DNA from: Gonapodya sp. JEL0774
Lineage: Eukaryota > Monoblepharomycota > Monoblepharidomycetes > Monoblepharidales > Gonapodyaceae
Assembly: GCA_027604505.1 (NCBI GenBank)
Contig: JADIIX010000007.1
Coordinates: 124,001-188,000, forward strand
Reading direction: 5' to 3'
DNA length: 64,000 nt
The stretch's first letter is position 1. Each line of letters opens with the position of its first letter. The position numbers and the translations under genes are program-made. Under the pieces are notes generated by a model, which was given only the letters and a program-made list of their open reading frames with translations, was not told the origin of the DNA and ran no database searches. Shown piece after piece: positions 1 through 64,000 of the stretch.

Positions 1-143
1 TGAGTGTTGACTGCGTTGAATTGCAAATATGGGGTATGTGTGCCAAGACGGAAAATGTAGTGGAAACATGGGGGATTCGCCCGCAGCATTTGGAGCACAA
101 TCTACATATCTATTTACAGTAAGAATCACTACATATACAAGAG

Positions 144-1445
144 CTACGTTTTGCCCGCCTTCATCCCCTCACCGACTCTTTTCCAAAGTTTCAACGATAG
201 TTCCTTTCCCTCCCCACCCGCAAACGGAATAAATAAATTCGTCCACGAGTCCAGCGCCGTAACCTCTACGAAGTTGTTTGCAATAAATGTAATACAGTCG
301 TCAACCAGGGACTTAGCTCGGGGGAAGGGTGCGAGCGTGACGAGCACTTCACAGCAGGATGTAGGTGTTATGAAGCCGAGGTTCTTGCTGGATATAACAA
401 AGAGGAGCTCTTTTAGCAGGTCGTCTGCCAGGAATTGGTCTGCCGAAGAACGGGCGTCGTTAAGTTGATGATTTCACTTTTCTTTCTGCACTTGTCTCCA
501 AGAAATTGTCTCTGGAGAGAAGGAGTATCGTGTCATATCAGTTGAGATTTACCCACCGGAAGCTCGCCATAATTCCAAGACATGGGTGACGTTCCCCAGG
601 TCGATTTCCAACGAACCCGTGTACATGTAAAGCAGCAGGTCACGCATAACGTCTCCACTAATATCCTTGATGATGAGCCGTCCGCTCGTGGCTTCTTCGC
701 AGGGCATCGCCAGGAGGCTTTCAAAGTACTCGCTGGCCGACGCCAGCATGAACCGGTGCGTGAAGAGCTCGGTGCCATCGATACTCGTGACAATTGTAAA
801 GTCTGACATAGCTCGAGACTTAAAGTCCGGTGTTCGCCTGCTGGGATATCTCGGCACGCGTCGTTTGGCGTCTTTGGAGGTCGAGGAGGAGAGGATATAA
901 GGTGTTCCATCTTTCGGATGGACACTCACGCACGCATCCATACGAGCAGGAGTGACGGGTAAATTCAGGAGCTGCATGTGCCCGGATTTCTTCACGAGGG
1001 CGTGCAACCTCGGGTGGTCCACAATCTCCACCCCGACAAACACTGAGTTGAGAGGATGAGCTTCTATCCCCGCCTTGATTTTCATCCACTTCTCTTCGAA
1101 ATGTCCCCCCCATCCATCTCCATTCTTCTTGAATACGCTGGAGATATCGGGGGAGGACCAAGATGGTGAGGAATGAGGGGAGGTTGTCGAGTGAAGTCTG
1201 TACGTGATCGATACGGTCGTCGTCACTACTCTGCCCACAAGGTAGATGCCACTCGTTGTAGAAAACTGAAGAGCGAATGTAGATTGCCCCACGGTAAAGT
1301 CCGGAGTGAAGAAACTGTTGAGGCCCTCCACATCCCCCGCAGGCACAATGATTTCAAACAGGAAGTTCAAAACGGGAACTCGCGTGGAGGATGAACCTGG
1401 TGCGGCGGATGCCATGAACTGGGGTGGGGTCAGACCTGTGAGCAC
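144..1445 (-). CDS. BTB/POZ domain protein with MATH-like N-terminal half
   Basis: Two exons. The upstream exon (557-1445) carries a beta-rich MATH-like half, then a BTB domain running from SDFTIVTSIDGTELFTHRFM to MYTGSLEIDLGNVTHVLELW. A GTGGGT donor (551-556) and a CAG acceptor (440-442) join it in phase 1 to exon 144-439, giving LELWRASDQFLADDLLKELL, the usual BTB-to-BACK-like transition. BTB proteins of this layout usually act as substrate adaptors for cullin-3 ubiquitin ligases, with the MATH half binding the substrate; that role is inferred from family. The start is uncertain: Met at 1445 is preceded by a possible acceptor, and an internal Met lies near 1412. The MATH assignment is weaker than the BTB one. 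Confidence 0.75.
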
Positions 1446-2009
1446 CCAGATTTTCAGGACAACATGTGCATGTAGACAGAACAGAAGGCATAAAAAAGAT
1501 AACAGGACAACACATGTACATATTCCATTACTCTCGGGCTGCTAGCAACCTTAACTTCTCGAAGCTGCGAAGGGATATCAAAGCTCTGCAAGCCAAGCGG
1601 AGAATCCGACGGATTGCAGATACGAAGTCCCCTTAATGCAGTTCTTTTTGATGATGTAATGGTTTAATTTTATTGTTGTGAGTCAGCTATCGTGCATCCC
1701 AATTGCAAGTTACATAGAGCAGACAGGAATGATTGCGCGAAGCGAGGGTGACCTGGAAAGGGGCTGACAAGGACATAGACACCAGAATATGTGAAGTGAC
1801 CAGGGAAAGACAAAACGAACATGCGAGAATTTTCTGAATGAGATAAAGTCGGCAGGGCAATGAAAGGTCCTGGCTCTGTGGCCTGTACAGCCCTGGCAGC
1901 GCGGCACGCACCCCCAACGGGAACGAGACGGAGTACTCGGACGCAAAGGACAAACAGGATTGCGGGCGAGATCCATGAGATGATGAGTGGAAGTCAGGAT
2001 ATGACGACG
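1446..2009. other. Intergenic region between the BTB gene and KAP3
   Basis: This divergent interval must hold both promoters. I see no convincing coding exon, RNA gene or repeat. Its right end may be part of the KAP3 first exon if translation begins at an in-frame Met at 1860 or 1980 and not at 2010. Confidence 0.5.
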
Positions 2010-5000
2010 ATGGCGGGAACGGACAGAGCGAGCGACAGTGCAGATCGCGAGCGGGACGGGACAAAGAGGTGAGCGTGGCCATTTTGGCGCGAGGGGACGA
2101 TGCTGCTGCGACAAGAGTGCGCAAATCGTTACTCACCAGCGATCGCTGCTCCAAATGGTGTTTGTCTCTGCCTGGCGTGGGGTTGGGGGGCTGGTGGTCG
2201 CGACTCGTTCAGGAAACTGTCCTTCGTCGCTGTGCACGTCCACCCCTCCGATTTGGCCCTCGTTCTCGACTACTCGGTTCAGTTCTACGCACCTGCGCTG
2301 CCGGGCTCAAAGCTGCTGCCCAAAGGTGACAAACTCGCAAAGTCAAAGACGTGAGTTCTGCACTCTACAAAACGATATCCACGCATTCAGCGCTCCGCTC
2401 CTCTGACTGCCGTCGCCGTCACTTTCGCGCTCTCTACAGCATCCGCGTCCAGTCCATCTCCTCTCTCTCTGCCATCCCCCAACTCGCTCTCGAGATCCTC
2501 GAAAAGTGCAAGTTCATTCCCCCCTCTCGCACGAACGAAATAGAGCTCCAACTCCGCGTCTTGTACGCTCGAAATCCAACTGTATTTGCTGTCCAGGGCA
2601 CCGACTCTTCGAGGCCCGCACTCCCGAAATCTCCTGTTGGTCTTGACATTCAAGCATATGACCCAACAACGAGTGGTGGTGCTGCGTTGGGAGGGTCGGC
2701 CGCTTACGTTACTTCCTCCTCATCCCTCTCGGGTTCCGCTCTTCTTGCTTCCGCCACCCCCGACCCCGCACGACCCGATTCCCAACGCCCCATGTCCACC
2801 ACTTCTCCCAACCGGCCCCGAGACTCTGTCACGCCACCTCACCCTCCCTCCACCTCGCACGAACCTTTAGATTTCTCACCAACCTCCACTCCCCCACGCC
2901 GCCCTACCCTTTCCCGCCCCGCCTCTGCCTCTCCCAACCGCTCCACCTCCGCAAACCGCACTCGAATGCCAAACGCCATGCTCGAATCCGAATCCGAATC
3001 TGGATCTCCCTCCGTCCCCACTCTCCGATCTTCTCCTTCTGCGCCATCTCCCGCACCCCCGCACCAGTCCTCCTCCACTTCTCTCTCCGCAACCCGCACT
3101 CTTGACTCCCCACCGCGACCCCTCCCCTTTACACACCCATCTTCCTCCACCTCCTCTTCCTTCCCCTCAACACCTACCCGCACTTCCCGCTCCGGTAGCG
3201 TTCACTGGGCCTCCCCGTCCTCCCAGTCGGCACCGACACCGCCTTCACCCGCCACCCAAACACCCAAGGCCTCTGCCCCCCGCCCACGGTCCGACAGGGA
3301 TTCTCGGACTGCTGGATATTCCGAAGACCCTCGTTCACTCATTGCGGAGGATGACGATTCGGTATGTGTTTGTATCTTCGTTGTTCTCCCCGCCCGTGGA
3401 GGTTCATCGTCGTGTTTCAATCCCAACTCTGGGCTTTTTTCTTACAATTCCCTTCACTTCCACCCCACGTTCCCCCTCTCACCGTGTCGCCTCCGCCTCT
3501 AGTCCCTTCCCGTCTCCCTCGACCGGGTCCCCGAATATATCGAACTTCTCTACGAGGACATGCCTGACAAGGTCGCTGCCACCAGATGCTTGGCGAGACT
3601 GGCTGCTCACCCGCCCAATTTGGCCGTGTTGGGCGCAAACGGTGAGTTTGGTCCGCTTGCGCTGCGGTGCGGGGGCAGTCCGAGGGGGCTTGAGAGGGAC
3701 CGAACCCTAACCATAAGAGAAACAAGTCAATCGAAGTTGCACGGACATCCCATCGCGAAATCCTTTGCTCTTCCACATTTCTAACCGTACCGTCCAGAAT
3801 CCCTCCTTTCTGCCCTCTCCCGCGTCCTCCGCGACGACTCCCGGCGCTCGATAGACCTCGCTACGCACATTGCCGTTTTCTTCTTCCACCTCTCTCTGTA
3901 CCCCACCTACCACCACCTCGTTACATCGAATAAGATTGGTGACGCGTGCGTCAAGCTGATTGAGGCAGAACGGAAACGAAGCGAGGTTTGGGAGCAGGAA
4001 GGGAAGGAAGTGAGGAGGAGGGGGGGGAGGGAGGGGGAAGTTGAGGAGAGGAGGTATAGGGCCATGGTGGCCAAGCAGGATAAGCTGCTGTTTGGTAAGT
4101 GCTTGGGATATGCCACCCACTGGAACGTAAACGGGTGCACACATTTCCAACAAAACGATCTCGGCCGTCGACCCCAACCCCCACCTGGTGCACCACAGCC
4201 TGCTTCCACCTTCTCCTCAACCTTTCCTCCGCCTCGCCAACTCTCGAGCACAAAATCGTCCGCCGGTCTATTCTCTCCCATCTCCTTCACTGCTTCCGAC
4301 GATCCCGTCCTGGAGACCTGCAGACCCTCATCGTCACGTATTTGAAACGACTCAGCTGTTGGAAGGAAAACGTGGAGGAGTGGGAGAGGATCGTGAGCGA
4401 GGAAGAATGGGAGGACGGGGAGAAGGCGGGTGGCAGGACGGTGTGGTGGAGTGTGGTGGACGCGATAGAGATGGGTGATCACGTGAGCCCCTGATGTTTT
4501 GCCGCAAGTTGCTTTCCCTTGCGTCATTAACCCACCTGTGCCCGGCCTGCCGTTCCCTTCAGACCCTTCTCTCTCAACTTCTTCGCCTACTCTCCAACTT
4601 ATCCCACCGCACGTCCCTCCGAGTCTCCCTCTTGAGGCCATGCAGAGAGTGGTCCATCTTGACCACACTCGCCAAACCCATCCTCTCACCGCACCCCGCC
4701 ATCCACATACCCGCCCTCCGTACACTTTACCTCTTCACTGTGGAAGACCGTCACCGTCGTAACCCTGCCATGGACGCCGTCGTAGCAGTCCTTGCCAGAT
4801 TAGTCATTGAGTACCCTTCCGACAGGGTACCGCCAGAACTGGCCGCAGCAGCAGTTAATCTGGCCCATAACGCACGTCTAGCGAAATTGTTTGGGACGCC
4901 GATGGGAGCGTTCCGAGCCATAATGCAGCGAGCCGTCAAGACTCGCGACCCTCTGTTGCTCAAGCTGTCTCGGACGCTCGCGGTCCTTCCGGAACACAAA

Positions 5001-6065
5001 GTCGCCGGGTTAGAATTGGTTGACGACCTTACGGCACTCGTTGTGAGGTGCTTTGATGCTGGTGATGCGGAAAGGGGTGCGGAAGCGGCGGGGTTGCTTG
5101 CTGAGGTTGGTGCAGATGGAATGGACTGGGCCCGGATAGCGAAAAAGTACACGCTTGTAGAGAGAATTGACACGTTTTTGATCGAGGCGGCACGAAGTGC
5201 CGAGGAGCCAGCAATGGCGTCTGGTCACGGAATCGGGGCAGACCAGGTTCCACAAGGGCTAACACCCAACGACGACTGGTTATTGGAGGTCATTGTGCTG
5301 CTTGGAACCATGGCTCAGGCCGACGCCACCGTGGCTAACATGGTGGTTGAGGTGGGACTGGTGAAACATCTAGTAGAGGTGATGGTGGCCAAGGAGGAGG
5401 ACGATGAAATTATTTTGCAGGTTATTTATGCCATGGGGGGTGTTTGGAGATGGGGAGAGGTCGAGAGCTTGGAGCAAGGAGGTGCTGGTGAGTGGTGTTT
5501 CCATTGCGGCTTTGCAACTATTTTCATTGTCTCTCAACATCCCCGTCTTCGTTCCAGAGTTTGTCGCTTACTTGATTGATCTTCTCTACGATCGAAATCC
5601 GGAAATACGGCAGCTGTGTGATACCTGCTTGGATATTATCACGGTTCGTTGATATTGAGCTCCCGACGAAACAGCACTTTTTCTATGTGATCGTAAGAAT
5701 TTGATAAACCTTCTTTCGTTCTTCACCAGGAGTTGTCTCCAGAGTGGGGTCCACGTATACGCTATCAGCGCTTCCGTTGGCACAACGCTGAATGGTTCCT
5801 TGTTGCCCTACCCAACCATCATGCTGTCGGCTCCGAATCTGTTATATCTCGTCACGATGGTTCAGGGACACAAGAAAGTTACGGATACGTTCCTGAGGTG
5901 GAATTCCATGGGAAACGGAGTGTGAACAGGCAATTGGAACGATCTGGTGGGCTCTCTAGGCTTTCCGATGATGATGATGAAAGTGAGAACAGCGACAATG
6001 AATATGAGAACGGCAATTTGCGCGATAGGAGAGCGCTGCTCGATCTTGAGGATATGGAACCCTAA
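2010..6065 (+). CDS. KAP3: Kinesin-2 accessory subunit KAP3 (kinesin-associated protein)
   Basis: Nine exons: 2010-2068, 2213-2350, 2440-3361, 3503-3641, 3798-4094, 4199-4482, 4563-5487, 5558-5643, 5730-6065. They sum to 3,186 bases, a 1,061-residue protein. KAP3 binds the heterotrimeric kinesin-2 tail and links the motor to anterograde intraflagellar-transport cargo. Family hallmarks in order: VHVHPSDLALVLDYSV near the N terminus, LALEILEKCKFIPPSRTNEI, EYIELLYEDMPDK, the armadillo-like body with MVAKQDKLLFACFHLLLNLS and RDPLLLKLSRTLAVLPEHK, VAYLIDLLYDRNPEIRQLCD, and RIRYQRFRWHNAEW. Exon 3 adds about 240 Ser/Pro-rich residues before the armadillo body, so the protein is much longer than animal KAP3 (about 790). 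Splicing exon 1 to 2 gives TKRKLSFVAVHVHP, which supports an early start; in-frame Mets at 1860, 1980 and 2001 are alternatives. Confidence 0.92.
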
Positions 6066-6200
6066 TGAAGCACACGACCCAATTCGTAAATTGCTCTTAA
6101 AACTAATGAATGAATGATCTTTGTCCTCAATGTAATGGACATGATCCTTGAAGCAACGTATATGTTCATATCTACAATCTAAAAGGGTTCATTGACGCAT

Positions 6201-9041
6201 CTACGTCAACTGATCGATCACGAAAGTCAATTCGAATGCTCTGTCCTCATAAGCGCTTTTGCCCTCCGAAGTCAAGTGTCCACTGCCAGCAACTTTGAGC
6301 AGAATGATGCTGCAACCCTGAGACATCTCACCAGTTCTGCAATCCCTGTTCGTTTTGTGGAACCTGAGCTTTGCTACGTACTTTAGAGGCTCGAAGAAGC
6401 GTACACGGTTATCGTTAAGTCCCGTCATAACCAGCATTGAAGGGTACGGTTGCGCCGCAATGTTGTGGTATGGCGAGTATTCCACCATTGTGTCTAAGAT
6501 ACGACCGGAGGGCTCGCGAGGATTCCCCCATTCGGCCCTGAATTTAAGCAACCCAAGCTCTCAATGCGCATCTGGTGGATCATCAGTATTAGAGACTCAC
6601 CACTCAAACGGAACCCAAGGATAGCTCTGGTCAAGCTCATCGAAAGGATCTACAAATGGCACATCACCAACAATTGCTTTGACATATGGTGCCCCTGTAA
6701 CATCGGAGAATCCCAGGTGATTGGCTGTCCATCCTGCAATCCTTTGGAGATAGAATGTCGGGATCTATCAATCATACACTTGGTGTCTCACAAAACACCA
6801 GCTTACAAGCCTCCAGCACTCCGCCCATTCACAACAATACGTCCTTCTGCTGCGAAGCCTGAAGCTATGAGATGTCGAACACAGTCTCGCATGTCAGAGA
6901 ATGTGTTGGGTTTGTTCTCTGCACGGCCTTCGTTGTACCAAGAGGCTCCGAGAACTCCGTCGCCTCTAGGGTAACAAATCGCAATGGCAATGCCACGATC
7001 AAGAAGTGGGAATATACTCGGATCAAATGTTGGACCATAGAGGGACCCGTAGGCGCCGCTATTGATAGTTAAACGTTTGAGGACGTTTGGCACAGCTGCA
7101 ACGCGGATCAACGAGCTCACTATCCGATTACCAGTACTTTTCTGGACTCTGAATATTCATCTTTTTGAATGAAAGATATCGGAATTTTCCTTGATATTAC
7201 TGATTCAGATCCGGTCATCGGAGCTCTCAGCATGAGCTGGGAATATCTGCTCTTCGTTGGTAGCAACCTTCGCGAGAGAACGGACCTTTCCAGTGTATCC
7301 ATATTAATTAAGTGTGTCTCGGAAGGCAAAAGAAACGAAGTCTTAGTGAAGCTGAAGCAGGCACTGTCATAAGATCGGTAGAACCGAGCGTCATCTGCCA
7401 TGGTGGTAGAAGGAAATATAGAATACACCTCGCTTGCGGGAAATGTGGAGTTTTGGAAATGTACGAGGTTGTGGACTCGAGTGGAGTCGAATAAAGATAC
7501 AAATTCCAGCTCTTGGAGTGCGTTACTCCCTGGAGAGACATTTCAATGGTTAGCCGACGGCGTGTTTGCTTGAAGGGCTCGTTCTCTCACAGATCCAGGC
7601 AGCCAAGTATCGCTTGAAAACCTCAACTCGAGCGACATACCTCGAAGAATTGGGTATCAAAACTTCAACCACAGTGGTGTTGTATTGTGACGTCAGGAAG
7701 GTTCCCAAGGTGAGATTAGCATTGGAAATTGCTGCCTCAACAGGAACCAACAACACCTATGTGTAGAAGGATCTCTTGTGCCATAAAGCAGTGTGATACC
7801 AATGCAAACTTCACCTGAAAGTTCTCGGCGTTCCCAGCATTTGAACGAAATACAAAGCTGCCCTCATGATGTTCCACGTCGTAAGTAACTCCATCCTCTC
7901 GTTCGAATAGGCGCATCACAGTCCACGAGGGATCTGCAACGTCGATCACCAGTGCCTCGGTCGTCACCTGGCCAACAATCTTGAGGACAAGAAATCGTCC
8001 GTCATTTGTTTGGTCAATCTCGACAGTCATAGTGATGTCAGTTTCTTCATAAACCGCATCGAGGATCACCCGAGGGCTCTCTCCAGAAGTGAAGCAGATT
8101 CGGGAGACTCCCATTGGGACACCAAGCGTTTCACTCATTGTTGTGAAGTAAAGACAATGAAAAGCACCAGAAGACAACCAACGAGCTGAATAGTAGGAGT
8201 TCGTAATAGCCATGCCGGAGTGATTGGGTGGACCGACGATCCAATACTGCGAAGTGCAATTGTATATGTATACGTGATACCGTTCTGCGCCCACAAGATC
8301 GATGGCGAACGCTAGAACCGATGGATCAGCGGTATTCACTTCAAAAAAGCCCAGATAAAAGAAATCCTGAAGCGGTGGGAGGAAGTCCGACAGATCCAGA
8401 ATGACTTCTGCAGGATGAGAATCTGGAGGCGATGAACATTCGCATGGGCGAGCTGATGGAAGCCGCCGACGAAAAAAGACGGGATATCCTGACTCTGCAT
8501 ATTCGCTCCAATCTGTTGAGAGCGAAAGATCAGGGTGCGACTACGCTGAATCACCGAATGGAATATGATGCTCACAGGAGTACGATCCTTGCTCCCAATA
8601 AACGGAAGCACTTTCACTGGAAGTTAGGCAATTCGCAGTTGATGTATCCAAGATAATGGATGACTCAACGGCTTGGATTTCAGCGACAATCTTTGCTCGT
8701 AGTTCCTTCGTCCGGGATGTAAAAGACTGTTCCGTGTAAAGATTTTCAGCGGCGATGTACGCCATCACGTCCGAGTCTGTCCCAATGTATTTCATCCAAT
8801 CGTAATGATCCTCGAATGTTCGATTCAAAACTCGAAACTCATGTCGGAGGCGTTTCGCTTTTGGGATTGAAGAACTATCATCATTGAGGAGCCAAGAACA
8901 CATCATGACTAATACAAGAGCGGGTGCTGTTGCAAGAATCAGACGGAATCCGTAATTGGATGAAGGCTTGCGCATTGTCGATGGTAGTAACGGCGCCGCT
9001 GCATCCAAAAGGTCGTCCGAGTTCTGCCTCCGATGAACCAT
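6201..9041 (-). CDS. Oligopeptidase B-like serine peptidase (S9A family) with N-terminal membrane anchor
   Basis: A multi-exon gene for a prolyl-oligopeptidase-family enzyme; oligopeptidase B cleaves short peptides after basic residues. From Met 9041 the protein begins with about 30 polar residues, then a hydrophobic segment (GFRLILATAPALVLVMMCSW), then the family N-terminal motif YDWMKYIGTDSDVMAYIAAE. The beta-propeller portion covers about 7120-8617. The catalytic domain shows GAYGSLYGPTFDPSIFPLLD, the Ser nucleophile in NGRSAGGL (usually GGSAGG), the Asp in MTGLNDNRVRFFEP and the His in AGSGHLTSEGKSAYEDRAFE, so the triad looks complete. Exact junctions in 6560-6810 and 7430-7740 were not resolved. 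The single N-terminal membrane segment is unusual for an enzyme family that is normally cytosolic. An in-frame Met at 9173 is an alternative start. Confidence 0.85.
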
Positions 9042-9324
9042 CCGTCGAGAAAGCTCTGAGCTCTTCTTCCGATTAACAATTAATAAGCAGTTTTCGAATT
9101 TGAGGGGGAAAAGCTGGTGTACAATTGGTCTTTCGATGGTGAGTCTTTGGACGGTGAGGATTCCAAAACTCATTCTGCCTTATTATTCACGTTGCTCAAT
9201 GACATCATTTTCATTACAGATCGCGTTATCGAAAAAAAAAAATTTAGTTGGCCATGCAATCTTCTTATGTGCGATCTCCACCACGAATACTTGGTTGCTT
9301 GGCAGCCCCCTACAGAGTGGTTGA

Positions 9325-12300
9325 TCACCAACCAGAGCTGCTACCATAGTTGCTGTAGTTTGCAACCTCGGTATCTCCTCGTCCGTAGCCGCCCCTGGTC
9401 GAGCCGTAACCACCACCAGCGTAGCCTCCACGTGAAGACCCATTAACGGAGTTGCCACCGCTCGGGCAGTCTCTTGAGACATGCTGTACGCGAGTGCGCT
9501 ACGGTCAACTTTCGTTTCCAGTGAACTTAAATAAACGCAACTCACCCCAACCTCTCCACATTCGTTGCACTTGCGCCTTTGTATACAGCGGGAATGTATT
9601 GCTCAGTGTTTCACTAAGCACAAAAGGCTCTGTTTACATACCGATCAGGCTGTGGGCAGCCAGACACTTCGTGATCCTTGCTTCCGCACCGGACGCAAGA
9701 CCCCGGGGCCCGTGGCTGTCGTGGTTCTTTGAAGAGAAAACGTAAGATTCATAAACAATTCGCGCCAAGTTACAGAACTTACTTGGGCAATCAATGGCGT
9801 GGTGACCCTAAATTCATTTAATCAAAGTGGTGTGAAGTGCGACAGGAGATAGTGCGAAATGATTGTAACAAACCTCCTCCCCGCAGTTTCTATTTTTCGC
9901 GTTTCGGAAGCAAGGTAGTGTTAATGTAGAAACTCGAATTTTTAAACGACCTGCAGTCATCCCACCGACACATATCAGGCATTGAGCAGTGCTTTTGGAG
10001 GTGGCCTTCAAAATGTCCATATTGGGTGACATCACGTTCGGTGTGAAGGAACAACAACATTCTTGCTAAAAACAGCGAGATACACACCTGCCGCTCCACA
10101 CTTTTTGCATATGATCTGATGAAGGCCAATGTTTGAAATGACAATACGGTGTTGCGCATAAAGCGAGGAGATTCCCTACCTTTGGACACTCTGCCCCTCG
10201 GTGGCCTGTTTCGCCACACTCACGACAGGTCTCAAGCCTATTCAGAAGGAATACCTTCCGTATTCCTTGTATCTTCCAATGGTGCACGAGGAACTCACCT
10301 GGGATTCGTACACTCACTGCAACACAGACACCACGGTAACTTTGGGCAATGACATTGCTAAAATAGTAAACTACCTACCTCTTGTTGTGCCCTTCTTGGC
10401 CGCAATTGAAGCAAGCTCGCCCACCGCCGCCGCCGCTGCGTGTGTCGGGCTCAGAGCAATCGCGACCTGTAACATGGAAACGTGAGATCTCTCTTGGCTG
10501 ACGTGGGGGGGGCGGGCTGACAACACGACCACCCACTCATATGACCCTCTTGACCACACCTATAGCATGCACGATCGCCACCTCCACCAACGCCACGGGT
10601 GTCGGGTTGCGAGCAATCCCGGCCTAGCAGGCGTCTTAAGTCACATCACAAGCCAAGACAGTGGGAATTGAATGTCAGCACTCACTCGTGTGTCCGGTTT
10701 CACCACAACGGAAGCATGCGCGATCGCCTCCGCCACCCTGACGTCCGTTGCTAGCCTGTTTTGCTGCTTCATCCCTGCACTCGCGAGCAAAGTGACCTTC
10801 CTGTGAGTGGTCGTATAAGCCCAATGTTCATTCTTAGGAATCACCACAAGTTTGCTCACCTTTCCACAACGCCTACACGTAACGGTCGCCGCAGAAAGAT
10901 GCGGCTTTGGTTCTCGTTCTCCTGGGGCGTTAGTGCATTCCCTAAATACAACAAATGACGTTTTCCGTCTATTACTCTGTGAGCTGCATTTCTCATCGAA
11001 AGCAAACACGCACCGCCCGAAATGGCCAGCTTTTCGAATTCAGGCATGAGCCATATGGCAATTTCATGAGCTAGACATCGGAACACTTAACATCTGATTT
11101 CACACTTGCCTTGTCCACACTTCCGGCAAGTCTCTGTGGATGGATTGCGGCACTCCCGAGAATAATGTCCAGCTGATAGTGTACAAGGAAGAGAATCAAA
11201 TACGATCTGATCTCGAATCGAGAATCAACTGTTCCGTATCTTCCTCACTTTGTCCACATTTGCGGCACGTCTCGGTCGATGGATTTGGACATTCTCTGTG
11301 AACAAAGAGTTTACAGTGATTTGGTGGGCAGGGCATCTCTACGTTCTTCTTGGGCACATACCTTGCAAAATGCCCCTCTATAACATTGTCGTCGCGGAAA
11401 AGAAAACGGTCGATTACCGAAGATGCAGCCAAGCCTCCGCATCATCTTACTTTGTCCGCACTTTCGGCAGCCAGACGAGGAGAAATCACCGCCTCGGCCA
11501 CCTTCCGAGGATTGAAACCCTGCTCCAGATCTGGCTCCCCAGGTACCTGGGTAAACCTCTCGCCCACCAGTTGAAGCGTCGTAGCCACTGCCAAAATAGA
11601 TCGGCTTGTCTAACGAACAGAACACAATGGCAAGCTGCGCGCGAGAACCCACGGCTCCGGCACAGCACTCCCGGCATTTCCACTCGACGAACCCCCAATC
11701 AAGCCCCAGCCTCCCCATCCGTTGGAGGCACTTGATCCACTAGCCCCTTGGTCCAGAGAAGGTTGTGTCACACTTCCAGAACCCCAACCACCGCCAACAG
11801 TCGCTCCACCTCCCGATCCCCGACCACCACCAACAGCGGCGCCACCTCCAGAACCCCAGCCACCTGTAGAAGATCCACCACTGCCTTGTGTTCCCGAACC
11901 CCATCCCGACCCCGCACCCGCTTGCGCACCGGAACCCGCGCCTGAGGTACTTTCACTCTGTGCGGCGCCTGCGCTGACCTCCCAACCACCGTGCGTTACT
12001 GCAGCAGTCTCTGTAGCGGCTGTACCTGATCCCCACGCCGCGGCACCTCCACCTACACGAGGGGGGGAAGCAATTCCTGATCCCCAGCCACCAGTACCCC
12101 CACCACTTGTTTGATCCACACTACCACTGCTGATTGCCCACCCGGAGCTAACACTTTGAACCGCAGACCCAGCATTGGTGGACTGCTCAACCATGCTCGA
12201 ACCAGCTCGGCTTGGGGAGCCCCAACCTGACCCTGGAACTTCAGCAGTGTGCAAGAACAATGATTTGTAAATGTGAAAGCGATCGGAGCCTCCTTCAAGG

Positions 12301-15300
12301 ACCAACCTGTGTCAGCATTGCTCTGTTCTCCATTGTCACCTGATTCACCAGGGTAACGGCCCCTGCTGCTGAGCATCGGACCATGAGAGGATCCCCCTAA
12401 GCCAAAAATATACGATCGGCCATGAAAATACAAGGATTGCTTTTGTGATCAACGGTTTTACCTATGTTGTTCTTCGCCTTGGATCCCGTCACAAAACCTG
12501 CAACAACAAGATGTTGAGCTTGTGGGAACATTTTGCCCGTAGATCTGACTCACAGAAACTCGACACGTGTGATGCTTGGCCACATCTTGTGCAGCTGGTG
12601 TTCCAGAGGAATAAGTCAGGCTATTCGAATGGTTCGCACTGGAAACCAAACGCACGATTCGTCTTTCCGTTTGCATGCATTAGATCGGTGATCGAACTCC
12701 CCGCAACGAAGACAACTGCTCGAAAAAATACTCAACAAAGGAGCGCTTTAGCAAATGGGGCGGTGACTTACCCTCCCTTCGCGATTACTTGTTGGCGGAA
12801 TGACAACTTTTCAAATTGCCAATCGGGGATCTAGATCAAAAAGACGATGATTAAGCGGGGCAACAGAATATAGAAGGTTTCGATGAAATTTCAGATGTTA
12901 ACACTCACGTTGAACACACCTTTAACTTTTTCGCGTTCAATCGGCTCCCCGGCTTCTGCAAGCTTCTCCAAGTTTTCTGGGGTGTTCCCACCTTCTGCCA
13001 ACAACAAACAACTGAAATTGTCGAAGCTGCAGATAAACGCCACAAGAATCAATTACATCATACCATTCGCGATGAACATGCGGTCATAAGTGAAGACACC
13101 AGTCCACCTCTTGTTCCTTCCGTTCCGAGAGTCAACAAGTTCCTTGCTTGGGGGGATCGCTCTATGCGAAAAGTCACACCATCGATGCTTTTGAGATCAA
13201 AAGATCGTTCCCAACAAAATAGTGACGCACTTGTCCACCGCGATTAAATGAAACCGCATATTGTTCTCGCGGAGCTTTAGCTCGAGCTTCTGGTAGTCCA
13301 TTCGGGGAGCGAGAAGGTACTGCCTAAGTTTCTCAGCTTCAACTTTGGCCTTTTTGGGAGTGATGCCCTTATCAAGTACTACGATCTGAATTTGTGCATT
13401 GATTCCTGGTCAGGATATTTGACCGCAACGAACAAACAATGGCTCATCCAAATGTACCTCGGACCATATCGCCTCGGCTTCCTCTTCAGTAAGTTCTTGA
13501 ACCGGTGGGAGCTCGGCCTGAACAATGAATCGACAAGGACTTATCTGAGAAGAATTTGTTGACTGCGAACGGAGCCAACACTTACTTCTTGAGGCTGTTC
13601 AGCAGCAGGGTGTTGGCACTGTGACAATCACCATCGAAACATCAGAAAACACATCTCCCTGTCATCAAAGTTGATACGATTTACCTCTGCATTATTTCTT
13701 CCACTCGACAACACTTGAAGCATCGCCGCTCCCTCTTCCGGAGACTTATCCACGATACTCCACAAGCCAGTCCCCGCGTTTGCATGTTCACCTGCCGCCT
13801 GCCCGCCCGCTGATGCACCCCAGCCAGTGGTCGCTTGAAAATTGGCAGGTGGATCACTCGCAGACGATCCCCATCCACTTCCACTCCCACCGTTGCCTCC
13901 CCATCCGGTGCCTTGGGTCTCAGATTTGAAAGGAGCCGTGGTGTTGAGGAGCTCGGAAGCGCTCGTTGAAGATCCCCATCCACCAGCATTGCCGCCAGTG
14001 CTACTACCTCCCCAATCGGTGGTTACCGGGTCGGACTTGGTGGATGTGATCTGGATATTGGTTGCTTTGGGAGCACTCGAGGAGGAATGTGAGTCACCTC
14101 TGGTCTCCCCTCCCAATCCATTTGCCCCTGCTCCATTGTTTACAGAAATGATGTCACTTGTTCCCATCTCGGTCTCAGAGCGCGTTGCTTCAATTTTGTC
14201 GGCCCCAGGATCAGGAGTTGCCCATCCAGACGAAGAAGTTGCGACCTCTGGCACTCCCCTGTCGTTTGCAATTTGCATCATCGTCTCTGTGCTCGTATCT
14301 GCATCAGCTCCACCGTGCGAGATCTTTGCCGGAGAAGACTTGTTCATCTCTTCACCACTCATGGTAACCGCCAACCCACCCGCACTCAGTTCAGTCTTAA
14401 CAGTCTCCACAAAATTGGCGGGATCGGTTCCTGCACCACCATTTCCAAATCTCCAACCTGACGATCCCACCGAAGGAGGCTCTGGTACACCCCACGTGCT
14501 GCTCGTGCTTGATTGGAGAGTTTGGGCGGACTCCGGCGCTTGTTCGGTGGTGGACTCCAAGACTGGTTGGACTATAACTTCGTCCTTATGCATGCGTTTC
14601 TTGGGATTCGAACCCATCATTTTGCTGAAATCAGGAACAGACGCGCTTGACATTGAAAGGACCTTTACGATTTGAAGCGGCTCCTTGTTTTGATCTGGCT
14701 CAGCCGTCTCATCAGCTGGCGCGATCTTGGTCTCGACCATCTCCAAGCTCCGCTCCCCATCGAAGAACTGGAGTTCAGAGCTTAGGTCAGGCTTTTGAGA
14801 GTTTCGGGTGAATGGAAGGAGCTGTGGAGTGTGGCATTGCAGAAACGAAAATCATCAAATTAGTCTCAGAAATAAACAAACCATGTTTCAAAGAGCGGAC
14901 GATCACGCAAGATCAGTTTACCATATCACTACCCTCTCCCGTGTGAATCTCCGTTATATCATTATCCCCTGCCTCGTCGCTAATGCCCCGTTCCGTTGAC
15001 ACTTTCATCTGAAGGCTATCTGTCACTTCTGGCTTGCTGATCAATACCTCGACGGAAGTTTCGAGGTCAGTTTTCAGCTCCGTCAGGTCCGAAGTGCTCG
15101 GTCCGTGGAAATTCTGACGGTGCCAGATGGGTGTTATGGGATAACGGGAGCGGTAAGACAAGAAACAGGCTCCATGCATAGTGGATAATGCCGATTACGA
15201 ACCTCGTTCTCTGCGCAATCGCTCACTTTTTGATTTTGCTCTCCCTCTAGAATAAAGTTCGAAGATGGAGTTGGAGGTCTGATAGTGGTACTTTGGATAA

Positions 15301-16195
15301 CGTTCGAAGAACCTGGGGTAGAAGGAGTGGAGCTTTGGAGAACGTTCGAGGAACTTGGAGTTATGGGCGTAGTGCTTTGGGCAACGTTTGAAGAACTTAG
15401 AGTTGTGGTAGTTGTACTTGGGGTAACATTGAGAACGTTGTTACAAATTCCCTGATGAGAAAGATATCGGAGAAGAAAATGCGAGAGGAAATTGCGAAAT
15501 GAGAGCAAATGAGTTGAGAAACGGATATAGTTGAACGCAGGAAGTGAAACCATGACGTCCCCTTCTCATGAGAAACCCTTCCCCACCATCACCAAAAAAA
15601 ATAAAGTATTGCAGATAATGTGAATCCGCTCCTATCACATCCAGGCATTCAAGAACATTGTGCAGATTCCAACATTGGCATGACTCGACCCAGTGTTTGC
15701 ACTCACCTCTTCGTTCAGGATCTCTTCACTCCGCTTTGTCCTCCATTCCCCATCCACAATGTACTTGTACTTCACGAGTCCGATCTGATCCGCCACATGC
15801 GATATACCAGAGTATGCAAGAGAGCAACAACTGCGGCTCAGATCAAGGTATTACGCACCTTCTTCACCTCAATCTGTACAGCGTGAGTGCCCTCGAGGTT
15901 TCTATCAAGGGGGTGAATGATCCTAGCGTAGGGATCGGGCATAGTTACGCAGATGACAAAACCAGCCTGTGTAAGTGCATCTTAACTCACCAGCCATCCC
16001 AGTCTCCCGCGACGGAGACTTTATCGGCAGGGTCAGACCACTCGAACTAATTGTTCCATTAGTGAAGAGAAGCAGTGAGACGTGCGTGATCGGACTTGTA
16101 ACTGGAGAAAGCTTCACCACACGGTTCTAACCGGAACTCACGAGGACTTTAGTGGGACCGGACTCAGCTTGGTCCGACATCTCAAGTTTCTCCAT
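9325..16195 (-). CDS. CBM48-like / GW-WG repeat / 14x CCHC zinc-knuckle protein
   Basis: I joined 36 exons in one frame; they total 4,254 bases, a 1,417-residue protein. Exon 1 is 16142-16195; the largest are 13685-14821 and 11653-12232; the last is 9325-9483. Residues about 19-95 form a CBM48/AMPK-beta-type domain (FEWSDPADKVSVAGDWDGW, VKYKYIVDGEWR, ICNNVLNV). A Ser/Thr repeat follows, then a GW/WG-rich region within residues about 340-605 (for example GGNAGGWGSS, SGSGWGSS), then about 160 unrecognised residues (611-773). Zinc knuckles 1-2 (CLRCGEFDHRSNAC, CTRCGQASHVSSFC) precede a second GW-rich region (about 851-1040). Twelve more knuckles follow, such as CRKCGQKGHFAREC and CYRCGQEGHMSRDC. 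The tail is Gly/Tyr/Arg-rich and ends GSSSGW. Zinc knuckles imply RNA or single-stranded DNA binding; GW repeats suggest Argonaute contact (inference). A fusion of two gene models cannot be fully excluded, but no internal stop or long gap was found. Confidence 0.85.
15297..15422 (-). repeat. 42-bp coding tandem repeat (three units, one degenerate upstream copy)
   Basis: Three consecutive 42-base units (15297-15338, 15339-15380, 15381-15422) share the core ACGTTCGAAGAACTTGG on the + strand. Read on the minus strand they encode 14-residue units of the type SSSNVAQSTTPITP. A degenerate copy precedes them at about 15251-15296. They form the Ser/Thr linker directly after the CBM48-like domain. Confidence 0.85.
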
Positions 16196-17529
16196 TTGTC
16201 GAGACTATTTGATGTGGGTGATTCACGGGGCTTGAAATCGGTCTAAGTTGCGTGTTGGAAATGGAATTCAGAAAGAACAAAGGCCGAGAAGGGAACACCA
16301 GCTCCTGTGCCCGGATCGGACACTGTCCTCCGAATGACCTCTCCGCGTCTCTTTCAAGCTCTTTTCTCGATCTCTCGTGTCTTGCTTGGATTTTCTCCCT
16401 CCACAACAATCCCCACGTCACTGAGCGGTTCAGCCAGTGCTGAACCGTAACGTCTGCGACTACATCTGCGTCCCCTCTCTCACCTCTCACCTCTCAATTG
16501 TCGTTCTCACCTCTGGTTTCGTTACCCTCGGTTCCAGACTCGCGGTTATCCTTCTCCCTCCATTGTGGCGCAGAGCAGTTGGCCCCAGCACCACATGTGA
16601 TTTCTTGTTATTCCCTTCCCACATTATTTCGTCCATAACAACAACTCCACCGTTAAACATACTATGCACATTGAAGAAGCCGATTTCTTTTTCTGGTTTA
16701 ATGTCAAATCCACTGGCCCGCCGATCGTCGCAGGGGGTTCGCGACCACCCAGACTCAAGATGTTTCCCCTAACAATCACGGTCTATTTCTCCCATTACCA
16801 CATCTCTAGCAGCACTCTCATTAGGTGCCAATCCCTCCATCACCTTCTTCCTCTTCTTCCCCCTCCAAGCCCCCCTTCGCTCCACCTTTACCACCCTCCT
16901 CCTCTCCCTGTCCTCCCTCGACCTCGGGCCTTTAGCCTTTTTGTCCCCGCGCGGCGCAGCCAGCGAGCGGACAGAGGTGGAAATGTAGGTCGTAGTGGGG
17001 GTTGGTGGGAGGGTGGATTGTGACTTCGGTACAAGTGTGGATGCGGACTGGGAGAATGGGGAGCTTGTGGATGGGGACGGAAGCCATGGGATAGACGGGT
17101 TGGGGGGAAGGAGGGAGGCTAGGTGGGGGTGGGGAGTAAGAGACTTGTGAAGAGAGCGGGATAGCGAGGAGGATGTGACGAGTGAGCGCAGAGGGCAAGT
17201 AGCAGGTCACTCAATGGAAGCAAACAAACAGAGGAACAATACTACACACGTTTGACCATCGCAGATCGTCCGAACGTAGCCGCTTGGACTGAAGTAGGCA
17301 CTCCGCAGCCACACGCCGCACGAATACTCTCAAAGCGCAAACCCGTTTGCCGACTCCCAATTACTTATCCCAACGCTCGACGCAACCCAGCTTTCAGCTC
17401 CATTCTCCCGCTATAGGGTCCTCTCGAACGTTCGCATCCCCACGGGTGAAACTTCTCAGTTTCTACTGTTACCAACGAACCCTGCTCCACTCTTTCGAAT
17501 CTCTCACACAACACCAAATCACGCATCCC
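16196..17529. other. Poorly resolved interval; possible minus-strand gene
   Basis: No recognised product. On the minus strand one frame stays open from about 17215 to 16810. It starts Ser/Leu/Pro-rich with Arg but few acidic residues (SSSLSRSLHKSLTPHPHLAS), as in a mitochondrial presequence, and then turns strongly basic (KKAKGPRSREDRERRR, RRGAWRGKKRKKVMEGLAP). A plausible GTAATG donor follows at about 16800. A Met codon near 17255 could open a short first exon. Downstream exons were not identified, so this may be a small mitochondrial protein gene or chance. Confidence 0.3.
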
Positions 17530-18895
17530 TCAACTCACCCTGAGCCCCACAACGCTGACCCTACCTCCCGCCGCCTCACTCAACTTCTTTTCGGACCCTA
17601 CTGGTAGCCCAACAAGTCTGACTTCACCCTCTGCAACACGATGGAGCGAATCCGCTCCTTTCACTGAATCCGTCTCAAGCCACCCTGCCGTAGAGGAGAG
17701 TTTACACAGTGCTGGAAGGTGGGCCGTGGCGTTGGCCGGTAAGTCAGCGCGGCAGACGAAGAGAGCGTGAAGGGGAGGTAGCGGCGGGAGTGGGGATGTT
17801 GCGGAGTCCGGAAGTGTGTTTGCTGATGAAGTCGTGGCAGGGGACGAAGAAAATGATGCGATGAGCTTGGTGTGGCGGGATAGGACACGAGTGGCAAAGG
17901 ATAGGCCGATGACGGGCGAGAGTGTGGTCTGTGGGTTCTCCTGAGCAGGAGTTACTGCCGGAGACGTGACGGGTGCGAAGGCAGGCTCCACGATTTCCAT
18001 TCCGCTAGCTTTGGCACTAACTCCCGAACTTGGATCCTCCCCCTCTACCTCCATCGCTCTGCCTGCCGCACCCGCACCACCTGCAGCAGCATCCCTCTTC
18101 CTGAACCTTTTAGCCCGCGTTTTGGCCCGCCTTTCAATGAGTTTGCGCATGCGATCGTTATCACGGGTTAGAGAAGAGGAGAGGCGCTGGGCACCGAGGG
18201 GACTGAGGAGGCTTGAACGGGAAAGGTGCAAAGAGGGCGAAGGAACGATGGCGGTGAGGGGTGCTGTCGTTTCGATCAAGTGTGGCAAATTTGAGACACT
18301 CGCAAGAGAGTAGGACGTACGGTAGACCCTCCGCAATGAGTCTCATGATTTTTCATTGCCCAACGTTGCGGGTAACGTCCACTTCTGGGCATACCAAACG
18401 AGAAACGGAACCAAAGAGCGGCCAAACACCAGACCATGAATTGCACGAACAAAACATCGTGAAGGCAACGAATTCATGCGGTCCCTTGAGGCCCCAAGTC
18501 CAAAGAGTCCAGTCTACTTGCTCCCAACTTTTCGCATTTACTTACCGACACAGCTCTTCGACTATAGCATCAGCGGCAGGCCCCGATACAGAATGCCTTG
18601 CAGAAGTTTTGGAAGATTGATTGAGAAAGACACGGAAGGAGAGTGAAATCAGGATTGAGATGGAACTGAATGAGGATCAAGGAAATGGGGACAGAGCTCA
18701 CCATGACGTAGACAGAGGGTTCGCAAACACGTGTTTCAGATTAGGTCTCTTGTCCTGATTTCTGAGCGACTGAGACTGAGTCTGGGACTTTGCATGGGTG
18801 GAGTTAGAATTGGGACCCGTTCTTTTGGAATTCGCGTTATTTGGGGTTGCAGCATTCGCCGTCGTTCGGGCATTGGATGTACTGGATGACGACAT
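17530..18895 (-). CDS. RNase P/MRP subunit POP3/Rpp38-like (L7Ae-like fold)
   Basis: POP3 is a protein subunit of RNase P and RNase MRP, which mature tRNA and rRNA precursors. The first exon starts at Met 18895 and encodes a Ser/Thr/Asn-rich leader then KRPNLKHVFANPLSTSW, which fits the family start (basic stretch, then VxxNPxxxxWP). A phase-2 intron leads to WHSVSGPAADAIVEELCR (about 18546-18595), matching the usual short helix ending in LLC. The long last exon has SSLLSPLGAQRL, a Lys/Arg-rich loop, LHALFVCRADLPANATAHLP and VRLVGLPVGSEKKLSEAAGG, as in L7Ae-like Rpp38/Pop3 proteins. Exons between about 18340 and 18545 were not resolved. Assignment rests on pattern order, not on a catalytic motif. 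Confidence 0.6.
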
Positions 18896-19551
18896 GGATA
18901 AAAGCTCCTGGTCTTGGTCCTCTTCCTCCTCGCGAAGACGAAGGGGTGTGTGGTGTGACCAAAAGTGAAGATGTCTCGCCTAAAACAGAACTGCCGAAGT
19001 GAAGGGCGACCCAGCATTCTCCACAACCTACTAGAAATTACTTCGTGGGAACCCACTCTACTGTCATGGAAGCTTCTTAATTGCATTTCCGAGGCTTTGC
19101 GTCATTCGATCGGCTACAGCTCGCGCACTCCACTTTATTGTAAAGCCGCGTGCTTTCACATCGAGGCATTTAACGTGGCCTAGATCTCTACCTCTTTCTA
19201 CCGCCATTAATACACTTTTTGTTCCCCGCCGCCATTCCGCACCTCCGTCATCTTGCCGTGTCTCCGAAATTTCGAAGGTTGTCAGGTGTGGCCGGCACAC
19301 TATGACGTCCCATTTTGGGAATAATTTCATGCCGTGTCAAGCTAGAGCTCTTTTTCGTATGTACCACTCACTATGTGCCACTCGAGAACACAACACTATG
19401 ACAAGAAAGGTGATGCCATGTATGAGCAATAGGAGCTTAACGATCAAATAAATTTCTCTTCGCTCCCACAGTTCGCAGTTCAGATGATGATGCACATATA
19501 TGTGATACATGGGTTGGTGGACCTCACTCAATCGCCATATATAATATATCG
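18896..19551. other. Intergenic region upstream of the GH114 gene
   Basis: Divergent promoters for the POP3-like and GH114 genes must lie here. The short open frames have no recognisable content. An AT-rich stretch with TATATAATATATC occurs at about 19537-19549, just upstream of the GH114 start, and could be a core-promoter element; this is a guess from composition. Confidence 0.4.
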
Positions 19552-21038
19552 ATGCTCCACCAAACCGCCCCACGCATCCAATCAGGATTTTTACTGGCAT
19601 TTTATGCTCTCGTCTCGTTTGGATTTGAAATAATCGCCCACAATCCTCCGCTTCCGTCGATTCCACCTGGGACTTCGTTTCAGATTCAATTGTCGGGAAC
19701 CGTAGACAGTGGGTTACTTCAGGAGACGTCATTTCTAGACCAGATGGTGTCGAATTTAATGAGCTATGCCATTCATGCGCGGCCCTGTATTTCAATGCTT
19801 TCTCAGCCTCGATCCCCGCGCGTGTTTATGAGCTCGACCTCTTCGACACGCCACGAGACACCATAGCGTATCTTAAAGCTCGAGGTAGCATCGTGGTATG
19901 CTACTTTTCGGCCGGTAGCTTTGAGGTAAAGGGAGTGTGCAGCGTAATCTAAAATCCGAGCGCAGATTCAGTGTAGTTTTTATCAGGATTGGCGAGAAGA
20001 CTCGTGCGCCTTTCCGGACGGAGTAAAAGGAAAGCCTCTCGATAATGTGAGCTCGTGTTGCACAATTTTTGTCATTTCGTGTCTAAACTCCGCCCTGAAC
20101 GAAGTGGCCCGGGGAACGGTGGCTCGATATCCGAGACACAGAAACTCTAGGTCCCATTATGCTGGGAAGGTTGATGCTGGCAAAGTCCAAAGGTTGCGAC
20201 GGTGAGGGTACTCTGGCATAAAAGACCTGCAAACTCATCCGAGCTGACTTGAGCGGGGGGCTCCATCGAATCAGGCGTGGACCCTGACAATGTGAGCCTC
20301 GATCTCCAATTCAAATGACATCTCGAAAGCTCGAAACTGAATTGTTGGAGGGTTCATTGTAACGGTGCACCTTCCTCCCGTTTATATTGGTGGGAACGGT
20401 GAGGTGGACGCCTTCGCAAACAAAGCATCAAAAACAGGCTTTGACATCAAAGCCTCGGACCAGCTCACTTACAACAAAATGTGGGTGGTGACGAGCTTAT
20501 TCCAATCGTCATCATTGCTTCTCCAGGGAGCTGACGACACTGATATGAGCATGTTTCAATTTCAATCAAGGATCGCTGAGGCTGCCCATTCCCACTCGCT
20601 ACTTGTCGCTCTCAAAAACTGCCAAGATCTTGCCAGCCAACTCGTGGCGTGGTATGACTTCTTGGTCACGGAAGAGTGCGTGCAGTATCGTGAATGCAGT
20701 CACGGAACTGTGTTCATTGGTGCTGGGAAAGCCAATTTCAAGTATGTAACTCTGAAATAACCTCCTATGAGTCAATTATTTGCGCTCCAGTGCTTATTAA
20801 TGACATGTCGCTTGGATTGATGTGCAGCATCGAATATAAAGGTTCTATGAGCTCCATCTGTGGCACAACTCTTGCACTCAACATTGATGCGCAAAAGAAG
20901 CACATGGACCTGACGGCGCGACGGGAGCTATGTAGAACTTATTCTGATCTACCGACAGGTTTGCAGCAGCAGGGACAACCTGCTGGTTCAGGGAATGTGA
21001 CAACAGGTGGACAAAACAAATTGCCAAAGGGACTATAA
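19552..21038 (+). CDS. Secreted GH114 glycosidase (endo-alpha-1,4-polygalactosaminidase type)
   Basis: Eight exons: 19552-19708, 19807-19925, 19987-20046, 20105-20201, 20275-20291, 20404-20480, 20571-20741, 20828-21038. They total 909 bases and 302 residues. The family hydrolyses galactosaminogalactan-like polymers. Hallmarks in order: QIQLSGTVDTSIPARVYELD, DLFDTPRDTIAYLKARGSIV, VCYFSAGSFEDWREDSCAF, WPGERWLDIRD, GVDPDNVDAFANKASKTGF, DQLTYNKMIAEAAHSHSLLV, ALKNCQ and EYKGSMSSICG. The N terminus has a hydrophobic core (SGFLLAFYALVSFGFEIIA) consistent with a signal peptide. Exon 5 is a 17-base microexon encoding GVDPDN with its split Gly codon. Two donors are GTGGGT. The protein could remodel cell-wall or biofilm polysaccharide outside the cell; that role is inferred. 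Confidence 0.9.
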
Positions 21039-21090
21039 AGGAGTGAAACAGCCAGACTAGGACTCTAAAGGAGTAAGACAGCCGGACCAG
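21031..21090. repeat. 30-bp tandem duplication across the GH114 stop codon
   Basis: Two adjacent 30-base units (21031-21060 and 21061-21090) share the pattern GACTNTAAAGGAGTRARACA and differ at about five positions. The TAA stop of the GH114 gene lies inside the first unit, so the second copy is in the 3' untranslated region. Confidence 0.85.
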
Positions 21091-21536
21091 CACTCCAGTA
21101 TAGTGATACCATGACGTGATCATATTGCATAGTTGAGAAACCGATTCTGGATGGTTGCAATTGGCACAATCAGATCGAGTGGTATTGCAAGCTATAGCAC
21201 TATCTGATACATATTGATAACTGTCACTCTTCTTGGACCCTTCGCATAACTTCTTTCCTAGTTGGTGTGTTTGTCTGCTCCACAAGTTGGCTGTGGGGAC
21301 TGTGGTCACACTGTCTATGAAATAGTATCTCCACCCTTTGACATCCACCTCTCCTCCCACTCACCCACTGAGTCCGCATCAGCACCATCCGCACTTACCT
21401 TCTGTCTCCCATTTTCCCTGTCTCCCGTGTCTACCGCGCCCGGTTTTCCATTCTTTCGATTCCTTCGATCCCTCCGAGCGTCATTAATTTTAATCGGCGC
21501 GAATTCATTTCCATTTCTCGCCTCCTCCCCATCCCA
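21091..21536. other. Intergenic region between GH114 and the BEM46-type hydrolase
   Basis: Beyond the 30-bp repeat I see no gene or repeat. The right half is pyrimidine-rich (21330-21530), typical of a fungal 5' leader next to the following start codon. Confidence 0.4.
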
Positions 21537-23556
21537 ATGCCAGATCTCGTCTCTTCCCTGCAGAACTTGGCAATCATCGTCTGTTTTGGCGCTGGCGGCA
21601 TTCTCTCCTTGCTCTACTGGTACCAGAGAAATCTCATATACCCTGCCAACTTCCCAGCTGATTCTCGAACGACGCTTTTCACTCCATCTCAATTCGGGCT
21701 GAACAGATGGCACGATGTCCACCTTGTTGCAGAAGATGGAGTCAAGATTCGTGCATACATGATATGGGGCGTTGGAAACTCGGCCGACACTCTCTCCAAG
21801 CCCAGCGCAGACCTTGCCTTTTCATCGTCCCAGCTCAGACAGCGTCCAACAGGGCAGCTAAATTCAGAAACTGGTGTTACCGATGCTACAGGCGCCACTG
21901 ATCTCTCTAATGCCACTGAGGCGCCTGCAGGCCAATTCTCAGACCTCACTGTAATTATATTCCACGTGAGTCAGTGAATTCCGGATACGAGAAATGAAGT
22001 GGTGACATGAGGGACGTGAGAAACGCAGAATTTAAGCGACACACGGAAAACTAATGCACAAAGAGGGACTCTAACGAGCCATCGCAACCTATACCGGAAG
22101 TTACGAGACTTCTTCTCGAACAACTCAACCATCCACAACCCGCCCAAACCATGTCCAACTCACCGCAAACATTCATTCTACGTTCCGTGCTCTTGCTCCC
22201 ACAACCTTTACCTAGGCTAACGCCGGTAACCACGGCCACCGGCTTCCGTTGGCCACCCTCCTCCACCGCCACCTCCAGCCGGCTCCCAACGTGTTCCTCC
22301 TCTCTTACCGTGGCTACGGACCCTCTGAAGGTTCTCCGACCGAGGAGGGGATAAGAATGGACGCAAGGGCCGCAGTGAACTGGGTCAAGGGTAACCCTTG
22401 GCTGGGGAAGGGAAAGGGTGGCAAGGGAAAAGTGGTGGTGTGGGGTCAAAGTATCGGAGGAGCGGTAGGTGTTTTGAGAGCGCTGTCGGTTGATAGATTG
22501 GCTTTGGCTTTGTATGGGACGTCCCTGTTGACCTGTCCACCTCGCAACTTTTCCTAATGAGGTCGCCATCGACACCGCCGCTAGCCATCCCGATGTTGTA
22601 GACGCTGTGATTGTAGAGAATACTTTTGAGAGCTTGGTAGGTAAAGAGCAGACCAGATTCATGACGTGCTTGTTTCTCATGTTCAGAAGAAGCTGAGTGT
22701 GGGTTTTGCATTTTTCATTTTTATCGGAATGGAAAGATGAAAGGAGAATATCAAGTTTTCTGAAATTCTGAGCAGTCGTGATTCTCTATTATATGTCGCG
22801 GTATTCGACGTCTCCCAATGCCGACCGCCGCCCTGCAAACCTTTCGCTGACGGGATCCTCCCCCCAGCCCTCCCTAATACCCCATGTCCTCCCCATTCTC
22901 TCTCCTCTCCGCCCTCTTATCCGCCACCTTGTCCTCGACCATTGGTCGTCCGCCACAACCCTCGCCACCGTAGCCCCCACCGTGCCCATTCTGTTCCTGT
23001 CCGGTGCACGGGATGAGCTCGTACCACAGGGACAGATGGAGGTGTTGTGGCGGGTGGGCGCGATGAGGGGTTTACGCGGAGTGGATTTAGGAGAGAAGTC
23101 GGAGAGGGAAATACCGGTACAGGTATGGAGGGAGTTTGAGAACGGGACTCACAATGATACCGTGATGCAGGAGGGGTATTTTAGAGGTGAGGATCGGGGT
23201 AGTTTCGGCACGTCGCGTCAAGTTTTGGTCAATAGTGTGCGAAGTTTTGACTGCCGTGATGAAAGACGGAGGCGTTGAGATTGTGATACGAAACCTACTC
23301 ACCTTATCCTGAAACGAATACCATCCCTCGCTTCAACATCTCACTCATCTTGACACATCACCTACTCTCCTCAGAACTTGCCGCCTTCATCCACCGCCAC
23401 GTCCTCCCACCTTCCCCTGCTATCACTGTTTCTGCCCCTCCGTACCATCGCATGGCCGGTCTCAACCGTGAAGGGGTAGTGGTGAAGTGGTCTGATGGGG
23501 ACAGGATGAATGGTGAAATTGGGATTAATGGAGGAGCAGGGAAATTAAAGATGTGA
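21537..23556 (+). CDS. BEM46/ABHD13-type alpha/beta hydrolase
   Basis: Five exons: 21537-21965, 22216-22464, 22562-22636, 22868-23186, 23375-23556; total 1,254 bases, 417 residues. BEM46 proteins are membrane-tethered serine hydrolases implicated in polarity and protein deacylation. An N-terminal membrane segment (LAIIVCFGAGGILSLLYWYQ) precedes RNLIYPANFPADSR. The oxyanion region reads ANAGNHGHRLP, the nucleophile is Ser222 in GQSIGGAVAID, the acidic residue is in LFLSGARDELVPQ, and the His is in FENGTHNDTVMQEGYF, so the triad is intact. A low-complexity Ser/Thr/Ala insert of about 50 residues sits between strands before the oxyanion motif. Splicing at 22464/22562 rebuilds GGAVAIDTAASHPDVVDAVI, strong support for that junction. 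Confidence 0.9.
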
Positions 23557-23926
23557 ACATTTCAGGGTGAGTCGAGGAGAAATCAGGAATAGGAAGCGGC
23601 AAGGGGGCGTGCTTGCTATAGTATTGAGTCGTCTTATTTGCAATATCGCGATTTTAATTGTGTTGAAGGGATCAGGAATGGTCACTAGATATGGTGTATG
23701 TGGGGCCCCACGACCTTCATTTCATATGAATGTCTCATTACATTAAGTTCCAAAAGAAAAGCACTGGCCAATCTATCCCGCTCTCGCATGCTCTGCCAAC
23801 AAGGACAAGTAAGCCATACATAACAGCCATAGCGGACCTGACAGTACCACTTCCTGACGGAGAACTCCCAACCGCTTTCCATCAAAACCCCTTTAACGTC
23901 CCTTTTCCTCCAACAAAAACTTATTA
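23557..23926. other. Convergent 3' intergenic region
   Basis: This interval lies between the ends of the BEM46-type gene (+) and MCM7 (-). No gene, repeat or structured element was recognised. Confidence 0.5.
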
Positions 23927-26984
<3,058 letters not shown>

Positions 26985-27632
26985 CTTGGTGAGAAATCCG
27001 GAAAAATGTAACACCAAGGTGACAAGACGACCAGGAATCAACAGCAGAACAAACGATGAGAATCCGGAAAATTTCAGCTTTACCTTGCAGTATTTGGGTA
27101 GAGCTCTTAGAAAGATAAAGTGGGATTCGAAAGGAATTTAAATGAGAGGGGAGAATATTTGGAACAAACGATCCGCTCCGATGTTTTCTTGATTTGAAGG
27201 GTCCAACTAGAAAGCTCCTCGTAGGTGGTTCAGAAAACAGTGAACCTATGTTGCCGGAGAGTTTGGGAGAGTGGTAAGGCGCTTCTGCTCACGAATCGCG
27301 ATGATAATGGTTTGGGGGATCAGGGTAATGGCCCGTACACCACCAAACAACCACCACATGAAACCAAACGTCTAGTCCGAAATCCGAATGAAGCTTTTCC
27401 GGGACAAAAGCATTTGTACACACGTCGATATACGTACATCATCAATCTTGAATTCGTCAGGATGAACAGATTTCGAAGAAATAGTCGTAGAGTTCAAGCA
27501 GTTATGTAGAAGGTAGCTACTTGCTTGAAAAATGTATTATGAGAGAAAGGTATCAGGGGAAACTTCGATACCACGAATCAACAAAGCCCAGTGTATAAAA
27601 TGCACGGTCCCGACATCCTGACAGGGAGAATC
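26985..27632. promoter_or_regulatory. Divergent MCM7/MAD2 intergenic region
   Basis: The two cell-cycle genes start in opposite directions from this 648-base interval. ATCCGGAAAA occurs twice (26996-27005 and 27062-27071), 66 bases apart and close to the MCM7 start. I did not find an ACGCGT (MCB) or TTTSGCGC (E2F-like) site. Whether the repeated motif is regulatory is inferred only from its repetition. An in-frame ATG at 27600 could extend MAD2 into the right end. Confidence 0.4.
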
Positions 27633-28714
27633 ATGCTGGCTACAAGTACGGCAAACAAGCACCGTCTAACTCTCAAAGGAAGCACGGACATAGTCACTGA
27701 GTTCTTTGGTGAGCGACGATGGGGTCTTCAATCCGCTTTAACTCAGATCCATGATGCCGCTCACCAATGACTTCGTCTGGTCAACCTTTTGAACTACAGA
27801 ATACGGCCTGAACAGGTAAGATAGCGGGAGCTGAACTCTCTCGATTGGAAACATTTTTAATCTATTGATGTCTTCGGGAGTGTAGCATCTTATATCAGCG
27901 GGGCTTATATGGTGCGGCGAGTCGTTACTTGATGATCCCTTCCAATTGCCGATTCGCTCATGAGGCCTCCGGATTCTATCTTTCTCTACATCTAAGCACC
28001 GGAAGATTTCAAAACCGTGAAAAAATATGGTCTCCACCTTCTTGTGTCGGCGGATGATAAGGTGCAAAGGTACCTCAAAACGCTGCTTGGGCAGGTTGAG
28101 AGTGAGTTACGAACCAGATTCTTCTATAAAATCATGAGCAACAGTGCGAGTGTCAACGGATTTCAGGATGGCTGATGGCGTCGGCAATCAGTAAACTGGT
28201 ATTGGTGATCATTGCAAAAGACACGCGAGAGACTGTGGAGCGATGGCAATTCGATATCCAGCTTGAAAAGGACCCACAGAACGAGAAGTGAGTGGAAAAG
28301 CATCAGGAGTGTCTCCGGGTGAGGACTTTCGTACTCTTGGAAACGGTAACGTTCCGTCAACGGAATTGACAGTGCTCCAGCCACTAATCGCGGTTTAAAA
28401 TCGGAGAAGGCCATACACGACGAGATTCAGGCTGTTTTACGACAAATAACTGCCTCCGTGTCGTTCCTGCCCATCCTGGACGAGCCATGTGAGCATCCTG
28501 CTGGGTAATCAAGGCAAAGCATCACCAACCTCACAACCTTTCAGGCACATTCAACGTACTCGCTTACACCGATAAGGACGCTGAGATCCCTCCAGACTGG
28601 AAAGACTCCAATTCAGCTCTGCTGCCTGAGAACGCACAGCACGTACGGTTGAGGGGTTTCGGCACCGGCGTTCACCGTGTAGAGAGTATGGTGGCATATC
28701 GAAGTTACGATTAA
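27633..28714 (+). CDS. MAD2: Spindle assembly checkpoint protein MAD2 (HORMA domain)
   Basis: Seven exons: 27633-27708, 27800-27815, 27886-27911, 27997-28101, 28167-28287, 28373-28488, 28545-28714; total 630 bases, 209 residues, the normal family size. MAD2 binds CDC20 and MAD1 and delays anaphase until chromosomes attach. The sequence reads LTLKGSTDIVTEFFEYGLN, SILYQRGLYAPEDFKTVKKY, WLMASAISKLVLVIIAKDT, ERWQFDIQLEKD, EIQAVLRQITASVSFLPILD, EPCTFNVLAYTDKDAEIP and VRLRGFGTGVHRVESMVAYR. The C-terminal safety-belt region is complete. Exon 2 is a 16-base microexon. Upstream in-frame Met at 27600 would add 11 residues. The 3' end is 131 bases from the convergent RBX1 gene. Confidence 0.95.
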
Positions 28715-28844
28715 GTGAAGTGGGTAGGAGAGTCCAAGATACATTTGGACACCGTTGTTATTCCAGTTTCAAATCTTTATTGAACATTGTACTGAGTGTG
28801 AAATTGCCGGTAATCAGATTCCAAAAGGTATCTACGGGTCAACC

Positions 28845-29750
28845 TCAGCGACCATACTGGTAGAGCGGTGGGGTAGCGGAAGAATAGCGTTGAATTATGA
28901 CCGTAGAGTCCCCGTAATTAACACACGAACCTTCTGGAACTCCCATTCCCGGTTATCCAACGGGCATACCTGCCTCGTCTTCAGCCACCTAGAAATGCAG
29001 TGGAAGTGGAATGCGTGCTGTTTGGTTGTGATGAACGTCAGTATGGAGCATCTCAGATAAGGGAACTGCCTGAACCTCACATTGCAAATCCCCCATGCCA
29101 CCGTGCATTCCTCGCTCGTTGCAGACGCCTGGTTTGCCTGACATTCAATGCCTTTGGAGCGCCGTTGAGGCAGTTCGAGCAACGAGAACGACGTGGAGAG
29201 TGTCAGCGCACACAGAAGGGCTGTGAAACGCGTGAGAGCATGGCTTACACAAGTCCATGATATGGTTTCGGCAAATGGCACAATTATCTACGACAATGTC
29301 CCAGGCCCAGAGTGCAACTGCGTTCCACTGGAACACGACATGATGATATCCCACGATGTGCACCAATGAAGTCGAGTCAAAGGGAGGAGGAAAAATCGTT
29401 GGAGATCAGAAAATCAACCTCAGAGACTCAGAAGCAGTGACACAGCGGGTGAAAACTCTGGGCGGTCGGCAAATTGAGCAGAGAGGCCAGTATCCATGAT
29501 CCACCGTGTAATCCACAGACCTTGTTCATCATTATCGCGTTTGAGTAGTAAACTCGCTCACATGTCAAATAGTGGAAATGCGTACTCCTCGTAATGTTGC
29601 TATCCCCAGCACTTATTGTCGGTGACAGAATGGACTCACCTTCTTGACCTCAAACCTCTTTTTCCCCGCTGCAAGGCCCTCCTTGGACTTCACTTTACCC
29701 TTTGAAGTCTGCGGTTCTGCTTGCGGCTCGTCAACTTCCATGTCCGCCAT
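28845..29750 (-). CDS. RBX1: RING-box protein RBX1/HRT1
   Basis: Five exons: 29640-29750, 29249-29327, 29081-29151, 28931-29017, 28845-28856; total 360 bases, 119 residues. RBX1 is the RING-H2 subunit of cullin-RING ubiquitin ligases and recruits the E2. A charged leader ([14 protein letters not shown]) is followed by [76 protein letters not shown] and KYGR. All zinc-binding Cys, His and Asp residues are present. The last exon is only 12 bases and codes for Tyr-Gly-Arg-stop; it restores the conserved C terminus, which supports it strongly. Confidence 0.96.
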
Positions 29751-29924
29751 AGTTGATGGTGATTGAGTGGGTCAGGTGAATACCAAATACTATGCAGCAT
29801 GAAGCGTGGTGCGCGGCATGGGTTATTCACACTTCCATCATATGTATTCCATTTGAATCAGTTACAGGTGAGTATAATATTAGATACCATAAGTGATACA
29901 ATAAGTCGCTTAATACTTAATGTG

Positions 29925-31241
29925 TCACTCATTCCACCTCCATGCAATTGCCCATCGCACTGTCCGACCTTGTTGCATCCGTCCTTTCCTTACCTCCACC
30001 CCGCGTTGCCTCACCAGTGCCTCTACAACATCCAAGTCCTCCTTCTTGCCCACAAGGCTTGTCCACCATTCGACCTTATCTTTGAGTTCTTGACTCTCCA
30101 AAAACATTCGCCTGATAAATTCTACCTCTCCGCCGGAAAAAATGGTTTCACCGTATGATCCACAGTGTGTGGAACTGGCTGGGGTGACCTTGTGTTGCCG
30201 ATCGGAGGGATCTCGGAAGAAAGGCGGGTTACAGATTGTGAAATGGTACCGAGTGCCGGTAGTGGAAATGAACGTAGGTGAAACGCTTGTGGGAACCGAC
30301 TCGTCAGGCAGTTTTTGCGTTGGCTTGATGGGGTTTGGAGAGGGCAGTACTTCGTTGGGACCCCTTCCAGTCCGCTCTTCAGGTGCTCCAGTTCCGTTCG
30401 TGCGGGACTGACCCTCCACTTCGGAAGGAGCACCACCAACGTCCAATTCGACCTCAGCCCTCTCTGCATTTTCTCTAGTTATCGCATTCACACAAGATAG
30501 TCCGAGTGGAATTTGGTGTATTGTTGGTTCCAGGAAGTAGCCAGGGTCAAAAAGCTCCAGAGGGAAAAGTGTACGTTCTTGTTTGTTCAATACAACTCTG
30601 ATTTTTTCCGACAAAGCGTTCATCTCAACATTTCCTCGAGCGTATTCTGCGCTCCGCTCATCATTGTCGAGTGCTAGGAAGCGCAAGCGCGGCTCAAGCC
30701 GCACACCCAATAGAGGGTAAATGCACGAGCAACCTGTTCCAATGTCGATAGCCAAAATTGGCTCCGTTGCAGAAGCGGACGGGGCCGCGTTTGAAAAGCT
30801 GGACTTTGGACTCTTCAAAATCGAGTGACTCTCAGAGAGAGGGGGGAAGGCATGAAAGCGAATCTTTTTCGAGTGGTTTACATATTGCTCATGTTCCTCC
30901 GCTTCTCGCGGTCGCTTCTTTAGGTCGGGAGAGTGTTCGTTTTCCGCATCAGTTGGGGTGTTGCTGCACTCCTTCACGAGGTCCAAACACCAAAGGAGGT
31001 AGTCGATTCTATTTGGAATTGGCGGAATTAGGGAGTCGAGCGGGATTTCAAGCCGAATGTTGAATCTGGTGGCCAACAATGCGTAGCAGAGCTCTCGAGC
31101 CGCTCGAGCATCGTGAAAATTGATTGTCGCATAACCAGGATTCGAGCGAGAGAAAGAGAGATGGCGAGCCAAGGGAGGGTGCAACCGCGCAATTTGTGCA
31201 AAGTCTGGCGGGTTCTCGAGAAACGGATTGTGGGGATGCAT
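29925..31241 (-). CDS. METTL16: METTL16-type N6-adenine RNA methyltransferase
   Basis: A single-exon gene. METTL16 methylates U6 snRNA, and in animals the MAT2A hairpins, at adenine N6 in the nucleus. The start at Met 31241 gives MHPHNPFLENPPDFAQIARL, aligned with the family start; Met at 31310 is an alternative. Next come YATINFHDARAARELCYALL and the IPLDSLIPPIPNRIDYLLW segment, the SAM-binding motif LAIDIGTGCSCIYPLLGVRL, an acidic motif in LALDNDERSAEYARGNVEMN, and the catalytic NPPF motif in RYHFTICNPPFFRDP. A 60-residue low-complexity insert precedes the catalytic motif. No vertebrate-type C-terminal regulatory domain is visible. It is divergent from SAC1, with 195 bases between starts. 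Confidence 0.9.
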   Translation of the reverse strand: MHPHNPFLENPPDFAQIARLHPPLARHLSFSRSNPGYATINFHDARAARELCYALLATRFNIRLEIPLDSLIPPIPNRIDYLLWCLDLVKECSNTPTDAENEHSPDLKKRPREAEEHEQYVNHSKKIRFHAFPPLSESHSILKSPKSSFSNAAPSASATEPILAIDIGTGCSCIYPLLGVRLEPRLRFLALDNDERSAEYARGNVEMNALSEKIRVVLNKQERTLFPLELFDPGYFLEPTIHQIPLGLSCVNAITRENAERAEVELDVGGAPSEVEGQSRTNGTGAPEERTGRGPNEVLPSPNPIKPTQKLPDESVPTSVSPTFISTTGTRYHFTICNPPFFRDPSDRQHKVTPASSTHCGSYGETIFSGGEVEFIRRMFLESQELKDKVEWWTSLVGKKEDLDVVEALVRQRGVEVRKGRMQQGRTVRWAIAWRWNE

Positions 31242-31435
31242 TCGACAGTGGGAGATGATTGTGTATAGTTGAATTTGTTGATTGATGGGCAAAGTCTTCA
31301 GGGGTGTCATGGAATACCGGGCTGGCGTGCGAGGTAACCAAACGTGCCGTCGATATCTTCACGCTTTTGCTTATTACAGAACAGTCACTCAAGTCCCAAT
31401 TACCCGTCTTCCAGAGAATCATCGCATCTTCCGCC

Positions 31436-34066
31436 ATGAGCGCTCAGCGTGTCCACGATGCGCTCAACCTTTACATATCCTCTGACACTCTTACATTCGA
31501 GCCACAGAGCGTTGGCAACCAAACACTGGTTATGTACAGAGATACGGGTGATATAAAGCTCAATGGTGTGTCTCGCTGCAGCTTTAAAACAATCCTACCA
31601 ATGTATAGTCATTGTTCGGGTCATTCAACACTTCCAACCGAATCTGTCCAACTGGGAAAGGTCCCTTCACACCGCGCCACGACGAAATTGTCAGCGTGTA
31701 TGGAATTTTCGGTGTCATTGGGTTGAATGCGGGTCAGTACACTTTCCCCGAGTTTCACGCCTCAATACATCATGATGCGGTCTTTGTGTGTTCCAGGGGA
31801 CCACGTTATCGTTATTACGGACCGTGAAAGGATTGGCAACATAGATAGTAATGATGTTTTTCGAATGAAGGGATATCGCATCATTCCACTAGCGCGAAGC
31901 AACCGGTCTCTTCCCGAATCTGAGGTTTGTGATCCCCACAAGTAGTTCCCTGATCCATTTGTGATTTAAATCATGAGTTCTTCTCCCTCTTTCAGAAACG
32001 TGATGATGAAGAGTACCTCGCTATGCTCCAGAGTATCCTCGACCTCGACCACTTCTACTTCTCCTACTCCTTTGAACTTACCCACTCCCTTCAGCGCCAG
32101 GCGAACTTGCGTTCCGATACGAGGCCTCAATGGCAAAAGGTAATTTCTCACAGTGTAACCAGAGTGAACGGGACCAGGCGAAACCCCTCTTTAACTAAGG
32201 CGATTTGACCCTACGGAAAGGCTGACGACAGATTCTTCTACAATAAACACCTCGCGAGTAGATTGATAGATGCGAGCTCCTCGCAGCAGGATGTAAGTGG
32301 AGACATGTTCTAACGGGATGAGATATCATATCTGCTGCATCTGTCATTCCAGCTGAGTTGCTTCATACTCCCTGTTATCTGCGGCTGTGAGTCGACCGAC
32401 TGTCTCCGACGTCGCGAGCACGGCTGATTCAATTGATTATGCCGCTGAACTTGAATTGCAAGTCATTGAAATAATCCCGGGGAACATCAACGGCAGCCGT
32501 TTCAACTTCGTGCTTGTTGCCCGGAGAAGTCGTTATCGAAACGGTGAGCTTCCAAGCGTGCTTCGCAACGCCCAACGCCGATTGATTCTTGTGCCCTCCA
32601 TCGAATGCAGGTATCCGTTACCACTCTCGAGGTATTGACGATGACGGCCACGTGTCCAACTTTGTGGAGACCGAACAACTGGCTGAAATCGAAAGTGGGG
32701 TGTCAGATCGCACCCGGCCCACCCGCTGGTCGTACGTGCAGACGCGTGGTTCGGTACCGGTATATTGGAAGCAGGTCATCAATGTCAAGTATACACCACC
32801 AGTTGTTGTTGAAGAAAATTCCAAATTGGTGAATGCTGAAATCGGATGATAATACTTCGTATTTGAATTTATAGTTGTTGGGGTGCCGTTGTCGTCGGTT
32901 TTGCAGATCGACAGCTTCAAGAAGCACTTCGCGGAGTTGATCACCACCTATGGTGACCAGATCGCAGTGAATTTGTTAAACAAGAAGGGTAGCGAAGGGC
33001 GGCTTGGTACGGCTTACTCCCAAATTGTGAAGCAGATTGGGGATCCTCGCATTACGTGGGTTATGCGTAAAACGGGTGGGAAACACCCTCGATTCGTAAT
33101 TTTTGACATCTGTGCTCTGTAGCTACACTTGGTTTGATTTCCATCACGAATGCAAGAACATGAAGTGGCATAACATTTCGAAACTCATCGACTCAATCGG
33201 ACCCCAACTCGCCAAACAGGGCTACGCTGCCGTTGACCGTGACGGGCGTCTGGTCAGCACGCAGACATCGGTGGTGCGCACTAACTGCATCGACTGCCTC
33301 GACCGCACAAACGTCGTTCAAAGTGTCTTGGCGCGCAAGGCATTGACTCTCCAGCTCAGGGAGGCTGGCATTTTGCGAGAAAAAGAGTCAGTCGAGGGAG
33401 TAACTCTATTTGAACAGAGATTCAAAGCCAGTGAGTGTCGTGAAAAATGAAACTAAGGCGGTCGTGTTCCAACACTCCTACCCGTTTGATGGCATAGCTT
33501 GGGCTGATCATGCTGATGCGCTATCAATTCAATACTCTGGCACCCCTGCTTTAAAAACTGATTTTACCAGAACAGGCAAACGTACAACACAAGGTGCTCT
33601 TGCGGACTTGTCGCATTCCCTCACGCGGTACTTCCGCAACAACTTCCTGGATGGTGCCAAACAGGACGCGTATGATCTTGTTACGGGGGCCTATGAGATC
33701 CGACCAGGTGGGCCAAGCCCGCTCGTAGAGGGCGATCGGGGCTGGCGTTATAAGACAGTAAGCTCGGCTCGCGTCAATTTGTTCCCAAGTGGTGATTTCT
33801 GTGCTCACCCAATGCAACAGCTTCCCTACGTTCTTCTCTTCTCCTTGATCATGCTTTTTGGTGGACTCCTCCTGCCATCACCATCTTTTAGCTCTCAAAC
33901 TTTGTACATAACGTGTTTTCTCTCACTCATCGCACTCTGCTTGTACGACATACTCAGGCATGGTCGTGAATTCGTGGACCTCCCACGTCTCGTCAGACCG
34001 AGTCGGGCCGCAGTTGCAGCCAACGGGTTTGGTCGAGTCGCGAATGGCTTGGAGAAAAAGGATTAG
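31436..34066 (+). CDS. SAC1: SAC1 phosphoinositide phosphatase
   Basis: A multi-exon gene for the ER/Golgi lipid phosphatase that removes phosphate mainly from PtdIns4P. The N-terminal SAC region includes [52 protein letters not shown] and [15 protein letters not shown]. Next are [31 protein letters not shown] and [20 protein letters not shown]. The CX5R catalytic motif is in [12 protein letters not shown]. The C-terminal part has [19 protein letters not shown] and two hydrophobic segments ([17 protein letters not shown] and [17 protein letters not shown]), matching the two membrane spans of SAC1, and ends LEKKD. Some short middle exons were not individually delimited. It differs from FIG4 (also in this window) by these membrane spans. 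Confidence 0.93.
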
Positions 34067-34399
34067 ATGTGTGTTGTTGTTAGTTTCTGCGCAATCCCAT
34101 TCCATACATTCAATTAATTTTTTTGCGTGGACGACCACAGCAAGTTACAACACGTCCTTGACGACTTAAAGCCGTTGAAAAAAACTATTGTCCGCTACCC
34201 CTTCTGATGATCTGACCTTTGACTGGAGGTTCAGTTTGTTCAACCACGTCCCCGAGATAGAGCGAAATTTATTTAACAGAAATATCATGATAGACGCTCT
34301 ATCTTTAAAACCTCCCATGCCTCCAGCTCCTCTCTACGCCGAGTAATAAAATCTGACAAAAGCGAGGGATGTATCCCCGATGGTCCTCGTATTTCCGTT

Positions 34400-36372
34400 T
34401 TGCCGTCAGAGGGACATACAAGAAGCACTTTTGAACCAACTTCGAGCTGTCCATCGTCGCTTGGAATGCTCACGTGCCCTGTGTGCAAAAGGTTTCCTTT
34501 CGTGAATCCAGCTGTTCTGCCTTGTGGCAGCTCCTGTTGCCAATTGTGTCTGGATAAAATCGTTTCCGATTCCAAGTCCTTGCAAACACTTCCAGAAGAG
34601 CTCCACCTGTTAGTGCACCCGCACCCTCAAAAAACTTACTATAAATGCCCAGTCTTGGATTGCCCGTATGGCTTTCATCTGTACGCGAACGAACGGCACG
34701 ACTACCTTCTGACGAAGCTAGTATCCACGTACTTTAAGAAGTTAGATCGACTGCGGGAAGGATCCATACCAACTGTCGATGGAGTATTCCCATCTGGACA
34801 AGAAGTTTCTGCGTCTGTGGGCAATGGTGTTTGTTACTCTGAGCTTCCCAACATTCCTCTGGAGGAATTGGAGTGTCCAGTCTGCTACAATATACTTCAA
34901 GAACCCCTCACAACTCCTTGTGGCCACACGACTTGTCGAAACTGCCTCCTTCAAACCGTTGAACATATGTCATTGTCGGTGACAAGGGTATTCCGCCCCT
35001 CGCCTCACAACCCGCAACAATCAGAACCTTCGTCCGTCTCAGAAGCTGCCACTCCGTCTCGCGACATGTTTTCGTCTTCAAGCGTGTCCATGAGTGTACT
35101 GGCATCTCAGCCTCCTCCACAACCGTCCCTCTCTCCAACCGTGTCAGTCGAAGTTGCCTCCCAACTGTCTTCATCTCCATCTTCCCAACGATCAACGCCA
35201 GTTCTTCGTACATCTATCGCTACTCTATTTCCTTGCCCCACTTGTCGCCATGCTTTGCCCAGTTACACGCACCTGAAACAGCGGTCTCCCAACAAAATCC
35301 TTCTTCATCTCCTTCAGAGTCAACACAGCGTTGAATACAAGAAACGATCAATGGTGCTGCACCGAGAACTCACTGAGAAAAGTCGGTTTATAGGGATATT
35401 TGTGTGCAGCCTCGTGTTGCCCAACGCACCCTGTTTCCTTCACGTTTTCGAGGTGAAACCCTCAGCATTTTCTTGCACGAACGGACGGTCATCAATCTGA
35501 TTTCGCTACTGAATGTTTATGTCTTAGCCTCGATATCGTCTTCTTATGAAACGGGCAATGGAGTCAAACAGAATGTTTGGAATGTGTTATCCTGCAGATC
35601 AAAACGGGAACCCTGCCGAGTACGGAACAATGCTTGGTGGGTGTTTGAGTTCAGACCCATCAGTTTCATGTCTCACAATTCCATCAATGAAGAAATTCGT
35701 GCTCTTGATCCAATTCGCGCCTTTCGTAATGACACCTCCAGCTCTCTGCCTCGATTTCTTGTTACTAGCGTTGCAGTTCACCGATTCCGTATTGTAGAGC
35801 GTGGCGCGATGACAGACGGATATCATACAGCTCTCGTGGAGCGGGTGGAGGACATTGATGAGTCTGATGAAGTGGAAGTTAAAGGAGGGGGTTTAACCCC
35901 GACGCCCTCAGCCGACGAGTTTGCAGGGTGTCTTGCGGATGGGCCCAAAGACAATGAAGCTGCGGCTTTTGATGTCTCAGAGAATATGTCCGTGAGCGGG
36001 ATCGAGGTGATGGGGTTGGATGTCTTGTCAGACCCGAATCGCGGTGCCTCTTTGGACCCAATTCACACTGCATACAACACTACTCGTCGCCTCGTCCAGT
36101 TGCATATGGCCCAGCTACCTCCACTTGAGCGCCGGCAGATCTATGCAATGCATGGTCCTTTCCCTCCGGCCGAAGACATAGCGGCTTTCTCATTCTGGTT
36201 AACAGGCATTCTGCCCGTGTCCGAGTGGTCGAAATACAAAATCCTACAGGTGAACGTCGAACGTGTATTATCCTTTGCGAATATTAACTTATTTGAATTT
36301 GGCATATTGGTGGAGAAAGATTACATCCCCTCGAGAACGAATGAGAATTGTATATATCTGGGTGAAAACTGA
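34400..36372 (+). CDS. LONRF-type RING finger / LON N-terminal domain protein
   Basis: Three exons: 34400-35452, 35528-35636, 35693-36372; total 1,842 bases, 613 residues. LONRF proteins are predicted E3 ubiquitin ligases with a Lon substrate-binding domain but no protease. RING 1 is degenerate (LTCPVCKRFPFVNPAVLPCG). RING 2 reads LECPVCYNILQEPLTTPCGH and TTCRNCLLQ; after a Ser-rich insert of about 90 residues comes LFPCPTCRHALP. The LON domain follows: IGIFVCSLVLPNAPCFLHVF, EPRYRLLMKRAMESNRMFGM, VTSVAVHRFRIVERG and TDGYHTALVERVED. The typical end is FSFWLTGILPVSEWSKYKIL. The first junction rebuilds HVFEPRYRL. The second donor is GTGGGT. No TPR repeats are seen, unlike vertebrate LONRFs. A further 3' exon after 36372 is not excluded. 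Confidence 0.85.
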
Positions 36373-37646
36373 AATTCTGAAGGGCTCTGGACCTCTGGGA
36401 CTAATGGGCCGGAATGGAAGATGCGCCATTATGTAGTTACATAAATCAAAATGCTTTTTTCCTTGTTCCACGTCATACATAACACAGTTTCTCACCTTAC
36501 AAATGGTTGTTCTCCATATGTTTCTCGACGATACCCTGCAGGAATTTCCTTCGAGAAGCTTAATCGATATCATTTTCCAAACTTTCGCAAATATCAGGCG
36601 GATGGAGGTGTCGAGCAAGGTTCGTTCCTTCAGCGTTTCAGAAGACATCTAATCTTCTTCCGACTACCAATATGAGCAGTCACTGCCTAAGGCAAGTTCT
36701 TAGTGTTATTACCTGCTCAGTCTTCTATCCGACAATGTCTGTGAAAGCACTGTTGGAGTGGGTGCCGGGACCAGTGGGATGCAGGTGCCCTGCTCAAGCA
36801 TCTCTCTTCGGAACTCTTACGGAGACTCGGTAGCCAGTGCACAGAGACACAAGTTTATCTTTGTGTTGTTCAAGATGATATGTTCCTGATTGGGAGAACT
36901 TTTGTGTTTGGTGCTGCAGCTTTCATGCAAGGGGCAGTGGGTGATAACTGTCACTCAAATCACTTCAAAATATTATGTGATTCACTCTGGTCTCAGGTCG
37001 TTTCAGCCTCAAGACTGGCAAGGCTGATCGTGAGAGACAATTCTCTGAATTTTCTATCTCCAATCTCCCACTCCGACACTCATTTTTCACTTGCACAGTT
37101 ATTGTTGAGGAAGATCGCAGTGCACGTAAGCAAATCTTCGTAGTCAGAAACACCCGAATGTTGAGAGTGTGCCCATCCCACTCTCGCGAATAGGAACTGG
37201 GTCATGTATTTGGATTGAACCACTGTGCCGCACCGTGTGTCATGACGTTCAGCAGTTCAATTTCTGAGGTGCACGGAAAGAGATCGAGCTTTTGTGTTGT
37301 ATGCTGCAGAAAATTGGAATTCATTAGACACGGAAGTAATCTTGAGTAAAGCTATAAACATCAACTGGTTTTTTGAGCAAGATAAACTGCAAATAGTCTG
37401 ATATGATATCTTGAAGTTCCGGGTGCTCCTCCAGATAACGTTCGTTTTCTGAAACTAAAAGTGACTGTCGCGATCAGTCACCGAATGTCAGATTTGAGGC
37501 ATAACACTCCCCGAGTTTGACCTTGAACGGACCTTTTTCTCGTTATATTCGGAAATTCTCTCCATGTCACCGTTGAAATCTGTCGTGTCCAAGGAGGGTG
37601 CATGAGCTGTGTGGCGAAATACGTCAAATTGGGGAATTTACGCAAT
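36373..37646. other. Interval without a recognised gene
   Basis: Short open frames occur on the + strand (for example a Met frame near 36503 and one at 36880-37140), but none has a recognisable domain or an obvious splice partner. They could be 3' extensions of the LONRF-type gene or chance. Confidence 0.4.
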
Positions 37647-38759
37647 TCAAGACTTGCACGAACACTTTTGCTTCCGAAAACTCCACTCGGATGACTTCAA
37701 AATCTGGCAGACACCCATCGAGTCAAAAGTTGCCATTGTTTGCGTCATGCCAGACCCCCCGCGCTTTGCCACCACGATGGTACCCTTCAACATTTCGCCA
37801 TCTTGGGTCGATGAAAGTGACATTTGCTCCACACCTCCAAAAGTGCTGTAGCGGACGACATCCAAGTTACGTTGTGGCGGAAGAGATTGCAACAATCTCA
37901 AGAGGAGAATCTCAGTCCCTGACAAAGTGCGGCTTGTGATCTTTGAAGTAATATATGATACCAAGTGCTCGAGATAGACGACTGACCTGCAGTGAGCAGA
38001 GGGCGAACATTCTCTCGTCTGAAGCTGTAGCAACTAGGTTGATTAGAATTGATGGTCTCGGTGATGACAAGCCTTTCTCCGTCATCGGAGACAATCATTT
38101 CAACGAGTAGGGTTGTTTTGTCACCGTCAACTCGCTCTTCGTGGTCGGATTCGCACAGGAGATCCAGTGAATGATTGATATAGGAGGTCGCTCGCCGACG
38201 GTACACGACGACCTCAGTTTCATTGTCGATGACGCATTCACTCTGTTCATTTGCTTCAGCCGCTGCACGTTCGGGTTTCTCAGTGACCGAGACATCCAAG
38301 AACGTAAAATAGCATGGCTGTCCCTTCCATGTAGATTCTTCAACTTTGGTGAAATATCTGCCACTCCTCCTTACCCCTTCTTCTGTATCCAGCATTAACT
38401 CTTCGTCATAGAATATTCCAGGCACAGGAGGGCCTTACCCGGTTCAAACGTTAACTCTCATACAGCCTGGCCCATGTTGACTAGTACTCGCGCACCTCCC
38501 AACGCGGCTACGAGCGCACGCGATTCCTCGCTGACACAGATGTTGACGGTTTGAATAGGCGCAATCTCAATAGGGAGGGCGACAAGTCTTTCGAGAAAGG
38601 GTGCCGCGTTGAGCTCTTGCAAAACGCATATGAACATATTGATGTACAAGGTGTTCCGGTATGATAGAGGCGAGAGAGCTCACGAGGGAGATTCCATATA
38701 TTCAACTTCGGATCCAAATCTTCTCGTGTCGTGAAGGTTTCCTCGATGGTACCCGCCAT
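37647..38759 (-). CDS. Hypothetical protein, multi-exon
   Basis: I do not recognise this product. The first exon from Met 38759 encodes MAGTIEETFTTREDLDPKLN and WNLP. It splices in frame to LNAAPFLERLVALPIEIAPI and VNICVSEESRALVAALGG. A second long open segment (about 37990-38425) reads EEGVRRSGRYFTKVEESTWK, CYFTFLDVSVTEKPERAAA and VEMIVSDDGERLVITETINS. The last segment ends MATFDSMGVCQILKSSEW and stops at 37647. The content is acidic and strand-rich with no membrane segment. Because the junction at about 38425-38470 was not resolved, this might be two genes. It lies in the same orientation as kexin, whose stop is only 90 bases upstream of this start. Confidence 0.45.
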
Positions 38760-38849
38760 GATGTGGAGTTGTGAATGGAAAGTCAGTTCTGTGACCAGCC
38801 GGCGAGTGCTTCAGCTGTTCTCCGCTACAATCAAATGACGGTACATTAA

Positions 38850-41757
38850 TTAATCCAACGCACTTTTTCTACTCAACCTATTAGTGCTATTTGACCTCTT
38901 CAATGACTGCTTATCCACAGATTTCATCAATGCAGGTTGTGCGCTCACCGAGCGTCCGTGCTTCCTTTCCTCCACCGTTTCATCGCTTCCCTTCACCTCT
39001 CGAAAGCGGCTTGCTTTAGATGGTGGTGCCTTTAGCTGTGGGATAAACGGCGAGACAAGTAGATCTCCTGTTTCTCCACCACGAGTTGTAAGACTTTCCA
39101 AAGACCACGATCTTCTTATTCCCGAACCAAACAATTCTACTCTGTTCATCAATCGAGAAACCAGAGAAATTTTGTGCTCCAACTCCTGTTGTTGGTCCGG
39201 AATTCTTCCTGGTGCTTCTATATTGACTTCCTCGATTGGGGTTAATGGTGAGGGAAAGAACCCATCCCCTGATGGTGAATTCAAGTATGTGCTCGAGCCT
39301 GTTGAAATCGGGGTGAGAGGAGTAGGGAACATCAGTTTTGGAGCGCGGTCAGGAGTGGCGGTTTCAAGATCATAGTTTCCATTGCTATCCAGTTTCATAT
39401 AGCGTGTCCTGGCACTCGTCATGAAGCGTCGACGGTAGATGGCGTAGGTGACGGCAGCTACAACTAAGCTCGCGAGCAAGACTATTATGCCAACAACCAG
39501 AAGAACTCTGTCATGAGGTGGTCCTCTGATTGTCTCAGTGCAAACAGATAGACCAGTCACCGGATCGATTTCAATGTGATCTTCGCCACAGATTCCCGAA
39601 AACAATAACTGCAGGTACTGGACAGTGCCAGCCTCCTTCATTGAGCCGGAAGTGTCGGTGGAGTTCCTTCGACTGTCAACTATCTGGAGGATCCATCGAC
39701 CGACCAAGGGTTCACCCCAACAGCGCACGGTAGTGAAGGTCCAAGGCAAATATCCTTCATTCGATACGTCACTTGTTCGTTCTGAAGCTAGTATAGAAAT
39801 CGTTCCTGAAGGGGAGACCAGCTTGATGGTGAGATATCGACGCTCCAAGTGATAGATCCGGACGGTGACTTGGACGTGCTCCAGACGGACAAGCTGACCA
39901 GTTGACTCCTTCGAAACATCTATCGGAATCTCCAAAATATTCCGGCCCACACTTCCATAGGGAATTCTCATATTTAGGTGCGCTTCAACGGTAACCGAGA
40001 GAGGTTGACTTGGCACCACTTGGTGGATCAAGGCTTCAGACACGAGTGCATCGGCGTCTAGCATGCCAAATCCGTACTTGTGGGAGACGTGAAAGCCGGC
40101 TCCATTAACTTGCCAATCAATATCCGTTGGATCAGTTTCCTTCGCAGTCTTGACAATGATGTACTGGATGTCACGCCACTGAAGTGCAGGTCTGAGTGAG
40201 ATGCCTTGGCGGATGAGATACGGTGCAGGACCATGGCTTCAAAGGGGACTATTTAAATTACCTTGCGGACAACATCAGTGCGAACATTCCTGCCGCAAGT
40301 GGTGCTGCCGCAGAGGTTCCAGAGTGTCGTTTTGTACATTCACCGTCCACATCCGTCGTCGTCTGAGCATTCCTGTATGATTGAGCGGTTTTCGGTGTGA
40401 TAAAGTGCATCAACGAGTACCTACGATCATGAGGTTCGAGTTCCCACTGTACGTAACGGCAAGGTGCGCCGCACACTGCTCTCCGTAGCTTGGCATTGTA
40501 CCATCCACCGCGACGGCTCCAATGGCGATCGTGTATGGACTATTGGCGTAGCCGTCGAAATTGCAATTATCGCCGAACAACCCTCCATTACCGGACGCAA
40601 ACACGAAGATAGAGCCCCGACCCTGTCGTCCCTTTGTGACTCCCACTTGAAATGCCTGCTGTGTGAGGTAACCGGGTCCATCCAAAGCCACACCATTGTC
40701 CTCCGGACCCCACGAGGAGGAATAAATATCATTTATGTTGAACATGTAATTGAACGCCATTGCCTCCAAGGCATCCGTTGTTGAGTCAGCTATCAGTCTC
40801 TCGGCTTTTGCGAGCGACGGAGACATGAAAACGACATGGAGAGTGCAAGGATTAAATTGGTCGTGGAGTCTCACCTGCGAACTTTGCTCCATATGCTACA
40901 CCCATACCGCAAACACTGTTCTTGGCAGCTGCTATTTGCCCGGCGCAACGAGTCCCATGAGCATCGTTGGGGGTGCCTGGGAGAGGTTGGTCAGTCCTTG
41001 TTGTAAAGTCCCAACTGGAACCCTGATTCTGTTCAAGGCCAATTCTCGACAAACTTGCAAAAAAATGTAGAGCTTCATCTAGCTCACCCAATTTGCTGAA
41101 AGGTCCGGGTGTGTAAAATCGACTCCATCGTCAACCACCGAAACGACTACTCCACTCCCGTTGATTCCTCGCCACCAAACAGGAACAACATTGATATCGT
41201 TTCCCAGAAGACCTTGTCCATTTACACCATCATTGTACTGGAGTAAAGAAGGTGAGAGCGAGACACCGGCTCGTTGCTTACTCATTTAGCTCACGCACCA
41301 GATGCCACTGATCCAGGAACATTGGGTCCGTGACCGTAAACGGCAAAGCAGCCGATCTCGTGGCCCTCGTTTTAGGGTTTTGTTGTTCGAACCATCTAAC
41401 ATGTTTGGCATTGAGTAATTTGCTTTCAACTTCCGCGATCCTGCGCTTTTGGAGCAGTTTCTCCGTCTTAGCATCCAACGGTCCCTCGTGAGAGACAAAG
41501 GCCTCGAACAGCCAGAATCCTTCTAGAGCTCCAATTGAACCAACATTAGTAAAACTATGGCGTTCAGCGAAGTCGTCCGCCTCGATCGAGGTATATGGGC
41601 GATCGAGGTCATCGTGATGAAGCTGCACTGCCCAACTCAGGGTGAGAGAATTCGCGCTGCCGTGACATGGATACGAGCAGAGAATCGATGCTAAAAGATT
41701 GAAAGTGAGCCAGATTGCATCGAGGATTGGTTGTCTCATTTCCCGATGGTGATACAT
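38850..41757 (-). CDS. Kexin/furin-like proprotein convertase
   Basis: Kexin cleaves secretory precursors after dibasic sites in the late Golgi. The N terminus has a signal-like segment ([20 protein letters not shown]), then a prodomain with [20 protein letters not shown]. The catalytic domain shows Asp in [18 protein letters not shown], His in [16 protein letters not shown], the oxyanion Asn in [20 protein letters not shown] and Ser in [20 protein letters not shown], so all catalytic residues are present. [17 protein letters not shown] is a further hallmark. The P domain (about 39550-40110) includes [21 protein letters not shown] transmembrane span ([20 protein letters not shown]) is followed by a long Ser/Pro-rich cytosolic tail of about 190 residues, presumably with sorting signals. 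Several small introns interrupt 40060-41280. Confidence 0.94.
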
Positions 41758-42070
41758 AGAACGGTGTCCACACTACAATCATAAGTAGCGTTAATGGCGT
41801 TGTGACTTCAATTTCTCATTCGTCTCGATTCATCACAAAAACTGAAGAGAATTCTTCACTATCTATTGCATTTATTGCATTGAAGCTTGTCTCTCGCGGT
41901 GCGCAATCGTAAACTCTTTGAGGTTGTCTTCTTTTTGTGCCTGTTGAAGCTGCAGAGCAGCCGACTGCAGAGAGCCAGCGAGTGCGCTCGGTGCAGTCGG
42001 ATCTAAGGACAGGCAATTTGGTACAATATTGCGGTATGATTTGAGTGATTAAATCGTGAAATAACCAATA

Positions 42071-42730
42071 TCACTCCATACCAAGTTTCAGCACACCACT
42101 TTGTACGAGTTCTGCGGCCGAAGGCCTACGAGATATTTGCTTGACGAGAGCGTCTTCAATCTTTTTCTTCTGAAGCTCAACTTGGGGCCCCTGGATTGCT
42201 GAGCTAACAGAGGAGTTGGAGGTGGGGTCTGTGGCGACATTTTGTTGACAAACAACTGCGACACCACCAAGTGCTGAATGACGCACCGGATTTCAATACA
42301 TTGCTCTGTACTAGAGCCGCTGGCTCCGGACGGTTATGGAGCTTTTTGCTCAGCACATCTTCAACTTTTCTCTTCGCGAGCTCAGCTGCAGCCGCTTGTA
42401 TGCCGGCCGATACGTCACCTTAGTAGCAACGAGAACGAGAAGAAAGGGGATGACAAGAGGCGGGAATAGTTCAAAGAGTGGTGAGGTCTTCGGTGAGTCA
42501 AGATTTTGTGAAGGTTGTTCACCTTTCAAGATGTTTCGGTCCAGTAGGTCTTGTTTTTGTGGTCGACTCGCAAGCAACGAATCCAAGTGATCCATCCCTT
42601 CAAACTTTGCTGCCTTCCCCAAGGACAAACCAGTGTGTTCAATTTGATCTTCTGCAAGCGCATCTCCATTTGGTTTCGACAGAAGATTGGGGGTAGGTCT
42701 CCCGATTGCACCAATGGTCGAGGAACGAGT
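42071..42730 (-). CDS. RPEL-repeat protein (predicted G-actin binding), 5' end unresolved
   Basis: At least three RPEL motifs are read in order on the minus strand: HLDSLLASRPQKQDLLDRNI (near 42530-42590), VEDVLSKKLHNRPEPAALVQ followed by SNVLK (near 42300-42390), and KKIEDALVKQISRRPSAAEL followed by VQSGVLKLG (ending at the stop at 42071). RPEL motifs bind monomeric actin in MRTF and Phactr proteins. Upstream sequence IGAIGRPTPNLLSKPNGDAL belongs to the same exon as repeat 1, with a likely acceptor near 42735. The first exon and start were not found, so the gene may extend towards 42975. No phosphatase-binding or SAP domain is visible. Introns separate the repeats, each repeat close to an exon end. 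Confidence 0.65.
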
Positions 42731-42975
42731 TCCTAAATTATCTGGAGTGTGAGACTGGTTCTATATGCAAAACTGGCTTCTAAATATCCCACTCTTAGCT
42801 GCCATTGTTCCGATCTCAGGGATGACTCGCAACGAAAGGAATGCTGGTTGTGTGAAGTAGTGGTGGGAATGAGTGAGCGACCGTCTTCCCCGGCGCAAGA
42901 TCGATCAGGTGCCAAACAATCACTCAACCAAAGTTGTTGATTACGTTTTTTGTTTGGGATTTGAATGAAAATCAT

Positions 42976-45300
42976 AAACTTCGTAACACTTTTATGTAAT
43001 ATTATCAGACTTGTCTTGAGAAAAAGATTTTTCGTGACGTATGAACTGTATCTCTTCGGGCGGCTGCCACAGACGATTGTCTTGGGCTGGCAATAGATGG
43101 AATAGGTAGGAAAATGATCATAGGATTTCGAGCTTTACATGCATGGCATACTATGTATGATTATGGCGCCTTTGTAGGTTGCTCAAAAATCGTTGCGCTT
43201 GCACCCCTTGGGTTGACGACGCCTTCCTCAGGTTTTGGTGGCTATGAGCTCACGCAGCTGCCGCTTCTCATGGGGCTCTATTATCTCAAGTGGAAGATCA
43301 GGACAATCGGGGTTGGAAACGGGAAGTCCCCAAAGTGAGAATCCAACAGAGGTAGCGAGTTTAACTCTGGGAAATTATGACGGCTGATTATGTGCGCCTG
43401 CGGAGGGTGCGGAACACACGCTAACATTACGTGCTTGCCATTAATATAGAACTTCAACTTGAAAGAGCGATCACTCGGTCTCGTGGATAGGATGGAGTCT
43501 CTCCTCCCACTTCAGTTCAGCAGTCGGTCGTGAGTCGGTTTTTCTTCCAGCTGAGCTCTGCATCACTGTCAAACAGGAACTCAGTGAGCAGTGAGAGCAA
43601 AACAGTTCTAGCCGAGGTCCGTCTCAATCTCATCTGCTTCGCAAGTAAGGGGCCCGAGCCGATAAAGGGAAATTGGCTACTGCTAAGCTCTAGGATCGAT
43701 ACTTTCATCTATATTAATGTAAGCAATTGTGCGGAAGAGGGTCCATCACCGCTCAGTGCCTGACCACTAACACAACTAACACATTGATATCACCGACGCG
43801 AAGTTCTCGATCCACGTCATCCTAGTCGGTATCAGTGACGTTACATTTATTGCACTACCGCCTCTGGTGCTTACAAATGCGTGGCGGACGACCAAGAGGG
43901 GGTCAGGGAGAACGTGAGTAGCGATAACGGACGTGGCGTTGGTGTTGGTGTCGCAACATAATAAATTAGAGGAGATGGCAGACGCTTTTGAGTGTGTGAC
44001 GTTGTAGTTCATCGTGCAGTTGCTTGGAATGGGTTGTGGGTCAGGGCTTTGTCCAGGCAATGCTGAAAGCATCGGACTTTTCAACCAGTGTTGGCGACGT
44101 GACTGAAGATACTTCCCTGCTTTGTTTTACAACGGTTATAGTTATCACTGGGTGAGTGTACTAATCCAACGCTATGTCCGCTACTGTTGGAAGGTGCAAA
44201 GTCCTCCTCGACCTTTTGGCTAGTCGTTGACGTCGATGCACCGAGATTCGTTATGGGAGCAGGTGTGAGTTGTTTCTGGGTTTACGGAGTGGTGCTATAG
44301 TGTGAATTAAATGTAGCATTATCACCGCACCCCCTAAGCACGATTTGCTACTTCTCCATCATTTAATGTCCCGTCACATCACTCAATCTGTAGCTCCCCA
44401 AACAGTGCCCCATCTTGAGTCCCCGGCCGCCCTCGCTCGCTCACCACCAGCTCGACTCAAGGGAGCATGAAATCCAAAAAATTGAGCCCGTTCCACGTGC
44501 CGAGCAATTCTTCGCTGTCGATGTCCGCGCAAGTCGCTGCCCTCGCTGCCATAGCCCACGCGAACACTTCCATGGCCCTCTTTCACAGGAGGTGGCATCG
44601 AGTTCAATGGACTTGTGTCCCCGTCAGCGATATCGGCCAAAACCACGGCGACGTGGTCTTCACCCACCACATTACCGATCCCAATCAGGCTGACGACGCC
44701 GTTGTCGTATGTCCACCCAGTGGCTCTCTCGGCGGGCTCCTCCTCGGAATCCGTCGATGCGGGAGGATCTGCGTCTGCGGTCGGTTTGTCGTCAGGGGTA
44801 CAACTGGGAGTGGGACATTTGGGGATAGATTGGGTGAGCTCACACAATCGACAGGCAAGCGTCTGTTGTGCCCCCTGTGGACAATAAGGAAGAGGAGGAT
44901 TTACCGGCTTTGCGTAAATCAGGAAGCGCACTGAAAGGGTTTGGAGTTGTGGTAGGCAGTTGGTGAGAACCGCTGGCTTTCTGATCTGGAGCAGAAAGCG
45001 CTGTGCTATGCAACATTCTTGAGGCCTCTTTCGTATTGTTTCATTTCTGTGGATCACAGTCTTTCTTGGTACTGTGGCCGGCACCAGCAGCTTGCAAATA
45101 TAAAATTAACCATACAGATTACCTTCTCAAATTAACTCTATTGTAGTATTATTTTGAAGTGATTCCCATCTCAAAAGTATTGTACTGTGCTTGGACGAGG
45201 GGCATTGCAAAATGGATTCAATTGTGGTGTGTAAAAGTGGCGCAGAGGACTCTGTATCACTCTTGGTCTATCTGCCGTTTTCCACCCAAAACATACAAAC
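42976..45300. other. 2.3 kb interval without a recognised gene
   Basis: I find no domain here. The longest open frame is on the minus strand at 44383-45084 (233 codons, Cys/Pro and Arg/Gly-rich, no hallmark motif), overlapped by a 155-codon frame on the + strand at 44467-44934. Neither shows convincing protein-like conservation signals by eye. The interval also holds the upstream region of the 14-3-3 gene. Confidence 0.4.
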
Positions 45301-46857
45301 ATGGCTGACGGTCAGAAAGGTACGAAGTCTCCTCATTGATTTAGAAATCGCCCTCAACTTGACGCGATTCTCGGTTCTACGAAACCCCGCCCCCCCCGAA
45401 CTCGTTACTCGGACATTCCACCCCATGGCTTCAATCCTACGACCACCTCCAAACGCGCCAATCCAGCCGAGAGAGAGCATGCTGTCTACATGGTGAGTTT
45501 TCCTCGTGATGCGGACTTTCTGCGGTGATTTTACCGTCGCGAACACTTTGCTGACTGGTGCGTGTTTGGTGTCCAGGCCAAGCTGTCGGAGCAGGTACGG
45601 TTTGATCCCTTCCGCGTCATTCACTATGGAGTTTGTTTTCCTTAAATTCAATGAATTTGGCGATTGACTCCAGGCTGAGCGTTACGATGAGATGGTTTCG
45701 TTCATGAAGGTAAGGGAGGAATTCGTGGGTGTGCCCCCCATTCCGATTTATTCATACTATTCTCAAACTGTACAGGATGTGGCAAAGGTAAAACCAGCTT
45801 ATCGTGTCCTCAAGGGAATCCCTGAAGTTGTTTTGAAATCAACACTTTTGTGGCAGATGGGGGTCGAGCTCACTGTGGAAGAGCGCAACCTCCTGTCCGT
45901 TGCCTACAAGAACGTCATCGGTGCCCGCCGCGCGTCTTGGCGAATCGTCTCTTCTATCGAACAAAAGGAGGAGTCTAAGGGTAACGAGAACCAGGTCAAG
46001 AAGATCAGGGATTACCGCATCAAAATTGAGAACGAGCTTTCGGACGTCTGCAATGACATTCTTGATGTTCTTGACAAGCACTTGATCCAGACCGCTGCTA
46101 CCGGAGAGTCGAAAGTCTTCTACTACAAGATGTGAGTTCGCTTATGAAAGAATACCCCATTAATTCGTATTGGAGCGTTTTGGTGAGATAGGAAGGGGGA
46201 CTACCACCGTTATCTCGCCGAGTTCTCCACTGGTGACAAGCGGAAGGATGCCGCGAATAAAGCTCATGAGGCATACAAAGCCGCCACCGACATCGCCCAG
46301 ACTGAGCTAGCACCGACACACCCCATCCGCCTCGGTCTGGCCCTGAATTTCTCTGTGTTCTATTACGAGATTCTGAACTCTCCAGACCGGGCGTGCCACC
46401 TGGCTAAGCAGGCGTTTGACGACGCAATTGCGGAGCTTGACACTCTGAACGAGGAGTCCTACAAGGACAGCACCCTTATCATGCAACTCCTGCGTGACAA
46501 CCTGACACTCTGGACATCGGGTGAGTTGCTTATTATGTTGAAGGGCAATCTCCTGCTCCTTACACTCTTCTTGCCTCTCCCCATCTCTATGCTAATCCGT
46601 ATCTTGAAGATCTCCAAGACGGTAAGGGTTGTCGCCTCTGTCGCATAATCATAATTGACCTGAATCTTGTTTCTCACCTCCACATTGTTTTATGTGCTCA
46701 TATTATGCCTCGGAACGCGGTTCCCTCTATCAAAATCCTTGCGTTGAACGAATTGTGGTGACAAAAACACATCTGCGTCACTATTTTACAACAATTTACA
46801 GCGGAGGGGGAGAAGCCTGGCGAGGAGTCGAAGGAGGGAGAAGCGCCTGCCGTGTAG
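45301..46857 (+). CDS. 14-3-3 protein
   Basis: 14-3-3 proteins are cytosolic dimers that bind phosphoserine/phosphothreonine motifs. Secure exons: 45577-45594 (AKLSEQ), 45674-45709 ([12 protein letters not shown]), 45776-45787 (DVAK, 12 bases), 45857-46131, 46192-46520, 46610-46621 (12 bases) and 46802-46857. They read [100 protein letters not shown] and an acidic tail. The phosphate-binding Lys/Arg/Tyr set appears present. The 5' end is unclear: the codons before AKLSEQ are EREHAVYM, and that frame runs open upstream to about 45365 without a Met, so a first exon (perhaps ATG 45301) must supply the start. Confidence 0.9.
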
Positions 46858-46932
46858 ACGTGTTCTCGAGTACATTTTCATCATCCACCCTTACATCACA
46901 CACTGCGTTGCCCCATGGTTTCGAAGCAATTT

Positions 46933-49900
46933 TCACCGCCTTGTATGGCTTGTGACAAAACGTCCCGTAGAGACATAGCGGTTGTACCCATCGTACCGTT
47001 TTATCTCCACGCTGGAACGAGCCTCTTTTCCGGGGACCCAGATTTTGGTTACATCCACATACCCTTTATAGACTTCCTCGTCCTTCTCCAGAACAGTTGT
47101 ACCACGCGTTGGTGTATTGACATACTCCGTGAACAACCCTGAAGTGCATCCAATAACGGTGAGGAGATGGTCACAATGTAATAACTGGCGAGAACTCACT
47201 GTAGTCGGGGTGCCGGAGAGGGCTTTCCCGCTGCGAGCCGGTGCTCGCGTTTGAGGCCTTTGTTATTCCAGATGCGATGGACAAGGGACGAGAAAGGTTT
47301 GAGTGGTGGTCCTCACTAGAGGATGGATCCAAGTCCACAACAGATGTTCCACTGTCGAGGACGATTGCGGAAGGGCGAAACTGATTGACATATCTTGAGG
47401 GGCAGAAGGATGTTGTGGCTGCTTGCAACACCATGCAATACACTATCTTTCACCTGCGATATTCTTTGTATTCCCCTGTTGTGACTTGGGGCTGGAGCAG
47501 TCTCTTGGACATGGCAGACGTGCCCCAGTAATCCTCGATCGCAACTTTTGTGTCCCCTTGATCACCATGGCTGTCTCCGACTTTCCGCGAAGACATGTTC
47601 TTGCCGTCCTCTTCACCAGGTTTGTTTGTCAATGTGAGCCACCGCTTGACGCCGCCAATATTGAGACTGCGGCAGACACGTTGACATTCTAGTATATGAG
47701 ATGCAATTCGCGGAACGATTCATGCGTACCTGTACAACATGAAATGGCGATTGGGCTGTCCATGAGTTGTCCTGACGGTGAACGGGCTAAAGTCGAACGT
47801 CTTCTTATCTTCCTCCTTCCTATCGCGGGCAGATGTGCTCCGTGATTTAGATCTGAAGGGAACAGTCGTGCACGCCCCAGTGAATTCTTACTCACCGGAG
47901 TGTGGAGATCATATTGAACGCGAAAAGATTCGCAAACGAGGTGATTAGAGTTGGACGGTAGTGCTCGGCGAAATAGTAAGGATCATCTTGCCCTTCGCCA
48001 ATCGAGTTGAGATTGCTGGTCGCCGCATTGACTCCCAAGTTGTCAGGGGACCACCACTGGATATAGCTTAATATTTGTAAATGAGTGTATTGGCGCGCAA
48101 TTTGGCTGTGACGTAAAATTGACACACCTGCGTTTCGGTCGTTTAATTCGCGGATCCTCGTTGTGCAGGTGATAGTCAGTGTTAAGGTCCCACAATCTCG
48201 CGTTAGGTTGGGCTAGGTAGGTTCCGAGAAATAAATTGATCGCATCCTGCTTCTCAGCATCTGAAAGGTGTGGATTCCGATCATAAATGAATAAATGAAG
48301 GCCTAGTATAACACAATCACGCAACTTAGGAAGAATTACCGGTAAATGAGTTACTATAAAACCGCCGAATGCTCTCAATCATATCGCGTGAGTGAGTTGT
48401 CCACGCTGAAATCTTACGGTATGTTTCCATTGTGTTGACCAAGTGTGATCCACCGTACTGAGGCAAACCAGAAACCGTCTGCATAAACCTGATCCACTAA
48501 GTCACACGCAAATCTAAAGTACTTCACCTGCAATGCAATGGTGTCTCCATGATCGTGATACAACACATTCAGCAAATTTACCGCGTCACAGTCCAGAGGC
48601 ACTTGCGGACTGTCAATCACCCCAAGAGCGTACAACTGTTGTCCCAAGGCACATTTGCCAATGACAAACTGCGCTGCATTAGTTCGATCAATACAGTCGA
48701 CACAGTTTGTACGGACGACACCGTTTTGACGGCGACCGAGAATTCTGCGCTTTGGATCGGTAGTCCGGCGAGCAGTTCTGTAGAACATTGAGTGAAAATG
48801 GACGTGGGTTACGAAAGGTTTAAAATTCATTCAGTCACAACACCACGCAGCAGACGGCAAGATTCGGCGGGTACGCACGTCTCCCTGCGTACTGCATTCA
48901 TATATGGTTCTGGGCCCGAATGAAAGAATCCCGTCGTTGACAATACATTTTTGCCAATCTCCTCGAGTGTCTCCACTACATTGTGATCCTCGCTCTTTGA
49001 CGCGCGCGCCATGTCCCAGGCTATGTAGATGAGCTTCTTATCGGGTGGTAGGTGCTTGTTCAAGTACGTGACGCACGCTGTGAGTTCGTTGAGAAGTATA
49101 GATTCGCGGGGAGTTTTCTCTTTGCTCTAGAATGAGAGGAACGAGTGAGCACGTACGGGCACACGCAGGGGCGCACTGGGCAACCGGACCGGCACAAAAC
49201 GAAACTTCGGCGATGCACAATACCTTGACGAGATTGAGCACGATAATGGGGGTTCCGTATCGTTTGAACATTTCGTCGAAGTGAAGTGCAGCGGCGGAGA
49301 AGTAAGGGTCCACGACAGTGACTAGAAGGGGTTACCAAAGAGTGGAACGGAACATGCGGAGCGGGAATAACGACATCTAAACCTCTCCACGCAAGTTCAT
49401 AATATACTTACGTTCGATCGGTGGCTTCGGTGCTATGGACGTGGTATCTTGCGACCAAAAAAGGGGAATGGATCCGCGGTGTTGGACAAAAGAGGTGTAA
49501 GCAGCTTTGTTGTGATACCGTCCTCGTGGAACATAGAAGGAGGTAGTGGTGGCATCGTTGACAATCTGCTCCGTTTCGACGTCATTCTGAAATAAGTAAG
49601 GTAAGATGGAGTACTGCTGATGCGGGTAAAGAGGGCTTACCGCCACGTAACCCTAATTCGGTTCATGACGCACAGATAAATTCGCATTTCCACTAAAGCT
49701 GCAGCAAAGCACAGAAAGACCTCACTTGATCGCTCACACCTCTCTTGAGGAACCGTGCTCCGGCGTAGTGTCTTGATCTCCTCGCAATGAGGGTCACCAG
49801 GATATTACGACCGTAAACGGAAATCTTGGCTTGGTCCACGAACCCATGGATGACAGGCAACGCCCAAGAGGAAGTTATCGATCCGAATCCCGCAACAAGT

Positions 49901-50689
49901 AGGTTGTAATTCCACACGAACATCCCCTGGGGATTGAACGCAGTCCGGCCCGGTGGGCGAGTAAGGTTGTGCTGGAGGGTCCGAGTGATGTCGTAGGTGT
50001 ACGAATAGTAGAAATTTTTGGAGAGGTCCACGTTTTGAAAGACCTGAGATGGATAGAGTTGGAAGGATGAGAGGGGAACTGGATGGTCGAGGGATCGCGA
50101 ACATAAATACCTGCACGTATCGGCTCTCATCTGGTTTACGGTCAATTTTCACCATGGCCCCGGGTATAGATATGAGGTTGGTCGCATCTGAAAGCGAGAA
50201 CCCCGTGATTTTTGATGATTCGCTGTGGACAGGAATGTTCTTTCACGAACCAATGTGATAGACGTAGTGCCCTCCCAGCAATCCGACAGCCCTCCTCTTC
50301 GTAACGACCATGAGATAATACCCCTCCAAAAAGCGGACGAATCCTGTTTTCAACGAAGATGGAGGTGAATCTAGACCAGCACAGCACTCGCTCACAACTT
50401 CTGGCGACTGACCTAAAATCCCATGAAAAGTCAACACATTACTCAAGCCGCCTGTACTCTTGTTTCCATTCTCGACCATCGCCATCACTTCGTTGACTTC
50501 AGTTTTGGTGTAGAGATGGGGATCATCCGTCACCTCAAGATCCTTGGAGGTCCTGTCGATCTTGAGAATCCGGAAAACATCGTCCGTGATGTTTGATCCG
50601 ACTATGTAATATCTTGTTCTAGTTTCCCATAGCGTGAACTTGTGGAGCGGGTCACCCATATAAACAGAACTGTTTGGATGATGGTACAC
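46933..50689 (-). CDS. FIG4: FIG4-type SAC-domain phosphoinositide 5-phosphatase
   Basis: FIG4 works with FAB1/PIKfyve and VAC14 at the vacuole or endosome to control PtdIns(3,5)P2. From the N terminus: [99 protein letters not shown] and [16 protein letters not shown]. Next are [20 protein letters not shown] and the CX5R motif in [20 protein letters not shown]. The C-terminal part has [40 protein letters not shown] and [20 protein letters not shown], then [20 protein letters not shown]. No membrane span is present, unlike SAC1. Start is either Met 50689 or MGDP ten residues on. It converges on the 14-3-3 gene, with 75 bases between stops. Confidence 0.93.
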
Positions 50690-50753
50690 ACTGTGGTCAC
50701 GTCTGCCTTGTGGTCACCACAGTAGCAGGCGAGGATAACCCTGACAGTTCACA

Positions 50754-52083
50754 ATGACGTCCAACCCAACGCCATCCGAAATTGAAGAGTCTAAGGTGGA
50801 CGATCGTCCGACTGACCAGCAGATTTTAGACTTCGAAGACAAGATTCGCGTGGGTTAGGGGCTGAGCTTTCACAAGATCTTGCACACCCGAGGCGTTTCA
50901 CATCTGTCAAGGTGTCTGACATCTCAAACAATAGGCAGAACTTCTCGCAGATACACCCTTTGTGAGCGAACCGGCTGGTCTTGAAGCCTTGGAGTCTGAG
51001 TACGCAGGTGGCGCGGAGATATTTGGAAAGAAACTTGCGGTGAGCTACGATCATCGGCCAGCGTTCGGTGAACTGGCGGGTGCTCTGGGCTTTTCATCAC
51101 GAAAGTGGCTTGTTGTACTTTTTTAAACACAATTGCATCCTCGCTGGACTGTGGCCGAATATGTAGCAACTGAAGACGGAGTTCCCAAGGTATCGGTCCA
51201 TCCGAAAGGACGGCAACTGCTTTTACCGAGCGTTCGGCTGGCGTGAGTTCACGTGTCTTTTTATCTGTATTCGCTACGTTTATCGCTATTCCCCAGCACT
51301 CACACGCCCTACCGCTCAGGTCTCGCCGAGCTCTTATGGTCCGGTGCCAACACCGCATGGCATGACACCGCCAAAGCCATTCTCATCTCCTCTATCGATA
51401 TCCTTACCGCCTCAGGCTACGAGCAGGCCATGGTTCAGGACTTTTACGATACTTTCCTCTCTGCCATGAAGCTCCGCGAGTCTCCCAACGAATCCTCAGG
51501 GCTCGCGGTCTTCCAGGACGAGTATGCTTCAGCCACGACCATATGTCATCTACGGCTGTGTACAGGAGCGGAATTGAAGAGAAACAGGGATATTTATGAG
51601 GGATTTGCAGAAGTTCCGATTGATGAATTTGTTACACAAGCGGTAGAGCCGATGGCTCTTGAGGTGAGTCTATTCCTCTCCCTTTTGTAGCTGTCGATGG
51701 ATGCGAAGGAGCACTGTTGAATGTGAGACTACTGTGCGTCTCTTGGAAGTCGTCAGGAGGTTGAGAGTGCACATGGACATCAAAGTTCCGTGAACAAATC
51801 TGATAGCTCCAGTTTACCCTCCTCCACCTCCCGCTCCCGCTCTTTCTTCACCACTTCCATCGTTCTTGTGCCCCAGGCTGACAATCTTCAAATATCTGCG
51901 CTTGTTAACGCCATCCCCCTGCTTAACGTCCGAATCGCAAACCTCGACACCACCCCTGGTAGCGTTAATTTCCACGAGTTCTCACCCATGGACGCGGACG
52001 CCAAAGAACTACCGACGGTAACGTTGTTGTTTCGGCCTGGGCATTACGACGTGTTGTATGCGGCAGGGGAGGCAGATGCGTAA
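50754..52083 (+). CDS. Otubain-type deubiquitinase (peptidase C65)
   Basis: Five exons: 50754-50849, 50935-51039, 51167-51242, 51320-51663, 51877-52083; total 828 bases, 275 residues, the usual otubain size. Otubains cleave ubiquitin chains, OTUB1 preferring Lys48 links. The catalytic Cys85 lies in YRSIRKDGNCFYRAFGW, together with the conserved Asp of the DGNC motif. The alpha-helical insert reads FYDTFLSAMKLRESPNESSG and ASATTICHLRLCTGAELKRN. VPIDEFVTQAVEPMALEADN is typical, and the catalytic His263 is in LLFRPGHYDVLY. The exon 2/3 junction rebuilds KKLAQLKTEFPRYRSIRKDG. The last intron is long for this window (213 bases). The gene starts 65 bases from the start of FIG4 on the other strand. 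Confidence 0.94.
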
Positions 52084-52863
52084 TCGTTGGACTATGTCTC
52101 AAATTCACGGGGATTGTGGAGTACATCAGGCTTCAGTGATTTGACTCTCAGAACCTCGGCAATTATTGTAACGTAAGTGAAACTCATTTTCTCCTGGGAA
52201 GCATTGGGCCTGGGAAGCATTGGGGAGTGCCAAAATTGATTCTGTAATACGGACTCAGAATAGTTGTAGTATAAAATGAATGCATGGGTTTAGAGTAATC
52301 AAGAGATTTCACTTTCTACGTCCGACACCCATCGGAGTTCCAGATAACCGTGTGAAGCGGGAGCAAGAGTCTCCCATCATCACCGCGTCCCGTCGGAACC
52401 CATTTATACAAACACATCTCGAGAGCAGTGACTGTGATTTCTTGCTTACTCGCCCACAGGATCGCACATACACGCATATCACCATTAATTGCTCCCTAGC
52501 ACGCCCATTCTTGCAGCTCTGATACAGATCACCAAGGCGGAGGAGCAGTGACAAATCCCAAAACGCCACTTAATGAGCCCGGACAATTCTTTGCGCATTC
52601 ATCCTCACTCGCAAAGACTGCCCAGCTCACCTTGCTCTGCTGTAATCTAACGATCCCTGAACTCCACCGTCTTTCTTGCTGCTATCCTTCTCAAGCCACT
52701 CAGCAGGTCCCTGTCCCTTTAAGTATCGTTTCAATTGCTCTTTGGTTGGCATCGGGGGAAATTGGGGACGGGCCGGAAGTTCGGCACTAAGAGCCCAATG
52801 TGAAACGTGTTCGTGTGTGCGGGTAGAGGGAAGGGCGGGCGATAGGAGGCGCCGGGATACTTA
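52084..52863. other. Convergent interval without a recognised gene
   Basis: This 780-base stretch lies between the ends of the otubain and dynein-2 light intermediate chain genes. Short open frames on both strands have no recognisable content. I see no repeat or RNA gene. Confidence 0.45.
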
Positions 52864-55080
52864 CTATGCTTTTGCGAGCAACTCATCAATGACTGGCTCG
52901 GGGTGCTCGCTAGCACTGTAATGGAAGCGAACTTCCACTTTCAAATCCAGAAGATGAGGACCACATCTCTTTCCTCAATCTTACCACGACGCACCTTTCG
53001 GGGGGAACACCTTCTCGACTTCCGCCTTCCATAACTTCCAAGAAGTCTGCGGGTCCTTGATTGCCGCCGAAGAGGCAGCCGCCGCCAAGGATGCACCTGA
53101 GATAGAGGTGGGGAGCCCGATAGAAGCGTAAGAGTCCGTGCCTATCACGTGACGTTATGGTCAAGAGTGAAGGAAGATCGTTAATTACAACAGAAGCAAT
53201 TAGCAAAAACTGGAACTGAGCAATTATCGGTGACACTTTACACACGCACCCGGTAGAACATACACGGCCCGGTCGTGTTCCAGGGTCTCGTGCTTAGGTG
53301 GAGGAGTTTTAAATGCGAAGTGGGAGAGGAGTTGGCGGCACTGCGAGATCAGAGGTGGGTGTAGAGAGCGGAGTTTCATGAGTAAGTGTAAGGCCAAGTG
53401 TACGGAGAAACAATTTCCTGTTGTATCCACGAACACTGAATTTCTGACTACCCAGACAAGTCACTGACATAGGGGTTCAGAAGAAGGTGACATATGGATT
53501 AGTGAGACCTACCCTTCCGGCCAAAGATTCGTCTCCCGCAGCAACGTAGCACAGCGTCGCTCCATTGGTATGCGCAAGATGTCGTAACGCAGATGTGATA
53601 AGTCGGCGGTGAGACCTTGTATTATTGGGTGAGGCGGTCTGTAAATTCGCGCGAGGCAGAAACGGGACTTACACTTCCAAATGCTGGAAGAGGTCGTACT
53701 TGCATCCAACGATGACAGCGGGAATGGGGAGAGGAGCTACAAGGGACCTGTTGTTTGTTTTGTGGTGAAGATCAACTGCGTGTTCTTTCTCTCCAGTCCC
53801 ATAGAGCACGTTTCCAGAACGAACGCACTTGTCCTCATGGCCCTCTCCATATTTTTTGATAGCGTGTGCACGCAGGTTTTTTGGGCGTCGCGACCCACGG
53901 CGCTCAAGTGACTCGGAGACATCGGCGCAACGCTGACGGACACGGTCAAGGATAGGGAGCAGGGTGGGGAGTATCAGAGAGGGCTAGGTGTCACTCAAGT
54001 CAAGAGGTGGTGGAGAATATGAAACAAGGATTGGGAAAGGAGATGTTCATTAGTGATCCGCTTCCTCTGTCCGTCATCCATTGCGAGAAACCAGAATGCT
54101 CAACCAACTTCAGATAAGTCTGCCACAAGTACATAGCAGGACGTGTGTAAAGTACGATCTTTGAGGGGGAGATCGAGGCACTTCAAGAGTGTGGTACCAC
54201 GAGCTGAGACATTAAGCGGGCGCGGTTTGAAGCGGCGGAAAGTGGTTAGCGGCCTTGATACCTTGATCCGATCTTTGGCCCTTTGCTCTCTCCCAGTTGA
54301 ACATGGCTCACCAACTTCATATATATGCACGACATCCTTCACTTTTCCCCGAGTTCTGCGGCCGAATCTTCAGGAACGCGGAGAAAGTTCAACAATTGGT
54401 TGTGCATCGAGGAAACAAAGAGTGGTTGATGTCAAGGCAAGCGAGCATGAAAGGTTTTGCAATACTTCAGAGAGTGGATGGACGCTGCGAGCACACACAT
54501 ACGTGTATTCGTAAGAGATCGATTTCTGTGGTGGATCCGCTTTTATCGAGGGTTAGCATGGGGCAGGTCAAGGAGAAATAGATTGGAGGGAAAGTTAAAA
54601 GGTAATAGCGACACGTGGTTGTGAAGAGCAACTCCATGAGCGGAAACCAATGTGGAAGAGTTGGGAATCAAGCATACGTACACTTGTTCAAAAACTTCAT
54701 TACGAGGGAAGTTTTGCCTGCACCACGCTGACCACAAAAAACAAGCGTAGACTCTATTCGCTCTAGGTACCAAAGGGATAAAAAGAATGCGCGACGAGTC
54801 AGCATGGAACATCGTTTGGGAGCAATGTACGAGTCGTACCATCCGCGGACTTGCCCATTTCCTTTGCTAGCTCTACTAGCAATGCACCAAAGTCAACTTT
54901 TTCTCGTGGTTTACTTGGGTCTGGGATCGGAGGGATGTCAGGTGGGGGGATGAACTTTGGGACAGTAATTGGTTCATCCTCGGCGTCAGCTGGAACAAGG
55001 TGAGGGAGGAGTGGCAAGGGTGGCAGAAATGGCGATGGGACAGTTTGTTGCGGCTCAACGATGTCTTTTGATGTTTGCAT
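52864..55080 (-). CDS. DYNC2LI1: Cytoplasmic dynein-2 light intermediate chain (D2LIC), retrograde IFT motor subunit
   Basis: D2LIC stabilises the dynein-2 heavy chain that drives retrograde intraflagellar transport. A Pro-rich N terminus starts at Met 55080 (FIPPPDIPPIPDPSKPREKV). The GTPase-like domain then shows the P-loop STLVFCGQRGAGKTSLVMKF, VKDVVHIYEVG, CLDLPLKDRTLHTSCYVLV with ADLSE, and PLPIPAVIVGCKYDLFQHLE. LRHLAHTNGATLCYVAAGDE and the C-terminal SIGLPTSISGASLAAAASS, DPQTSWKLWKAEVEKVFPPK and EHPEPVIDELLAKA follow the D2LIC order, and the spacing fits D2LIC better than cytoplasmic dynein-1 LIC. The stop is at 52864. Exons between about 53900 and 54300 were only partly delimited. Together with KAP3 it indicates a cilium or flagellum. 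Confidence 0.87.
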
Positions 55081-55509
55081 GCTTTCTGTGGGGTTGCAAG
55101 ATCTTTCGAGTTATTCTCTGTCCGATGAGTTGTTGTGCTTGCAGGTGGGGGGCATCGGATGAGTTTAGGTCATCATCATGAGCTAGTCCGTCAACCATAC
55201 TTTTTCAAGGGCATCAGCACTATTTTCACCATGTATATAAATTCCTTGCGGCCCAAATTCTGATACGGCTCTTTGGAAAGGACTCCGACAGAAACAAAAA
55301 GCATGTAAACGTCCACATGAACTGTGACGGTATAATAAGTGACACCGGTGTCATTGTCTAGATTGCAGTCTTACAGTAACTTAGATAAAATTACGTGCTG
55401 AAGACACTCAAGCACCACCAGCTGCGGGGGGAGTGCCATCCCATTCTGTTCATACTTCCTATTTGCCTTCCGGGTAGGAGCCCCGGCCTAGCTGTCCGAC
55501 GACGCTTTG
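55081..55509. promoter_or_regulatory. Divergent promoter interval, D2LIC / TMF golgin
   Basis: The two genes start in opposite directions from this 429-base interval, so both promoters should be here. A TATATAAAT stretch occurs at about 55234-55242. No coding exon or repeat was recognised. Confidence 0.4.
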
Positions 55510-58500
55510 ATGTCGTTTTTCTCGTCGTTGTCGCAGTCGTTTGGAGGTGGGGACGGCTCTAGCGACAACGCATGGATGGGGAAGATTCTGAACGCAGCAT
55601 CCAGTATCGAAAAGTCAATTGACAAGGCGAGCTCATCATGCGACAGTCTTCGATAATTTTTTCCAAGATTGTCACTTCATTTTCACAAATGAAAACTGGG
55701 TTAATCTCTTTCCCTTCTTGGGCGGTTGAATCTTACTGGCATTCAATTCCACCGGCTGACGTTGGTACATCAGGTCTTGGATATCAAATCGACTTCAGAT
55801 CATGCTGCGCCTTGTCAGTTCAGAGCCATGTTCTTTATCAAATCTTGTTGTTCCTTCACACTGTTTGTATGTTACCTGGCACACCATCAGCCAATTCCTC
55901 CGCCCCGGGTCCTCCCATCCATCAGCAGCCGTTCATCGTGGCTGATGATATGATGTTCGGCTGGTCCCTTCCATCCTCCGCGTCCCTACCCCCTCGCAAC
56001 CCGCCGTATTCCCCCCCTTCTTCATCCACTAGCTCACCAACCACGACTTCTTCGCCTACCGTGCTTTTAGACTTTGCGTCGTCGTTATCATCGTCAGTAC
56101 GTCAGGCGAGACTCGCGGGAGTTGGACAATGGGTTGTCGGTGCCGCGCAGGGGGGGGCGGGATCATCACCAATACCTGCATCCCCACCTGCGCCTGCTCA
56201 TGGGAAGGGGCCAATGCCCGTTGGTGCGCCGGGGGGGACTGAACAATCTGCAGCCGTGACGAGTGCGGCTGCACCGCTCACTGGGTCCACTTGGACCGTC
56301 GGCAGCTCCGATGCACTTTCGACATCCCGAGAAGCCCTGTTATCTCCAAACAGGGTAAACCATGGTGGTGGACCGAGTAGTGCCGAAAACTCCGAACTCG
56401 CGCAGTTTTCGTCAGAGCTTACTCCCTTGGAACAACCCGTCGTGGAATCTCCTCCAATCCTGGCTGCGTCCAATTGGACTCTAGGGTCGTTCGATGAGGT
56501 GGCTTTGGTAGGCAGTGCCGAGAATAATTTTGGCTTGGAGGTGGACGGAGTCGATTGCTCAAAGGGATTAGTTACCGATATGTTGGAGAAGGATGGTGAA
56601 AAGTCAGTTGATGAGGCGCAACAAAACTTTGGGGACAAGAGAGCAATCGAACATAGTTTGATCTCCGTGGGCAAGTCGAAACTTACAGTGGACGAAGAAA
56701 AACGCCCGGATGCACAACCCGAGCAGGCAACCGTGGATTCCGCAGTAATAACAGAAAATCCCTTTTCTGACCCTGCGCGGCAGATTGTAACAATCGAGGC
56801 AGCAAGTGTCCCGAAGAGGCAAGTTGCTGCTACAGATCTTGAAGGGACCGAAGACGCGAATGAGAAGTCAGCTACTGTCCGACAAGCTGAACCAGAACTG
56901 ATAGAAGCGTCGTTGGAGCGAGGCTTGGCTGAAGAGTTTCAAGATCCTGGGTTCTTGAATACAGTTCCTCGGTCTCAAACGAAGGCTAGTGCGAAGCCAA
57001 CAATAGTTAAATCCCACTCCCCGACATCCAACCCATCAGAAATTCTAGTGGACGGGATTGAGGAATCATCCGCTGCCACACCTGCTCAGACAGTGATAGC
57101 GGCCACAACAGACTGGGTCACGAATCTAGAAAAGGAAGAGACAACTCCAGAAGGCCTGGTGGAGGAGAACGCTGAATCGTCTATGGCAAAAGACTTAGCT
57201 GCTATACCAAGAGATGAAGAGGCGGCACCTGGATCATTCAAGAATACTGAAGTGCCCGAGTTGGCACAGCCTGTTTCCTACTCCACTACTCCCTCTTCGT
57301 CCTCTGCTCCCAGCCTCTCCCTATCCACCCAGGTATCCCAATCACCCGATGCAGCCCAGAATCACGACCTTCCTATCCTCCTTCATACCATCGCCTCTCG
57401 TGAGCGCCAGCTCCTCACAGCCACAGAAGACAATGCGCACCTCCGCCATACCGTAGATTCGCTACGTAACGACGTAACACGGCTGGAGCGAGATTTGGCT
57501 TTAGCGCTGGACATGGCTGGATCGGGCTCTGGGTCAGTCGGTATTGGACGGAGTAAAGCTGATGATGAAGCGTCGCGTTTGCGACAAGAGCTTGAGGTGA
57601 CGCGTGCTGCTCTTGCTTCAAAGTGCGAGGAAGCAGCGCAGCTATTGGCCGAGGGCCAAGCTCTAAGCCAAAAAGAGGTGAGGGCCACTAATGCACTGCG
57701 GAAGGCACGTGAAGATGCCAGGGAGAGCGAAAAGAGGTTCGTGGAGGCTGAGAGGGAACGAGATCAGAGTCGGAAAGAGGCCGAGGAGGTGAGGGAAGCG
57801 AAAGAAAGGGTCGAGAGAGAGTGGAGGAAGGCAGCAGGTGAGTCATATCGCAATGCCCGCCTGAGCCATCGATGGCACTATCTTTTCCTCACAGACTCCC
57901 TCAAATCACTGACGGAACTGCACACCGCCCAAACGAACGCTCTCCTTCGCCTTGAATCTGAGTTGACTACCCTCAAAGATGAGAAGCTGGCGCTACAACA
58001 GCAGGTGGAACGGACGTGGGCAGAACTAGCAGAGGCTCGGAGGGTCGCAGCAACCCAGCTGGAAGACAGGGTCAGAGAGGAGGTTGAGGAAAAGGTGTGT
58101 CGGGACTAGCGTTGAGGTTACTCGTTCAATCTGAGTCATATATTGCACAAATATTCATTTTGTAGACGCGGCTTGCGTCGACACTTGCGGATCAACTCGC
58201 CAATCTTCAGCGAAATCACGACGCAGCAGAAGCTGCCGCAAGGAGAGAATTGACGGAAATGAAACAGGAGTTAAAAACAGCGGAGGAGGAATGGGGGTGG
58301 AAGGAGGACAATTTGAGGAAAGAGATTGCTGTAAGTTACAGGTGGGGTACGGGAACTTTGCGCAGAGTGACTGAGGTGTGCTAAGACCAATATTTGCTTC
58401 CGGTTGGCTCTGTCCACCGCTCTCCCAACACTATTTCCAGTCACTCCTCGCCCGACTTCACTCCTCCGATCTCCGTGCCGAGTCCCTCGCCTCCGCAGCT

Positions 58501-59679
58501 CAAGAGTCTACCCGCCCACTTTTACGTCAAATTGATGCACTCCAAGCAGCCCAGCAAGCAGCTCAGGCCAATTGGGAGGCGGCGGAGCTTGCCTTGGCGG
58601 AGAGAGTAAGGGAGGCAGAAAGTGAGCGAGCGGTTGCTGTGGAGAGGGAAAGAGCGGCCCGGGAGAGAGAAGGGGGTTTGGTGAGCTCCCAATTTCAATC
58701 CTTCATGTTGCTTGGCATAATTAGATGAGAGATTTAATCGCCAAATTGCAACGGGTTTTGTAATATGCAGACGACCAGAATCGCTTCGTTGGAGGCGCAG
58801 CTATCGACCGAGCGCCAGGATAAGGCGCGAGTTTCTGCCGAACTAGACGTATCCCGTCGCCGTGCATCGTCCTTGGACCGGAAGAGTACGGAAATGGCTG
58901 CCCGTCTCGCAACACTCGAGTCTGCCCACGCGCGGGAGCTGGAAGATGCCAGGGAGAGCTACCATAGCCAGCTTCGACAGCAGATTCGTGACGCTGAGCA
59001 GACATGGGAAAGGAAGAGGAGGGAAGAGGACAGAGAGAAGATCAGGGGAGTGGAAAGTCGACGATCTTCGGAGAGAAATAGGTTGAGGCTGGATATAGCA
59101 CAAAAGGGTGGAGGTGGATCGGGGAGAAGCAGCCCACACGACTCCATTTTGTCTTTCCATGAAGGTGGAGGACCCAATGGTCACCTTACTTCTTTAACTC
59201 CAGCCATCGACGTAGCTGGAAGTGTATTTGGCTCGCCCGTCGTGGGTGTAAATTCACATCTCGCCGTTGAGCGACTCTCGATTGCTGTCAAGAGTCTGGA
59301 GAGTCAGGTGGGGTCTCTACAGGCGCAACTCAAAATGGCAATGAAGACGCGAGATGAGTTGGCGGAGGAACTTGTTAAGGGGACGACAGAGAACGAAAGG
59401 TTGAGAGAGGAAGTGCTCAAAGCAGCTCTACTGAGGAGAGAGTTCACCGACTTGAGCAGTCGGTGAGTCTCCCGTCATTCATTCCGCATTTTCTGATCAA
59501 GTGGATCAACTAACATGACCTTTGTCTGCAATTTCGTTAGACACGACGCTGCTTTAGTTCTGTTAGGCGAGAAAACGGAAACAGTAGAAGAATTAAAAGC
59601 AGACATTGCTGACATGAAAGTGGTGTTCCGGGAGCAGCTCGAAAACTTACTTGCGGCACAACAGCAGGAGGCCAAGTGA
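55510..59679 (+). CDS. TMF1/Sgm1-type golgin coiled-coil protein
   Basis: TMF-type golgins tether vesicles at the Golgi and bind Rab6 through their C terminus. Exon 1 encodes MSFFSSLSQSFGGG and ILNAASSIEKSIDK, the amphipathic N-terminal helix; the next exon appears to start VLDI, as in the family motif. A long Ser/Pro/acidic disordered stretch spans 55890-57330. Coiled coil begins at ILLHTIASRERQLLTATEDN and LRHTVDSLRNDVTRLERDLA and continues over several exons (TNALRKAREDARESEKRFVE, VTRAALASKCEEAAQLLA). The C-terminal TMF/Rab6-binding block reads ERLSIAVKSLESQVGSLQAQ, LKMAMKTRDELAEELVKGTT, LRREFTDLSSRHDAALVLLG and MKVVFREQLENLLAAQQQEA. The exon 1 end may use a GC donor (AAG/GCGAGC near 55627). 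Internal junctions were not all fixed. Confidence 0.85.
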
Positions 59680-59764
59680 ACCATGATAAGATGAAGGGAT
59701 TGTACCGTTTTGAACATTCGTATATACACCGTATTTCACATGGGTGGGTTTGCGACACCTCGAT

Positions 59765-60709
59765 CTACAGCGCAGGCACTGCGTCCACCCGAAGTTCTTT
59801 CCTCAGCTCCTCTAGTGGTTTCTCCCATTGCTCTTCATAATAAATGTTCATTGGGTACTTGCCCCGACCGGCATTTCGCAGTGCCCACGGCACATAGATT
59901 GTGAAAAGTCTCCCTCTCTGATGTGGAGTCAATCTGAGAGGCCCGAAGACACCAGAGATCAACGCAACAGGCATCCCGTGATGAGCGAATTCCCACCACT
60001 TGACGGCAAGTTCTGCCTCCACAGAAATGGACATTCCGGTGACAACGTGCCAGAAATCATGGACTTCACGGTACCGCTGCATCACGTAGGCAAGGACGGA
60101 ATCATCAACATACTTAACCTAGGCGAGGAGAGAATGAGGAGAGGAGAGTTATTTTTGATTTGGCGGTGCATTGAAGTAGAACCTTACCGGCTCACGGGAG
60201 TCGGGCCCCACACCTTCCCTATCCAGCCATCTCACGTACTCTCTCCCAAACGTCCCGTCAGACAATTGTCTCAAAGCCTCTACGTCTACGGTCGAGCTAT
60301 TCACAACAGGCCGCTCCCGGAGTATCCGCCGACCAATTGGGTCCTGCAGCATTTTGTCTCGGACCTGACGGAGAGCAACCGGACCAGTCGTTTCACCGAG
60401 CGCAGCGACCATATCTGTGGAAGCAAATGAAGAAATTTGGGGCGGAAATTATATGACGATATGAGTAAACGACTTTGATTTAACAACCCGCCCACCAGCT
60501 CTTGTTGGTGCAGCCAAAGCAGTAAATGCGGATCCCAGGGCGATTGCAAGTTTTTGAATGGAAGATGACGGAATATGTGAGTGGTACTTTGGTTCACATG
60601 AGCTTGTACCTAACCTGCGATACATTTGGGAGGGTTCTGTGTTGCAAGACGGCAATGTTGTTGAAGCACTGAGTCTTTTCTTGTCACGAATGTGTAACTT
60701 TTGGTCCAA
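59765..60709 (-). CDS. COQ4: Ubiquinone biosynthesis protein COQ4
   Basis: Three exons: 60496-60709, 60188-60414, 59765-60118; total 795 bases, 264 residues. COQ4 is a mitochondrial matrix protein of the coenzyme Q synthome. A basic, Ser-rich leader (KLHIRDKKRLSAS) precedes KYHSHIPSSSIQKLAIALGS. The junction rebuilds APTRADMVAALGETTGPVAL. Hallmarks: MLQDPIGRRILRERP, GTFGREYVRWLDREGVGPDS and VLAYVMQRYREVHDFWHVVT, which holds the zinc-type HDxxH motif as HDFWH. ELAVKWWEFAHHGMPVALIS, GPLRLTPHQRGRLFTIYVPW and NIYYEEQWEKPLEELRKEL complete the domain. The leader is longer than needed, so an internal start is possible, but a mitochondrial presequence fits the location. Confidence 0.95.
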
Positions 60710-60837
60710 AATTTTCCCATAACTTTACCAATGACTGTAGTCAACAATAGGATTTCAGCAATGATGGCCGTCACCAATGTCTGTCACCCGGCCTATTAGT
60801 AATGACTGCCACCCCGCCCATGAATGAAACGATCATC

Positions 60838-62054
60838 CTACGCTCGTGTTTTCTTTCTACTTTGAAAGTCCTTCACTTGCTTAACTATGTCCTCCGCTAT
60901 TCTCTCCTTTGAGTCAATCCTACCATAATGACGAGCATACTGTCCTTCGGGATTGATAAGGTAAAAGAAAATGCTATGATCCACGAGATAGTCAGTCTCG
61001 TCGTCATCTAATGCTCGTGGAGGGGCGGAAAAGTAGAGCCGATAGGCACGAGCTGTGGCTTTGACTTGGTCGTATGTCCCCGTCAAACCGACAAGGCTAG
61101 GATGGAAATCTGTGCACGAGGAGAATATGAGAGTAAACAAATTATCGACATTATTTCGCTAACAGTGGATATTGCCAAGGACGGCAGAAACAGCACCTTG
61201 AAGATATGCCTTCACAACCTCTACGGAGTCCCGTTTTGGGTCGCAAGAGATGAATATTGGCACCACCGTGCCATCAAAGTCTGAGTCTTTTGCTTAAGAT
61301 AAAAGAGAGATTAGACAAACTCTCAAAGTGGATGGACCACGAGATGTTCACTCACCAAGTAGGTCTATTATGTGACCCATCTTTTCGAGTTCCTCCGGGC
61401 ATACATCCGGACAGTACGTGAAACCGAAATATATTAGCATCCATCTTCCACGGTAGTCCAGGTCTGTCACTGGACGACCTTCATGGTCCACTAGCGAAAA
61501 GGGTCCCCCAACTAACGGTTTTCCCGCTGCAGAGGTGGCCTGTTCGACAGCCAGCCGCGTTTTTTCCTTTTCCACTCGCTCTTTTTCGTATTGAAAATAG
61601 TAGACGAGGCCGACACCGGTTACTACGAAAAAGGCGACTGCTGTCCATGTCATGTACTGGAGTTGAGCCAACGCAGGCAATGTAAGAGCACATTCCGTTT
61701 AGCAAAACAGATTCTCATTGCTGATACAGAGTGGAACACTCGCAGATAGATGAGACAGACCTGAAAATCCTTCTTTGACTGAGTTGGTTCGGAGGTGGGA
61801 ACCGCTGCGTATCCTTGGCGCGACGATGCGTCATGAGGAAGTACAAGCAGAGGCTTGGTAAAATGTGAGTGCTGAAAACTGTGTTCCTCCAAAGTCCGTT
61901 GCGAGCGAGGTCTTGGTGATACAGATCCTAGCTGACGGGAGGCGGAGGGAAGGCGATGATGGCGAAAAGAAAAACTCCACCGAATGTTGATGTCTGCACA
62001 GATAGTTCGCAGGTGACTTAATCCCGAGATCTTTGTACGTGAGGTTGTCAGCAT
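60838..62054 (-). CDS. SCO1: Cytochrome c oxidase copper chaperone SCO1
   Basis: Four exons: 61761-62054, 61356-61656, 61197-61292, 60838-61109; total 963 bases, 320 residues. SCO1 delivers copper to the CuA site of cytochrome c oxidase subunit 2 in the mitochondrial inner membrane. Exon 1 encodes a long Arg/Ser-rich presequence. Exon 2 starts YMTWTAVAFFVVTGVGLVYY, the single membrane span, then PLVGGPFSLVDHEGRPVTDL, and the copper-binding CxxxC in IYFGFTYCPDVCPEELEKMG. Exon 3 encodes DSDFDGTVVPIFISCDPKRD and SVEVVKAYLQ. Exon 4 has HPSLVGLTGTYDQVKATARA and the third ligand His in YLVDHSIFFYLINPEG. All copper ligands are present. Confidence 0.96.
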
Positions 62055-62583
62055 TTGCGCTGTGGATGAGAGTCTTTGGGTGAAATATAGTGGTACAGCT
62101 CGACTTACCAGTAATAATAGGAACCACTAGTATGCAAGTGAGTTTGTTACTCTCTGTGGTTGAAAAACGCTCAATTGATGACTTACGTCATTTGCCAGAG
62201 GAACATCATTTCAATTATGCCGACTTGGCCGATTCAACTAAAATGATCCACAACCATGAAAATATTCAATGTCACGGACTTTCTAAAAGAAAAAATTGCG
62301 ATGTGCGAGATCAGCAGCAGAGGTTGAAGAAAGTGAGCATACAAAAAATGTGACACCAACTTACTTGAAAGGCAACCTGTCCTTCCACTCAAGACATTCC
62401 TGTTTGCGAGTGAAAGCCGGGCAAAGAGAAGAAATCATCACGAGAGCGTGGTTCAGTTTTTGAGCAGGCCGTGTCTGCGAGGGTAGAAACCAGCGAGGCC
62501 ACGATTGCCGCTTTCCCGACCCACTTCGACCGTAAAATCACTTTCCACAAACCGATCCCAACCCACACGGGAATCCACCAAGA

Positions 62584-64000
62584 ATGGCCGCACAATTCCC
62601 AGGCGCTCCTACCACTGTGCAACCAATAAGTATCCTCCCTGAGATGATGATAGGGGTCCAACAAATGACCATTCCGGCATATGGAATGGCTGGCCATGAA
62701 CAACAGCAAATGTACATGGCCACGACATCTGATGGCCAGCAAGTTTATATTCCGATGAATTCTCTCAGCCCCCCATCCACAGGAGTTACAGGTGAATCCT
62801 TAGGAGTTGTGGTTGTCTCATCGCGAGCAAACCGGTGTCGCTGCGGACTCATCCCCTTTCTACTTTTCTCGTTCCGTTCTCTCAAAACCTTCTCCGAATA
62901 CATAGTGGCGCTCAAGGGAGGTTCCACTCCCACTTTGCCCAATCGAGGCGTCCCGAGGAAGAATTTCTCCCCGGCTGAGAAGGCAAAAATGATGGCTCTC
63001 TTCGAGCAAAATCAAAACCCCACGACCATGTACCCTACTCTTGCGGCCGAATTCGGTCGACCCGTAAACTCGGTGAATGATTTCCTCCTGACCTTGTACT
63101 CTGTGTGACCGACCCTATTAACATCACATTGGGCTCCAACCTAAGATAAGAAACTGGTTCCAAACTGAGCGCACGAAGTTCAAAAAGGCTAGAGCCTCCT
63201 CGAGCAATAGTACTCCTGTGAATCAAGACAGCGGAGATGGTGAGTTTCATCATTTGCACAAGTTGTTTTGTGTCCTCTCTCTCACCTCCACTTTCACTGC
63301 CGTAGAGGATGGTGCCGTCGAATCCGATTCCATAGCAAGCGATTACCCAGTAGTTCCCGTAAGTAGCTACCTCCTTTGTGTAGTTCAAGACTTGTCGACA
63401 ACGAATTGGAGAATCAAATCGAACCAACTGATGGCACATATCTTGCCACCCACAAAGATGGGGAAACAAGGCCGAGAGTGCACTTTGGAAACAAAATGGT
63501 CCAAAGACACTTCCCTAAAAACGCGCAAATTTTGAGCCAAAAAGGCACTGCGCCACAAAACTTGGGTGTGGGAATGGGAGAACCCTTGTCCGTTTTGCCA
63601 AACGTCGCTCTGATCACAGACCCCCTCACCATTTTCAGGACCCGGCAACTGCACGTACTAAGTCAGCGAGTGCTACAACGCCTGCCACCACAATCCGCCT
63701 CAGAATGTCTAACCCCTCGGCGGCGCCCCCTCTTCCAATTAATGAAGTAGGGGACACGTCGACATCATTCTCGTCCGGTGCAAGTCGCTTTCAGAATGCC
63801 GAATCAGCAGTGCAGTCTGTTGCCCTCGCAACGCTTGAAAGTGAAACTAACGCTGTCACTTCTGTGAAGTCAGCCACCGCCGCAGCCATTGAATTGAGCG
63901 CTTCCACCCTGCCTGCTGCTTCTACAAAAATTAAGCTACCCATTGTCAAACAGCAAAGGCCTCTGCCTGCTCCACAGCCTCTGCCAGCTTCATTCAAGGC
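62584..64000 (+). CDS. Divergent homeodomain protein, 3' end outside the window
   Basis: Starts at Met 62584 (MAAQFPGAPTTVQPISILPE) with a Gln/Met-rich leader. The homeodomain is split by an intron (donor after 63072, acceptor before 63146). The parts read RKNFSPAEKAKMMALFEQNQ, MYPTLAAEFGRPVNS and IRNWFQTERTKFKKARASSS. Helix 3 keeps Trp48, Phe49, Arg53 and Lys55, but the residue at the invariant Asn51 position is Thr. Downstream exons encode Ser/Asp-rich sequence (ESDSIASDYPVVP), NELENQIEPTDGTYLATHKD and a Pro/Ala/Ser-rich stretch that is still open at 64000. It is probably a nuclear DNA-binding regulator. An intron near 62790-62910 interrupts the region before the homeodomain; its exact ends were not fixed. 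Confidence 0.75.

Follow-up and report, generated by a model that had tools for sequence, protein, structure and literature searches.

We asked whether a minus-strand locus in a 64,000-nt window of the Gonapodya sp. JEL0774 genome (the window being the whole stretch of DNA analyzed) encodes one protein in which a glycogen-binding-type domain is combined with GW/WG blocks and CCHC zinc knuckles, and what such a protein might do. The domain order claimed in the original prediction stood: an AMPK1_CBM domain, a Ser/Thr-rich stretch, a GW block, an orphan domain, two knuckles, a second GW block, twelve knuckles, and a final Gly-rich segment with GW at its end. We tentatively propose that a single gene encodes an RNA-associated scaffold that gathers Argonaute and target RNA, with the CBM either tethering the complex to alpha-glucan or engaged in protein contact, a reading to which we give slightly less than an even chance.

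The gene, which lies with all of its features on the (-) strand, occupies 9325..16195, starting with an ATG at 16195 and closing with a TGA that ends at 9325. Our rebuilt splice model contains 36 exons totaling 4,215 nt and encodes 1,404 amino acids with no internal stops; it is accompanied by a control on the knuckle exons and by the public gene model HDU93_008727. This rebuild agreed with the original prediction on 36 exons read in one frame from 16195 to 9325 without an internal stop. The exact length of 4,254 nt and 1,417 amino acids given there was not reproduced, and the 39-nt gap between the two models presumably reflects splice choice. Exons 1 to 13 are the output of a dynamic programme that uses splice sites and codons. 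Because this programme went out of frame among the zinc knuckles, exons 14 to 36 were placed by hand from a three-frame reading with the CCHC pattern as a guide; left unguided, the programme missed the 12-knuckle array, with its best path ending at 10176 after 25 exons. All but one of the 35 introns have GT-AG borders, the other being GC-AG, and 34 of them measure 56 to 113 nt, with a single intron of 255 nt. Three 16-nt micro-exons lie within the knuckle region 9466..11469. Thirty exons measured 30 nt or more, and codon bias favored the assigned frame in only 10 of them, each lying upstream of the 12-knuckle array; in the knuckle exons it gave no support for the frame.

The spliced protein contains 14 perfect CX2CX4HX4C knuckles in a 2 + 12 arrangement. 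In a Pfam profile check, both AMPK1_CBM and zf-CCHC exceeded their cut-offs, the latter with 181.4 bits. In the splice model, knuckles 1 and 2 (CLRCGEFDHRSNAC and CTRCGQASHVSSFC; residues 767-800) lie at 12496..12714, and knuckles 3 to 14 (residues 1075-1358), which are cut by introns, lie at 9466..11469, followed by the Gly-rich tail with its terminal GW and the stop codon (9325..9465). Since the knuckle exons had been placed by motif, we ran a control on the 12-knuckle array (11600-9325) in which reading frames were threaded through introns and perfect CX2CX4HX4C knuckles were counted. Threading of the real stretch recovered 12 knuckles in a single frame (score 11.66, or 12 minus 17 introns at 0.02), and the opposite strand yielded none. 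Dinucleotide shuffles of the array gave no knuckle in 60 of 60 cases. When 30 other places in the window were read on both strands, 58 of the resulting 60 overlapping stretches gave none and 2 gave one. These counts rule out the 12-knuckle array as an artefact of free intron choice.

At the other end of the protein, residues 17-96, encoded by exons 1 to 5 (15416..16147), matched the AMPK1_CBM profile PF16561 with an E value of 7.7e-12 and a score of 45.7 bits (cut-off, 26.8). Exon 5 supplies the last part of the CBM profile: the score fell to 35.8 bits when it was left out, as in the public model. The closest sequences in the PDB were AMPK beta-1 chains (best E value, 4.9e-7). In descriptions of these chains, W100, K126, W133, L146, and T148 of rat beta-1 contact the sugar directly (PMC2642990), and W100, K126, W133, and N150 are called critical (PMC4032982). 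Alignment to the PDB chains placed W37, K65, W72, and N88 at the positions of W100, K126, W133, and N150, and E84 and I86 at those of L146 and T148, so that four of the six sugar-contact residues are kept and two are changed. An AMPK/SNF1 beta subunit shares this type of CBM with these four residues and carries a C-terminal AMPKBI domain, whereas in the window protein GW blocks and knuckles follow the CBM. AMPKBI was absent among the five Pfam matches of the spliced protein up to an E value of 1, which ruled out identification as an AMPK beta subunit. Genome searches with PF16561 and PF04739 returned no match, which is not proof of absence in either case: the first missed the known CBM itself, with its short exons, and the controls of the second were silent too.

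A competing view of this domain is that the CBM fold was reused for dimerization or for protein or nucleic-acid contact and does not bind sugar, as with yeast Crp1/Mdg1-type proteins. The changed equivalents of L146 and T148 fit such reuse, as do a score of 15.6 bits with the classical CBM_48 model, under its cut-off of 22.4, and the lack of an enzyme domain or the kinase-binding AMPKBI among the Pfam matches. Retention of all four residues called critical argues for sugar binding, and we consider loss of sugar binding a substantial possibility that nevertheless falls short of even. For the CBM of the proposed scaffold, an alpha-glucan tether and a protein contact appear about equally likely.

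The two GW blocks flank the orphan domain and the first knuckle pair. Throughout the protein, 21 of 28 tryptophans stand beside a glycine, against 7.9 expected from shuffles of the same composition. Block I (residues 326-600; 13691..14515) has 8 of its 9 tryptophans beside a glycine (2.8 expected), and the tandem-repeat scan, at the threshold chosen, detected nothing in it. In block II (residues 821-1060; 11512..12370), all 11 tryptophans are beside a glycine (5.6 expected), a comparison that the shuffles make too favorable because a DNA-level tandem repeat in part of the block (36 nt, 2.6 copies, at 11771-11864) means that the tryptophan units are not independent. Spacing between successive tryptophans inside the blocks is 10 to 30 residues in 14 of 18 intervals. 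GW182/TNRC6 proteins likewise have GW/WG blocks, but they carry UBA and RRM domains where the window protein has knuckles and a CBM. Neither UBA nor RRM was among the five Pfam matches up to an E value of 1, and a GW182 orthologue was ruled out on these grounds.

For the GW blocks to act as Argonaute hooks, an Argonaute must be at hand. The genome encodes one on contig C1, and its PIWI stretch was closest to AGO10 (218 bits) and AGO2 (216 bits), with 133 bits to the fungal QDE-2 and at most 113 bits to Piwi proteins, so that by sequence comparison it appears to belong to the AGO clade. Four contigs have RdRP matches, and two have RNase III matches, one of which contains a stop inside the matched stretch. 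Because Argonaute, RdRP, and RNase III matches are all found in this genome, RNA silencing is likely present in Gonapodya sp. JEL0774. Among the Trp-pocket residues of human AGO2, L650, Y654, K660, L694, E695, and Y698 are identical in the Gonapodya Argonaute; F653 is replaced by Y, V591 by I, and R688 by K. The change of P590 to D and of F659 to R counts against the scaffold reading. According to a 2025 survey, fungal Argonautes vary in their Trp pockets, whereas animal AGO proteins are characterized by three conserved ones (PMC12477606). The Argonaute-associated RNA-binding scaffold of the original prediction was therefore borne out in part: the silencing genes and the excess of GW over shuffles are in its favor, and the variability of fungal Trp pockets tells against it. 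An Argonaute hook in the window protein is possible from these comparisons.

The same data can also be read as a Gis2/CNBP-like binder of single-stranded nucleic acid with no Argonaute contact, in which Gly/Ser/Trp-rich linkers serve as low-complexity spacers for condensates or translation control and the GW appearance stems from expansion of Gly-rich repeats. The variable fungal pockets suit this explanation, block II contains a tandem repeat and is 30% glycine, and the strongest signal in the protein is the knuckle array. Against repeat expansion as the source of the pattern stand the pairing of tryptophan with glycine above same-composition shuffles in both blocks and block I, where the scan found no repeat at its threshold. 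We regard spacers of this kind as possible but doubtful.

A scaffold that combines all of these parts presupposes a single protein, and the predicted link of the CBM to the remainder is weakest, and least certain, at exon 6 and the exon 5-6 junction. The rest of exon 5 (15227..15415) encodes the Ser/Thr-rich stretch, identified from the splice model and a tandem-repeat scan, which found a 42-nt repeat in 2.9 copies at 15291-15412 inside it. Exon 6 (14922..15113) encodes a linker, is in frame, has the top codon score of the six frames, and is present in the public model. Every junction after exons 3 to 9 is in phase 0, and the frame is therefore little constrained there.

The public model is the sole database relative that we found and is this gene's own record, HDU93_008727 of Gonapodya sp. 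JEL0774, with 2,249 amino acids. It is identical to our splice model over residues 1-84, 160-766, and 822-1080 and fuses the gene with both neighbors, namely an upstream one (18150-16505) that weakly resembles the RNase P subunit Pop3 (E value of 0.15, below the cut-off) and a downstream S9 peptidase (9101-6204). The record omits exon 5, connects exon 4 to exon 6 and exon 6 to exon 7, and skips most knuckle exons or reads them in another frame, so that none of the 14 knuckles is complete in it. Splicing of this kind, with 16-nt micro-exons inside zinc knuckles, can conceal an entire domain array from public annotation.

The locus might instead hold two genes, one for a small CBM and Ser/Thr protein (exons 1 to 5, on to a stop at 15134) and one for a GW-knuckle protein that starts at an ATG in exon 7. 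The path from exon 5 to 6 to 7 is predicted, its phase-0 junctions constrain the frame little, and a record that also fuses the neighbors is no strong witness. Two genes would nevertheless leave exon 6 unexplained. Codon scoring of this exon also favors the frame of our model over all others, the public model joins exons 4, 6, and 7, and we consider this division unlikely. The link from the CBM to the GW block is thus backed by two partly independent predictions, ours and the public one.

Under the preferred reading of one RNA-associated scaffold, the 12-knuckle array, aided by the first pair, would, as inferred from their family, bind single-stranded RNA as in Gis2/CNBP-type proteins. The two flexible GW/WG blocks would present twenty tryptophans, mostly spaced by 10 to 30 residues, to the Argonaute of this genome at its Trp pockets. 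By analogy to Gwo1 with Ago1 in Cryptococcus P-bodies, the protein may collect Argonaute and target RNA in one cytoplasmic body. The N-terminal AMPK1_CBM, by family a presumed beta-sandwich, would either tether this complex to alpha-glucan or have been turned to protein contact. A bolder version is a carbohydrate-responsive silencing scaffold, whose CBM binds glycogen or another alpha-glucan and thereby couples Argonaute and the RNAs it carries to how full the energy reserve is. This seems to us unlikely, and among open-licence PMC papers we found none that connects reserve sugar directly with control by small RNAs. If this is one protein, an early-diverging fungal lineage would gain a candidate Argonaute partner of the GW/zinc-knuckle kind, otherwise known from Cryptococcus and more loosely from ciliates, with a glycogen-binding-type module added, and a link of reserve carbohydrate to RNA silencing or mRNA storage would become directly testable with a small purified domain.

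The nearest precedent, on published descriptions, appears to be Gwo1 (CNAG_00520) of Cryptococcus neoformans; the original prediction named CnjB instead. Gwo1 has been described as GW182-like (PMC4778953) and as an orthologue of Gis2 with relocation to P-bodies (PMC5017699). It forms a complex with Ago1 in P-bodies and was also recovered in a transposon-silencing screen (PMC6643885), and Cryptococcus mutants with a Gwo1 deletion are reported to have normal siRNA profiles (PMC8022950), a result that weighs against the scaffold reading. Compared by description and not by sequence, Gwo1 resembles the window protein in being fungal, GW182-like, and akin to zinc-knuckle proteins. Its knuckles follow from the Gis2 label and are not stated outright in the passages that we drew on, and these passages mention no glycogen-binding-type module, whereas the window protein has one. 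The Gis2/CNBP/Byr3 proteins share with the window protein a CCHC array built on CxxCGxxGHxxxxC; they are short and are not known to carry GW blocks or a CBM. CnjB of Tetrahymena, a ciliate protein, shares GW repeats with the window protein and is described as interacting with the Piwi protein Twi1. CnjB presumably also carries zinc knuckles, and we know of no CBM in it. Fungal CnjB-type proteins with a zinc-knuckle annotation occur in ascomycetes, for example AFLA_051900, which is annotated as "zinc knuckle transcription factor (CnjB), putative" (PMC6325891). By these comparisons, a GW protein akin to zinc-knuckle proteins is already known at Argonaute in fungi, and the N-terminal AMPK1_CBM is the new part. 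Among open-licence PMC papers, we found none linking Gonapodya with Argonaute, none linking AMPK1_CBM or a glycogen-binding domain with a zinc knuckle, and none combining Gis2, Argonaute, and CCHC.

Between GW block I and the first knuckles, exons 8 to 13 (12772..13618) encode an orphan domain (about residues 603-766) that matched no Pfam family over cut-off and showed no second copy in a search of the genome. Protein searches over the full-protein length range with residues 600-830 (1,397 candidates) and residues 8-100 (38 candidates) matched only the gene's own record, and residues 595-813, searched as a 397-residue slice (446-842), gave no match at an E value of 10 or less among 824 candidates. 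The CBM search, run at an E value of 0.001 or less against 5.8 billion sequences, says little on distant relatives, since the AMPK beta-1 match (4.9e-7 in the PDB set) scales to about 0.016 there. These three protein searches thus gave no orthologue with the same domain order, an outcome that the original prediction had named as refuting. Given their narrow reach and a public model of the gene itself that has no complete knuckle, we do not take it as decisive either way. Because no orthologue was found, nothing shows selection on the arrangement, and the predicted architecture is based on gene prediction in a single genome. Against the PDB, a 217-residue query covering the orphan domain and the first knuckles gave 24 matches up to an E value of 10, all weak. 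The best was a designed protein (E value of 0.041, query residues 119-157), followed by LIN28 (0.079), and most of the others were LIN28 or retroviral nucleocapsid proteins aligned over the knuckles. The conserved domain between the knuckles of ascomycete "zinc knuckle (CnjB)" proteins may resemble orphan residues 630-765; the slice search, which was aimed at this likeness, gave no match among its 824 candidates, and we treat the likeness as a lead only.

Within the 12-knuckle array, introns recur at matching places in neighboring knuckles. The first three knuckles are each interrupted after residue 6 in phase 1, two of these three also after residue 11 in phase 2, and the fifth and sixth knuckles after residue 10 in phase 1. 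This is the trace that duplication of exon units would leave. The genome contains 17 zf-CCHC matches, 16 of them elsewhere than in this gene and some of them clustered.

The public protein record for this region, HDU93_008727 (2,249 amino acids), fuses three genes into one model that spans 18150-6204 on the minus strand: an upstream gene, the CBM- and GW/WG-containing gene without its zinc knuckles, and a peptidase of the S9 prolyl oligopeptidase type. Three micro-exons of 16 nucleotides each, exon 20 (11377-11362), exon 23 (11029-11014), and exon 32 (9889-9874), lie within zinc knuckles and probably help to explain how automatic annotation missed the array. We also observed a tandem repeat with a 42-nucleotide unit (2.9 copies; 15291-15412) directly after the AMPK1_CBM domain, encoding a Ser/Thr-rich unit.

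The upstream gene, on the minus strand from 18150 to a predicted 3' end at 16505, had a weak Pfam match to a Pop3-like RNase P subunit (E value of 0.15, under the cut-off), and on this sequence match it may encode such a subunit.

Other CCHC places in the genome, L006 (C60:56938-57329), L002 (contig C90), and L003 (contig C39), some of which are clustered, are perhaps the true relatives of the zinc-knuckle proteins Gis2/CNBP. The same genome also contains PF05183 (RdRP) matches on contigs C58, C3, C21, and C1 (L013-L020), which are matches rather than a gene count.
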